From: a virus
Reading direction: 5' to 3' (one strand)
DNA length: 41,682 nt
IMG/VR virus record: IMGVR_UViG_3300021960_000172
Location: 1-41,682 of that record
Shown: positions 1-41,682 of the stretch, piece by piece
Numbering within the stretch: position 1 is the stretch's first letter
How the letters are laid out: each line of letters begins with the position of its first letter
The notes under the pieces: generated by a model
Seen by the model: only the letters and a program-made list of their open reading frames with translations
Database searches by the model: none
What the model was told of the DNA's origin: nothing
Position numbers and translations under genes: made by a program

Positions 1-130
1 CTTGCCGGCCGTGATGGCATTGTGGGCCACCGAGCTGTCGATATACTTGAGGGCACCCACGCCATCGCAGTAATACAGGCGGTTGTTCAGCTGGGCAAAA
101 TAGACGTTGCTGCCACTGTAGGTACTGCTG
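1..130. repeat. Terminal direct repeat, copy 1 (circular assembly overlap)
   Basis: Bases 5-130 are identical to 41557-41682, and bases 1-3 also match; only base 4 differs (g here, c in the other copy). The tail nozzle-like gene reads in the same frame through both ends. The simplest reading is the overlap an assembler leaves when a circular or terminally redundant genome closes, giving a unit length of about 41,552 bp. A true short physical terminal repeat is possible but cannot be told from sequence alone. Confidence 0.9.
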
Positions 131-516
131 GCAATGCTGGCATACACCGCGCCCTCGGTGCCCTGGAGCAGGCTGCCGCCCTGGGCCAGCACAACATACT
201 CACTGGCGTTGGTATCAAAGTAGAAGCAGGCATCAATGGCCGTGGAGCCAAGGCTGGAACCCCAGTAGGCGGTTGAGCCGTTCCACGTGCCGCTAACGTC
301 CTCCCAGTTGCCGGACATGACATTGCCCGTGGTGGTCAGGGCGCCCCGGCGCGTCACCAGCCGCCCAAAGTTGTCAAAGTCCATGTTCTGGGCCTCAACA
401 AAGGAGCCGGCCGGGATCATGTTGGCCGGGTGGGCACTAACCTGACCGCCAGCGAACCCAATGTCGCCATCGGCAACAATCGGGTCATCGAGGGCGTTCT
501 GTTCTTTGAGTGCCAT
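1..516 (-). CDS. Tail nozzle-like (tubular protein B-like) protein, N-terminal part
   Basis: This is the first 172 codons of a gene that continues across the window join into 41552..40242, giving a joined protein of 608 residues. The ATG at 516 shares one base with the stop of the upstream adaptor gene (TAATG), which fixes the start. The N-terminus holds a Phe-Ala-Gly-Gly-Gln stretch and then a segment with AQNMDFDN and LVTRRG. Similar NM...RRG segments begin many podovirus tail nozzle proteins (T7 gp12 type). The position right after the adaptor gene fits that role. Assignment rests on this and on the beta-rich C-terminal part; no search was possible. It looks partial only because the window cuts the circular genome. 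Confidence 0.65.
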   Translation of the reverse strand, partial: MALKEQNALDDPIVADGDIGFAGGQVSAHPANMIPAGSFVEAQNMDFDNFGRLVTRRGALTTTGNVMSGNWEDVSGTWNGSTAYWGSSLGSTAIDACFYFDTNASEYVVLAQGGSLLQGTEGAVYASIASSTYSGSNVYFAQLNNRLYYCDGVGALKYIDSSVAHNAITAGK

Positions 517-1238
517 TAGTCGGGTGAGCAGATCGGGTCGTAGCCTTCCTCAAGGGGGATGATGCGGCTGATGGACGCCTGCTGGCCCTTCTCAAGGTCA
601 CGCATGATGGCAATGGCAGCGGCGGCTTCCGTGAACTTGGCCTGGGCCTTGCCGTACTGGCGGGCACGCTCCAGCATGTCGCCCTCCGCAAAGGCCAGCA
701 GGGCATTGTCGATGCCACGCAGGCAGGGGCTGTCGCTGTCGGTGAGTTCAACCCACTTCAGCTTGCCAAGCACATAGAGGGTGCCAGCGGTCTGCGGGAC
801 CGGAACGGGCTTGATACGGCAATACCCGCTACCGTCCTTGGGCAGGTTGATATAGCCACTGGGCATGGCCCGGCGGCTGGTTACGTCGATCCATGCGTTC
901 GGGTCGATCTGGAAGAAGGTGGCCCAATCGCTGTTGATGACCTCGGCCCCGTCATCGTTGCCGGTTTCCGTCATCTTCACCGCTACCGGGAAGTCAATGA
1001 AGGTTGTTGGGGCAACTACCGACTGGTAGAAGGTTGTGCTGGGAGCGCCGTCCAGCGTGATGGTCTGGTCGCCCGCAACCACCGCCTTGGTGGCAATGCC
1101 GAGGGTTTCCGTCCACAGGCAGCTCTCCCAGATCATCCGATACCGGGCATTGATGTAGGACTTACAGGCCGTGACACTAGCCGCGTCCGTGTCCTGGAGC
1201 TTGCTGGTGATGAATGATGCGAGTGAGGAGAGGGTCAT
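516..1238 (-). CDS. Probable head-tail adaptor / tail tubular protein A-like (240 aa)
   Basis: The protein begins with MTLSSLASFITSKLQD and ends with a helical stretch rich in Ala/Glu/Arg (ERARQYGKAQAKFTEAAAA). Between them is a beta-rich middle with aromatic residues. Gene order (portal, scaffold, capsid, fibres, this gene, nozzle) and the helical ends match T7 gp11-type adaptors or gatekeepers, which join the portal ring to the tail tube. Its stop overlaps the ATG of the nozzle gene by one base, so the two are probably translationally coupled. The functional call is inference from position and general composition; no diagnostic motif is visible. Confidence 0.55.
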   Translation of the reverse strand: MTLSSLASFITSKLQDTDAASVTACKSYINARYRMIWESCLWTETLGIATKAVVAGDQTITLDGAPSTTFYQSVVAPTTFIDFPVAVKMTETGNDDGAEVINSDWATFFQIDPNAWIDVTSRRAMPSGYINLPKDGSGYCRIKPVPVPQTAGTLYVLGKLKWVELTDSDSPCLRGIDNALLAFAEGDMLERARQYGKAQAKFTEAAAAIAIMRDLEKGQQASISRIIPLEEGYDPICSPD

Positions 1239-1239
1239 A

Positions 1240-2025
1240 TTAGCCTAGAACCTTGTAACGAATGATAACGATGCCGCTGCCACCCGTGCCGGATGTGCCG
1301 CTATTGGAGCCGCCGCCACCACCGCCGGTATTGGCCGTGCCATTGCTGCCATTGGGGCTGCCGCTATAACCGCCGGCACCACCGCCACCGCTGCCACCGG
1401 CCAATGGTGAGCCGCCATTAGTGCCACCGCCGCCACCGCCGGCATAGGTCACGGAAGCACCGCTGAAGGAGTTGGCTAGGCCGTTGCCGCCCGTGTAGGT
1501 GCCGCCGCCCTGTGCGTTGTTCTGGGTATCGCCACCAGCGCCGCCACCGCCGCCACCCTCAAAGGCACCAGAGTTATTGCCGCCGCCGCCCTTATAGACA
1601 TTGGAGCCGCTGCCAGCATTGGCGCCCGTGATGTTGCCAGAGCCGCCACCGCCGTTACCGCCATTGGTCAGGCTATTGGCGACAACGCCAGTTCCTCCAC
1701 CATAGGCCGTGGTGCCGTTGAAGGTGGAGTTGAAACCATCTGAGCCAGGAGCGCCACCGGCACCCACCACAACGGGCAGCGTGCCGACAGAAAGCGATCC
1801 ACCAGAAATAACCTCAACGGAGCCACCGCCGCCACCACCAGAGTTGGCCAGTGCGCCACCGCCACCACCGGCAACAACCAAGTAGTCGGCCGTGCGGTTG
1901 GCCGGGGCCGATGTCACCACCAGGTCCGCACTGCTGGTGAACGTGTGAATCTTGTAGCCGCCAGAATAGCTAACGGACCCGCCCGTTGCCTGGATATAAC
2001 CGGGACTGAGCATTACTGGCATCAT
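1240..2025 (-). CDS. Glycine-rich tail adhesin-like protein (261 aa)
   Basis: About the last three quarters are built of poly-glycine runs separated by short loops containing Asn, Ser, Thr or Tyr, and the end reads GGSGIVIIRYKVLG. This layout is typical of glycine-rich phage fibre-tip proteins, which by analogy with Salmonella phage S16 gp38 can pack as polyglycine-II sandwiches and bind receptors with the loops. The N-terminal 65 residues are ordinary beta-rich sequence (TFTSSADLVVTSAPANRTADYLVVAGG) and probably attach the tip. The ATG at 2025 overlaps the stop of the upstream fibre gene (ATGA). GCC/ACC-rich DNA makes several false frames on both strands here. Confidence 0.7.
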   Translation of the reverse strand: MMPVMLSPGYIQATGGSVSYSGGYKIHTFTSSADLVVTSAPANRTADYLVVAGGGGGALANSGGGGGGSVEVISGGSLSVGTLPVVVGAGGAPGSDGFNSTFNGTTAYGGGTGVVANSLTNGGNGGGGSGNITGANAGSGSNVYKGGGGNNSGAFEGGGGGGAGGDTQNNAQGGGTYTGGNGLANSFSGASVTYAGGGGGGTNGGSPLAGGSGGGGAGGYSGSPNGSNGTANTGGGGGGSNSGTSGTGGSGIVIIRYKVLG

Positions 2026-2606
2026 TTTACGTCAAGGAGGACCGAGCAGTAGATGTTGGTGCCGTTGCTAACGCCGCTGATGATGTCCACCGCAGCCGCC
2101 GTGGTGGTCAGCGTGGGGGCGGTGCCGCCCGGGAACTTGAACACCGAGTTGAAGGACAGGGTGCGGCTACCCGCGCCGTCCTGCGTGATGCGCCAGATGT
2201 AGGTAGCGCCAGCCGCCAGATTGGTAGGAGCACCAAGCGCACGATTGCCACCCAGCGTCACGGTGAAGACGTTGCCCAGTGAGCAGTCCGTGGCGATGGT
2301 GGCGGCGTCAGTAATGGCCGTCTCGCCCTTGTTGAGGCCGGCCCGGGCCAACACCGCCGTAGCGGCAGCGGTTCCGCCCTGGGCAATGGCCAGCGGCGTG
2401 TTGAGCCCGCCGGTCAGGGTAGTCACGCCAGTCACCTCCATGGTGCCTGCGCTCTTGACGCCCGCCGTGCTGATCTGGAGCGCACTGTCATTGCCCAAGC
2501 CGTCAGTGACGGCCTTGAGCGACCCACCCACCGGCCCGTTGTCCGTGACCTTGAGCAGGGCGTCGTAGGAACTGGCGACGGTTACGCCGGTAAGTGTGGT
2601 GCCCAT
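2022..2606 (-). CDS. Tail fibre-like protein (194 aa)
   Basis: The sequence is Ser/Thr/Gly/Ala-rich and beta-rich. It has an AIAQGGTAAATA segment near residue 75, a short motif common in phage tail-fibre shafts where a fibre turns into its distal domain. The C-terminus (SGVSNGTNIYCSVLLDVK) resembles the ends of many small fibre proteins. It lies directly before the glycine-rich adhesin gene and overlaps it by 4 bases, suggesting that the two form one fibre: shaft or adaptor plus tip. Assignment by composition and context only. Confidence 0.6.
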   Translation of the reverse strand: MGTTLTGVTVASSYDALLKVTDNGPVGGSLKAVTDGLGNDSALQISTAGVKSAGTMEVTGVTTLTGGLNTPLAIAQGGTAAATAVLARAGLNKGETAITDAATIATDCSLGNVFTVTLGGNRALGAPTNLAAGATYIWRITQDGAGSRTLSFNSVFKFPGGTAPTLTTTAAAVDIISGVSNGTNIYCSVLLDVK

Positions 2607-2610
2607 GGGA

Positions 2611-2883
2611 TTAGGCGTTCAGCTGGCCCTTGTAGGCGAGAACGCTGCCGGAGCTGAGGGTGAAGGCCGTGATCTGGCCATAAATCCAGCTGCCCGCCGG
2701 GAAGGTAACGCTGGTGAGCGTGCCCGTGCTGCCGGCAATGGTAAGGGCGCTGAAGGCGGTCGATGTGACCATGTTGAGGGCCATCCAGGGGCCGGCAGCG
2801 CCAGAGCTGGTGCCGCTGACGTACTCGACGCCAAAATGCCCCATGCTGACTTCCGCGATGTAGTTGCTGTTACGTGAACTCAT
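2611..2883 (-). CDS. Small virion-associated protein, unknown (90 aa)
   Basis: Unrecognised. The protein begins MSSRNSNYIAEVSMGHFGVEY and is beta-rich with many Ser/Thr/Gly and small hydrophobic residues. It contains a VTFPAGSWIYGQITAFTLSSG stretch of the kind found in small phage proteins that sit on heads or tail fibres. It is packed 4 bases from the fibre gene and 1 base from the next upstream gene in the same operon. A role in the virion surface or fibre attachment is inferred from position. Confidence 0.55.
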   Translation of the reverse strand: MSSRNSNYIAEVSMGHFGVEYVSGTSSGAAGPWMALNMVTSTAFSALTIAGSTGTLTSVTFPAGSWIYGQITAFTLSSGSVLAYKGQLNA

Positions 2884-2884
2884 G

Positions 2885-3091
2885 TTATTGATTCCAGATT
2901 TTCTGTATGCCGGCTTTCCGGCCGTTGATCCTATCGCCCCGTGCCTCGCAGCGCCGGTAGCCCTCCATTATCTTTTGTGAGAAATTCATGCCGACCAGGC
3001 TGGGGGTGCCCCGGAACGGCGGTTTGTCGGCTATCTTGACGAAAGCCCTGGCCACCTTGTCCCATGCGTAGGAGCCGGTAGCACCTGCCAT
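2885..3091 (-). CDS. Small basic protein, unknown (68 aa)
   Basis: The ATG at 3091 shares a base with the stop of the upstream gene (TGATG), which favours it over the GTG one codon earlier. The protein (MAGATGSYAWDKVARAFVK...) is rich in Lys and Arg, ends AGIQKIWNQ and has no recognisable domain. It lies in the head/tail operon between the KOW-like capsid-associated gene and the fibre genes. Probably a minor structural or assembly factor; not assignable further. Confidence 0.55.
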   Translation of the reverse strand: MAGATGSYAWDKVARAFVKIADKPPFRGTPSLVGMNFSQKIMEGYRRCEARGDRINGRKAGIQKIWNQ

Positions 3092-3351
3092 CACATGTCC
3101 TCCCCCGATTCCTTCATCATGGCCGCCTTGACGGATTCCTCCGTGGGCTCCATGTCCATTTCCTTCTCCTCATGGTCGCCGCACTCGCAGCCACCAACGG
3201 ACTTAACCTTGACCGTCACGTTGTCGCCATCAATGGCAACGACCGTGCCGACCACATCGGTGATGTTGACCTGATCGCCAACACCGGGAGCAACGGCCTC
3301 GCCGTCCTCCGACATGTCCTCCAACGCCTTGACCGGAAAACTGATTTTCAT
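3091..3351 (-). CDS. Small capsid-associated protein with KOW/SH3-like segment (86 aa)
   Basis: The N-terminal half reads as a small beta-barrel: GVGDQVNITDVVGTVVAIDG followed by DNVTVKVKSV, a GDxV...GTVxxIxGDxVTV pattern seen in KOW/SH3-like folds. A CECGDHEEKE segment (two Cys, one His) follows, then an acidic Met/Glu-rich tail. Proteins of this kind often sit just after N4-gp56-type capsid genes in phage operons, so capsid decoration or stabilisation is a fair inference. The two Cys and nearby His could bind metal, which is unproven. Confidence 0.55.
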   Translation of the reverse strand: MKISFPVKALEDMSEDGEAVAPGVGDQVNITDVVGTVVAIDGDNVTVKVKSVGGCECGDHEEKEMDMEPTEESVKAAMMKESGEDM

Positions 3352-3372
3352 AGTAATGGGATTGTGCCCAGA

Positions 3373-3400
3373 GTGACCCCACCCGGCAGGGCAGGGTCAC
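3373..3400 (-). terminator. Hairpin just after the major capsid gene
   Basis: A 7-bp perfect inverted repeat (GTGACCC at 3373-3379, GGGTCAC at 3394-3400) lies in the 64-base gap between the capsid gene stop and the next gene. There is no clear T-run on the minus strand. It is more likely a partial terminator or mRNA-stabilising hairpin that raises capsid output over downstream genes than a full stop. Confidence 0.4.
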
Positions 3401-3415
3401 GAGGGAACTACCCTA

Positions 3416-4504
3416 TTACAGGGTGTGGGCGGTCTTCGTCATGTGCCGAACGTAGAAGTTCGGGTTCAGGCGAAGCGCGGTGAAGTAGATCTTCGCCGCA
3501 ACCACGATGTTCTGGTTGAACGCATCCGACTTGTCGGCCTTGTCGAGAACCTCGACCGCCGGGCTGAACGGGCTGTCACCAGCAATGTGGGGAACGCCGA
3601 TGGCGTCACGGCCCAGCATGAAGGACGAGATAACGTCCTTGCCGGTGCCGGTGCCGCCGCCGCCAGAAACCGCATAGATGTTGCGGTCAGCAGCCGTGGC
3701 CGAACCCAGCGACACGAACGAGTTGGTCTGCTCAACGATGCGGACACCGTAGAGGGAGCCGACCTCGCCCTTGTAAAGGGCCTGGACATTGCTATACTTG
3801 GCGGCATCGAGCCAGTCCGTGTCACGCTTGAGGTCGCGGGTAACGCGAGGATCGGTGACATAGACGTAACCACCGCTGTCAAACTCAGGAGCGATGTTGC
3901 GCTTGAGCTTGGTGGCGAGATCGAGGATGGACGCGGAGTCCAGCACCGAGGTCGTGGTGGCCGAGTTCAGGCCGGTGTAGCTCTGGGTCGTGCCAGCGGG
4001 CTGGCCATAGACCTCAAGGATGGTGTCCGAGTTGTCGAGCGAACCGCCGCCCTCGGTGGCCGAACCGATGGAGCCGTTGGAGGCCGTCAGGTTGGAACCG
4101 GCGAGGACGTTGCGGATCACGGAGTCAGACCAGAGGCCCAAGTCCTGACCGGCACGCTTGGTGGCTTCCTTGGTCGAGCTGAAAAGCTCGGTAGCCTTCA
4201 TAATGTCCGTCATCGTGTAACGCTGGCCGTACTGGGCCAGAGCCTTCGTGATGCTGGACAGCGAGAGCTGGGCGGAAGTCGAGGAAGCCGGGATCGTGCC
4301 TTCCGTGAGGGCCTGGACATCAGTGATGGCCGGATTGCCCCAACGGAACATGGTGATCGACTTGTTGCCGCCATTCTTCGGAATGGGGGCCTTGGTGGCG
4401 AACTGGTCGAGCTTGCGAATCTGCTCGATGTTCTGGAGAAGCTGCTTGGAGAAAAGCGCCCGGAATTGACCGGACAGCGTAGAGGAGGTTGTAACACCAG
4501 CCAT
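3416..4504 (-). CDS. Major capsid protein, N4-gp56 family (362 aa)
   Basis: This forms the icosahedral shell (HK97 fold). The N-terminus has the family layout: a start with small polar residues, a helix (FSKQLLQNIEQIRKLDQF), then a basic KNGGNKSITMFRW strand, an ALTEGTIPAS loop and ALAQYGQRYTMTDI. These are close to the conserved KxxK...F.R, LTEG.TP and L.QYG.Y..iTD blocks of N4-gp56-like capsid proteins. Length is normal for the family. It follows the scaffold gene and is followed by a hairpin, the usual setting for a highly expressed gene. A long antisense frame (3425-4516) is a GC-driven shadow. Confidence 0.88.
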   Translation of the reverse strand: MAGVTTSSTLSGQFRALFSKQLLQNIEQIRKLDQFATKAPIPKNGGNKSITMFRWGNPAITDVQALTEGTIPASSTSAQLSLSSITKALAQYGQRYTMTDIMKATELFSSTKEATKRAGQDLGLWSDSVIRNVLAGSNLTASNGSIGSATEGGGSLDNSDTILEVYGQPAGTTQSYTGLNSATTTSVLDSASILDLATKLKRNIAPEFDSGGYVYVTDPRVTRDLKRDTDWLDAAKYSNVQALYKGEVGSLYGVRIVEQTNSFVSLGSATAADRNIYAVSGGGGTGTGKDVISSFMLGRDAIGVPHIAGDSPFSPAVEVLDKADKSDAFNQNIVVAAKIYFTALRLNPNFYVRHMTKTAHTL

Positions 4505-4521
4505 GGTAGTAAATAATTAGT

Positions 4522-5451
4522 TCAGGCGAGCCCGGAAGCGCGGTCGTGTTCAAACGCCGCTTGCTCCAGCCGCTTCTCCTGTTCCTTGAGGCTAAGTTCC
4601 TCGAAAGGCTTTTCAGCCTTGGCAGGGGATGCGGGTGATCCGGGTCCGATAGAGAGTTTCTTTTGGAGCGTTTCGTATTCGGCCTTCAGTTTCTTCAATT
4701 CTGCGGCAGTCCCTTCAAAGGTCTTGGCCTGCAAGTTGACTTCGGCGGCACGTACAGCGTAACCCAGGCCGTTTTCGTTCTGAGTCAGCAGCGGGAACTC
4801 GTTCAGGACTTTGACCGTCTCCTGATACAGCTCGCTCTTGGGATCGCGCAGGTCGGGCTTCTGGTCGGAGAGCTTCGCGTAGTTGTCGCTCCACTTCTTA
4901 CCAAACTCCTCCTGGGCCTTCTGGGCTCGCACCGTCTGCTCCTTCTTGGCCAATTCCTCGGCCAGGTTTTCAGCAGCCGTAGCGTTCTCAGTCTCCCCCT
5001 TGTCACGAAAGGCTTTGGCCGCGTCCTTGTAGTCCTTGGCCGTGAATCCCCTTTCGTCACGGAACGGCTCGGCACTGGACTTGGCTTTAAGGGCCTCCTC
5101 CTTCAACCGGGCGATCTCAGCGCGTTCGGCCTCCACCTTCGCCTTTTCGGCTTTGATGGCTTCCTTCTCCGCGTTGATGCTCTCCCAGGTCTTGTGCTTA
5201 CGCTCCTCGTTTGCCGCCCACTTGCTCTTGGCTTTGTCTTCAGTGGGACCGTCTTTCTTCAAAGAACCATCCGATTCCTTCGCCGCCTCGGGCTCCTCTT
5301 TTGGCTTTTCCTCGGGGGTGGCTGCGGGTTTGGCTTCGACCGCCGGCTTGGCCTCTACAGGCTTTTCCAGGTCAATCGTGCCATCCGCCTCCATCGCCTT
5401 CAGATCATTCAGCAGGGATTCCTCGGTGACTTCGGTTTCAGTTTCAGGCAT
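4522..5451 (-). CDS. Scaffolding / capsid assembly protein (309 aa)
   Basis: The protein is highly charged. The first 90 residues are Glu/Lys/Pro/Ala-rich (PVEAKPAVEAKPAATPEEKP repeats) and probably disordered. The middle is a long Ala/Glu/Lys coiled coil, and a Lys-rich segment lies near the C-terminus. This composition, together with the place immediately upstream of the capsid gene, is the normal signature of podovirus scaffold proteins, which guide shell assembly and then leave the prohead. No catalytic motif of a fused protease is visible. The PVEAKPAVEAKP part is a short internal repeat. Confidence 0.75.
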   Translation of the reverse strand: MPETETEVTEESLLNDLKAMEADGTIDLEKPVEAKPAVEAKPAATPEEKPKEEPEAAKESDGSLKKDGPTEDKAKSKWAANEERKHKTWESINAEKEAIKAEKAKVEAERAEIARLKEEALKAKSSAEPFRDERGFTAKDYKDAAKAFRDKGETENATAAENLAEELAKKEQTVRAQKAQEEFGKKWSDNYAKLSDQKPDLRDPKSELYQETVKVLNEFPLLTQNENGLGYAVRAAEVNLQAKTFEGTAAELKKLKAEYETLQKKLSIGPGSPASPAKAEKPFEELSLKEQEKRLEQAAFEHDRASGLA

Positions 5452-5511
5452 GTTTTGTGTTGCTATGGCTCGTCAACGGATCGCAACAATCCGCTGCCGT
5501 GTGTTTGGCAC

Positions 5512-5838
5512 CTATGGGTTCGCCAGATGGTCGGTGCCGCTATCCCCATCCGTCGAAAATTGGTTCAGGTCAGCCAGTGCCTCGATGGCAGCCAGCATAC
5601 CCTTCTGCCCGCCAACGTAGCCCGCCTCGTAGGGCAGGACGTTCACCTTGGTCAGGGCCTTGGCCTGTTCCCGGAGCGTCATGTTGAGCAGTGCCCGGGT
5701 CATCTTCTGGCCGGAAGGCGTTTTCAGGTAGCGCCCCAGCTCGGCCGCGTCCTCGGCCTCCCACTTCACGCCGTCCACCCACTCCTGGTAGCGGGCGAAG
5801 ATAATCATGGCGCGTAGGTAACGGAGCATTGGCGTCAT
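5512..5838 (-). CDS. Small head-operon protein, unknown (up to 108 aa)
   Basis: A mainly helical protein (ARYQEWVDGVKWEAEDAAEL..., MTRALLNMTLREQAKALTKV) between portal and scaffold. Several ATGs lie near the N-terminus, so the start may be a few codons later than the one given. No family recognised. Its helical, mixed-charge nature and position suggest a packaging or assembly accessory. A 60-base untranslated gap separates it from the scaffold gene. Confidence 0.55.
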   Translation of the reverse strand: MTPMLRYLRAMIIFARYQEWVDGVKWEAEDAAELGRYLKTPSGQKMTRALLNMTLREQAKALTKVNVLPYEAGYVGGQKGMLAAIEALADLNQFSTDGDSGTDHLANP

Positions 5839-5844
5839 TATAGC

Positions 5845-7692
5845 TTAACCGGGAAGCTGCTGCCCGCCCATAGTAGGGGCAGCCGGGACAAGCCCAACCG
5901 ATTGCAGATACTTGGTGATCTCCTGCCGGGCCTTCTTGCCTGCGTTGTTGTCCACCGACTCAAAGCCCGCTACCAACTGGTCAAGGCGAGCCAGAACGGC
6001 CTGCTGGCCCTCGGGGGGCACGGGAGCTTGGCTCGTTACGGCCTTCTGGATGACCTGCATCAGCACCCCGATACGGGTGGCGTAGTCCTGACCCTGTTTA
6101 GCCGGGATTTGCATACCCAGCAGCAGGGATGGCACCGTCTTGGCCTCGTCAGCCGCCTCGTCCTGACCCTTCTGGTTGGGGTCGGTGAAAACCCGCTTGA
6201 TAAGGCTCGGGTCGTCCAGCTCCAGGATGCTCCGGTCCAGCTCGGCTTGGTTGATCCACGGGCTGTTCATAAAAACCTGCTTACGCTGCACGGCCTTCTG
6301 GAGCAGGAACTGGCGGTTCACCTCATTGACGCCGCCCTTGGGCTCGATGTGGTACTGCTCATGCAGGGCCTGCGGGTCCACCTGCAAGCTGTCCTCAAGG
6401 AAGCGGTATTGGAGGTCTTCCTTGTCGTACTGGAGGAGCAGCGACCACGACATCTTGTAGAGCTTGGCCAGGGCCATGCGGCACATGCGGGCACGAAGGT
6501 CGCCGGCCTGCTGGGTCTGCCCGCCAATGGCCTCAATCTCCGTGGCCGTGCGGCGGTTGGTCGTGTTGATGACCTGGCCCATGCCATAATCCGGGTTGCT
6601 GACCCGCTGTTCCGCCACCTGCCGGGCCATGACCATCTCCTGGTCAAAGCTCACCGGGGTCTGGGCCGCCGGCACCGGCACAATGCCATAGGGCAGCACC
6701 GCGCCCGGCTGGAAGCGCAGGTTCATGGTGTTCGGCACCTCCCGCTCGGCCCGGAACATGGGCTTGTTGAAATACTGCATCGCCTCATGCTTCTGATTCC
6801 ATGTGTGGCACAGGGCCGCCTCATAGGGGGCCAGCATTTCCGCCACGCCACGGGGGCTGTACCAGCCGCCCTCCTTGATCTCATACGGGAAATCAACGAA
6901 CGGGGCCATGCCATGGTCATAGACCAGCTCCATGGGCTCGCGCAGGTCGATGTCCGGCTCGTTCGGGCTGAAGGTTTCCACGATCCACTTGCCATCATCC
7001 CGGTGGCGATAGACCTCCCAGACGATGATCTGCTCGCTATCCTCCGAATGGGTGATGCCTTCCCGCAACTGGCGGGCCTGGCGCATGGCGTTCTCGCCCG
7101 GGTCTTTCGACTCGGCCCCGGAACCCGTGATCTTCTCCAGCGTGGACTTGTCGCTGCGATAGACCCCGGCCCGCTTGTAGGCCCCGACGCTGAACGGCAT
7201 CACATGCACGCAGCGGTCAGCCTCCTGAAGGTCGCGGGTGTAGGACGGGACGATGAAATACTGGGGGTCGATGCTGGCATACCGCACCTGCTTCTTCATC
7301 GCGTCCCAATAGACCTTCATCACACCCCGGCCGCTTTGCAGGGTGGAATCAATCCACGCCAAAGCCTCATGCTGGAGGTTGGTCTTCTCACGAATCTTGT
7401 AGTCGAACCACTGCTCGGCCGTGGTCGTGGCCGCAGCCAACTGCTGGCGCATGGGAACGAAGGTAGCCACCGTGTCCATGCCCACGATCTGCTGGAAGAA
7501 CATCGGCTTCAGCTTCTCAATGTTGGTGTCGATGAGCGGCCAGTGGAGGTCGGGCGCGTTCGGGTAGGGTTTCTTCACCCGGGCCTTGCCGTTGTGCCGC
7601 ATCCGGTAGAACTCAACATGCTTGGTGGCCCAGCTGGTGCGATTTTTGATGTCGCTCAGGATGTCGCCGTGGAGTTTGCCGCGTGAGTTCAT
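5845..7692 (-). CDS. Portal protein (615 aa)
   Basis: This is the head-tail connector ring through which DNA enters and leaves. Size (615 aa) fits podovirus portals. The protein starts with a charged helix region and contains TNIEKLKPMFFQQIVGMD near residue 55. It has the acidic and aromatic middle usual for portals, a WNQKHEAMQYFNKPMFRAE segment and a Gln-rich C-terminal end (GLVPAAPTMGGQQLPG). The gene lies between the terminase block and the scaffold/capsid genes. The call rests on size, order and general similarity to portals; a structure-level comparison would settle it. Antisense frames over it are shadows. Confidence 0.8.
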   Translation of the reverse strand: MNSRGKLHGDILSDIKNRTSWATKHVEFYRMRHNGKARVKKPYPNAPDLHWPLIDTNIEKLKPMFFQQIVGMDTVATFVPMRQQLAAATTTAEQWFDYKIREKTNLQHEALAWIDSTLQSGRGVMKVYWDAMKKQVRYASIDPQYFIVPSYTRDLQEADRCVHVMPFSVGAYKRAGVYRSDKSTLEKITGSGAESKDPGENAMRQARQLREGITHSEDSEQIIVWEVYRHRDDGKWIVETFSPNEPDIDLREPMELVYDHGMAPFVDFPYEIKEGGWYSPRGVAEMLAPYEAALCHTWNQKHEAMQYFNKPMFRAEREVPNTMNLRFQPGAVLPYGIVPVPAAQTPVSFDQEMVMARQVAEQRVSNPDYGMGQVINTTNRRTATEIEAIGGQTQQAGDLRARMCRMALAKLYKMSWSLLLQYDKEDLQYRFLEDSLQVDPQALHEQYHIEPKGGVNEVNRQFLLQKAVQRKQVFMNSPWINQAELDRSILELDDPSLIKRVFTDPNQKGQDEAADEAKTVPSLLLGMQIPAKQGQDYATRIGVLMQVIQKAVTSQAPVPPEGQQAVLARLDQLVAGFESVDNNAGKKARQEITKYLQSVGLVPAAPTMGGQQLPG

Positions 7693-7696
7693 GGGA

Positions 7697-8191
7697 TTAT
7701 TTAGCGGGGGCTTTCTTGACGCGATACACGCGGGTCAGCTTGCCCTCATAATTCTGTTCGGTGACGCGCTCGTTGCTTTCGCTGCGGGAATTGTTGTCGC
7801 CGGAAGCGATCCAGCCGCCCTTGTCCTTCTGGACGATGCGGTGGATGACCGGGTGGACCGTCTCACCCGGCTTATACTTGGCCTTCACCCATTCCGGCCG
7901 GTAAGTGATAATGTCGCCTTCCTTGAGGTCGGCATAGGGTATCTTCTGCACTACCGCCGCATCACCGCCCATCAGGGTCGGCTCCATCGAATGGGTGTCC
8001 GCAATGCGCCCCACGATGGCCAGCGGGTTCTCCCGGGTGGCCTGGGTCAGGATCAGGTTGCCATCCTCCACCTCCACCGTTTCCGGCTTGGGGTAGCGTT
8101 CGCTCTGGGGCTTGAAGAAGTCGAGGAGTCCCATTTTGATTAGTGCCGCGATAAGTAGGGCTGCGAGTAGCAGTAGGGCCACCCGCTTCAT
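7697..8191 (-). CDS. S26-family signal-peptidase-like protein, SipW/Sec11 type (164 aa)
   Basis: Residues 4-23 form one hydrophobic segment (VALLLLAALLIAALIKMGLL), a membrane anchor or uncleaved signal. The catalytic domain follows: HSMEPTL at 67-73 (nucleophile Ser68), GDIITYR at 92-98, HRIV at 117-120 and GDNN at 131-134. In SipW/Sec11-type enzymes a His replaces the general-base Lys of bacterial LepB; here the HRI motif supplies that His117 and Asp132 lies in the GD motif, so all expected catalytic residues are present. The ATG shares one base with the stop of the LamG-like gene (TGATG), and the portal gene begins 4 bases after its stop. Its substrate is unknown; no separate prohead protease was found. 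Confidence 0.8.
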   Translation of the reverse strand: MKRVALLLLAALLIAALIKMGLLDFFKPQSERYPKPETVEVEDGNLILTQATRENPLAIVGRIADTHSMEPTLMGGDAAVVQKIPYADLKEGDIITYRPEWVKAKYKPGETVHPVIHRIVQKDKGGWIASGDNNSRSESNERVTEQNYEGKLTRVYRVKKAPAK

Positions 8192-10203
8192 CAGGTGGTG
8201 ATCCGGTGCTTGGCACCAAGGGCCAGTATCTTGTTGTCCTGGTCGGCTGTGTCGTTGGCCGCACCATAGATAATGACCTCGGAGGCGGTGGCGTTGGCGA
8301 TGGCTGCGCCGCTACCGTTGCCAAGAAGGGTGAACCCGCCCATGTTGGATGCACCCGCATTGCCCGTTACAGCTGCGGCGCGGTTCAGTCGATTGGCAGA
8401 TGACGCGCCGTTAAACACGGAAGTCATTACGCCATCCGTTTTCACGGCAAGGGCCGTCACGGCACCAACCGAACTGCCAGCAGAAATGTTGAGCTGAGGT
8501 GTTGCGGTCGTCTGAATCAGGGAGCCGCTGGCGGCGGAATTGCCGTCATACAGGACATCCGTGATCGTCCAAGTAGTCTGCCCCCCCACAAAGTAAACCG
8601 TCTCTGGCTGGCTCAAGCTGAACGCCGGCGCCTTCATGTAGTCGTCCGTGCCATCGCCGTAAACCTTTGTCCGCGTGACAATGGTGGCCCCGCCTTGGAT
8701 GGTGATGGTGGCGGCGTTGGCGCTGGCGTCCGTCAGGGTCGTGCCGCTGGTGTAGCTGGAGGGGTTGAAGTCGAAGGCGAGCGTGCCGGCGATGCCGTTG
8801 AAGACTTGGGCACGGTAGATTTTGCCGCTCACCAGTTCCGCGCCGTCGCTGCGAGAGCCGATTGCCAGTTGCGCGGTCCCGGAGAAAATCGAGGACGCAC
8901 CGCCGGCAAGAGCTACGTTGGCCGTGCCAAGCTGAGTCCAGCTCGCACCGTCGTCTGAAGTGTAGAAATTGACGAGGCCGGCCACCATGTCAGCCGCCAC
9001 TCGCACCCACTTGGCAGAGTAATTGGCAGCACCTACGCTGGCCGTGGATTGCGTGACGAGGCCGCCCGTCCCGAGAACAGAGTGCCAGAAATTAATTTTT
9101 CCCGTGGTATCAATTTGCAGCATGTAAGACCGCTGATTGATGCCACCATCATATTTCGAGACCAAATCTTGCACGGCCGCCGGCACCCACGAGTTCAAGG
9201 CTACCTTGCAACGGAGGTCGATGTTGCTGGTGATATCCAGCGCGGCCGAGTCCGGCGAGGTAAGCGCATTGCCAGTCGCTCCGTTTAGATACGCATACTT
9301 TTCCCCCGTATGCTCCAGCCACACCGGACGCTTGCTGGCCGTCATCTGCACCAGATCACGCTCGCCAGCGATGCGGGCACCAAGGTCGCCAGTCGCGTTG
9401 ATGGTGACGGTGGCGGCGTTGCTGCTGGATTCCGTGAAGCTGGTGGCGAGCTTGGCGGGGAGGGCGAAGTTGGCGTCGAAGGCCAAGGTGCCGGCGATGC
9501 CGTTGTAGATTTGGGCGCGGTAGATGATGCCCGCAAACATGTTTGCCGTGCCGGTCGTGTCTGTTCCGATTTCAAGTATGGACGCTGTATCCCGGATGTT
9601 TGTTGCCGACGCGGTCGTTACTGTAGTGCCTAATTGCGTCCATGTGACGCCATCGGTGGACGTATAGAATGTCACATCGTTGCCAGCCGCCCCGTTATCA
9701 ACATCAAGTGTCGCACGAACCCAACCAGCCGCATAATCAGCAAAAGGCACAATCACCGTGCTCGCCTTTGTAATAGTTGCGGCGGCAGCAGTAACCCACG
9801 ACAGAACAATGTTTCCGGTAGAGTTAATAAACATCCGGTAAGAGGTCGTCGCCCCCGCTGCCCACTTAGAAATGAGCATTGGGTTTAGGCCAGCTGGACT
9901 CCAATCAGGCAGGGACAAGTAACACCGAAGGTCTATGTCTCCGGTGATAGATAGCGGAACGCTATCCGGCGCACTCGCATAATTCCCCGCCACCCCATTC
10001 AGACACAGGCAATTCACCGCGCTGTTGCCGCTCTTGTCCGCCATCAGCTGCACTTGCAGGCTGCTGTTCACCGACAACGACCCGGCATCCGTGGCGTCAT
10101 ACCAGGCTGACAGCGAGGGATAGTTGGTCGGGCTAAAGCCGCCGCTACTGACGGCGTAGGGTATGCCAATACGATTTCCGATCACGTCCCGCCATTGTAG
10201 CAT
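8191..10203 (-). CDS. Duplicated LamG/concanavalin-like protein (670 aa)
   Basis: Two clear copies of a beta-sandwich domain are visible. Copy one, residues about 55-260, contains APDSVPLSITGDIDLRC ... VTFYTSTDGVTWTQLGT ... IYRAQIYNGIAGTLAFD. Copy two, about 300-490, has SPDSAALDITSNIDLRC ... VNFYTSDDGASWTQLGT ... IYRAQVFNGIAGTLAFD. A third, diverged jelly-roll segment ends the protein. Such LamG-like domains bind carbohydrate or form surface fibres. The place between terminase and portal is odd for a tail fibre and suggests a head fibre or capsid decoration. It overlaps the signal-peptidase-like gene by one base. Confidence 0.75.
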   Translation of the reverse strand: MLQWRDVIGNRIGIPYAVSSGGFSPTNYPSLSAWYDATDAGSLSVNSSLQVQLMADKSGNSAVNCLCLNGVAGNYASAPDSVPLSITGDIDLRCYLSLPDWSPAGLNPMLISKWAAGATTSYRMFINSTGNIVLSWVTAAAATITKASTVIVPFADYAAGWVRATLDVDNGAAGNDVTFYTSTDGVTWTQLGTTVTTASATNIRDTASILEIGTDTTGTANMFAGIIYRAQIYNGIAGTLAFDANFALPAKLATSFTESSSNAATVTINATGDLGARIAGERDLVQMTASKRPVWLEHTGEKYAYLNGATGNALTSPDSAALDITSNIDLRCKVALNSWVPAAVQDLVSKYDGGINQRSYMLQIDTTGKINFWHSVLGTGGLVTQSTASVGAANYSAKWVRVAADMVAGLVNFYTSDDGASWTQLGTANVALAGGASSIFSGTAQLAIGSRSDGAELVSGKIYRAQVFNGIAGTLAFDFNPSSYTSGTTLTDASANAATITIQGGATIVTRTKVYGDGTDDYMKAPAFSLSQPETVYFVGGQTTWTITDVLYDGNSAASGSLIQTTATPQLNISAGSSVGAVTALAVKTDGVMTSVFNGASSANRLNRAAAVTGNAGASNMGGFTLLGNGSGAAIANATASEVIIYGAANDTADQDNKILALGAKHRITT

Positions 10204-10231
10204 AGGCTACAACTTGTAGCGGGAGCCACAA

Positions 10232-11767
10232 TTACCCGGCATGGCACCCGGCCATGGGGCTGCCACCACTGTCCAGACCGGCCCATTCCTCGATGTCCTC
10301 AAGGGTCGCCCGCTTGCCCCATTTCTGGGCATACTCCTCCAGGCTTTGACCCATGCCACAGAAGGCGAGGACAACGGCATCAGCCCTGTCCGGCGAGCCC
10401 AGCCCACGCTTGCGCATGGCATCCTTGGCCTCCGCCATCAGCTTGCCCTTGCTGTTGTGCTCCAGCCGGCGGGTGGTCAGTTGCCGGTGCAGCGTCTCGT
10501 CGTCCGGGACCACTACCTTGCACAGCTCAACCTGCCGGGCATACTGGGTCCACATTTCTGCCGCCCGGTTGCCAAAGTGGTCGCCGTTGTGGGCCGGATC
10601 ACCGTTGTTGATGCGCCGGACATCCCAGCCAGCCTCCCGCAGGGCGTCGCACATGGGGATGCCCAACCCGCCGGCATCGCAATAGATGTTGTTTGCATCG
10701 AGCCCCAGCCGCTTGAACTCCGTGATGAACCGGCCCACCGCCGCCATGGTGTCCTTCTCCCGCCAGGCTATGATCTGCTTGACCGTGTTGCCCTCCCGGA
10801 CGGCGATGACGTTCTCATCGCCACCAGCCGCAAAGTCGCACCCGGCATAGAGGGTTGACCCTACCTTAGCCGGGGGGCTGGACAGGCACTTCTGCAACAC
10901 TGCCGGGGGCAGGATAAGGCTGTTGCCCTCCTCCTCACCGAACTCCGCGAAAATCATGGACTGCACCACCGACGACTTGATGCCATACGCCTCAATCTGG
11001 TCCTTGATCCACTGCTCCGTAATGTGGGGACAGTCGTAGCTCGTCACCTTGACCGTCTTGTAACGGGGGTCCGCTTTCCTGAAGACATCATAGAAACGAC
11101 CCGCCGCACCACCCGGGGATGACATGACCAGGAGCCGCGTCGGCTGGCATCGCTCCATGGCGTCAAAGATCCCGTCCGGGACCGCCTTCGCCTCGTCAAT
11201 GACATACAGCAAATTGCCGGACGGACCACGGCCATGCCAGCCTTCCGCTGCTTCCGGCTTCTCCGCACTGAAACCATTGCACAAACTGGGCTCACGCGGA
11301 CCTTCCCCGGGCAGGCTGGGGCTGTTATACTTGATCCGGCTCTCCGTGATCTCAAAGAACTGGGCGATTTCCGGCCCCATCCCTGTCACCCGGTTCCGCA
11401 GGACCGGCCACAGCACCTCCACGATCTGGCGGTAAACACCCGCCGTCACCACCGTCTGACTCCCGGGGTAGCGGATCATGTGCCACAGGATAGCCACCAC
11501 CGCCACCTCGCTTGTCTTGCCCGAACCGTTGGCCGCCACCAGCGCCACCCGGCTCCCATGGGGTGCCAGGGCCTCCAGGACGTTGAAACACCACTTGTAC
11601 TGGGGTCGGTTCAGGAACAGCTCAGAGAAGTACTGGGGCAGCAGCCGCTTCTCCTCAATCGACAGCGGCTTTGGGGCCTTCGGGTCGGCCGGCTTCTTGG
11701 GAATCCGGGTCCGCTTGGGCAGGCCAGCACGGACGGAGGCGGGGGCACGGCTGATGTCGAGGGTCAT
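10232..11767 (-). CDS. terL: Terminase large subunit (511 aa)
   Basis: This is the packaging ATPase and nuclease. The Walker A motif AANGSGKTS lies at residues 79-87, Walker B LLYVIDEAK at about 186-194, and an RNase H-like nuclease domain begins at GCDFA (about 309-313) with further acidic residues in YCDAGGLG (about 362) and PDRADAVVLAF (about 480). The frame is open 47 codons further upstream, but that part overlaps the real upstream gene. The ATG at 11767, two bases after that gene's stop, is the better start. The Gly-Ser-Gly-Lys-Thr Walker A is a slight variant of the usual form. Confidence 0.92.
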   Translation of the reverse strand: MTLDISRAPASVRAGLPKRTRIPKKPADPKAPKPLSIEEKRLLPQYFSELFLNRPQYKWCFNVLEALAPHGSRVALVAANGSGKTSEVAVVAILWHMIRYPGSQTVVTAGVYRQIVEVLWPVLRNRVTGMGPEIAQFFEITESRIKYNSPSLPGEGPREPSLCNGFSAEKPEAAEGWHGRGPSGNLLYVIDEAKAVPDGIFDAMERCQPTRLLVMSSPGGAAGRFYDVFRKADPRYKTVKVTSYDCPHITEQWIKDQIEAYGIKSSVVQSMIFAEFGEEEGNSLILPPAVLQKCLSSPPAKVGSTLYAGCDFAAGGDENVIAVREGNTVKQIIAWREKDTMAAVGRFITEFKRLGLDANNIYCDAGGLGIPMCDALREAGWDVRRINNGDPAHNGDHFGNRAAEMWTQYARQVELCKVVVPDDETLHRQLTTRRLEHNSKGKLMAEAKDAMRKRGLGSPDRADAVVLAFCGMGQSLEEYAQKWGKRATLEDIEEWAGLDSGGSPMAGCHAG

Positions 11768-11768
11768 T

Positions 11769-12083
11769 TTAAGGGCGGGGAGTGGCCGGGGCGCACCAGA
11801 TACCCATTTGGGCCTCTGCGGCCTTCCTGGCTGAATGGTGCCGACCTCCTGATGTGCTGTAGGTCTTCCCGTGAACCCCGAAATCCTCGTCGGACGGCAG
11901 CCGCTCACTGGCCGGCAATGACCGACCGTGCATCTCCCGGGCGGCCACTACCCGAACTCGGCACACTTCATACGCCCACAGCCTCCCGGCCTTCCATTGC
12001 TCGTAGATCGCAGCCTTGCCGTTGCGGACCAGCACCTTAAACGTGAACCCGTGCTTCGTGTATTCTTGCGGAATGAGATTCAT
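11769..12083 (-). CDS. Small protein before terL, unknown (104 aa)
   Basis: It begins MNLIPQEYTKHGFTFKVLVR and contains an aromatic/basic N-terminal half (YEQWKAGRLWAYEVCRVRVV) that looks like a small beta-alpha domain. The C-terminal half is rich in Ser, His and Arg. No family recognised. It sits between the two terminase genes and ends two bases before the terL start, so packaging or early head assembly is a fair guess. A TGTATAGG promoter-like box lies 15 bases upstream of its ATG. Confidence 0.6.
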   Translation of the reverse strand: MNLIPQEYTKHGFTFKVLVRNGKAAIYEQWKAGRLWAYEVCRVRVVAAREMHGRSLPASERLPSDEDFGVHGKTYSTSGGRHHSARKAAEAQMGIWCAPATPRP

Positions 12084-12098
12084 GGTGTCGGCAGAGTG

Positions 12099-12106
12099 CC
12101 TATACA
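12099..12106 (-). promoter_or_regulatory. Promoter-like box TGTATAGG upstream of the 104-aa gene
   Basis: On the minus strand the sequence reads CTACTGTATAGGCACT, 15 bases before the ATG at 12083. The same GTRTAGG core, followed by GCACT, also lies just before the integrase start (22277-22284); GTRTAGGGAG versions stand before two plus-strand genes. It resembles an extended -10 element (TGnTATA). A perfect palindrome AGTAGCTACT (12106-12115) and an inverted repeat GCAAG/CTTGC (about 12117-12131) abut it and could be operator sites. Confidence 0.4.
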
Positions 12107-12388
12107 GTAGCTACTTGCAAGAAATACTTGCTGACAGGCCATTGGCGGGACTGGATGGGCTGGTTGTGGGGGCTGTAATTGTAAAAAGGGATTCTAAAAG
12201 TGATGTCGCGCCCGGAAGGTGGGGCACGCGCATGTCCACCCCCCCTCGGGGGGCGTGGTGCCCCCGGTGGTGGGCCAGGCACCCGGCCAGATCGGGCCAG
12301 CCATGCACCATGCTATGCACCACGCCAAGGCCAGCCATTACAGGCCATGCACTTATGGGATATACAGGGTGATTCATAGTCACCTGTG
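12107..12388. other. Non-coding gap rich in short repeats between terminase genes
   Basis: No convincing gene. The stretch holds a C7/G6 hairpin (12239-12253), clustered repeats of ATGCACCA and GCCAGCCAT (about 12300-12350), and an imperfect inverted repeat ACAGG(G)TGA...TCACCTGT near 12367-12391, just past the small-terminase stop. A minus-strand open frame of about 88 codons (12377 downwards) has unusual composition and is probably not a gene. Packaging (pac/cos) sites often lie near the small terminase gene, so the repeats may be such a site. Inference only. Confidence 0.4.
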
Positions 12389-12967
12389 CTAGACAGGAAC
12401 AGCCTGCTTCATGTCGCCCCCGACCGATGCAAGCAGTTGAGTGGACAGGCTATGCACCTGCATCGCGCCGCCGTTCTTGCCCGTCAGCTCCGTCTTGCTG
12501 ACCGGAGCCCATCGCTGGGCCGCTCTGCGCTCTAGGAGCCATGTAGCAGCCTTGTGATCGCTGGCAGCTTTTGACGTTATCAGCGCAACGAGTCCCTTCT
12601 CCCAATCTGTCTCCGCCTTGTCAAAAGCCTGTTGCACTACGGGATTACTCTTTTTCCAGCGTTCAATGCCTTGCCTTGTGATACCGGCCCGAATCAGGGC
12701 CGATTCTTCCGGGAGGCCGGTCCTAATGTCGTCGCAAATCTGTTTTACTAGCTCCGGCGTAGCTTTCACGTTAGCGGGCCGGCCAGCTTTGCCTGCCGTG
12801 TAAACCTCAGGATGCAACGGATGCAGGGCCGGCTTAGGCTTGGGTTCCAGGTCTGCCGGCTTGGGTTCCGGCTTGGCCTTATGCTTTGGCTTAGGCTCCG
12901 GCTTAGGCTTTAAGGCATCCAGCTCAAACCTATAGAGTTTCCCGTCGGGCCGTGGCATTGCCCCCAT
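12389..12967 (-). CDS. terS: Terminase small subunit-like protein (192 aa)
   Basis: After a Lys/Pro/Glu repeat tail in the N-terminal third (KPKPEPKPKHKAKPEPKP), the core reads TPELVKQICDDIRTGLPEES then AGITRQGIERWKKSN, a helix-turn-helix of the type found in small terminase DNA-binding domains. An oligomerisation-like helix ending LLERRAAQRWAPVSK follows. Location upstream of terL supports the role of recognising phage DNA for packaging. The frame is open to 13015, but the ATG at 12967 or 12958 is more likely; neither has a strong ribosome-binding site. The Lys-Pro-Glu repeat is unusual for the family. Confidence 0.68.
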   Translation of the reverse strand: MGAMPRPDGKLYRFELDALKPKPEPKPKHKAKPEPKPADLEPKPKPALHPLHPEVYTAGKAGRPANVKATPELVKQICDDIRTGLPEESALIRAGITRQGIERWKKSNPVVQQAFDKAETDWEKGLVALITSKAASDHKAATWLLERRAAQRWAPVSKTELTGKNGGAMQVHSLSTQLLASVGGDMKQAVPV

Positions 12968-12988
12968 AGTAGCACACCATGCTAGAGG

Positions 12989-13002
12989 GCATACACTGTG
13001 CC
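12989..13002 (-). promoter_or_regulatory. Promoter-like element of the late operon
   Basis: On the minus strand this reads GGCACAGTGTATGC. Eleven of its bases (GGCACAGTGTA) are identical to the element in front of the integrase gene. It lies about 22 bases before the proposed terS ATG. A second possible -10 (TATATT, minus strand near 13035) is further upstream. It may start the late operon, which otherwise shows no obvious promoter. Confidence 0.35.
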
Positions 13003-13069
13003 AACACACTAACAATCTTCATTCCGGCCTAAAATATAGTTCATGCATTGTGTTACTTTGTGCTTGTAG

Positions 13070-13077
13070 TGTGTAGG
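13070..13077 (+). promoter_or_regulatory. Promoter-like box TGTGTAGG upstream of first early gene
   Basis: The sequence TTGTAGTGTGTAGGGAG ends 18 bases before the ATG at 13098. The GTRTAGGGAG core recurs at 22929-22938 (before the HTH gene) and 22487-22496. The 13016-13091 gap separates the divergent late and early operons, so promoters in both directions are expected here. Confidence 0.4.
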
Positions 13078-13097
13078 GAGTTTGGTAGGTTGTGGGC

Positions 13098-13379
13098 ATG
13101 GAAAACGAAGTCACGGTTCAAACCACACGCGGGCCTGTCCGCTTTCATTCAGTCGGAAACGTCATTGTCGGCATCCCTGCCAAGTATGTAAAGGTTCGCT
13201 TCACCGGCAAAGCGGGGGAAACGGCCGGCATTGTGATTGAGTCAACCAAGGCCAAGGCGATGAGCATTTCTGACCTGTCCCGTCTCTTTCCCTATTCGGA
13301 AAGCGGAAAGATGAGCAAGGTTCATACTTCGCCGGAGTTCGCCTCATGGGATGAAGCCTTCGCCTTTTCCTTCAACTAA
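13098..13379 (+). CDS. First early gene, unknown (93 aa)
   Basis: It begins MENEVTVQTTRGPVRFHSVG; a GTG two codons earlier is a possible alternative start. The N-terminal half looks beta-rich (VIVGIPAKYVKVRFTGKAG). The C-terminal half is helical and aromatic, ending FASWDEAFAFSFN. No family recognised. As the first gene after the divergent promoter region and directly before ArdA, it is likely expressed at once after infection. A strong terminator-like hairpin follows it, so it may be a separate transcript. Confidence 0.65.
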   Translation: MENEVTVQTTRGPVRFHSVGNVIVGIPAKYVKVRFTGKAGETAGIVIESTKAKAMSISDLSRLFPYSESGKMSKVHTSPEFASWDEAFAFSFN

Positions 13380-13422
13380 CCCCTTTCCGCCCCCCGGCGG
13401 ACAACCAAACGAAACAAGACAT

Positions 13423-13485
13423 ATGACCACAAATGCACCGGCCGGAGACGACGCTAGCAATGCTCCGGCCGGTTTTGTGGGGTGA
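13423..13485 (+). CDS. Possible 20-codon micro-ORF across a terminator hairpin
   Basis: ATG 13423 to TGA 13485 encodes 20 residues with a repeated NAPAG motif, because the coding strand itself forms the two arms of the hairpin at 13437-13473. The leader (GGACAACCAAAC...ACATATGAC) closely resembles the one before the SSB-like gene at 23329, which argues that a ribosome could start here. It may be a leader peptide controlling the hairpin or a chance frame. Confidence 0.3.
   Translation: MTTNAPAGDDASNAPAGFVG
13437..13477 (+). terminator. Rho-independent terminator-like hairpin
   Basis: A perfect 11-bp GC-rich stem (ACCGGCCGGAG 13437-13447 with CTCCGGCCGGT 13463-13473, loop 15 bases) is followed by TTTG. 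It lies between the first early gene and ardA. The T-run is short, so read-through is likely, as in an attenuator. Confidence 0.65.
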
Positions 13486-13510
13486 GTATTACCCGTAACC
13501 ATACACTGAC

Positions 13511-14023
13511 ATGACGACCACTACAGAAGCCCGCATTTACTGCGGCACCTACGCCAAGTATAACGCCGGGTCCATAAAGGGCCAATGGCTCACCCTGTCT
13601 GACTATTCAGACCGGGACGAATTCCTGGCCGCCTGCGCCGAGCTGCATAAGGACGAAGCCGACCCGGAATTCATGTTTCAGGACATGGAGGGCATCCCGG
13701 CCGGTCTTGCCAGTGAATCCAGCATTGAGGCCGAGCTGTGGGACTGGCTGGCCTTGGACGACGACGACAAGGTGATCCTTGCCCTCTATCGTGACTATTA
13801 CAACGAGGGCACGATTGAGGAGGCCCGGGACGCCTACGCTGGCACGGCCAATAGCGAGGCCGATTTCGCCGAGCAAATGGCCGAGGATTGCGGCGACATT
13901 CCCAAGGGCCTCCCGGGCTGGATCAAGATCGACTGGCAAGGCTCATGGGATTCCGGGCTGCGGTTCGACTACTTCACCGCCAAGGACGACGAGGGCAACC
14001 TGCATTTCTTCCGTAACTGCTAA
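13511..14023 (+). CDS. ardA: Antirestriction protein ArdA (170 aa)
   Basis: ArdA proteins are acidic DNA mimics that bind and block type I restriction-modification enzymes. The sequence shows the family's layout: N-terminal ARIYCGTYAKYNAGSIKGQW, then DYSDRDEFLAACAELH, a strongly acidic middle (DWLALDDDDKVILALYRDYY) and a C-terminal domain with ADFAEQMAEDCGDIP and a final DYFTAKDDEGNLHFFRNC. Length 170 matches the known proteins. Acidic residues far outnumber basic ones, as the DNA-mimic role demands. It is placed early, fitting a first-line counter-defence. The ATG follows an ACCCGTA...ACACTGAC leader motif that recurs elsewhere in this genome. Confidence 0.92.
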   Translation: MTTTTEARIYCGTYAKYNAGSIKGQWLTLSDYSDRDEFLAACAELHKDEADPEFMFQDMEGIPAGLASESSIEAELWDWLALDDDDKVILALYRDYYNEGTIEEARDAYAGTANSEADFAEQMAEDCGDIPKGLPGWIKIDWQGSWDSGLRFDYFTAKDDEGNLHFFRNC

Positions 14024-14031
14024 CCCCACCC

Positions 14032-14139
14032 ATGAAACCCGCCAACCCCTACAGCTACTATTTGCACCGCGTCCGCTTCCGCTACTATCGCCGCAATGGC
14101 TTTACCGCCGCGCTGGCCTGGAAGCTGGCTAATGCTTAA
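14032..14139 (+). CDS. Short basic ORF, unknown (35 aa)
   Basis: ATG 14032 to TAA 14139 encodes a 35-residue peptide with many Arg and Tyr (SYYLHRVRFRYYRRNGF). It fits tightly between ardA (8 bases upstream) and the next leader, and leaves little other untranslated space. Basic, aromatic peptides like this are common among phage host-takeover genes, but nothing specific is recognisable. Confidence 0.45.
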   Translation: MKPANPYSYYLHRVRFRYYRRNGFTAALAWKLANA

Positions 14140-14175
14140 ACCCTGCAAAGTGTAAGCCCGTATAAACAGACTAAC

Positions 14176-14469
14176 ATGAAAACACGCAATGAAATCGAGC
14201 TAGACATTCAACCCGTGAACGAAACCGGCGACCATCGCACAGGCGAAATCGTTGGACTGACAGCCGCACAGATTGCGGAGCGCATCGGCTTTCCCGCGAA
14301 CTGCAAAGACGACCCTTACAAGGTTGAAAACTCCTGGGGCTTCACCGTCAACGGGGTGCGCTGCGGGGTATGGGACTACAAGGGCAGCCATTTGGCCAGC
14401 GTTCCCAGATTCAGCGCCTTCGGCCCTATCGAGTCCTTGCGCCTGGTCTTCGGCGGGGCCGTCCGCTGA
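14176..14469 (+). CDS. Early protein, unknown (97 aa)
   Basis: It begins MKTRNEIELDIQPVNETGDH and contains GEIVGLTAAQIAERIGFPAN, a helix-turn-helix-like stretch, followed by a compact alpha/beta portion (NSWGFTVNGVRCGVWDYKGS) and a C-terminal FSAFGPIESLRLVFGG. The second half resembles small phage proteins with a conserved WDYKGS-type motif, though a family name cannot be given. Its leader (GTAAGCCCGTATAAACAGACTAAC before the ATG) is one of five similar leader motifs. Confidence 0.6.
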   Translation: MKTRNEIELDIQPVNETGDHRTGEIVGLTAAQIAERIGFPANCKDDPYKVENSWGFTVNGVRCGVWDYKGSHLASVPRFSAFGPIESLRLVFGGAVR

Positions 14470-14530
14470 TTGGCCCTTACGCAACACCTCAACCCCCATT
14501 CAACCTACAGCATAGAAACCAATCAATCCC

Positions 14531-14932
14531 ATGAAAACCACCCAGTCCAACACACACCTGACCACGCCGGCAGCGGCCGGGCACACGCCGGGGCCTAAAC
14601 TCACCCTGCGCGAAGTCCCGGCGCTTGACGGCTCCGGCGCTACGGCGCACGAGATCGAAACGGATGGCCACACCGTCGCCCATGTTTACCCAGACACCGG
14701 AGAGAACTTCGCCGCATTACTGGCGAGCGCGCCGGACCTGCTGGCCGCGCTGGACTCGATTGAGGCAACGGCGGTCAACCTGCATTGCGCATTGCAGAGC
14801 ACGGCCCACATGGACCCCGCAGACAGCCGCATCCCGGTCATTACGGGCCAAGTCGTCAAAGACTTGCTTGTGATGAGAGCCCAAGCCCGCGCCGCCATCG
14901 CCCGTGCCACCGGGCAGGGAGGCCAGCCATGA
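14531..14932 (+). CDS. Early protein with a phage-common C-terminal helix (133 aa)
   Basis: The first 50 residues are low in order (TTPAAAGHTPGPKLTLREV). The rest contains ENFAALLASAPDLLAALDSIEATA, a motif of the kind LLAxAPxLLxALxxLxxxx found in many small phage proteins of unknown role, and ends in a helix (RAQARAAIARATG). The stop overlaps the next ATG (ATGA), so the two genes are coupled. No biochemical role is known to me. Confidence 0.6.
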   Translation: MKTTQSNTHLTTPAAAGHTPGPKLTLREVPALDGSGATAHEIETDGHTVAHVYPDTGENFAALLASAPDLLAALDSIEATAVNLHCALQSTAHMDPADSRIPVITGQVVKDLLVMRAQARAAIARATGQGGQP

Positions 14933-15192
14933 AGCCGTGTTTCCGCCCCGCCATGATCGCCCGCCGCCGCAAGGCCCTGGCCTGGATTCTCGCTGCGCGA
15001 CAATCCGCCTCCGGCAGTCTCATGGCGCATCGCCCGCGCAAAGCCTGCTACGCGCTCGCCATACTGCGGGACACGCCCGCATTTGTCGCCCAGCAATGGC
15101 GGAATGGCAGCATCCCGGCCACCATCGCCCAGACCGGCATTGCCGCATCCATTGGCCTGGCCTTTGGCTGCATGTTTGGTCTTGCTATGTAA
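14929..15192 (+). CDS. Basic, possibly membrane-associated small protein (87 aa)
   Basis: The N-terminal 50 residues are Arg-rich (MIARRRKALAWILAARQ...). The C-terminal part holds one likely membrane segment of Ala/Gly/Ile (IAASIGLAFGCMFGLAM). It overlaps the upstream gene by 4 bases (ATGA). The arrangement of basic stretch plus C-terminal hydrophobic helix would place it at the inner membrane. No family recognised. Confidence 0.5.
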   Translation: MKPCFRPAMIARRRKALAWILAARQSASGSLMAHRPRKACYALAILRDTPAFVAQQWRNGSIPATIAQTGIAASIGLAFGCMFGLAM

Positions 15193-15234
15193 ACCCGTCT
15201 CGACACAGTATCGACACAATAACTCCCTGAGCGT

Positions 15235-15417
15235 ATGACCACCCAGATCACCCAAGAAAGTAACCCCCGGCTGCCCAAGCCGGACCGCTACCGTGCCCAT
15301 ATCGACAAGATCCTGCCGGAGGATGCCCGGCCGCCATTGCCGGCTGGCTTGCTCTACGTGGCCGCTGGCCTGGCCCTGCTGGGGCTTGCCCTGCTGACCG
15401 TCCTGGCGGGATACTGA
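15235..15417 (+). CDS. Small single-span membrane protein (60 aa)
   Basis: A charged N-terminal half (KPDRYRAHIDKILPEDARP) is followed by one strong membrane helix (LLYVAAGLALLGLALLTVLAGY) that ends the protein. The short length and C-terminal helix suit a small inner-membrane effector. The region 15189-15234 before it carries the GTAAACCCGTCTCGACACAG leader motif. Function unknown. Confidence 0.6.
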   Translation: MTTQITQESNPRLPKPDRYRAHIDKILPEDARPPLPAGLLYVAAGLALLGLALLTVLAGY

Positions 15418-15435
15418 CCCTCAACCCCCGATCCC

Positions 15436-15861
15436 ATGAATAATACACCACAGGGGGCGGATAGCCCCACGCTTGGGCATAAAACCAGCAAAACGAAGTT
15501 GCTTTCGGCCCGTTTATGGAAAGTGAAAAACCCAGAGCTAAACAAAAAGATAAACGACCAAAGAAATGCGGCTGTAAGGTCTGACCCTATTGCGTGGCAA
15601 AAGAAACTTGAGGCAAACCGTGAATCGGCAAGGCGAAACAGGGCAAAGCGCAGCGAGTATGACCGGCAGCGTGATTGGCAGAAGGTTAAAGCCAGAAACC
15701 GCGTTCGCCATTTAATCAGAACAGGGAAACTATTTCGCCAGTCATGCGAGAAATGCGGAAACCCCATTACAGATGCCCACCACGACGACTACTCAAAACC
15801 TCTAGAAATTAAGTGGCTCTGCCGTAAACATCACAAGGAACTCCACGATGAAAAACACTAA
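15436..15861 (+). CDS. HNH endonuclease-like protein (141 aa)
   Basis: The C-terminal 40 residues carry the endonuclease signature: CEKCGN then DAHHDDYSKP then WLCRKHHKELHDE. The two CxxC/CxxH pairs bind zinc and the DAHHDDY and KHHKEL histidines form the nuclease centre. The N-terminal 90 residues are basic and helical (RRNRAKRSEYDRQRDWQKVK), probably DNA-binding. Codons are less GC-biased than neighbouring genes, which suits a recently arrived mobile gene. It overlaps the next gene by 14 bases. A free-standing homing endonuclease is the likely role. Confidence 0.75.
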   Translation: MNNTPQGADSPTLGHKTSKTKLLSARLWKVKNPELNKKINDQRNAAVRSDPIAWQKKLEANRESARRNRAKRSEYDRQRDWQKVKARNRVRHLIRTGKLFRQSCEKCGNPITDAHHDDYSKPLEIKWLCRKHHKELHDEKH

Positions 15862-16300
15862 TTCTGATAGCCCGAGGACGGACGCCGTCCGCTGGTTCCA
15901 AGAGTCCACCGTGCCAAACGGGGTAACAGAAGCCGTCCCCGCCGACTTCACCCGCACCCTGGAGCGGGAACTCACCGAGGCCCGCGCCGAGGTGGAGCGG
16001 CTGACCGACCTGCACGTTATTAACGGGACGCACAAAGCCAACCTTAACGAAGTGATCGCCACCCTGCGCTCGCGGGAGGGGAAGCTGGTGGGGGCGCGTG
16101 ACCGTATGCTGAACGTTGCCCGGGGCTGTCGAGACTACGGCGGCGGTTATCGCGGCGACGACAAAGCGATGGAGATTTACCAACACGGCATCAGCACGGT
16201 GATCCGTGCGCTTGAGGCCCACCTGAATAATCCAGCCGACACACAGACACTCGCCCTTGAGCGAGTCGCCCTCCTTAACCCCGACAAGGAATCAACATGA
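15848..16300 (+). CDS. Coiled-coil early protein, unknown (150 aa)
   Basis: The middle is a long charged helix (RTLERELTEARAEVERLTDL and then LNEVIATLRSREGKLVGARDRM), likely a coiled coil. A basic/Gly-rich part (GCRDYGGGYRGDDKAM) and a helical C-terminus follow. It overlaps its HNH neighbour by 14 bases and the next gene by 4. Part of the block of small accessory genes after ardA. No family recognised. Confidence 0.55.
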   Translation: MKNTNSDSPRTDAVRWFQESTVPNGVTEAVPADFTRTLERELTEARAEVERLTDLHVINGTHKANLNEVIATLRSREGKLVGARDRMLNVARGCRDYGGGYRGDDKAMEIYQHGISTVIRALEAHLNNPADTQTLALERVALLNPDKEST

Positions 16301-16587
16301 GCGCGAACTATTGCGATAAGCGCAAATGGTCGTTGGCCCAATGCATATGCCCGAGCGAAACCTCGAAACACGATAAACCAACTTCATCCGCTAAAAGCGA
16401 TACCATCGGCGACCCGGCCATCGCTGGCCAACGCGCCCGCACTAAGCGCGAGGAGTTTTATCTGCGGATGGCGCGGCTACTCTGGCACGACTGCATGGAC
16501 GGCTACAGCTCGCTAACCAACAGCTATACCAGCCGCGAATTTTACCGCCTCATGAAACTGGCCAAGGCCAAATCTTCCGACCTATGA
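16297..16587 (+). CDS. Early small protein, unknown (96 aa)
   Basis: Begins MSANYCDKRKWSLAQCICPS, with three cysteines near the N-terminus (CDKRKWSLAQCIC), a pattern that might bind metal. The rest is basic and helical (REEFYLRMARLLWHDCMDGY). It overlaps both neighbours by 4 bases in a tight run of ATGA junctions. Function unknown. Confidence 0.55.
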   Translation: MSANYCDKRKWSLAQCICPSETSKHDKPTSSAKSDTIGDPAIAGQRARTKREEFYLRMARLLWHDCMDGYSSLTNSYTSREFYRLMKLAKAKSSDL

Positions 16588-16652
16588 AACCCACTACCAA
16601 ACTGCCCAAGGGGCGCGTCGGCATCCACCCTCAACCCAAGAAAAGCAAATGA
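16584..16652 (+). CDS. 22-residue basic micro-ORF
   Basis: ATG 16584 to TGA 16652 encodes a Lys/Pro-rich 22-residue peptide. Its start overlaps the stop of the upstream gene (ATGA) and its stop overlaps the start of the next ORF (ATGA at 16649), so it joins two other genes in a translational chain. It may be a coupling element, a real micro-protein, or both. Confidence 0.4.
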   Translation: MKPTTKLPKGRVGIHPQPKKSK

Positions 16653-16825
16653 GCACACCACAACAAAAATCCTATAAAGTGCATAAGTGGGAAATCCTGC
16701 GTGATGTCGGCACCTCCCTTATAGCCATAAAGAAAACCTATCCCTGGAACGAAAGAAAGTTTTCCGGCGCCGTCGCTCGTTCAATCCGAAACTCGAAACC
16801 CACCATAACATGCAACCACTCTTGA
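16649..16825 (+). CDS. Small basic protein, unknown (58 aa)
   Basis: The frame from 16649 encodes 58 residues with an aromatic/basic core (YKVHKWEILRDVGTS, YPWNERKFSGAVARSIRNSK). The composition looks like a folded small protein, not random sequence. It overlaps the start of the following gene by 16 bases. It is not similar to anything I recognise. Confidence 0.5.
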   Translation: MSTPQQKSYKVHKWEILRDVGTSLIAIKKTYPWNERKFSGAVARSIRNSKPTITCNHS

Positions 16826-17703
16826 GCGACGGCACAAATGACCCGCATAAATTTCCCTGCTGGCTCTGGTCAAAGAACGCCCGCAAATGGTTTCGATGCT
16901 ATGCCGGGGTCATATATGCCAATACGGGAGGCAGAGAGCTTTACACCCACTGGCACCCCGACCAACCCACCGCCCCTGAGTCGGTGGAGGAGGGCATCAC
17001 CACCGAGCGGGACGTTCGCTGCCATGTCGCCACCCCACCCGCACCCGACTGGGCGGAACAGGCAGCGAAGGAGGCCCGAGAAATCATCACTTACTCTATT
17101 GGGCGTCACGTTGCCATGATCCAAGATCACCGCGACTGGCTGGCAAAAGACATTAGCGCCCGAGTTGAAGCCATCATCCGCCAGCACGCCCCCAAGCCAG
17201 CCGCACCCTCAGCGGACATTGCGGACCACGCCAAGGAGCCTTTGCCGGATGCGGAAGATTACGCCAAGCACGTTGCTCGGCATATTTATCCTGATCACTC
17301 AAACGCCGCCCGCGTTATCCAGATCGCCCTCAATGAATGGCTATCGCGCAACTTGGCACACGCCCCCAAGCCAGACGCACCCGTGGACGAGGGGAAGGTG
17401 AGGGAGGCACTCCGTTTCGGCCGCGCCGAGTTCTTTCGCCATAAGGAGTCGGGGACCGGGCCATTCGCGCATGAGAATGACTACATCCTCGCCGCCCTCC
17501 GCCCGTTCCTGGCCGCACCCTCAGCGGAGGATACGGAGAGGCTGGATTGGTTGGAGAAAGAAAAGTGCGCCCTTGTGTGCCTTCACGACGACCTCCGTGG
17601 CCACAAATGGACGGCTGAGTTTGAAAAGCAAGAATGGACGGAGTGCGAGACAGCCCGCGCCGCCATCGACGCCGCCCGCAACGCCAAGCAGGAGGAGAAA
17701 TGA
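16810..17703 (+). CDS. Ea22-like modular accessory protein (297 aa)
   Basis: This is built from modules separated by Pro/Ala linkers. The N-terminus is aromatic (WLWSKNARKWFRCYAGVIYAN). Two similar HAPKP linkers lie near residues 126 and 195 (IRQHAPKPAAPSADI, LAHAPKPDAPVDEG). The C-terminal end has DTERLDWLEKEK and ARAAIDAARNAK, the typical DxERxxWLE...AIDAA pattern of lambda Ea22/Ead-type proteins. Those are variable early phage proteins of unknown function, often found as mosaics. The repeated linkers suggest assembly by recombination. Confidence 0.6.
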   Translation: MQPLLSDGTNDPHKFPCWLWSKNARKWFRCYAGVIYANTGGRELYTHWHPDQPTAPESVEEGITTERDVRCHVATPPAPDWAEQAAKEAREIITYSIGRHVAMIQDHRDWLAKDISARVEAIIRQHAPKPAAPSADIADHAKEPLPDAEDYAKHVARHIYPDHSNAARVIQIALNEWLSRNLAHAPKPDAPVDEGKVREALRFGRAEFFRHKESGTGPFAHENDYILAALRPFLAAPSAEDTERLDWLEKEKCALVCLHDDLRGHKWTAEFEKQEWTECETARAAIDAARNAKQEEK

Positions 17704-17828
17704 CAAAAAGAGCACACCTCCGAAAGCGAACAAAGCGAACAAAGCGAACGAAGAACCGTCGTGCCAAACTGCGCAAGAACTCACTCGTATTCTGGTCCGC
17801 GATTAACCGCCTTAAATACTATCTATGA
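17700..17828 (+). CDS. Highly basic micro-protein with a tandem repeat (42 aa)
   Basis: ATG 17700 overlaps the stop of the preceding gene and is preceded by GGAGGAG, a strong ribosome-binding site. The N-terminal third carries a 9-bp tandem repeat (three copies at 17723-17749) that encodes a Lys-Arg-Thr triplet; the protein is nearly all Lys/Arg at that end. A hydrophobic/aromatic tail (SLVFWSAINRLKYYL) ends it. A nucleic-acid or nucleoid-binding role is possible but unproven. Confidence 0.45.
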   Translation: MTKRAHLRKRTKRTKRTKNRRAKLRKNSLVFWSAINRLKYYL

Positions 17829-18175
17829 CCACCACCCCCTACAACCCCGAAGAAATCGCGCGGCAGGTGACTATTCAAATCAGAGAGATGAAGGGAAATA
17901 CAGCATTTTGGCCGGGTTGGACGCATAGTGACGCCCAAGACATCATCCTCACCGCCATGCGCCAAGCCGTGAAGGAGTCGGGGGCGGTCGAATCCGTTGA
18001 GCATTTCGCAAAGCAGCCGCTTACCACGGAAATGACGGCCGAAGATTACGAGTGTGGCGACATCGACTTTGCCCACGATAAGCTGATTGAGGAGTCCCGC
18101 CTGCTGCTCGCCAACCTCCGCAAGCTGACCGAGGGGGGCCAGGACCGCCAATCCGCGCCGCATAATGGCCAATAG
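17825..18175 (+). CDS. Early protein, unknown (116 aa)
   Basis: Mainly helical (EEIARQVTIQIREMKGNTAF, DAQDIILTAMRQAVKESGAV, LIEESRLLLANLRKLTEGG), acidic overall, with no recognised motif. It overlaps the basic 42-residue gene by 4 bases, so an acidic protein follows a very basic one. It ends 22 bases before a terminator hairpin and closes the first early operon. Confidence 0.55.
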   Translation: MTTTPYNPEEIARQVTIQIREMKGNTAFWPGWTHSDAQDIILTAMRQAVKESGAVESVEHFAKQPLTTEMTAEDYECGDIDFAHDKLIEESRLLLANLRKLTEGGQDRQSAPHNGQ

Positions 18176-18196
18176 GATGCCATATATGCATAACAA

Positions 18197-18225
18197 AGCC
18201 CCGGGGCCAATGGCTCGCCGGGGCT
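18197..18225 (+). terminator. Terminator hairpin at end of first early operon
   Basis: Perfect 8-bp GC-rich stem (AGCCCCGG 18197-18204, CCGGGGCT 18218-18225) with a 13-base loop, between two convergent genes. The downstream T content is weak (ATTCGGTTTG), but the AACAAAG just before the stem gives Us on the other strand, so it could act in both directions. The rest of the gap (18226-18369) shows no gene. Confidence 0.6.
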
Positions 18226-18369
18226 ATTCGGTTTGCTCAGGATCGTGAGTAAAATTAGGCCCGTTTCGTGGGCTAGACGCCATGACCAGGGCATCCTGAC
18301 AAGGACCGGATGGCGCCGCTTGCCACCGGCCGGACCCCAATCGCTAACGGCTCGCGGGCTTTAAGCCGA

Positions 18370-18843
18370 TCATGGAACAGTCTTCGTAAACACCACCTCG
18401 ATGCCCTTGGCGCGGAGGAGGGCGATGCAGGCGGCGAGGGGGAAGGTGGGGGCAACGCCCTCCCGGTAAATCATAGGCTGGCCCTTTTTCAGAAAGCCAT
18501 CATCGCCCTCGTCTGGGTCGCAGCAATCGTCAAAGTTGGAAATGATAACCAGCCAATCACGCTTGCCGCATTGGATGCCGTTAGTGTGGTCCTTGATGTT
18601 CACCCAGAATCCATCACCTTTCATTTTCTCCAGCAGCGGCAGCACGGCGTCAGCGGAGCGGGTGAAGGCGGGGCGATCACACAGCTTAGCGGTGGCTATT
18701 GCTGCTTCCCGCGAAGTGTCACAGCCCGAGACGTGCGCCCAAGTAACCCAAGCATCAATTTGCTGCTCGGTTGGCCGCCACCCCGCGACATGTTCCGCCA
18801 CGGCTGCGTTGATCTGGTCCTCGGTGGGGTCGGTGAGCTTCAT
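18370..18843 (-). CDS. Phage ABA-sandwich-like protein (157 aa)
   Basis: The start at MKLTDPTEDQINAAVAEHVAG is fixed by the upstream gene's stop one base away. The protein has FTRSADAVLPLLEKM (about residues 60-75), a Trp-Val pair near 80 (GFWVNIKDH), and a final APTFPLAACIALLRAKGIEVVF. This layout fits the phage ABA sandwich domain, a small alpha-beta-alpha fold found in many phages of Gram-negative bacteria; its role is not known. The CCDPDEGDDG stretch is strongly acidic. It is one of four minus-strand genes standing inside the plus-strand early region. Confidence 0.6.
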   Translation of the reverse strand: MKLTDPTEDQINAAVAEHVAGWRPTEQQIDAWVTWAHVSGCDTSREAAIATAKLCDRPAFTRSADAVLPLLEKMKGDGFWVNIKDHTNGIQCGKRDWLVIISNFDDCCDPDEGDDGFLKKGQPMIYREGVAPTFPLAACIALLRAKGIEVVFTKTVP

Positions 18844-18844
18844 G

Positions 18845-19021
18845 TCAATACAGCCGCCGCACCTTCGCCGCCAGAACGACAAGGCCCTTGCCGAACCGCT
18901 TCTCCTCGGGGTCGGTGGCGTTGGCATAGCTGTCAGCGACGGAGAGCAGGATCGCCCGGATCGCCTTGGCGTCGTCCGGGGTGAGTTGGTTCTTCTTGGC
19001 GGGGGTGGCTGTCTTGGGCAT
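18845..19021 (-). CDS. Small protein, unknown (58 aa)
   Basis: MPKTATPAKKNQLTPDDAKA then a helical stretch IRAILLSVADSYANATDPEEK and a basic tail. The frame is open further upstream, but the ATG at 19021 is the first that gives a sensible N-terminus. It precedes the ABA-sandwich-like gene by one base; the two form a short operon. Function unknown. Confidence 0.5.
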   Translation of the reverse strand: MPKTATPAKKNQLTPDDAKAIRAILLSVADSYANATDPEEKRFGKGLVVLAAKVRRLY

Positions 19022-19170
19022 GGTATTTGTGGGAGTTGGTTGTTGTCGATGGGGCGGAACCCGTAGTGGGTTTGCCTGATAACTGTCTGCATAGTGCTGC
19101 ACATTGCTGCAAGCCTTTTCTTGCTCGCTAAACAGTATTATTCGGTGCTACCGGGTATGCCGCCACTACC
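19022..19170. promoter_or_regulatory. Divergent intergenic region with small repeats
   Basis: This 149-base gap lies between two genes pointing away from each other, so it should hold promoters for both. It contains an AACCC/GGGTT hairpin (AACCCGTAGTGGGTT) near 19058-19072 and a near repeat of TGCTGCACAT/TGCTGCAAGC around 19096-19113. Individual -35/-10 boxes are not clear enough to name. The TATTAT near 19137 could be a -10 for the plus-strand gene. Confidence 0.35.
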
Positions 19171-19386
19171 ATGATCCGCTTCACCATCAACCTGCCCGAC
19201 AACTACGGGCCACGACTGAACAAACGCCTCCGGGAGCTATCCCGGGGGAAGTCCAGCTATGGCCGCTACCTCGTTGACGTGGATCTGGGTATTGCGATTG
19301 GCGACCGACCGGCCTTTACTGATGCCCTGCCCGATCCCGTCGCTCTGACTCAGCGGGCGAAGCAGGCCCTGCGAGACGCCCGGTAA
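19171..19386 (+). CDS. Small basic protein, unknown (71 aa)
   Basis: MIRFTINLPDNYGPRLNKRLREL has the pattern of a short beta strand followed by an amphipathic helix, as found in ribbon-helix-helix DNA-binding proteins, but the match is not diagnostic. The last 70 bases overlap the 3' end of the opposite gene. A terminator-like hairpin on the plus strand at 19744-19789 could end its transcript, which would then run antisense through the neighbour. Confidence 0.5.
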   Translation: MIRFTINLPDNYGPRLNKRLRELSRGKSSYGRYLVDVDLGIAIGDRPAFTDALPDPVALTQRAKQALRDAR

Positions 19387-19708
19387 CGACCGCCTCGCAG
19401 CCGATCACCAGCCATGCCCCGTCCATCCAGGTTTTCACCAGGCTGGTGGCAACCACCCGGTCGGCCAGTGTCACCCGGTAAACAATGGGGCCGCTGTCCA
19501 CCGGCTCGCTGAACCACAGCAGCAGCCGCTCCACGTCGCCGGGAGCCAGCCATTCACGCCATCCATGGCCCAGCATGGCCGGATCACCCGCCACCACCTC
19601 CCAATTACCATAGGCGATCATACGGCCGTCGAGGGTCACAATGGAGGCCTTGCAGCCGGCGGCCAGGGAGTAGCGATAGGCAGCCATGCACTTGGGGGGT
19701 ATTTGCAT
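19316..19708 (-). CDS. PAS-fold-like small protein, unknown (up to 130 aa)
   Basis: The core (SIVTLDGRMIAYGNWEVVAG, GHGWREWLAPGDVERLL, GPIVYRVTLADRV, GAWLVIGCEAVV) has the order and hydrophobic pattern of a PAS-type sensor domain: strand with TLDG, helix with WxxWLxPxD, then paired strands. This is a weak fold-level impression, not a motif match. The start could be the ATG at 19708 or one seven codons later. Its 3' end overlaps the convergent 71-aa gene by 71 bases. It may regulate, given the operator-like sites upstream. Confidence 0.5.
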   Translation of the reverse strand: MQIPPKCMAAYRYSLAAGCKASIVTLDGRMIAYGNWEVVAGDPAMLGHGWREWLAPGDVERLLLWFSEPVDSGPIVYRVTLADRVVATSLVKTWMDGAWLVIGCEAVVTGRLAGPASPAESERRDRAGHQ

Positions 19709-19743
19709 GGGACGAATACCTATCTTGACCGGGTGAAACCCGC

Positions 19744-19789
19744 AGGTGGTCAGATAGCCAGAAGAGTTGGGGCTGGACCACCTTTTTTT
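19744..19789 (+). terminator. Strong rho-independent terminator
   Basis: An 8-bp perfect stem AGGTGGTC (19744-19751) / GACCACCT (19776-19783) with an inner AGCC/GGCT pair is followed directly by seven Ts (19783-19789). The same CACCT also can pair with AGGTG at 19790-19794 across the T run, giving a competing hairpin. Either the 71-aa gene's transcript or an unannotated plus-strand RNA ends here. Confidence 0.7.
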
Positions 19790-19818
19790 AGGTGAGGGCT
19801 AAAGTTCCAGTTTAGTTC

Positions 19819-19832
19819 TTACTGGCCAGTAA
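19819..19832. promoter_or_regulatory. Perfect 14-bp palindrome, candidate operator
   Basis: TTACTGGCCAGTAA is a perfect palindrome in the non-coding region between the PAS-fold-like gene and the HNH gene. The AT-rich sequence TAATAATAG directly follows and could be a -10. Its symmetry suits a dimeric repressor. No second copy was seen in the window. Confidence 0.5.
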
Positions 19833-19933
19833 TAATAGACGGCAGAGTAACAACACTCTCCTTGCACTATGGTGTATTATGTGGTTGGGGTTTTGCAGCC
19901 TCAAACACCAGATGTCTTCGACATACACAATTT

Positions 19934-20000
19934 CACCCCGGGAGGAGCATAGGGCTGTTTGGTGTGCCCACTGCAAATTTGCCTCTCCCGGGGTGTTTCT
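19934..20000 (+). terminator. Long-loop terminator/regulatory hairpin ahead of the HNH ribosome-binding site
   Basis: An 11-bp perfect stem (19934-19944 with 19985-19995; CACCCCGGGAG paired with CTCCCGGGGTG-type arm) with a loop of about 40 bases is followed by GTTTCTTTT (U-rich). The GGAGGA ribosome-binding site begins four bases later. Free-standing homing endonuclease genes often carry hairpins that hold back early translation; that is a likely reading here. Confidence 0.6.
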
Positions 20001-20015
20001 TTTGGAGGACAGCAA

Positions 20016-20546
20016 GTGAGCGATACAAGTATTGAAATCAGACCGATAAATGGGCACGAGGGCCGTTATTCCGCAAGATCGGACGGAAGGATAGTAAGTC
20101 ACGTTAAGAAACCAGGCGAGTTGCACCTGCTTGGTGGGGGTCAACATGGAAAGCATGTCCTGGTCCAGCTTTGGCGCAACGGTAAAAGCGAACCCATGTG
20201 GGTTCATCGCCTGATTTGTCGGGCCTTCCATGGTCCAGCGCCAACCCCGGATCATTGTGTCAATCACAAGAACGGAATACCATCCGACAATAGACCCGAG
20301 AATCTAGAGTGGTGCACCCATGCGGAAAACATTCGCCACGCGATTGATCTAGGGCTGCAAAAACGAAAACTTAATTCCTGTGATTATGAGGAAGTAAGGA
20401 ATCGCCATGCCAAGGGCGAAACGGCGGCATCAATAGCGCGAGCGATGGGCATGTCTTCATCCCACATTGCTAGAATAGTAAACGGACAGCGGGTTTTCCA
20501 GCGGTGGAGGTTTTCTCCGGGCTCGGCCAAAGGGTGCACCGTATGA
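20016..20546 (+). CDS. HNH homing endonuclease with NUMOD4-like and HTH parts (176 aa)
   Basis: The GTG at 20016 is chosen because GGAGGA stands 6-7 bases before it. Residues 5-45 (EIRPINGHEGRYSARSDGRIVSH) are a NUMOD4-like segment. The HNH core is VHRLICRAFHGPAP then DHCVNHKNGIPSDNRPENLEWCTHAENIRHA, with the His-Asn-His arrangement and the usual NLEWCTxxEN ending. The C-terminus has an HTH-like stretch (GETAASIARAMGMSSSHIARIV). Its stop overlaps the next gene's ATG (ATGA), so the endonuclease gene is fused neatly to a replication gene, as mobile endonucleases often are. Confidence 0.85.
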   Translation: MSDTSIEIRPINGHEGRYSARSDGRIVSHVKKPGELHLLGGGQHGKHVLVQLWRNGKSEPMWVHRLICRAFHGPAPTPDHCVNHKNGIPSDNRPENLEWCTHAENIRHAIDLGLQKRKLNSCDYEEVRNRHAKGETAASIARAMGMSSSHIARIVNGQRVFQRWRFSPGSAKGCTV

Positions 20547-21211
20547 CCAACTGGACATTCGTTACCAGCAAGCAGGTGTGGCTGGACCGCAGCCTGTCCC
20601 CGGAGGCCAAGGTGATATGGCACGTCCTGTCAGCCTACCGCAGCCATAAGACCGGCGATGCCCACCCCAAGGTCTGGACGCTACAGCAGGTGTCCGGCCT
20701 GGGCCGGGGCAAGGTCCGCAGCGCCATTGCCGAGCTTGTAAAAGCCGGGGCCATCGACAAGCGGACCATCAAGTGGCGGGGCACCCACGGCATGGACGGG
20801 TCCAAGTGCGTCTATACGGTCAGCAAACTCAGCTCCTGGGTAGGCCGGGACGTTTACGAGGCTCCGCCAGAGGAGAAACGTGAGGAGGTCGTTTCTGGTC
20901 GGGTCACAAACCGACCGTCCACAAACGACCCTGTAACAGTAAGCCATAAAGAAACATTAACCCATAATCAGACAATAAGCCTTTCTCGCCATCCGAGCAT
21001 GGCGGAGAAATCCGAGCTTCGCTTAACAGAATCCGAGATCGAAGACCTCGTGGATGGATTGGGGTTTGGAGGGAGCGTAGCGACCGTGGTATTGGATCGG
21101 CTCGAAAGCATGTCTTGGCGCGACCCGAAGGGGCGCCCCTTCCATGACGCCGCCAACCTCAAGTCGTTTGCGGAAGGATTGGCGGTCAAGGTGGCCGGGG
21201 AGCGGTTTTAG
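20543..21211 (+). CDS. Replication initiator/helix-turn-helix protein (222 aa)
   Basis: The N-terminal part has a winged-helix look: WTFVTSKQVWLDRSLSPEAKVIWHVL followed by AHPKVWTLQQVSGLGRGKV and AIAELVKAGAIDKRTIKW, the order of a Rep-type HTH domain (helix, recognition helix, wing). The middle is a charged, disordered linker and the C-terminal 60 residues form a second helical domain (LTESEIEDLVDGLGFGG). Proteins of this plan (lambda O / phage Rep / DnaD-like) bind the origin and load helicase. Its origin would be expected inside or near this gene; I could not find clear iterons. Confidence 0.6.
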   Translation: MTNWTFVTSKQVWLDRSLSPEAKVIWHVLSAYRSHKTGDAHPKVWTLQQVSGLGRGKVRSAIAELVKAGAIDKRTIKWRGTHGMDGSKCVYTVSKLSSWVGRDVYEAPPEEKREEVVSGRVTNRPSTNDPVTVSHKETLTHNQTISLSRHPSMAEKSELRLTESEIEDLVDGLGFGGSVATVVLDRLESMSWRDPKGRPFHDAANLKSFAEGLAVKVAGERF

Positions 21212-22266
21212 CCCGGCATCGCCACCGGGGCCTGCTTGTTCATGCTGGAGGCATAAAATTGCTCCAGGACCGCGATTGACCCATGACCGAGCGTTTCCTT
21301 TGCAATGGCCGCCGACTGGTTGGAATAGATGAGACTACCCAGCCGCCGCCGCATGGACTGGATCGGCTTGTCTATGCCGGCAAAGCCATTGTCCTTCAGG
21401 AAGGCGTTCAGCTCCACGCTGACGATCTGGTTGCGCCGGGGGCCGACCAGATAGACCGGATCATCCCCGGCCAGCAGGATCTCCACGGCTTCTTGTGGGA
21501 GGTTGACGTTCCGCTCCTGGCCGGACTTGGTGCGGAACTCATCCGGGAACGCCCCGATCCGCAGGGTGGTTCCGGTCAACCAGCTGCGCCTTGCCTCCTT
21601 GATTTCCCCGGCGCGGCATCCCGCGACAGCTGCAAGCAAGAAGGCACGGTAAAAGTCGGGTTTCTCTTTCAGCTTCTCCACTACGGCCTTCACGGCATCC
21701 TCGCTGGGCAGCTGCTTGAGCGGCCGGGAGCACTTGAGGAACCGGGCGGCAAAGAACCCATCAATCGGCTCCTGGGGGATGGTAAGGGTGGCCCGATAGG
21801 ACAGGAGGGCGGCCTTACTCAGGACTGACCGCGCCATCCTCACGTTGCTGTTGGCGCTCACCATGGCGCTGTTGCTGCCGGGGTGGGCCTTCAGCATGGC
21901 CGACTGGTAGGCCGTGACGATATGGGCACCCAGGCGGTCCACCCGGGCCGCCAGATCGAGCCCGGAGGCAGCCAGCACGGCCTTGAGGGCAGAGACATTC
22001 CGCTTCTTGGTGTGGGCCACCGGGGCCGGCAGGGTGTCGTAGATGGCGACCAGGCTTGCCAGGGTGGGGGTGCCGCTACGGGAGCGCATACTGTCCGCCA
22101 TGCCGTAGGCCCCCGCCACGATCTTGTTTCGGTAATCCTTAGCCCTGACAAGCGCCAAGGCTTTGTCCGTGGTCTGGGTCGAAAACGGGTATATCCGGTT
22201 CCGCACACTGAAACGGACTGACCATGCACAGTTGGGATTCTCTGGGTTCCTCTTAAAAAGTTTCAT
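21208..22266 (-). CDS. int: Tyrosine integrase (352 aa)
   Basis: Phage-type tyrosine recombinase. Arg218 in AGCRAGEI is the first catalytic arginine, Lys247 in FRTKSGQERNV the beta-hairpin lysine, Arg306 the second arginine, His328 in LGHGS the next site, and Tyr338 in LEQFYAS the nucleophile. The usual His of the HxxR box is replaced by Gln303 (QSMRRRL). N-terminal 100 residues match arm-binding and core-binding parts. It ends 4 bases inside the replication gene and points away from a candidate attP region. A functional integrase would make the phage temperate, though no repressor was recognised. Confidence 0.88.
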   Translation of the reverse strand: MKLFKRNPENPNCAWSVRFSVRNRIYPFSTQTTDKALALVRAKDYRNKIVAGAYGMADSMRSRSGTPTLASLVAIYDTLPAPVAHTKKRNVSALKAVLAASGLDLAARVDRLGAHIVTAYQSAMLKAHPGSNSAMVSANSNVRMARSVLSKAALLSYRATLTIPQEPIDGFFAARFLKCSRPLKQLPSEDAVKAVVEKLKEKPDFYRAFLLAAVAGCRAGEIKEARRSWLTGTTLRIGAFPDEFRTKSGQERNVNLPQEAVEILLAGDDPVYLVGPRRNQIVSVELNAFLKDNGFAGIDKPIQSMRRRLGSLIYSNQSAAIAKETLGHGSIAVLEQFYASSMNKQAPVAMPG

Positions 22267-22276
22267 GTCGATAGTG

Positions 22277-22284
22277 CCTACACT
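22277..22284 (-). promoter_or_regulatory. Promoter-like box of the integrase gene
   Basis: On the minus strand GGCACAGTGTAGGCACT lies with its GTRTAGG core 10 bases before the integrase ATG. Eleven bases are identical to the element upstream of terS. If this is a -10 box, the mRNA has almost no leader. Confidence 0.4.
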
Positions 22285-22324
22285 GTGCCTGCATGGTGTC
22301 CAGACAATTCCTAGGTGACTCCGT

Positions 22325-22345
22325 GATGCAAGCTATGAGCAGGGT
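22325..22345. repeat. 21-bp direct repeat, copy 1
   Basis: An exact 21-base sequence starting GATGCAAGC is repeated at 22502-22522, 177 bases away, and similarity continues for several bases after it with one base difference. Both copies lie in the same non-coding stretch next to the integrase gene. They are candidates for arm-type integrase or excisionase sites. Confidence 0.75.
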
Positions 22346-22501
22346 TGGCGTTGGTTAGTTTGTTGCTTGGTTGTGTGGCTGTCCTCTAGAGCCATCTTGA
22401 AAGTCTCACTATACAGTGGCCATTTAAGTGACTTTGACTCACCTAGTGGTCGTTCAAATCGACCTCAGGCAGCCATACTTACAACTGTGTAGGGAGGCGG
22501 C

Positions 22502-22522
22502 GATGCAAGCTATGAGCAGGGT
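22502..22522. repeat. 21-bp direct repeat, copy 2
   Basis: Second copy of the repeat at 22325-22345. This copy stands 22 bases from the stop of the minus-strand gene ending at 22544, and 6 bases after a GTGTAGGGAG promoter-like box. Confidence 0.75.
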
Positions 22523-22543
22523 GGCGCAAATACCCACCTTGCA

Positions 22544-22870
22544 TCACCGCTTCACCCGCCGGGCATTACGCCGCCGTGGCACCGCCGGGGCGATGGGGGT
22601 CTCCCCATCGATCAGCTCCTGCCACACCGGGTCATCGGGCCGGTAAGGCGCCAGTGCCTTGAAGATGCCCTTGGCGTCCTTGGGCACGCCCTGGCTGTCC
22701 ATGATGTTGGTGAGAACCGGCACGACATACTCGTTGAACCACGCATTGAAGCTGATCCGGCGCAGCTCGGCAGCGAGGTAGAGCCGGCCCTTGAAGGCCA
22801 TATCATTGGCTTCAAAGGTGAGCAGGTGGCGGGCGCGTTCGCGGCGGTAGTCTTTTCTGTTGGTTGGCAT
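22544..22870 (-). CDS. Small basic protein, unknown (108 aa)
   Basis: The start is MPTNRKDYRRERARHLLTF. The frame is open further upstream but that part crosses the divergent promoter gap. The protein has a basic N-terminus, a helical middle (AAELRRISFNAWFNEYVVPVLTNI) and a basic C-terminal tail (RRRNARRVKR). Its place, divergent from a HTH gene and beside int, suggests a regulator or recombination accessory. No family recognised. Confidence 0.55.
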   Translation of the reverse strand: MPTNRKDYRRERARHLLTFEANDMAFKGRLYLAAELRRISFNAWFNEYVVPVLTNIMDSQGVPKDAKGIFKALAPYRPDDPVWQELIDGETPIAPAVPRRRNARRVKR

Positions 22871-22958
22871 AGTGTGACTATAGGTAATCTGTAACCAAAG
22901 TAACACAAGTGCGAAATTGAGCTTGATTGTATAGGGAGAGTGCCTAGACATATCGCCA
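22871..22958. promoter_or_regulatory. Divergent promoter region with GTATAGGGAG box
   Basis: Separates the 108-aa gene (minus) from the HTH gene (plus). TGTATAGG (22928-22935) reads toward the plus-strand gene, with an AAATTGAGCTTGA stretch before it. On the minus strand ACCTATAGTCACACT lies just before the other ATG and looks like a -10. The 88-base gap is the best-placed candidate for a genetic switch in this genome. Confidence 0.45.
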
Positions 22959-23291
22959 ATGACCCTGCCGCCAGTGACCATCACCATCAGCGACCAACCC
23001 ACCCTGGCCCGTGCCCAGACCCTAGCCCGGCAGGCCGGTCACGCCGACTGGAAATCATGGCTCCGTGAGCAGGTCCGGCAGGGCACCCGGCTGGCCCTGG
23101 GGATGCAGGCCGACCTGTCAGTGAGCGATGCGGCCCGCTACACCGGACTTTGCCGGAACACTATCTGGAACTACCACAAGCAGGGCCGGCTCCCGGGGCT
23201 CTACTATGTCAGCGCCAAGAAGGCGATGATACCGATACGGGATCTGGATGCGATCAAGGGTAGCCAGAACACCGCCAAGGCGGCGGCTTAA
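22959..23291 (+). CDS. Helix-turn-helix DNA-binding / excisionase-like protein (110 aa)
   Basis: The C-terminal half contains SVSDAARYTGLCRNTIWNYHKQGRLPGL, a helix-turn-helix of the HTH_17/MerR-type seen in excisionases and small phage regulators, followed by KKAMIPIRDLDAIKGSQN. The N-terminal 50 residues are a charged helix (LARAQTLARQAGHADWKSWL). The gene starts directly after the divergent region beside integrase, so either excision or early-gene control is likely. It is preceded by a GTATAGGGAG box 23 bases upstream. Confidence 0.7.
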   Translation: MTLPPVTITISDQPTLARAQTLARQAGHADWKSWLREQVRQGTRLALGMQADLSVSDAARYTGLCRNTIWNYHKQGRLPGLYYVSAKKAMIPIRDLDAIKGSQNTAKAAA

Positions 23292-23328
23292 CTTTCCAGC
23301 TACCACTGCTGGGACAACCAAACAACAT

Positions 23329-23883
23329 ATGACAGCACTCCTCAACAGCGAAGACACCGGCATCCAGGCCCCCAAGGCCCAGAAGGAATACATTCGCTTC
23401 GACCCGTTCCCGTCCGATGGCCAGCAGATCCTGACCATCGTGGCGTTCAATACCATCCCGGATTACGTCAACCCGTTTGCCGACGAGCCCAACCCGGCCC
23501 CGTATCCGGCGGTCGAGTTCATCTACGGCACGGAGACGGAAGCCGGCCCCCGGTTCGTCAAGGCGAACCCCATCAAGCGTTCGATCCATGAGAAGGCCAC
23601 GTTCACTGCCATTTACAAGGCGGCTACGGGCAAGCTCCCGGTGGCCGGGGCCAAGTCGTCCGACCTCATCGGCAAGGGTGTCGTGGCTAATGTCACCAAC
23701 GAGAACAAGGTCAGCAAGAAGGGGACGGCCTACGTCCGCACGTCCATCAAGGACATCGCGGCGGTCCATCCGAAGCTGGTCAAGGAGATCGTGCCGCTGG
23801 ACAAGCTCATGCCGGCTTTCACCGCCGCCCTGGCGAAGTCGTCGGAGAAGGCCACCGAGGAGAAAAACGAGGCTCCTTTTTAG
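23329..23883 (+). CDS. Single-stranded DNA-binding protein-like (184 aa)
   Basis: The start MTALLNSEDTGIQAPKAQKE is the likeliest, since the leader (GGACAACCAAACAACAT) repeats one used earlier in the genome. The core has strands such as YIRFDPFPSDGQQILTIVAF and NVTNENKVSKKGTAYVRTSI, an OB-fold-like pattern. The C-terminus is acidic and ends EEKNEAPF, a Phe-terminated acidic tail like those of SSB and T7 gp2.5 that call in replication partners. It leads the DNA-metabolism block. The identification is by architecture, not by a matched family. Confidence 0.6.
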   Translation: MTALLNSEDTGIQAPKAQKEYIRFDPFPSDGQQILTIVAFNTIPDYVNPFADEPNPAPYPAVEFIYGTETEAGPRFVKANPIKRSIHEKATFTAIYKAATGKLPVAGAKSSDLIGKGVVANVTNENKVSKKGTAYVRTSIKDIAAVHPKLVKEIVPLDKLMPAFTAALAKSSEKATEEKNEAPF

Positions 23884-23943
23884 TCCGGTAAACCCGTAAC
23901 AACACACTAACCACCTCCGGGTAACACCGGGGGACAATTTCAA

Positions 23944-24144
23944 ATGACCACCACCCCCATCAGCCTCCCCGTCCTCTGCCTCCTCCTCCTGTCCATGACG
24001 CTGGCCTACTGCGCTGGTGCCTACGCTGCTGGGCTGTGGCAGCCCGTCATGCTCATTGGCTCCGGTATCATCGCCGTGTGCGCCGTGTTTATTGAGGCGA
24101 GTGAGGCTTATGCGGCGGGGTGCAGCTCGGAGGACACAGAATGA
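23944..24144 (+). CDS. Small two-span membrane protein (66 aa)
   Basis: Two hydrophobic segments (VLCLLLLSMTLAYCAGAY and WQPVMLIGSGIIAVCAVFI) and an acidic C-terminal tail (SEAYAAGCSSEDTE). It overlaps the next gene by 4 bases (ATGA). Preceded by the GTAAACCCGTAACAACACACTAAC leader motif at 23888-23911. Its place among DNA genes makes a lysis role unlikely; it may be an early inner-membrane protein. Confidence 0.6.
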   Translation: MTTTPISLPVLCLLLLSMTLAYCAGAYAAGLWQPVMLIGSGIIAVCAVFIEASEAYAAGCSSEDTE

Positions 24145-24611
24145 GCGTCGTGCTGACCACACCCGCCAAGTATGCCGCGTCTATGTTCGGCGTCATCTAT
24201 GACGTAGAGGGGAACCCCCTGACCGCAGGGGACAACGGCCTTGGCTATCTTAGGGTGCGCGTCGGAGGCCGATACCAAATGGTTCACCGCCTTGTTTGGA
24301 ACGCCTATCACGGGGAAATCCCGAAAGGGATGCAGGTCGATCACATTGACGGGGACAAGCACAACAACGCACTCAACAATCTGCGCCTTCTTACGCCTTC
24401 TGGGAACACCGCCGCATATCATTCCAAGCGGGCGGCCTCCGGTAAGAAGCATCACAACGGCCCTGGTGCGCGACTGGACAAGCCGACTGCCAAGTGGGTC
24501 AAGGCCGCCCTCAGTGCTGGCGCCCCCCGTATCACGCTGGCCAAGGCGCTCGGCGTTTCCCGCTCCTGTATTCGCCACATTCACAACGGACTCAACCATG
24601 CAGACGCTTAA
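24141..24611 (+). CDS. HNH endonuclease (156 aa)
   Basis: The start ATG 24141 overlaps the upstream stop (ATGA). The HNH core reads QMVHRLVWNAYHGEIPKGM, VDHIDGDKHNNALNNLRLL then TPSGNTAAYH, with the typical DHIDGxxxxNxxxNLR. The C-terminal part carries an HTH-like segment (RITLAKALGVSRSCIRHIHN) similar in plan to the 20016 endonuclease. It inserts between the membrane gene and the nuclease gene, overlapping the latter by 14 bases. Confidence 0.82.
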   Translation: MSVVLTTPAKYAASMFGVIYDVEGNPLTAGDNGLGYLRVRVGGRYQMVHRLVWNAYHGEIPKGMQVDHIDGDKHNNALNNLRLLTPSGNTAAYHSKRAASGKKHHNGPGARLDKPTAKWVKAALSAGAPRITLAKALGVSRSCIRHIHNGLNHADA

Positions 24612-25434
24612 TCAAACAGACGAGCCCATCAAGGCTTCCAAGGGTCTTAGCGACTCCTCACATTACTATTCACTGGTGGACGGCCAGTGGCTGCCCCTCT
24701 ACACCCCGGAGAAGAACTATACGCTCCGGGAAGCCCGCAAGGACCAGGCCGCCGGCAAGGTGGTGGTGCCGAGCGTGACGACGATCTTCAAGGTGCTGGC
24801 CAAGCCCCAGCTGGAGCGGTGGAAGATGGAGCAGGCCGCCAAGGCCATGATGGAGATATGCACCAAGGGCGGTTTGGCCGTTTCGCAGCTTACGCCTGAT
24901 GAGATTTTGGATCAGGCCCTCGACACCGCCAACAACTCCAGCAAGGGCGCGATGGACCTTGGCACCAAGATCCACCAGGCCATCGAGGACTGCATTGCCG
25001 GCCGGGACTATGCGGCCGATCTGGCCATCTATGTCGTGCCAGTCATGGCGGAACGCGCCAAGCGGGAGATCCGCTGGTCCGTCACGGAAGCCTGCATGGG
25101 CAGCACCAAGTATGGCTATGCCGGCCGGTGTGACGACCACAGCGAGGAGGGCATGGTGATTCGTGACATCAAGAGCAGAAAGTCCAAGGGCAAGAAGGTG
25201 CCGACCTACGAGACGGATTTTGCCCAGGTGGCAGCCTACGGGTTTGCCCGGTTTGGCAATGACTTCTTCAAGCAGGGCAGCGGTGAAATCTGGGGCATCA
25301 GCACCAGCGAGCCCGGCCTGCTGACCGTCACGACCAAGACTGGCCCCGAGCTGGTAGCCGACTTCCAGTGCTTCCTGGCGCTGAACACGGTTTGGCAGCA
25401 CATGAACAACTTTGATGCGAGGGTGAAGGAGTGA
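24598..25434 (+). CDS. PD-(D/E)XK exonuclease (RecB/Cas4-like) (278 aa)
   Basis: The C-terminal two thirds hold the fold: GTKIHQAIEDC (about residue 121), CDDHSEEGMVIRDIKSRKSKG with the catalytic Asp (in GRCDD) and the D-x-K pair of IRDIK, then QVAAYGFARF. This matches the RecB/Cas4-type nuclease family that trims double-strand ends for recombination or packaging. The frame runs further upstream but ATG 24598 is the first sensible start, inside the HNH gene's last codons. Its stop overlaps the RuvC-like gene's ATG. Confidence 0.78.
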   Translation: MQTLNQTDEPIKASKGLSDSSHYYSLVDGQWLPLYTPEKNYTLREARKDQAAGKVVVPSVTTIFKVLAKPQLERWKMEQAAKAMMEICTKGGLAVSQLTPDEILDQALDTANNSSKGAMDLGTKIHQAIEDCIAGRDYAADLAIYVVPVMAERAKREIRWSVTEACMGSTKYGYAGRCDDHSEEGMVIRDIKSRKSKGKKVPTYETDFAQVAAYGFARFGNDFFKQGSGEIWGISTSEPGLLTVTTKTGPELVADFQCFLALNTVWQHMNNFDARVKE

Positions 25435-25931
25435 AAACCACCATCGCCATCGACAACGGCACCACGGGGTCCATCGCCATCATCGGCCCGGACGGGGTGT
25501 TCTTTGAGCCCATCCCGACCAAGGAGCAGCTGATGGGGAAGGCGGGGAAGGTCATCCGCCGGATCGACACCACGCCCCTCAAGGATCTCATCTGCTGGCA
25601 CAGCGACACGCCGCGCACCCTCACTAACACCACGGCCTACATCGAACGCCCATTCACCGGCAGCGCCATGATGATTAACACCACGGTCCTGTCCGCCCGT
25701 GCCCATGAGGCCGTCAGCATCGTGCTGGAGCAGCTTGGTATCGGCTATGAGACAGTGGACAGCAAGCCCTGGCAGGCCGCCATGCTCGGCGCCATCAAGG
25801 GCAGCCCGGCGCTGAAGAAGGCCAGTATGCTCCGGGGGATGCAGATGTTCCCGGCCCACGCCAAGGCTATCAAGGATCACGGGGATGCTGATTCGCTGCT
25901 GATGGCCCACTACTACCACAACGCCAAATGA
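25431..25931 (+). CDS. RuvC-like Holliday junction resolvase (166 aa)
   Basis: RNase H-like fold: the first strand is TIAIDNGTTGSIAII with the leading Asp8, the second acidic site is the Glu72 in AYIERPF, and the C-terminal helix carries the final acidic pair in KDHGDADSLLMAHY. This D...E...DxxD order is the signature of RuvC/Ruv-like endonucleases that cut four-way junctions made in replication and recombination. It overlaps both neighbours by 4 bases. Length is usual for the family. Confidence 0.8.
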   Translation: MKTTIAIDNGTTGSIAIIGPDGVFFEPIPTKEQLMGKAGKVIRRIDTTPLKDLICWHSDTPRTLTNTTAYIERPFTGSAMMINTTVLSARAHEAVSIVLEQLGIGYETVDSKPWQAAMLGAIKGSPALKKASMLRGMQMFPAHAKAIKDHGDADSLLMAHYYHNAK

Positions 25932-26077
25932 CCTACCTCGCCGCCCTGACCCTCCTCGCCGCCGGCTACGCCTGCCGCTGCCTGCCCCGCTACACCAAGA
26001 AGTGGCGCGATGATCGCACGCTGGAACAGCTGGGGGCTTTCTTCTACGGCGCCGCTTTGGTGCTTGCGTTGTGGTAA
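25928..26077 (+). CDS. Small membrane protein (49 aa)
   Basis: ATG 25928 (overlapping the RuvC-like stop) to TAA 26077. Two short hydrophobic segments (LAALTLLAAGYACRCL and GAFFYGAALVLALW) separated by a charged loop (YTKKWRDDRTLEQL). One of several tiny membrane proteins in the early operon; no role can be named. Confidence 0.5.
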   Translation: MTYLAALTLLAAGYACRCLPRYTKKWRDDRTLEQLGAFFYGAALVLALW

Positions 26078-26103
26078 ACAGGTTTTAGCACTCTCTCTAC
26101 ACT

Positions 26104-26808
26104 ATGACAACAGCCAAGGCTTACTATCAGGATTCCGCCGTGACTCTTTACCACGGGGATTGCCTGGACCTGATGAACGAGATCCCGGATGGCTCTGTGG
26201 ATATGGTGCTGTGCGATTTGCCGTATGGTGAAGTGTCCCAAAAAAGCGGGGGGCTGCGCCTGCTAGACCGTGGAAACGCCGACAGGTGCGACCTCGATGT
26301 TTCCGCTGTAGTCACCCGGCTTAACCGCTTGTGCACCGGCTCCTTTTATCTGTTTTGCGGAACCGAGCAGATAAGCCCCATAGTCTCCGCGTTCAGGTCA
26401 TTTGGTCTCACAACCCGGCTTGGAGCATGGGAGAAAACCAACCCCAGCCCAATGAACGGAACTCGGCTATGGATTAGCGGGCTAGAGTTCTGCGTGTTCG
26501 CCAGAAAGGCTAACGCCGTTTTTAACGAGCACTGCAAAAAGGCTCTGTGGCAAGCGCCGTCCGGTATGTCCAAATTGCATCCCACTCAAAAGCCGGTCGG
26601 ACTCATGGAGCGCCTTATACTCGCGTCAACAAATGCGGGCGGGATTGTCCTGGATGCCACCATGGGCAGCGGGACAACCGGCGTGGCCTGCGTGAATACC
26701 GGCCGGCGATTCATCGGAATCGAGCGCGACGAGCAGTATTGCAGCATCGCCGCAAAACGCATTTCCGCAGCCGCCAAGCCTGCTACTGCTGAACTTCAAC
26801 TAGTGTAA
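26104..26808 (+). CDS. DNA N6-adenine / N4-cytosine methyltransferase (234 aa)
   Basis: Motif IV is DLPYG at residues 38-42 (a variant of DPPY), the HPTQKP box stands at 159-164 and the SAM-binding motif I DATMGSGTT at 184-192: the beta-class order. It uses S-adenosylmethionine to methylate phage DNA, probably to escape host restriction. The TACACTATG at the start leaves hardly any leader, so translation may be leaderless. DLPY instead of DPPY is a common substitution in phage enzymes and should still be active. Confidence 0.88.
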   Translation: MTTAKAYYQDSAVTLYHGDCLDLMNEIPDGSVDMVLCDLPYGEVSQKSGGLRLLDRGNADRCDLDVSAVVTRLNRLCTGSFYLFCGTEQISPIVSAFRSFGLTTRLGAWEKTNPSPMNGTRLWISGLEFCVFARKANAVFNEHCKKALWQAPSGMSKLHPTQKPVGLMERLILASTNAGGIVLDATMGSGTTGVACVNTGRRFIGIERDEQYCSIAAKRISAAAKPATAELQLV

Positions 26809-26823
26809 ACCCGTAGCCACACA

Positions 26824-27126
26824 ATGCTAACCCCCGACACCATCTTCACCGCCATCGAATCCGTCTTCCCCGTGACCCGGGCGGACATCATTGGCCTCCG
26901 CCGCCGCCGCAACGAGGCCGATGCCCGTAAGGTGGCCTGCTACATCATTTATACCTACATGCGATACAGCAACGCGCAGATCGCCGCCCTCCTTGGCAAC
27001 CGCTCGTCCGGTTCGGTCAAGGACTGCCGCGATGGCTACCTTAACATGCACAAAACCGACAAGCAATTCAGGGCCATGGCCGATCAGGTCATTGCGATCC
27101 TGGGCCTCAACGTAATGGCGGCGTAA
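26824..27126 (+). CDS. Free-standing DnaA domain IV-like DNA-binding protein (100 aa)
   Basis: The sequence RADIIGLRRRRNEADARKVACYIIYTYMRYS followed by NAQIAALLGNRSSGSVKDC follows the pattern of the DnaA C-terminal domain (helix with basic R-rich turn, then the HTH with GxR.xSxV). The ATPase domains of DnaA are absent, so this is not a full initiator. It could bind DnaA-box-like sequences to guide replication, or compete with host DnaA. The leader motif GTAAACCCGTAGCCACACAATG precedes it. Confidence 0.75.
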   Translation: MLTPDTIFTAIESVFPVTRADIIGLRRRRNEADARKVACYIIYTYMRYSNAQIAALLGNRSSGSVKDCRDGYLNMHKTDKQFRAMADQVIAILGLNVMAA

Positions 27127-27133
27127 TTCTCAC

Positions 27134-27364
27134 ATGACCACAACGACCCCTCGCCCAACGGCACAGGTAACGATTTTCGACAACCCTGAAACCAATCTGG
27201 CCTCTGAGTATTCCGACCGGGACTATTACATGGCCTGGCTCCAGATGGAGGTGGAGCGGTGGCAGGAGAAGGGCCGGGAGGCATGGATCGAGACGGACAA
27301 GGAGGGCCGGGTGGCACTGTTCACCTGGGCGCACTATATGAAGCCGGTGGAGGGGGAGCAGTAA
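27134..27364 (+). CDS. Small acidic protein, unknown (76 aa)
   Basis: An N-terminal Thr/Pro-rich part (MTTTTPRPTAQVTIFDNPET) and an aromatic, acidic C-terminal helix (DYYMAWLQMEVERWQEKGRE, AHYMKPVEGEQ). Its TAA stop is immediately followed by the alternative ATG and the GTG of the methyltransferase region. No family recognised. Confidence 0.55.
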   Translation: MTTTTPRPTAQVTIFDNPETNLASEYSDRDYYMAWLQMEVERWQEKGREAWIETDKEGRVALFTWAHYMKPVEGEQ

Positions 27365-28317
27365 TGTGGATACTCCCAACACGGTTACACACGTCAGCCT
27401 TTGTGCCGGATACGGCGGCATTGATCTTGGACTCAAGCGAGTCATCCCAAGCCTGCGCACAATCGCTTTTAGTGAGATCGAAGCCTATGCCTGCGCGAAC
27501 CTGGTTGCGAAAATGGAAGCGGGACAGCTGGACGCGGCACCTATCTGGTCGAATCTTAAAAGCTTCCCATGGGGAAAGTTTCACGGACTTGTGGACATCC
27601 TCTCTGGAGGCTACCCTTGCCAGCCGTTCAGTGCAGCCGGAAAGCGCCTTGGCACCGACGACCCCCGCCACCTCTGGCCATGGATCGCAGACGGTATTCG
27701 CGCTATGCGACCAAGACAGTGCTTCCTCGAGAACGTCGAAGGACACATCAGCCTTGGGCTCCGGGATGTCATTGGAGAACTGGAAGGCATCGGTTATCGA
27801 ACAACGTGGGGAGTATTCTCAGCGGCTGAAGTCGGGGCGCCACACCAGCGGAAGCGGGTGTTCATCCTGGCCAACAGCCTCCAGTCGGGACTGGAAGGAC
27901 TCACCGGGAATGGCGTCAACGGGCGTGAACCCGGACGGGACGGAGCGCAGCCGGATCGACCAGTTGCCGAGGGCGGTATATCACTATGGCCGTCCCGCCC
28001 CGGTGAGCCCCAGCACGAATGGGAGCCGCCCAGAACAGTGGCCAACGCCAAGATCATGCAGTGCGATGGCGGCGACGATTACGCCGGAATCGGCCAGCAA
28101 CCCGGATCGCTTCCCGAATCTCGAGACGCAGGTGGGCAAGACCATGGCGGTACCAACGGGCGTCCTCAACCCCGACTGGGTGGAAACCCTGATGGGCGTT
28201 CCGGTGGGCTGGACATCCGTGAACTGGCCCCCCGCGTTGACCGCCTCCGACTCCTTGGCAACGGAGTCGTCCCAGCAGTTGCAGCCCGTGCCTACACCGT
28301 CCTTTCAACCCGCTTAA
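27364..28317 (+). CDS. Overlapping-frame protein across the cytosine methyltransferase gene (317 aa)
   Basis: The ATG at 27364 shares a base with the upstream stop (TAATG), and the frame stays open for 317 codons, shifted relative to the methyltransferase that starts two bases later. The product is not random: it holds SLEATLASRSVQPESAL, TSGHGSQTVFAL, a WxxSVIEQRGEYSQRLKSG block, SSWPTASSRDWKDSPGM, a second QWPTPRS and LNPDWVETLMGVPVGWTSV. I recall this WPTP...LNPxWVExLMGxPxGWT layout from phage proteins found next to Dcm-type genes. Why both frames survive is unknown. It may be translated, or be a persistent shadow of a constrained gene. Confidence 0.5.
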   Translation: MWILPTRLHTSAFVPDTAALILDSSESSQACAQSLLVRSKPMPARTWLRKWKRDSWTRHLSGRILKASHGESFTDLWTSSLEATLASRSVQPESALAPTTPATSGHGSQTVFALCDQDSASSRTSKDTSALGSGMSLENWKASVIEQRGEYSQRLKSGRHTSGSGCSSWPTASSRDWKDSPGMASTGVNPDGTERSRIDQLPRAVYHYGRPAPVSPSTNGSRPEQWPTPRSCSAMAATITPESASNPDRFPNLETQVGKTMAVPTGVLNPDWVETLMGVPVGWTSVNWPPALTASDSLATESSQQLQPVPTPSFQPA

Positions 28318-28325
28318 CCACATGA
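27366..28325 (+). CDS. C5 cytosine DNA methyltransferase (319 aa)
   Basis: All key blocks are present: motif I SLCAGYGGIDLG (11-22), the catalytic GGYPCQPFSAAGKR with Cys85, ENVEG (122-126), the HQRKRVF block (160-166) and the terminal RLRLLGNGVVPAVAARAY. It transfers methyl groups to cytosine, most likely in phage DNA. The start is GTG at 27366, two bases after the upstream stop; an ATG in another frame stands at 27364. The target-recognition part (about 170-285) is Gly/Arg/Pro-rich, and the other frame over it looks coding too. It ends overlapping the next ATG (ATGA). Confidence 0.88.
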   Translation: MDTPNTVTHVSLCAGYGGIDLGLKRVIPSLRTIAFSEIEAYACANLVAKMEAGQLDAAPIWSNLKSFPWGKFHGLVDILSGGYPCQPFSAAGKRLGTDDPRHLWPWIADGIRAMRPRQCFLENVEGHISLGLRDVIGELEGIGYRTTWGVFSAAEVGAPHQRKRVFILANSLQSGLEGLTGNGVNGREPGRDGAQPDRPVAEGGISLWPSRPGEPQHEWEPPRTVANAKIMQCDGGDDYAGIGQQPGSLPESRDAGGQDHGGTNGRPQPRLGGNPDGRSGGLDIRELAPRVDRLRLLGNGVVPAVAARAYTVLSTRLTT

Positions 28326-28861
28326 CCCCCCACTTCGATCACAGCCGCTACACCGAAATCGGTGTCGGCAACAAAATCCGGTCCAATCATTATGTGATTG
28401 GCGAGCTGGGCTACCCGGTGCCGGTGCCCAATGAGTATATCGGTACGCTGGTGCTGGACAGCACGCCAGAGACGTTCCTGGAGTTGATCCAGGACAGCCC
28501 TGCCACTGTCCGCATTGGCGACGGCCCCAACACGGAGGTTGATGCCGCGTCCCTGCCGCCGGGCTTCCCGGTGGATGCACTGGAGCGGAAGAACCTGCCC
28601 ATTGTTACGGGGGTGCTGGATTACTTTCCGCTGGCCCTGCTGGCGGTGGCGGAGTGCTCCAAGGTGGGCAATGACCAGCACAACCCGGGGCAGCCGCTCC
28701 ATTGGTCCCGGGGCAAGAGTTCCGATCACGTTGACGCCCTTGGGCGGCACCTGCTGGAGCGGGGTCGCCGGGACAAGGATAATGTCCGTCACTCGGCAAA
28801 AGTGGCGTGGCGCGCCCTGGCGATCCTCCAGCTGGAAATTGAAGCGGAGGGCAACCAATGA
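28322..28861 (+). CDS. dATP/dGTP diphosphohydrolase-like protein (179 aa)
   Basis: The C-terminal half contains ALLAVAECSKVGNDQHNPG, SRGKSSDHVDALGRHLLERG and a final DNVRHSAKVAWRALAILQLE. This A..CA..G...H...D...RHL...D...H..K.AW.A...LE pattern fits the phage dGTP/dATP diphosphohydrolase N-terminal domain (PF18909/DUF5664-type). Such proteins act on the dNTP pool. The N-terminal 90 residues are a separate beta-rich part. A full two-domain enzyme would be longer, so this may be a regulatory or partial form. Confidence 0.6.
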   Translation: MTPHFDHSRYTEIGVGNKIRSNHYVIGELGYPVPVPNEYIGTLVLDSTPETFLELIQDSPATVRIGDGPNTEVDAASLPPGFPVDALERKNLPIVTGVLDYFPLALLAVAECSKVGNDQHNPGQPLHWSRGKSSDHVDALGRHLLERGRRDKDNVRHSAKVAWRALAILQLEIEAEGNQ

Positions 28862-29124
28862 GCACCCCCAATGCTCGCCGCCCGCAACAAGGAGCAGCAG
28901 CCATGAGCCCCGTCACCATTCCCGCCGTTGAGTGGTTCTTTGGTCAGCAGTCCGTATCATTGGATCACCTTTACGGGAAATGGTCGCTGACGGTTGGAAA
29001 CAGGCTTGATCTGGACAGGCACTTTAGGGTTACCGGCCCCGACCCCATCGAACTCATCGAGGCCGCCTACGAGGAGCTGTATCTGGCCCCGGCACGGAAG
29101 GCCATCAGGGAGGAGGAGCCATGA
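28858..29124 (+). CDS. Small protein, unknown (88 aa)
   Basis: Starts at an ATGA overlap. A Gln/Ala-rich N-terminus is followed by AVEWFFGQQSVSLDHLYGKWS and a helical IELIEAAYEELYLAPARKAI end. A second ATG about 15 codons in (MSPVTIPAVEW) is an equally good start. No family recognised. Confidence 0.5.
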   Translation: MSTPNARRPQQGAAAMSPVTIPAVEWFFGQQSVSLDHLYGKWSLTVGNRLDLDRHFRVTGPDPIELIEAAYEELYLAPARKAIREEEP

Positions 29125-29204
29125 CCCTCACCGAGTTCATCCTGATAGCCGCCTTCGCCCTGGTCGTGGCCCACCTTATCAGCCGCAACGAGGATAACCA
29201 ATGA
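29121..29204 (+). CDS. 27-residue single-span membrane micro-protein
   Basis: ATG 29121 to TGA 29204; nearly the whole peptide is one membrane helix (FILIAAFALVVAHLIS) with a short polar tail. GGAGGAG stands just before the ATG and it overlaps both neighbours by 4 bases, so it is almost certainly translated. Role unknown. Confidence 0.55.
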   Translation: MTLTEFILIAAFALVVAHLISRNEDNQ

Positions 29205-29428
29205 TCGCCAGCGCCCCGCCCATCAAACCCCCCACCGCCACGGAGCAATCCGGCGGCGATGACGAGCCCACCGAGTTCGTCTTTGAATTCAGCATGATCG
29301 GTGTCCCGGCTGTCGGGGTGCTGATGGTCACTGCCCGGACGGGCGAGGAGGCCCTGTCCATGTGCTACCTCCTGACGGACCACTTTGCGGAGGCATCAGG
29401 GAAGGCGCTGGGGATGAAAAGGAAATAA
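29201..29428 (+). CDS. Small protein, unknown (75 aa)
   Basis: N-terminal Pro/Thr-rich linker (SAPPIKPPTATEQSGG) followed by a compact alpha/beta part (FVFEFSMIGVPAVGVLMVTARTG, EEALSMCYLLTDHFAEASG). Overlaps the micro-protein gene by 4 bases. Not recognised. Confidence 0.5.
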   Translation: MIASAPPIKPPTATEQSGGDDEPTEFVFEFSMIGVPAVGVLMVTARTGEEALSMCYLLTDHFAEASGKALGMKRK

Positions 29429-29430
29429 CC

Positions 29431-29982
29431 ATGACCCAACACGAAGCATTTTCTAAGTATTTGACCAGCCGGCAGCACAACGGCCTGCCATGGGAAGCAG
29501 CCACGGATGAGCTGCGGGCCTGCTTTGATGCGGGCTGGGCGGCCCATAAGGAGGCGCTGCGGCAGGCTGACCTGTTCCCGGGGACGCTTTCGGATGATTT
29601 ATGCCCTGTTAAGTTAACGGGATCAAACTGCCTCCCTTGTAGCGAGGATAACTTGGTTCGAGCCCAAGACAGGGCTGATTCTAGCGGTGTAACGGCTGAG
29701 GACATTTACGCCGCTTACCCGCGCAAGATCGGCAAGCAGGCCGCGCTGAAGGCCATCAAGAAAGCCTGCGGGACCGGCGCGGTTGGCCAGATGAAGGCGG
29801 TCACAATCCTTGGCAAGGTCAAGGAATACGCCGCTGCCGTCGCCCAGTGGCCCGCTGCTGACAAGCAATACTGCCCACATCCCGCAACCTGGTTCAACCG
29901 TGGCAGCTATGACGACGATCCTTCCGAGTGGTTGAGGGGCACACCGGCCGCCACCTCCCAATTCAGCCGCCAGTATAAATGA
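29431..29982 (+). CDS. Replication accessory / helicase-loader-like protein (183 aa)
   Basis: The C-terminal half has AEDIYAAYPRKIGKQAALKAI then CPHPATWFNRGSYDDDPSEW, the YPRK.gK..A..A...phPatWlN.gr..D pattern seen at the end of many phage replication proteins placed directly before a DnaB-type helicase. The N-terminal part (HEAFSKYLTSRQHNGLPWEA) is helical. The helicase gene follows after 4 bases. A loader or primosome partner is the best guess. The start is ATG 29431, not the ATG further upstream. Confidence 0.65.
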   Translation: MTQHEAFSKYLTSRQHNGLPWEAATDELRACFDAGWAAHKEALRQADLFPGTLSDDLCPVKLTGSNCLPCSEDNLVRAQDRADSSGVTAEDIYAAYPRKIGKQAALKAIKKACGTGAVGQMKAVTILGKVKEYAAAVAQWPAADKQYCPHPATWFNRGSYDDDPSEWLRGTPAATSQFSRQYK

Positions 29983-29986
29983 AGCC

Positions 29987-31273
29987 ATGCAACAAGACTA
30001 TGAAAAAACGGAATCAGATTTCCTCGCGTGTTGCATCACGGACCCCGGCATCATCGACCGGGCGGTCCAGCAAGGACTCACGCCCAATCATCTGGCCCAC
30101 GTTCACCACAAAGCGCAGTTTGCCATGCTGTGCGATATGCGGCTACGAGGGCTGGACCCATCAGTGCCCGAGGTTCTCCTTGCCGAGGCCGGGAGGGATC
30201 GTGGGCGGCTCGCTGCTATGGGAGGGCTGCCCGCACTCCTCGCCCACCATACCGGCACAACCCTCCACGCCAGCACCCTCATTGAATCCCTACTGGAAGC
30301 CCATGCCCGCCGCTCCGTCTGGAAGCTATTCCATCACGGGGCCGAGACACTGGCCGCTGGTGCAATCGACTTGGGCGAGCTGCGTGAACTTTCTGACAAG
30401 GCTCAGGCAGTCCTTGCCGGTCAGTCTGCTGTTCAGCGGTCCCTCGGTGACATTGGTAACGAAGCCATCCGGGATGCGGAGGAGCAGATCGCGGGTAAGC
30501 CGTCGTCAAAAACGCTAGTGACAACCGGGCTCCATAACTTTGACCGCTGGGCTACCCCGATTGGCCAGGAGGAGATCGTGGTGGTCGGTGGCCGCACATC
30601 GGCCGGCAAAAGCTCGCTGATGCTCCAGATCGCCGGGCACAACCTTGCCGCTGGCCTCCGGGTCGCCGTGTTCAGCCTGGAGACATCCGACTCCGTTGTG
30701 CTCAAGCAGATGGTGGGGCAGCGGGCATCCGTGAACATCCGTGATTTGGCCAGTGAAATGCCGGCCAAGCAGAAGGAGTATATGGACAAGCTGCGTTTCG
30801 CCAAGGAGTCCAAGAACCTGATGATCTTTGACCGGGACACCCGGCTGGACGCCATTCAGGCCCGGTGCCGCCTCCTTGCCGCCACCTTCAAGCCCCAGCT
30901 GGTCGTAGTTGACTACCTCAACATCATCGGCACGGACGGCGACAGCTACGAGCGGGTCAGCCGAATCAGCAATGCCATGATCGAACTGCGCAAGACCCTT
31001 AATTGCACCCTCATGGTTGGCGCCCAGTTGAACCGTAGCAGCGAGAAGGAGGAACGGGAGCCCAACCGCACCGACTACCGGGACAGCGGTTCCGTGGAGC
31101 AGGATGCCTCCCGCCTGCTGGCCATCTGGCGCAAGCCGGGGCAGGCCCTCGACCTCAACTACTACGATTGCAGCCTCCTGCAACTGAAGCACCGGAGCGG
31201 CCCGCTGGCCAAGGTGGACTGCCGGTTCCATGCCCGGACAACGACCTTCAAAGAGGTTGGCGAGCACGCCTAA
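29987..31273 (+). CDS. dnaB: Replicative DNA helicase, DnaB family (428 aa)
   Basis: The N-terminal 110 residues form the helical primase-interaction part (DFLACCITDPGIIDRAVQQG). The RecA-like motor shows Walker A GGRTSAGKS (201-209), FSLE (229-232), Walker B LVVVDY (305-310), the H3 GAQLNR and the SGSVEQDAS block. It unwinds the replication fork 5'-3' as a hexamer, driven by ATP. Length is normal for phage DnaB. With the loader-like gene before it, it forms the core of the replisome; polymerase and primase are probably taken from the host. Confidence 0.92.
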   Translation: MQQDYEKTESDFLACCITDPGIIDRAVQQGLTPNHLAHVHHKAQFAMLCDMRLRGLDPSVPEVLLAEAGRDRGRLAAMGGLPALLAHHTGTTLHASTLIESLLEAHARRSVWKLFHHGAETLAAGAIDLGELRELSDKAQAVLAGQSAVQRSLGDIGNEAIRDAEEQIAGKPSSKTLVTTGLHNFDRWATPIGQEEIVVVGGRTSAGKSSLMLQIAGHNLAAGLRVAVFSLETSDSVVLKQMVGQRASVNIRDLASEMPAKQKEYMDKLRFAKESKNLMIFDRDTRLDAIQARCRLLAATFKPQLVVVDYLNIIGTDGDSYERVSRISNAMIELRKTLNCTLMVGAQLNRSSEKEEREPNRTDYRDSGSVEQDASRLLAIWRKPGQALDLNYYDCSLLQLKHRSGPLAKVDCRFHARTTTFKEVGEHA

Positions 31274-31299
31274 CCCGGTAGCGCCTACTAGCCCTCACC

Positions 31300-31557
31300 A
31301 TGAACCACCAAACCCAAACCTTCACCGTGGGCCATGCCCATGTTTACCCGCCCATCTACCCGCAACCCCTGCCCACCCTCCATGGAATACGACTTACTCG
31401 GAGAACCGATAAAGGACAGTCCATCCGCACCATCGCCTGCAACCAGCAGGAATACACCTGGATTGTCCAGCAGCTTGCCAAGCGCCGTGCCAAGCAGGCC
31501 ACCGGCCGCAAGCGAAGCCGCCGAGGCAAGGCCCTACCGCGTAACCAAGATCAGTAA
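31300..31557 (+). CDS. Small basic protein, unknown (85 aa)
   Basis: High GC at third positions through most of the frame supports coding. An N-terminal His/Pro-rich part (VGHAHVYPPIYPQPLPTLHG) is followed by a basic helical tail (IACNQQEYTWIVQQLAKRRA, RKRSRRGK). The DNA from about 31382 is open in another frame as well. Function unknown. Confidence 0.5.
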   Translation: MNHQTQTFTVGHAHVYPPIYPQPLPTLHGIRLTRRTDKGQSIRTIACNQQEYTWIVQQLAKRRAKQATGRKRSRRGKALPRNQDQ

Positions 31558-31585
31558 GCTGGAAACCCTAATCGAGTATTTATGA
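31382..31585 (+). CDS. Alternative-frame small protein overlapping the 85-aa gene (67 aa)
   Basis: Starts MEYDLLGEPIKDSPS, a normal-looking N-terminus, has a Ser/Pro/Ala-rich middle and ends PYRVTKISKLETLIEYL. Its stop overlaps the ATG of the metallophosphoesterase gene (ATGA), the usual junction in this operon, which the 85-aa frame does not provide. Codon use is mixed. It may be real, or the 85-aa frame may be the only gene. Confidence 0.35.
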   Translation: MEYDLLGEPIKDSPSAPSPATSRNTPGLSSSLPSAVPSRPPAASEAAEARPYRVTKISKLETLIEYL

Positions 31586-32322
31586 GCAAACCAAAGCGAT
31601 TTGTGGTCGTTAGTGACATTCACGGCGATAAGCAGGACGAGCGGGCCACGGATGCCGCCCTGTCCTTTGTCGATGACTTCAAGCCGGAAATCCGGGTCAT
31701 TGCTGGCGACTTGTGGGACTTCGGGGCCATCCGCATGGGTGCCAGCCCGGAGGAGCGTGCCGTGTCCATGCGGGATGACTTTGATGCCGGCCATGCCTTT
31801 GCATCCCGGTTCTTTGATGGCGGCACACAGAACACCCTGATGCTGGGCAACCACGATGTTCGCGCCTATGACCTGGCCCATAGCACCGAGGCAACCCGCG
31901 CCGACCTTGGTTTGCGGATGGTCGATGACATCAAGCTTATCGCCCGGGAAAGTAAGGCCAAAATCCTTCCCTATGACTCCCGTTATGGCGTGCTGCGCAT
32001 CGGCCACCTGAACGTTGTACACGGCTACCATACCGGTGCCAACGCCTGCGCCAGCCACAGCCGCATCTACGGCAACGTGATATTTGGGCACGTTCACAGC
32101 ATCGAGTCCTTCCAGACCCCGGGCCTGAAGCAACAGGAGGCCCGTGCCATCGGGTGCCTGTGCAAGCTCGACCAGGAGTATGCTGACCGGAAGACCGGAA
32201 AGCTCCGCTGGGCTCATGGCTGGGTCTTTGGTTGGGTATTCCCTGATGGCACTTACTCGCTGAACCAAGTGCGCGGCATTGATGGTCGCTTCTACGCGGC
32301 TACCGACATCAAGGCGTTTTAA
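31582..32322 (+). CDS. Calcineurin-like metallophosphoesterase (246 aa)
   Basis: All five metal-binding blocks can be read: SDIHGD (11-16), GDLWD (42-46), GNHD (89-92), a VVHGYHTG block (about 150) and a GHVHS block (about 172). These enzymes use two metal ions to cut phosphate esters; substrates range from nucleic acids to nucleotides and proteins. Many phages carry one in the replication block, where DNA end or nucleotide processing is suspected. Length and motif order are normal. Confidence 0.88.
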   Translation: MSKPKRFVVVSDIHGDKQDERATDAALSFVDDFKPEIRVIAGDLWDFGAIRMGASPEERAVSMRDDFDAGHAFASRFFDGGTQNTLMLGNHDVRAYDLAHSTEATRADLGLRMVDDIKLIARESKAKILPYDSRYGVLRIGHLNVVHGYHTGANACASHSRIYGNVIFGHVHSIESFQTPGLKQQEARAIGCLCKLDQEYADRKTGKLRWAHGWVFGWVFPDGTYSLNQVRGIDGRFYAATDIKAF

Positions 32323-32326
32323 TGCC

Positions 32327-32968
32327 GTGAAGATCTGCGTAAAATGTCAGGCCGATAAGCCATGTGGCGACTTCTATGCGGCGCATCGCTCTGGCCGGCT
32401 CATGCGTTACTGCAAGGCGTGCCATAGGGCGGCTGGTCGCATTTACTACCTGAACAATAAGCACAAGTATCGTGAGTCGGAAAAAAGACGCTACGACCCC
32501 CTGAAGGCATCCATCAAGAACAAGGCGTATAGACTGAAGCATCGGGACGCCTTGAGGGAAAAAGCGAAGGCCAGAAGGGCCAATAGGAAGCCGCAAATAG
32601 CCGCAATGGCCAGGATGCGTAGGGCCACCGATCCGCAATACAGAGCCTATTCAAACGTATCCCGCCTCATCAGATCGTCTCTAGCTGGCCGTTTAGACAG
32701 AGGCGCAACGGAGCGGCTTACCGGGATTAAGCTATCCATGCTTTGGATGGCCATACTGCCGAAGGCCGTTGGCCAGCCCCCGTACGACATAGACCACATT
32801 ATACCCCGGTCTTTTTTCGATCTGACAGACAGCCACCAAGCCAAGATTTGTTGGAACTGGAGAAACCTGCGCCCGATGAACTCAACTCTTAACAAAATCA
32901 AGCAGGACAAGATTCCTGCTAACTGGAAGGAGATCATACATGAAATCGAAGAAGACATATGCCGCTGA
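32327..32968 (+). CDS. Zinc-ribbon HNH endonuclease (213 aa)
   Basis: GTG 32327 (about 4 bases after the upstream stop) gives MKICVKCQADKPCGDFYAAH..., a CxxC...CKAC zinc finger at the very N-terminus. A long basic helix follows (REKAKARRANRKPQIAAMAR). The HNH centre is YDIDHIIPRSFF then WNWRNLRPMNSTLNKIK, with the usual DHIIPxS and NxxN. Codons are poorer in GC than in neighbours, which suits a mobile gene. It overlaps the following gene by 29 bases. Confidence 0.8.
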   Translation: MKICVKCQADKPCGDFYAAHRSGRLMRYCKACHRAAGRIYYLNNKHKYRESEKRRYDPLKASIKNKAYRLKHRDALREKAKARRANRKPQIAAMARMRRATDPQYRAYSNVSRLIRSSLAGRLDRGATERLTGIKLSMLWMAILPKAVGQPPYDIDHIIPRSFFDLTDSHQAKICWNWRNLRPMNSTLNKIKQDKIPANWKEIIHEIEEDICR

Positions 32969-33203
32969 TCCGTGGTCTGACATGGACCGCCTTGTGGTCA
33001 CTGAGTCCGAACCAACCGGCCCGGAGTGGTTCACCACAACCGAGTTTGGCCGGCGTTACAGCATGTGCCGCATAGCTGCCAGCAACCGGCTCAACATCAT
33101 GGCTGATCGCGGCCTGGTCGAGAAATGGAAGGGCCGCACCGTGGGCTATTCTGCCATCCGGTGCAAATACCGCCTGACCGCCAAGGGGAGGAAAGCCGCA
33201 TGA
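32940..33203 (+). CDS. Winged-helix-like small DNA-binding protein (87 aa)
   Basis: After a short charged start, the sequence WFTTTEFGRRYSMCRIAASNRL then NIMADRGLVEKWKGRTVGYSAI reads as helix, helix, recognition helix and wing, the layout of small winged-HTH regulators. It ends in a basic tail (RLTAKGRKAA). The start overlaps the HNH gene by 29 bases. It may regulate the end of the early operon. Confidence 0.5.
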   Translation: MKSKKTYAADPWSDMDRLVVTESEPTGPEWFTTTEFGRRYSMCRIAASNRLNIMADRGLVEKWKGRTVGYSAIRCKYRLTAKGRKAA

Positions 33204-33361
33204 CCCCCGCCCAACTCAACCTCATCAAGCAAGCCGCCACCGTTGACCTGGACGCGGAGGAGTGGCGGGACGCGCTGGGTCATTGGCTGGATGCCGTGGA
33301 ATGGCAGGCCGATATAGACAAGACAGTGGCATGGCTGCGTGCCGGGGGTGGGTTGCCATGA
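33200..33361 (+). CDS. Small acidic protein, unknown (53 aa)
   Basis: ATG 33200 overlaps the upstream stop (ATGA). The peptide is helical and Trp-rich (EEWRDALGHWLDAVEWQADI, TVAWLRAGGGLP). No family recognised. It overlaps the next gene by 4 bases. Confidence 0.5.
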   Translation: MTPAQLNLIKQAATVDLDAEEWRDALGHWLDAVEWQADIDKTVAWLRAGGGLP

Positions 33362-33492
33362 GTGCTGGAAAAGGCTCCAAGCCCCGCCCCCTCGCCGTCA
33401 ACCGGGCCATTTATGCGGCCAACTGGGAACGCATATTCAAGAAGCCAACCCCCAAGCCCCATGATCGACCCCGACGGCCTGCCGCTCGCTGA
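33358..33492 (+). CDS. Small basic protein, unknown (44 aa)
   Basis: ATG 33358 overlaps the upstream stop (ATGA). Basic throughout (KGSKPRPLAV, NWERIFKKPTPKPHDRPRRP). The 3' end overlaps the start of the next small ORF by 32 bases in another frame. Unknown function. Confidence 0.45.
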   Translation: MSAGKGSKPRPLAVNRAIYAANWERIFKKPTPKPHDRPRRPAAR

Positions 33493-33553
33493 CCCGGATG
33501 ATGATGGGGAGCCGGAGCCGGATACTGTCGTCATTAACCCAAAGCACCTATGA
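33461..33553 (+). CDS. Acidic 30-residue micro-ORF
   Basis: ATG 33461 gives an Asp/Glu/Pro-rich peptide (GLPLADPDDDGEPEPD) that ends by overlapping the next gene (ATGA at 33550). The matching frame continues upstream, but that part overlaps the 44-aa gene. Basic and acidic short frames stand side by side. Existence as a protein is uncertain. Confidence 0.35.
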   Translation: MIDPDGLPLADPDDDGEPEPDTVVINPKHL

Positions 33554-34104
33554 ATCCTGACGGAAGCCAAGATAAGAACGTGGTGTCGCTGTACGAGTCG
33601 TCCAACAACACCATCCTCAACTACACCGACCTTGATGCCAGTGGCGGCTATACCGCTGCCCTGAAAGTCACCAGCAAGGCCAAGGGCATCGTCGTCCATG
33701 CCCACCGGCTGATTGGTGGCGGCGAGAACTGCGTGGACGTGAACAACGGGGTGGACGGGCTGACCGTGACCGCCATCTATGCCCCGCTGGGCAAGTACGC
33801 CCTGAGCGCCAAGGCATCCCGGGCAATCCGCTTTGTGGGCCATATCCGTGGCCGGGCCAAGCGATGGGAGGTCAACTTGGGGTCATGGTCCGACCAGAGC
33901 CGGGCTGTCCAAACCGGCACCCTGTTGGAGCTAACTGCCGATACCTACCCCATCCGGGTGTGGGTGGGCAATGCGGACATTCCCCTGATGGATGACCCGA
34001 AGAAGTACCAGCTAATGGGCTTTGGGCGCTATGGCCCTGCTGCCCGCAAGCTGGTCATGTTCCTCTGGGACTTGGGCAAGCGGTTGAACCTGCCGGGGGT
34101 CTAA
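33550..34104 (+). CDS. Last early-strand protein, beta-rich, unknown (184 aa)
   Basis: Begins MNPDGSQDKNVVSLYESSNN and contains long alternating strands (GIVVHAHRLIGGGENCVDVN, GLTVTAIYAPLGKYALSAKA) that look like a beta-helix or beta-sandwich turn. The C-terminus is basic (KYQLMGFGRYGPAARKLVMF). No enzyme motif, and no match to known endolysin or fibre motifs. It is the last plus-strand gene and stops 2 bases before the last minus-strand gene, so the two operons meet head-on. Confidence 0.55.
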   Translation: MNPDGSQDKNVVSLYESSNNTILNYTDLDASGGYTAALKVTSKAKGIVVHAHRLIGGGENCVDVNNGVDGLTVTAIYAPLGKYALSAKASRAIRFVGHIRGRAKRWEVNLGSWSDQSRAVQTGTLLELTADTYPIRVWVGNADIPLMDDPKKYQLMGFGRYGPAARKLVMFLWDLGKRLNLPGV

Positions 34105-34106
34105 CC

Positions 34107-34394
34107 TTACCGGAAGTAGCCCATGATGGCCACCGACCCACGGGGCACGCCCGCCGTGGTATTGGTGCCCAAGCAGCGCAGGATAATGTGGAGGTACTCA
34201 CCCGGCTGGACCGGGAGCGGGGCGGAACTGAAGTCCACCTGAAAGCCGGCTGACACCGCGCCACCGCCGCCACCCGTGGCCCACACCATGCTATTGGACA
34301 CCGCCTCATAGGCGAGCGACTGGCCATCAGCCGGCACTGCCGGTGTGACCGGGATGCCCTTGATGGCGTCGGCTGTGTTCTTGTAGCGTGGCAT
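34107..34394 (-). CDS. Small fibre-tip or decoration-like protein (95 aa)
   Basis: The start MPRYKNTADAIKG is the likely one. A beta-rich C-terminal half with SAPLPVQPGEYLHIILRCLG and GSVAIMGYFR resembles small phage proteins with a jelly-roll end. It is the last gene of the late operon, past the holin-like genes. Its role as a decoration or receptor-binding protein is inferred. Confidence 0.5.
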   Translation of the reverse strand: MPRYKNTADAIKGIPVTPAVPADGQSLAYEAVSNSMVWATGGGGGAVSAGFQVDFSSAPLPVQPGEYLHIILRCLGTNTTAGVPRGSVAIMGYFR

Positions 34395-34395
34395 G

Positions 34396-34617
34396 TTAGC
34401 CGCCCAGAATCTTGCTGCGCACGAACTCCAGTGCCAGGCCGATGCCAAGGAACACCCCGCCCCACTTCACAAACTTCTGGTCGTGATCCTTCACCTCGGA
34501 CTCAATGGCGGCCACGCGGGCAACCAGACCTTGGTGGCCCATGCTGGGGTCGCCAACCACGGCAACGTGGATGGCATCGAGTTTACGATGAAGGGCGTTT
34601 AATTCGTCGGTGCTCAT
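34396..34617 (-). CDS. Small coiled-coil + membrane protein, possible lysis factor (73 aa)
   Basis: The N-terminal 45 residues are helical and charged (MSTDELNALHRKLDAIHVAV, RVAAIESEVKDHDQKFV). A hydrophobic stretch (WGGVFLGIGLALEFV) lies near the C-terminus. This coil-plus-anchor plan is shared with small holin-like phage proteins (XhlA type). A GTG two codons upstream is an alternative start that overlaps the upstream stop (GTGA). The lysis role is inferred from topology and position next to a holin-like gene. Confidence 0.5.
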   Translation of the reverse strand: MSTDELNALHRKLDAIHVAVVGDPSMGHQGLVARVAAIESEVKDHDQKFVKWGGVFLGIGLALEFVRSKILGG

Positions 34618-34619
34618 TT

Positions 34620-35090
34620 TCACTTGGCTTTAAAAGCCGCTTGGACGCGAAACTTTTCCTCACTGCGGTGGCCGAACCAGTAGCCGACCGCCACGCTGCT
34701 CATGGTGAATTGTGATGTGATAATGAACTCCAGGAGGTCGGGCTTGGAGTCGTGATACCAGATGGCAAGGCCGGTGCTGGTAATCATAAGGGCGAGAGTC
34801 AGGCCGGGACGGAACAGGGCGATGAAGTCGTTGGCCCAACTGGCCGATGGCTTGAGGGAAGCCTGCGCATCAATGGCGGCCTTCATGGACTCGCCGGCCT
34901 TCTCCTCCACAACGCCACGGAAAATCAGGTCCGCCTTCTGAAGGTCAATGCGGGACATGATCTCCAGCTCCTCCAGCTTCATCTTGTGGTCGGCAACCTT
35001 TTCCTTCATCCCGAGCCATTTTTGGATGAGGGAACCGCCAAGGCCAAGAATGGCACCAACGGGACCGGCGAATAGTGTGGTGAGATCCAT
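34620..35090 (-). CDS. Holin-like protein of the 3TM (GTA-holin) type (156 aa)
   Basis: Residues 1-20 form one hydrophobic segment (LFAGPVGAILGLGGSLIQKW). A charged helix follows (KEKVADHKMKLEELEIMSRI). After that come a SASWANDFIALFRPG turn and two more membrane segments (LTLALMITSTGLAIWY and a segment ending SVAVGYWFGHRSEEKF). The RPG turn and final YWFGxR are typical of the 3TM holin family, which makes holes in the inner membrane at lysis. No endolysin gene is next to it, which is odd. Confidence 0.65.
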   Translation of the reverse strand: MDLTTLFAGPVGAILGLGGSLIQKWLGMKEKVADHKMKLEELEIMSRIDLQKADLIFRGVVEEKAGESMKAAIDAQASLKPSASWANDFIALFRPGLTLALMITSTGLAIWYHDSKPDLLEFIITSQFTMSSVAVGYWFGHRSEEKFRVQAAFKAK

Positions 35091-35093
35091 AAG

Positions 35094-36608
35094 TTATTTC
35101 CTTTCGCCGTTCTGGCGTTGCAGGGCGGTGATGACGGCCAGCCGCTGCATGAGTTCGACCACGCGGGGGTCGGCGGAGGTGCCGGGGGCGTAGTCGCGGA
35201 CGGCATTGGCCGCCTGGTACGCGGGTGACACCAGCTTGTCCCTGAGGGCACCACGGACCATCGGGATGCCACCAACAAGGGCAGCCGTGGTGGCCGGATT
35301 GCCGCCACCAGCGATCATGGCCGTGCCGGCACTGGCGGCACCCGGGGCCGTGGCCAGCTTGTTCGGGTTCTTGGTGGACCGGCCAAAGGCATTGTTCAGT
35401 TGGGCAATGTCGCGCAGCCCGCCAGTCAGGCCGGCCTCGCCACGCTGCTCCAGCAGGGCGGAAAGGATGGACGGGCGCACCTCGTCTGTGCCGCTTAGTA
35501 CGGCTTTCTGCACGTCGTAATTCTTACCGAACTTGACCTTGGCCTCACGGATCGCATCAGCCAGCTCTGGATTGCTTGAAGCAATCTTGTCTAGTTCAGC
35601 TGATGCATCGGCCAGCTCCTTCTCGGCGAGGTCAACAGCCTTGCCTCGCTCAACAGTAAAGTTGCCCCCATCCATCTTTCCTTCCGCAATCTTCAGCTTG
35701 GTGTTGGCGCTGCGCCAACGGTCAAGGGCATCGCCGCCACCGGCATTGGCCGCCACTTCACGGTAGGGCTTGCCGATCTCGTTGCGGGCAGCCTCCAGCG
35801 TGTCGGCATTGATGGGCTTGTTGGCCGGAATGGAAGCCTCCTCGCGGGCAATCTTGTTGAACAGGGGCTGATTGGCGCGGGCCACACCAGCCTCGACATT
35901 CTGGATGCCGGCGATGCTCTCCAGCACCCGGTTCTTGATGGACGGATTGACCGATGACGGCACCACGGCAGCCCCACGGGCTTGCATGGCAGCAAGGACG
36001 CGATCCTTGGCGTCGTTGTTCAGCATGGCCTCGGCTACGCGTGCAGCCTCCTCCGGGCTCACATTGTTCGTGATCTTGCCAGCCACGCTACCCAGCACCG
36101 GGGCTATACCCGTGAGGCCGGCAGCCAGTCCAGCAGTAGCTCCGGCCCGCTCCGACAGCTTGCCCTCATCAATGAGGCTACGGGCTTGTTCAGCGGCATA
36201 GGCACCGGCACCGGCCTTGCCCACGTTTTTCACGGCCTGCATGGCACCAGCCACACGGCCAAATGGGAGGGCTCCCATGCCCATGGCGGCAACGACCTCA
36301 CCGGGAGCATGGCGGCCCTCGATGGCCTGGGCCAGTATTTCACCGGCGGCCGCAGCCACAGCGCCACCGGGACCGCCCTCGGGCTGCAACATCGGGATGC
36401 CATACCGGGCCGCCTGCGCAGCACCCGGCACCGGCTTGTTCTTCTGCTGACCAGCCAGCAGGCCGCCCTCGGCACCGTAGTATTCCTTGGCGGGCTCGGC
36501 CGCGCCACCACCCGCAATCACCTCCAGCCCGGCATCGGACACCCGGGACATGTCCCCGGCTGCAATAGCATCAAGGTCGGCGTCGGTCAGTTTAGATAGG
36601 TCGGGCAT
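35094..36608 (-). CDS. Probable internal virion protein (504 aa)
   Basis: Helical, Ala/Gly-rich and highly repetitive in composition (AAAAGEILAQAIEGRHAPGE, GATAGLAAGLTGIAPVLGSV). Long helices in the middle (EEAARVAEAMLNNDAKDRVL, ELADASAELDKIASSNPEL) suit a core or ejection protein. The N-terminus (MPDLSKLTDADLDAIAAGDM) looks like the start of several podovirus internal core proteins. It is encoded after the tail block, as in T7 and relatives. No enzymatic motif such as a lytic transglycosylase was seen. Confidence 0.6.
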   Translation of the reverse strand: MPDLSKLTDADLDAIAAGDMSRVSDAGLEVIAGGGAAEPAKEYYGAEGGLLAGQQKNKPVPGAAQAARYGIPMLQPEGGPGGAVAAAAGEILAQAIEGRHAPGEVVAAMGMGALPFGRVAGAMQAVKNVGKAGAGAYAAEQARSLIDEGKLSERAGATAGLAAGLTGIAPVLGSVAGKITNNVSPEEAARVAEAMLNNDAKDRVLAAMQARGAAVVPSSVNPSIKNRVLESIAGIQNVEAGVARANQPLFNKIAREEASIPANKPINADTLEAARNEIGKPYREVAANAGGGDALDRWRSANTKLKIAEGKMDGGNFTVERGKAVDLAEKELADASAELDKIASSNPELADAIREAKVKFGKNYDVQKAVLSGTDEVRPSILSALLEQRGEAGLTGGLRDIAQLNNAFGRSTKNPNKLATAPGAASAGTAMIAGGGNPATTAALVGGIPMVRGALRDKLVSPAYQAANAVRDYAPGTSADPRVVELMQRLAVITALQRQNGERK

Positions 36609-36610
36609 GG

Positions 36611-37954
36611 TTATGGATTCCGTCCCTTGTTGCGGCGCTCCCGTTCAGCCCTGGCGGCAGCGGCAAGGTCAACTGAGCCAGAAGGCACCGCAGCACTTGC
36701 GGGCACGGGCTGGGCGGCCCCAGCAACCGGGGCGGCATCCTCATACTCAAACAGTCCCTGCGGGATGGCAAAGGCACCAAGCACCTTCTGCTTGTTCTGG
36801 AGGCCCATGATCCGGGCATCACGCCAGCCACCTAGGCTGTTCTTGAAGCTGGAACCAGTAAGCGGGCCGGCTTCCTTGAGCTTGCGGACGGCCTCGCTCT
36901 CTGTGACGGCACCACCGCTGGTAGCCTTGAGGTCGGCATTGAGCACGGACTGGAACTTCTGGGCAATGCGGCCGGCAGCCTTGTCCTGCTCGGTTGGGCT
37001 GGCCCCAAAGCGCAGTTTCCACTCGTTGGTACGGGCATCAACCTCGCCGCTGTATTGGTCGAAGGAACCGGGGCCGTAGGTCTGCTCAAAGGCGGCAATG
37101 TCGTTCTGCACGCTGCCAAGGTTGCGGACCAGGGTGTTCTCGTCCTCAATGGCCTTGAGCTGGGTCGGGGTAAGGGTCGGGGTCTTGCCGTTGAAGGGCA
37201 GGAGGCGGGCGCGTTCACGCTCAATGGCGTCACGGTCGTTCTTGACCAGCCCGGCCTTCACCATGTCAGACACGGTGAGCATGGCATACTTCTGGTCGGT
37301 GGGGGCACGCTGCATTTCCAGCTGGAACGAGAGCCAGTCCTTGCCGTCCTTGCTGTTCACGTCGATGCCACGGGCCTCAGCCTCGGTGCGCAGGTTCTTG
37401 AGAGAAACGCTTTCCTTCTGGTTGCTGGCCTCCACCTGGGCCTGCTCGGCGGCCTGGCGCTGCTGGCCGTAGATGTCCAGTGCTTGTTTTGCCTGCGCAT
37501 TGGCCACCCGCTGCTCATCCGACAAACCGGCCGGGCCAGCCACATTCCCGGTATAGCCACCGGAGCCACCCACAACACTCCAGCCCGCCTTGCCAGCGGT
37601 GGGGTTGATTGGGCTGTTTAGGTCAACGCCAACGGTGCGGGCGTCCTTCTCAAGGGCCGCACGGTCGGCGGCCTGCTTCTTGGCAAAGTCGAACACGGCG
37701 CCCTCCTTCTGCTGCTGGCGCCATTGTTCCATGGAGTCGATCAGCCCCTGCCGGCGGTTCTGCTCACGCAGGGCTTCCTGCATGGCCAGTTCCTTGAGGC
37801 GGGCGGCCTCCTGCTTTTTCATGGCCTCGGCCGCATTGCGCTGCTCCGACACCTTGTTGATGCCGTTGGCGATGCCGCCGGCTAGATTGGCGTAACCCTC
37901 CGCGATGTAGCGAGCGCCGTAGTCAAGGGGGGCTTGGGAGAAGAATTGTGCCAT
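36611..37954 (-). CDS. Probable internal virion protein (447 aa)
   Basis: Starts MAQFFSQAPLDYGARYIAEG, with a Gly/Ala segment followed by long charged helices (ALREQNRRQGLIDSMEQWRQ). The C-terminal part is lower in order (AAPVAGAAQPVPASAAVPSG). The helical, Ala/Gln-rich nature and the place beside the 504-aa protein and the PAPS-reductase-like gene suggest a DNA-ejection protein. A tail tape measure is excluded by the podovirus layout. No family motif visible. Confidence 0.55.
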   Translation of the reverse strand: MAQFFSQAPLDYGARYIAEGYANLAGGIANGINKVSEQRNAAEAMKKQEAARLKELAMQEALREQNRRQGLIDSMEQWRQQQKEGAVFDFAKKQAADRAALEKDARTVGVDLNSPINPTAGKAGWSVVGGSGGYTGNVAGPAGLSDEQRVANAQAKQALDIYGQQRQAAEQAQVEASNQKESVSLKNLRTEAEARGIDVNSKDGKDWLSFQLEMQRAPTDQKYAMLTVSDMVKAGLVKNDRDAIERERARLLPFNGKTPTLTPTQLKAIEDENTLVRNLGSVQNDIAAFEQTYGPGSFDQYSGEVDARTNEWKLRFGASPTEQDKAAGRIAQKFQSVLNADLKATSGGAVTESEAVRKLKEAGPLTGSSFKNSLGGWRDARIMGLQNKQKVLGAFAIPQGLFEYEDAAPVAGAAQPVPASAAVPSGSVDLAAAARAERERRNKGRNP

Positions 37955-37956
37955 GG

Positions 37957-38751
37957 CTATTTGAGGTATTCCAGAACCGGCTTCTGGGTGGCCCGCAGTT
38001 GGGCGGAAATGTTGCTGACGCTAAAACCAACCTTGGGGCAGTGAACGCTGGGACCGGCACCCCGGTCCATACAGGCGTAACAGGCGTTGATGTAGTCCGG
38101 GTTCATCGTCTTGTCGGCCTTCTCGCGCCACTCGCCGTCCACCTTCTCATAGCGGGTGTCGTGGATCGGGATGTTGTTCTCCTCGATGTAACGCCACACG
38201 TCCGCATTGGTGAAGTGGCGGATAGGGAAAGCGGCCGAGATGCTGCCAATGTTCTGGGCAATGTCAGAGTTCAGTGGCATGGCACCCAGCACTGGGTCAA
38301 CATCCACCGACTTGTGGCCATGAAACGCCATGTCGAAGGGATAGTTGAACGTCCCGGTCGGCTTGTTATAGATGTCATCCAGCGCACACAGGGGGTGGTC
38401 TGTGCCGGTTTGCGGGTGCAGGCCGGTCGGCAGATAGACGTAGCGGTTGCCAGCCTGATAGGCGTTGACGATCTCCACCTCGTCGCCGTTCTGCTGGACG
38501 GAAGTATGCAGCGGGGGGTAGTCAATGACGTGAAGATCCCAGTCCCGGATGACCTTGTTGGCGTAGTCGTATTTATGGTGCTGGAAGGGCTCGCGGTGAA
38601 ACACCACCTTGAGCTTTCTACGGCTCCTGACCATGTGCAGAACGGCAATACTGTCCTTGCCGAATGAGCACATGATGCAGGGGTTCTTGGCCGTAAGCAG
38701 CACGGCGTCGATCAGCGCAAAGGCACCGGAGACTTTTTCCTCGTATGTCAT
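37957..38751 (-). CDS. PAPS reductase-like PP-loop protein (264 aa)
   Basis: ATG 38751 shares a base with the upstream stop (TAATG). The SFGKDS PP-loop at residues 29-34 is preceded by PCIMC and followed by IAVLHM. The sequence continues with AGNRYVYLPTG and an HFTNADVWRYIEENNIPIHD segment, all typical of the PAPS reductase/DndC-like superfamily. Near the C-terminus Cys224, Cys227 and Cys238 (ACYACMDRG...HCPK) could bind a metal or Fe-S cluster. It could act in sulphur metabolism, DNA or tRNA thiolation, or have another role. It stands among virion genes without dnd partners. Confidence 0.8.
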   Translation of the reverse strand: MTYEEKVSGAFALIDAVLLTAKNPCIMCSFGKDSIAVLHMVRSRRKLKVVFHREPFQHHKYDYANKVIRDWDLHVIDYPPLHTSVQQNGDEVEIVNAYQAGNRYVYLPTGLHPQTGTDHPLCALDDIYNKPTGTFNYPFDMAFHGHKSVDVDPVLGAMPLNSDIAQNIGSISAAFPIRHFTNADVWRYIEENNIPIHDTRYEKVDGEWREKADKTMNPDYINACYACMDRGAGPSVHCPKVGFSVSNISAQLRATQKPVLEYLK

Positions 38752-39845
38752 TAGGCGGCGATGATACCCGCACCAGCAAGGGAACCAAAGGCGGTGAGTC
38801 CACCCGCGTTGCCGGCGGCGGCAGCCTGGGCCAAGCCCGCGTTCTGCTGCATCTGGGCACCGTAGAGTTGACCGGCCCACTCGGCACCCTGCGTGCCGGC
38901 ACCCTGGTTGATGTTGACGCCACCGTAGCCATTCTGCACGAACGGAGCCGCACCCTGCTGGAGGCCCTGAAGCTGACCACCCTGCGCCACAATCGGGGTA
39001 AGGCCAAGGAAGGACTGGATGTTGGCCAAGTCCTGCTGGCGGGCACCCTGCCGCTGCTGCACGTTGGCCTGGGCAGCCCCAAACTGGTTCTGGGCGGCCT
39101 GATTGCGCTGGCCGATAGCCGCCATGACATTCTCAAAGTTACCCTGACCGATACGGTTCTGGGTATCGCTGGTGGTCTGCCCGGACTGGAGCAGGGACAG
39201 AGCGTTCTGGCGGCGGGAGTCGTCCAGCGAGCGGTTGGCCAACTGCACCCCAAGGGACTCCTGGAGGGCGGCACCGTCACCAAGAATGTTGCCGCTGGCG
39301 GACCCACGGGCACGGGCAGCCTGCTCGGCCGCACGGGTCAGGGCAGCGTCCGGTGTGCCGGCACGGGCCAGTTCGTCAAAGATTTGGGACTCCAGAGCAG
39401 CCCGACCAGCCGCAGCCTGACCAGTATCGGCGTTCTTGTAGTCGCCCACCCGCTCATAGGTAGGAGCATCTGGTAGCTGCCCAAGCATACCCTCAATGCT
39501 GCGGTCGCCACGGAGCAAATCCCCGCCAAATTGCTGGCGTAGGGCAAAACCCTCAGGATCAGTAATGGCAAGCTGCCTGCGGGCCTCATTGGCAAAATCC
39601 CCGCCAAACCTGCGTTGCAGGTCAAGCAGTTGCTCGGTTGCCCGGGGTGCTTGCGCCATCTGCTGGTCGAACATCTGGGCCGCCAGTTCGGCATCCCCAA
39701 GGCCGGCAAAATCACCCTGACCAAGGCGTGCCTGAGCCTCGATCAGCCTGCGCTGGGGTAGAGTGGCGATGTCCGTCTCGATGCCAGCACGGTTGGCTGC
39801 TGCGTAGTCAGGCGGGGCGGGCGGGGGAGGGGTGCTTTTACCCAT
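38751..39845 (-). CDS. Probable internal virion protein (364 aa)
   Basis: Extremely rich in Ala, Gln and Gly (RNQAAQNQFGAAQANVQQRQ, AGQLYGAQMQQNAGLAQAAA). Long predicted helices alternate with Gln-rich turns and the C-terminus ends GGLTAFGSLAGAGIIAA, a hydrophobic tail. Such composition is usual in podovirus internal core proteins that leave the capsid through the tail. It overlaps the upstream gene by 8 bases. Confidence 0.6.
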   Translation of the reverse strand: MGKSTPPPPAPPDYAAANRAGIETDIATLPQRRLIEAQARLGQGDFAGLGDAELAAQMFDQQMAQAPRATEQLLDLQRRFGGDFANEARRQLAITDPEGFALRQQFGGDLLRGDRSIEGMLGQLPDAPTYERVGDYKNADTGQAAAGRAALESQIFDELARAGTPDAALTRAAEQAARARGSASGNILGDGAALQESLGVQLANRSLDDSRRQNALSLLQSGQTTSDTQNRIGQGNFENVMAAIGQRNQAAQNQFGAAQANVQQRQGARQQDLANIQSFLGLTPIVAQGGQLQGLQQGAAPFVQNGYGGVNINQGAGTQGAEWAGQLYGAQMQQNAGLAQAAAAGNAGGLTAFGSLAGAGIIAA

Positions 39846-40245
39846 AAGAAAGGTGCCTTGCGGCGGAGTTGAGCGTTACAATACTGAAGCGGTTTCCGTG
39901 CTTGGCCCTGATCCAGCAGATATGGGTCACGAACTTGCCAACCTTGTCACGGAGGAGATTATAGCAGGCTTTCATACCCCGGGTTTCCCGGGCCACGGTC
40001 AGGTCAATGTAGGCTACCGGACCACCTGTATCCAGGTAGGGGTCCATGACCTGTTCGGCCTTGTGGACACACCGGAATAAGGTGACTGAAAGAATCCTGC
40101 GCCGATCCGTCACCATCAAGCACCTGTCATTATTAACGAACCATTGCACCCAGGCGTTCAGGTTCTCATCGGGCCAGGCTTGGCATTGTGACCAGTACCG
40201 GCGCAGGAAAGCGGAGATATAGCGGGTGGTGCGGGGGTAGATCAT
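39838..40245 (-). CDS. GNAT-like small virion protein (gp13-like) (135 aa)
   Basis: Begins MIYPRTTRYISAFLRRYWSQ and later has GGPVAYIDLTVARETRGMKACYNLL, with the strand, V..e.rG..acy.LL helix order of the GNAT acyltransferase fold, then HICWIRAKHGNRFSIVTL. T7 gp13, encoded directly after the tail nozzle gene, also has this fold without confirmed enzyme activity. Position here, directly after the nozzle-like gene, is the same. The call is fold-level inference. Confidence 0.5.
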   Translation of the reverse strand: MIYPRTTRYISAFLRRYWSQCQAWPDENLNAWVQWFVNNDRCLMVTDRRRILSVTLFRCVHKAEQVMDPYLDTGGPVAYIDLTVARETRGMKACYNLLRDKVGKFVTHICWIRAKHGNRFSIVTLNSAARHLSYG

Positions 40246-41682
40246 AGCTCGGTCTTGATCGTGTCCGCGTAGGCCGTCACAGCCACGCCGTTGAGGGGGA
40301 TGCGGCTGCGGGTGCCGCCAAACTTGAACTGGATGACGTTGTATTTGCCCTTGGGGAGCAGGTTGAACGTCTTCTGCTTGAGGCGATCCCCGGCCGTCAG
40401 GGTGATGCCGGTGTCCAGTGCGGTGAAGCTGCCGGACATGTCCTTGTCGTAGTAGGCATAGGCCGTGATGTCGGCATCGGTCAGCTTGTTCTCGGTCTGG
40501 AATTGAACGATGTGGCCCACCTTGTCTACCAGCGGGTCGCCATGGGCATAGGCCCGGGTGATGACATAGCTCTCGTAGTCGGTAGTGTCGTCACGGTACT
40601 GGGCACCCGTTTCATCGGCCGGGGTCGTGAAGTCGTCCCACGTCCAGAACTTGCCCGTGGCATCGGCAAAGTTGAGCCGGATGCGGCCACTGAAGCCAGT
40701 AACACAGAAGTCAGCCGGGCTCCATCCGGTCCAGCAGCCCGACCACGACTTGGTGAGGGTGTTGTATACCAGCACGCAGTTGGGGGCGGTATTAGCCTCC
40801 TGAGTCAGCGCAATCAGGTAGCGATTCCGGTAATAGGCACTACAGGTCTTGGCGATGTAGGTCTTGTTGATGGCGTCGATCTCATCCTGAACCGGGGCAC
40901 TGATGGGCAGGCCCACCTCGGTCTGGGTGCCCGACTCGATGTTGCCAATGGAGCGCACGCCGTCCTGGGCGAGGAAGAACACGTCCTTGCCCACGGCCTG
41001 CACGGAGCGATGGGCCACACAGCCGATGCGGTTGTTGACGAGCTTGATTTCCCAGTCGGCCACCGGGGTCAGCGGGTCGGCATTGATCGTCCAGATGCTC
41101 CGCTGCTTGAAAACGAGCAGGTAGTTGCCGAACCATGAGGCAATGGCCGTGATGGGGTCGCCGTCGCCACCCACCCGGACAGAGGCACCCACCAAGTCCC
41201 AACTGTCGCCGTCAAGGATGTCGCTGACATAGACGGTATCTGGCGGGATGGAGGTGTCGGCCGAGGCACAGAACAGCCGGTTGGTGTGGCTGGTGATGAA
41301 CTGGGGCTTGCTGGGAACCTGGGTGATGTTGACGATGCCCAGCGCCGTGGTGCCACCAGCGGGTGCCGCTGCAAAGCTGATGGTGGGGGGCGTGGTGGCA
41401 CTGTAGCCCGAACTGGGCGTGGTGACGGTTGCCGCAACCACCTTGCCACCGTAGCCAAGGACAGCCGTGGCCGCCGCCGCACCGGAACTGAAGGTAATGG
41501 CCGGCACGCTGGTATAGCCAACGCCGGGGTCGGTGATCTTGATGCTGCTGACCTTCCCGGCCGTGATGGCATTGTGGGCCACCGAGCTGTCGATATACTT
41601 GAGGGCACCCACGCCATCGCAGTAATACAGGCGGTTGTTCAGCTGGGCAAAATAGACGTTGCTGCCACTGTAGGTACTGCTG
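40242..41682 (-). CDS. Tail nozzle-like protein, C-terminal part
   Basis: Continuation of the gene that starts at 516 (the last 130 bases here repeat window positions 1-130). It adds 437 codons, making the joined protein 608 aa. The region is beta-rich with several repeated WD-like blades (DSWDLVGASV, WTINADPLTPVADWEI, SRSWSGCW-like turns) that suggest a beta-propeller, as in T7 gp12 nozzle proteins. It contains FGNYLLVFKQRSIWTI and GVRSIGNIES, common in such tail proteins. A C-terminal domain rich in Thr/Tyr (TTDYESYVITRAYAHG) ends it. Confidence 0.7.
   Translation of the reverse strand, partial: SSTYSGSNVYFAQLNNRLYYCDGVGALKYIDSSVAHNAITAGKVSSIKITDPGVGYTSVPAITFSSGAAAATAVLGYGGKVVAATVTTPSSGYSATTPPTISFAAAPAGGTTALGIVNITQVPSKPQFITSHTNRLFCASADTSIPPDTVYVSDILDGDSWDLVGASVRVGGDGDPITAIASWFGNYLLVFKQRSIWTINADPLTPVADWEIKLVNNRIGCVAHRSVQAVGKDVFFLAQDGVRSIGNIESGTQTEVGLPISAPVQDEIDAINKTYIAKTCSAYYRNRYLIALTQEANTAPNCVLVYNTLTKSWSGCWTGWSPADFCVTGFSGRIRLNFADATGKFWTWDDFTTPADETGAQYRDDTTDYESYVITRAYAHGDPLVDKVGHIVQFQTENKLTDADITAYAYYDKDMSGSFTALDTGITLTAGDRLKQKTFNLLPKGKYNVIQFKFGGTRSRIPLNGVAVTAYADTIKTEL
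41553..41682. repeat. Terminal direct repeat, copy 2 (circular assembly overlap)
   Basis: Matches bases 1-130 with one mismatch (41556 versus 4). See the matching entry at 1-130. Confidence 0.9.

Follow-up and report, generated by a model that had tools for sequence, protein, structure and literature searches.

Two reading frames at one locus

In the window, by which we mean the whole stretch of 41,682 nucleotides that was analysed, a C5 cytosine methyltransferase gene is overlapped along nearly its full length by a second open frame. We refer to the products of frame 1 and frame 2 as alpha and beta.

27366-28325, + strand: alpha (frame 1), C5 cytosine methyltransferase of 319 aa with a GTG start, carrying motifs I-VIII and X
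27364-28317, + strand: beta (frame 2), 317 aa with an ATG start, putatively carrying a target-recognition region and a motif-IX-like segment
27349-27368, + strand: shared start region, with GGAGG (27349-27353), the upstream stop TAA (27362-27364), the beta ATG (27364-27366) and the alpha GTG (27366-27368)

An earlier note on this DNA had located both frames correctly, with the starts at GTG 27366 and ATG 27364, 317 codons in the second frame and a stop 8 nt ahead of that of alpha (28317 vs 28325). It was wrong in having the second product end at LNPDWVETLMGVPVGWTSV, past which there are about 32 more residues.

Behind GGAGG, the string TAATGTG holds the upstream stop, the beta ATG and the alpha GTG in overlap. 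Among 87 representatives, 82 have the beta ATG 2, 5 or 8 nt 5' of where alpha starts, and in most relatives the two starts are 2-11 nt apart, which suggests that both proteins probably begin at one site. The start pair reads ATGTGGATA in 46 of these representatives and ATGACATGG in 19, and alpha starts with GTG in 50 and with ATG in 37. A single ribosome-binding site probably serves both starts; because a recognisable 4-base Shine-Dalgarno match is present in only 36 of the 87, this one-site initiation model is put forward as a suggestion.

Frame 2 is open beyond chance and widespread

The remark in the earlier note that chance rarely gives such a product was borne out by codon shuffles, by loci selected on frame 1 and by Dcm controls. 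In the window, frame 2 runs for 316 codons within the methyltransferase ORF; when frame 1 was shuffled 300 times among synonymous codons, the mean run was 148 and none was as long as that observed. Across relatives, which are not independent and about half of which were fetched by frame-2 similarity, the longest frame-2 run averages 166 codons in shuffles vs 339 observed; at most one of 300 shuffles attains the observed run in 96 of 141 distinct relatives, and by the same criterion the third frame stands out in none of the 141. A further 79 loci (L087-L165) were fetched by frame-1 similarity alone. Frame 2 is open across most or all of the gene in every one of them, and the longest open run in their third frame is mostly 40-130 codons. 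Frame-2 runs in E. coli Dcm-type controls cover about 80 of 450 codons, or 168 in two GC-rich ones. On these comparisons we take frame 2 to be a true second gene and more than a product of chance.

Genes with this double coding are present in well over a hundred sequences from phages. A tblastn search with frame 2 gave matches in 98 phage records, and in six divergent ones (Paenibacillus phage Diva, Synechococcus, C75C1, Erythrobacter, a cyanophage and Vibrio) frame 2 overlaps a C5 methyltransferase frame with the same offset between the two. Two IMG/VR scans yielded about 160 loci. A frame-2 profile was run on 167 loci, and in 164 of them it put the product at +1 relative to the methyltransferase frame. 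Of the other three, L041 has a broken alpha frame, L080 meets the end of its contig, and in L068 the two are locally in the same frame. None of 80 loci fetched by frame-2 similarity carries frame 2 without traces of the methyltransferase frame. In L068 (IMG/VR, 2449-3510), the methyltransferase frame holds the WATPSSRDWKDSPGMA stretch, and the remainder of the beta-like product is in the other frame; the frames may have been exchanged locally, or the contig may be misassembled.

The earlier note had also mentioned a recurring phage family near Dcm-type genes, and this family proves to be PHROG 1008, whose members overlap C5 methyltransferases. Beta matches PHROG 1008 with E=3.1e-15 (aa 73-287 vs 35-282 of 329), a family annotated, like the Diva protein DIVA_50, only as hypothetical protein or "DNA methyltransferase". 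Searches of frame 2 against Pfam and NCBIfam gave no match, 83 members of the frame-2 family had no meaningful match in Pfam, and a PDB profile search with the frame-2 alignment returned none. Modelled alone with AF2, beta is poorly predicted (pLDDT 58, pTM 0.22), and Foldseek found no fold match for this model in the PDB.

Constraint alternates between the frames

The third codon position of frame 1 serves as the second in frame 2, and the first position of frame 1 as the third in frame 2; whichever position changes most therefore points to the constrained frame. A first scan, in alpha coordinates, used 751 non-independent pairs. In these pairs constraint lies mainly on frame 1 at motifs I, IV, VIII and X and mainly on frame 2 at alpha aa 1-12, 25-36, 169-204 and 229-288; at aa 49-72 and 109-156 both frames are apparently constrained. 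The alternation along the gene holds in a second test on 41 pairs sharing no sequence, with weaker N-terminal frame-2 patches (p=0.023 and 0.035, uncorrected). In the Dcm controls, position 3 lies above position 1 in every segment. The stretches concerned are as follows.

27364-27402, + strand: beta N-terminal patch MWILPTRLHTSAF; frame-2-dominated in 18/24 informative independent pairs (p=0.023, uncorrected); W2, I3, P5 and L8 nearly invariant
27390-27437, + strand: alpha motif I region HVSLCAGYGGIDLGLK; frame-1-dominated in 24/25 informative pairs over alpha aa 13-24
27615-27632, + strand: alpha motif IV PCQPFS with the catalytic cysteine; frame-1-dominated over aa 73-108 in 34/34 informative pairs
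27834-27869, + strand: alpha motif VIII GAPHQRKRVFIL; frame-1-dominated in 23/24 informative pairs
27853-27975, + strand: putative beta recognition region, first part, CSSWPTASSRDWKDSPGMA...; frame-2-dominated in 17/17 informative pairs (alpha aa 169-204)
27987-28034, + strand: alpha element WPSRPGEPQHEWEPPR, conserved within an otherwise beta-constrained region; frame-1 position-3/position-1 ratio 1.4-2.0; 11 vs 4 pairs in the 41-pair test, not significant alone; W219 invariant
28036-28218, + strand: putative beta recognition region, second part, including the motif-IX-like segment; frame-2-dominated in 32/33 informative pairs (p=8e-9)
28165-28212, + strand: beta motif-IX-like segment LNPDWVETLMGVPVGW, which lies directly N-terminal to motif X in single-frame relatives and in those that join IX and X
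28242-28274, + strand: alpha motif X RLRLLGNGVVP; frame-1-dominated in 28/29 informative pairs; R295, G298 and N299 invariant

These patterns bear on the reading in which frame 2 is no gene at all, only a shadow of frame-1 conservation and base composition. Such a shadow does exist locally: over alpha aa 73-108 frame 2 drifts, with 31.6% amino acid change vs 9.3% in frame 1, and the similarity of frame-2 products over motif IV is accounted for by frame 1 alone, the frame-2 motif there mirroring PCQPFS. As an account of the whole gene, we consider this reading to have almost no chance of being right, since the relation reverses between motifs VIII and X, where amino acid change is 20-29% in frame 1 and 4-7% in frame 2, and since neither codon shuffles nor Dcm controls reproduce the open frame. 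In the 41-pair test the figures are 4.2% in frame 2 vs 20.1% in frame 1 at alpha aa 169-204, and 6.6% vs 28.8% in the second part of the recognition region (alpha aa 229-288). The substitution patterns thus indicate purifying selection on both frames, and the dual-frame selection test proposed when the overlap was first noticed comes out positive, with the selection interleaved along the gene.

A catalytic half and a candidate recognition half

Alpha matches PF00145 with E=1.8e-31 over aa 9-171, including motifs I, IV (PCQ) and VIII. Its AF2 model exceeds pLDDT 90 for most of residues 1-175 and for the C-terminal motif X region, and Foldseek relates it to the HaeIII and HhaI methyltransferases. 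Over most of residues 185-292, where the small domain should be, the model is disordered. This disorder, together with the weak frame-1 constraint in the same region, points to an alpha without a small domain (recognition domain and motif IX) of its own.

Relatives in which the two frames are joined indicate where the missing part may have gone. In the single-ORF relatives L179, L181 and L178, the frame-2 module (WPTP repeats and LNPxWVExLMGxPxGW) lies in frame after motif VIII. Motifs I-VIII, a WPTP-type region, LNPDWVECLMGFPIGW and motif X share one frame in L179 (a Pelosinus MAG) and in L181, an IMG/VR contig whose best segment has 70% identity. L178 (a Myxococcales MAG) has motifs I-VIII, the WPTP region and the LNPxW segment in a single frame up to the contig end, with motif X out of view. 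Only a few such single-chain forms turned up, one of them, L178, being truncated by the end of its contig. A further six loci (L022, L173, L176, L189, L257 and L262) have motifs I-VIII in one frame and the LNPxW segment together with motif X in the other, the beta frame. Fused into single chains in some relatives and joined to motif X in others, the frame-2 module sits at the place of the recognition domain and motif IX. We therefore take beta to be, most probably, the target-recognition part, with a motif-IX-like segment, of a split methyltransferase.

Motif IX itself is assigned by position and pattern, because the profile comparison aligned motif X only: hhalign of the IX/X segment against Dcm was not significant and did not extend to the beta segment. 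By eye, that segment can be likened to LTPRECARLMGF of Dcm; in E. coli Dcm, LTPRECARLMGF stands shortly before motif X and resembles LNPDWVECLMGF.

Proposed enzyme and alternatives

We propose, with considerable confidence, that the product of this locus is a C5 cytosine DNA methyltransferase of two subunits, decoded from one stretch of DNA in different frames. Ribosomes would start at ATG 27364 for beta or at GTG 27366 for alpha, probably by way of one ribosome-binding site. Alpha would supply the catalytic part, beta would bring motif IX and the region for target recognition, and together they would form one enzyme in which beta picks the sequence to be methylated, and methylation would probably shield the phage DNA from host restriction. 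We infer from sequence that both proteins are expressed, that they form a heterodimer, that beta is needed for activity and that the role is protective. The idea of the earlier note that one stretch of DNA makes two proteins is likewise supported at this level, by a conserved open frame and by selection in both frames.

That note had left open whether the second protein was a partner or an inhibitor. A separate regulator or inhibitor overprinted on the methyltransferase would fit with frame 2 being encoded only together with the methyltransferase. Still, the constrained frame-2 region replaces the recognition region that alpha lacks, and the same module is found in frame inside single-chain methyltransferases, which speaks for a partner and makes an inhibitor improbable.

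We judge equally unlikely a programmed frameshift that would yield one chain, composed of the alpha N-terminus, the beta recognition region and alpha motif X. The existence of single-chain relatives agrees with it, as does the order of constraint, on frame 2 in the recognition region and on frame 1 before and after. However, constraint switches between the frames many times, falling on beta also at alpha aa 1-12 and 25-36 and on alpha at 205-228, so that several frameshifts would be needed, and beta has its own conserved start codon.

Under the two-subunit reading, specificity could change by exchange of a single segment. Beta recognition regions are less than 50% identical at the amino acid level in 27 of 44 pairs whose motif I-VIII DNA is at least 90% identical, a pattern that fits module exchange. 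More broadly, we suggest, as a proposal that could equally prove right or wrong, that a widespread phage lineage has moved between single-chain, split and nearly fully nested forms, that the nested form launches both subunits from two overlapping starts, and that recombination of one DNA segment swaps both frames along with the specificity module. Fused, split and nested forms are all extant, which makes it possible to test how an overlapping gene pair arose.

Comparison with known methyltransferases

By motif layout, the nearest known kind is M.EcoHK31I, with whose larger subunit the window's alpha shares motifs I-VIII and X and to whose motif IX subunit beta would correspond. Lee et al. reportedly described M.EcoHK31I in 1995 as two genes with overlapping reading frames. 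Its beta is shorter and internal. In contrast, the beta of the window spans almost all of alpha and begins before it. M.EcoHK31I (YGGCCR) is a two-polypeptide C5 methyltransferase, with motifs I-VIII and X in the larger subunit and IX in the smaller, and its predicted recognition domain has been placed in the larger subunit (PMC3404938), whereas selection puts the recognition region of the window's enzyme in beta. Plasmid searches for an EcoHK31I-like pair returned only distant methyltransferases.

M.AquI (CYCGRG) is also split, the large subunit carrying motifs I-VIII and the small one the distal recognition region, motif IX and also motif X (PMC3404938). With motif X in its small subunit it resembles L173, L176 and L189, where LNPxW and X share one frame; in the window, X stays in alpha. 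HhaI, HaeIII and Dcm share the alpha-type catalytic domain and have the recognition domain, IX and X all in one chain, and Dcm relatives, unlike the window, have no open second frame.

In Paenibacillus phage Diva, DIVA_50 ("g49 internal gene") belongs to the same beta family and lies in the other frame inside the methyltransferase gene DIVA_49; unlike the window's beta, it begins inside the alpha gene and is without the N-terminal part. Records of P. larvae phages (L001, 2269-3321) variously call the second frame a hypothetical protein, an internal gene or a DNA methyltransferase, and HB10c2 names the locus after the BsuMI subunit YdiP. Among open-licence papers, we found none on a phage overlap of this type. 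New relative to the known split enzymes are the near-complete overlap, the shared start site, the recognition region in beta, the broad occurrence among phages and the gradation that leads from fused to nested forms.

The locus would be a clear example from nature of an enzyme whose two subunits share nearly all of their DNA, with the constrained stretches of each interleaved. It would account for many double annotations of phage genes as "DNA methyltransferase" and "hypothetical protein" (PHROG 1008), and it suggests caution, in that enzymes of this type cloned from frame 1 alone may miss their recognition domain.

Genomic neighbourhood

The neighbouring genes belong to replication and DNA metabolism: a Holliday junction resolvase, an N6/N4 methyltransferase, a DnaA C-terminal domain and DnaB. 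None of the eight neighbours tested matched a restriction endonuclease family, and an orphan protective methyltransferase is therefore likely. The N6/N4-type DNA methyltransferase lies just upstream (26104-26808; PF01555, 3.8e-26; PHROG 67), so that the phage has two methyltransferases of different chemistry. Between the two, 26824-27126 encodes a 100-aa protein that is little beyond a DnaA C-terminal DNA-binding domain (Bac_DnaA_C, 1.7e-9). Downstream, the C-terminal part of the product of 28322-28861 matches the N-terminal domain of dATP/dGTP diphosphohydrolase (PF18909, 5.9e-11), and its first ~80 residues lie outside this match.
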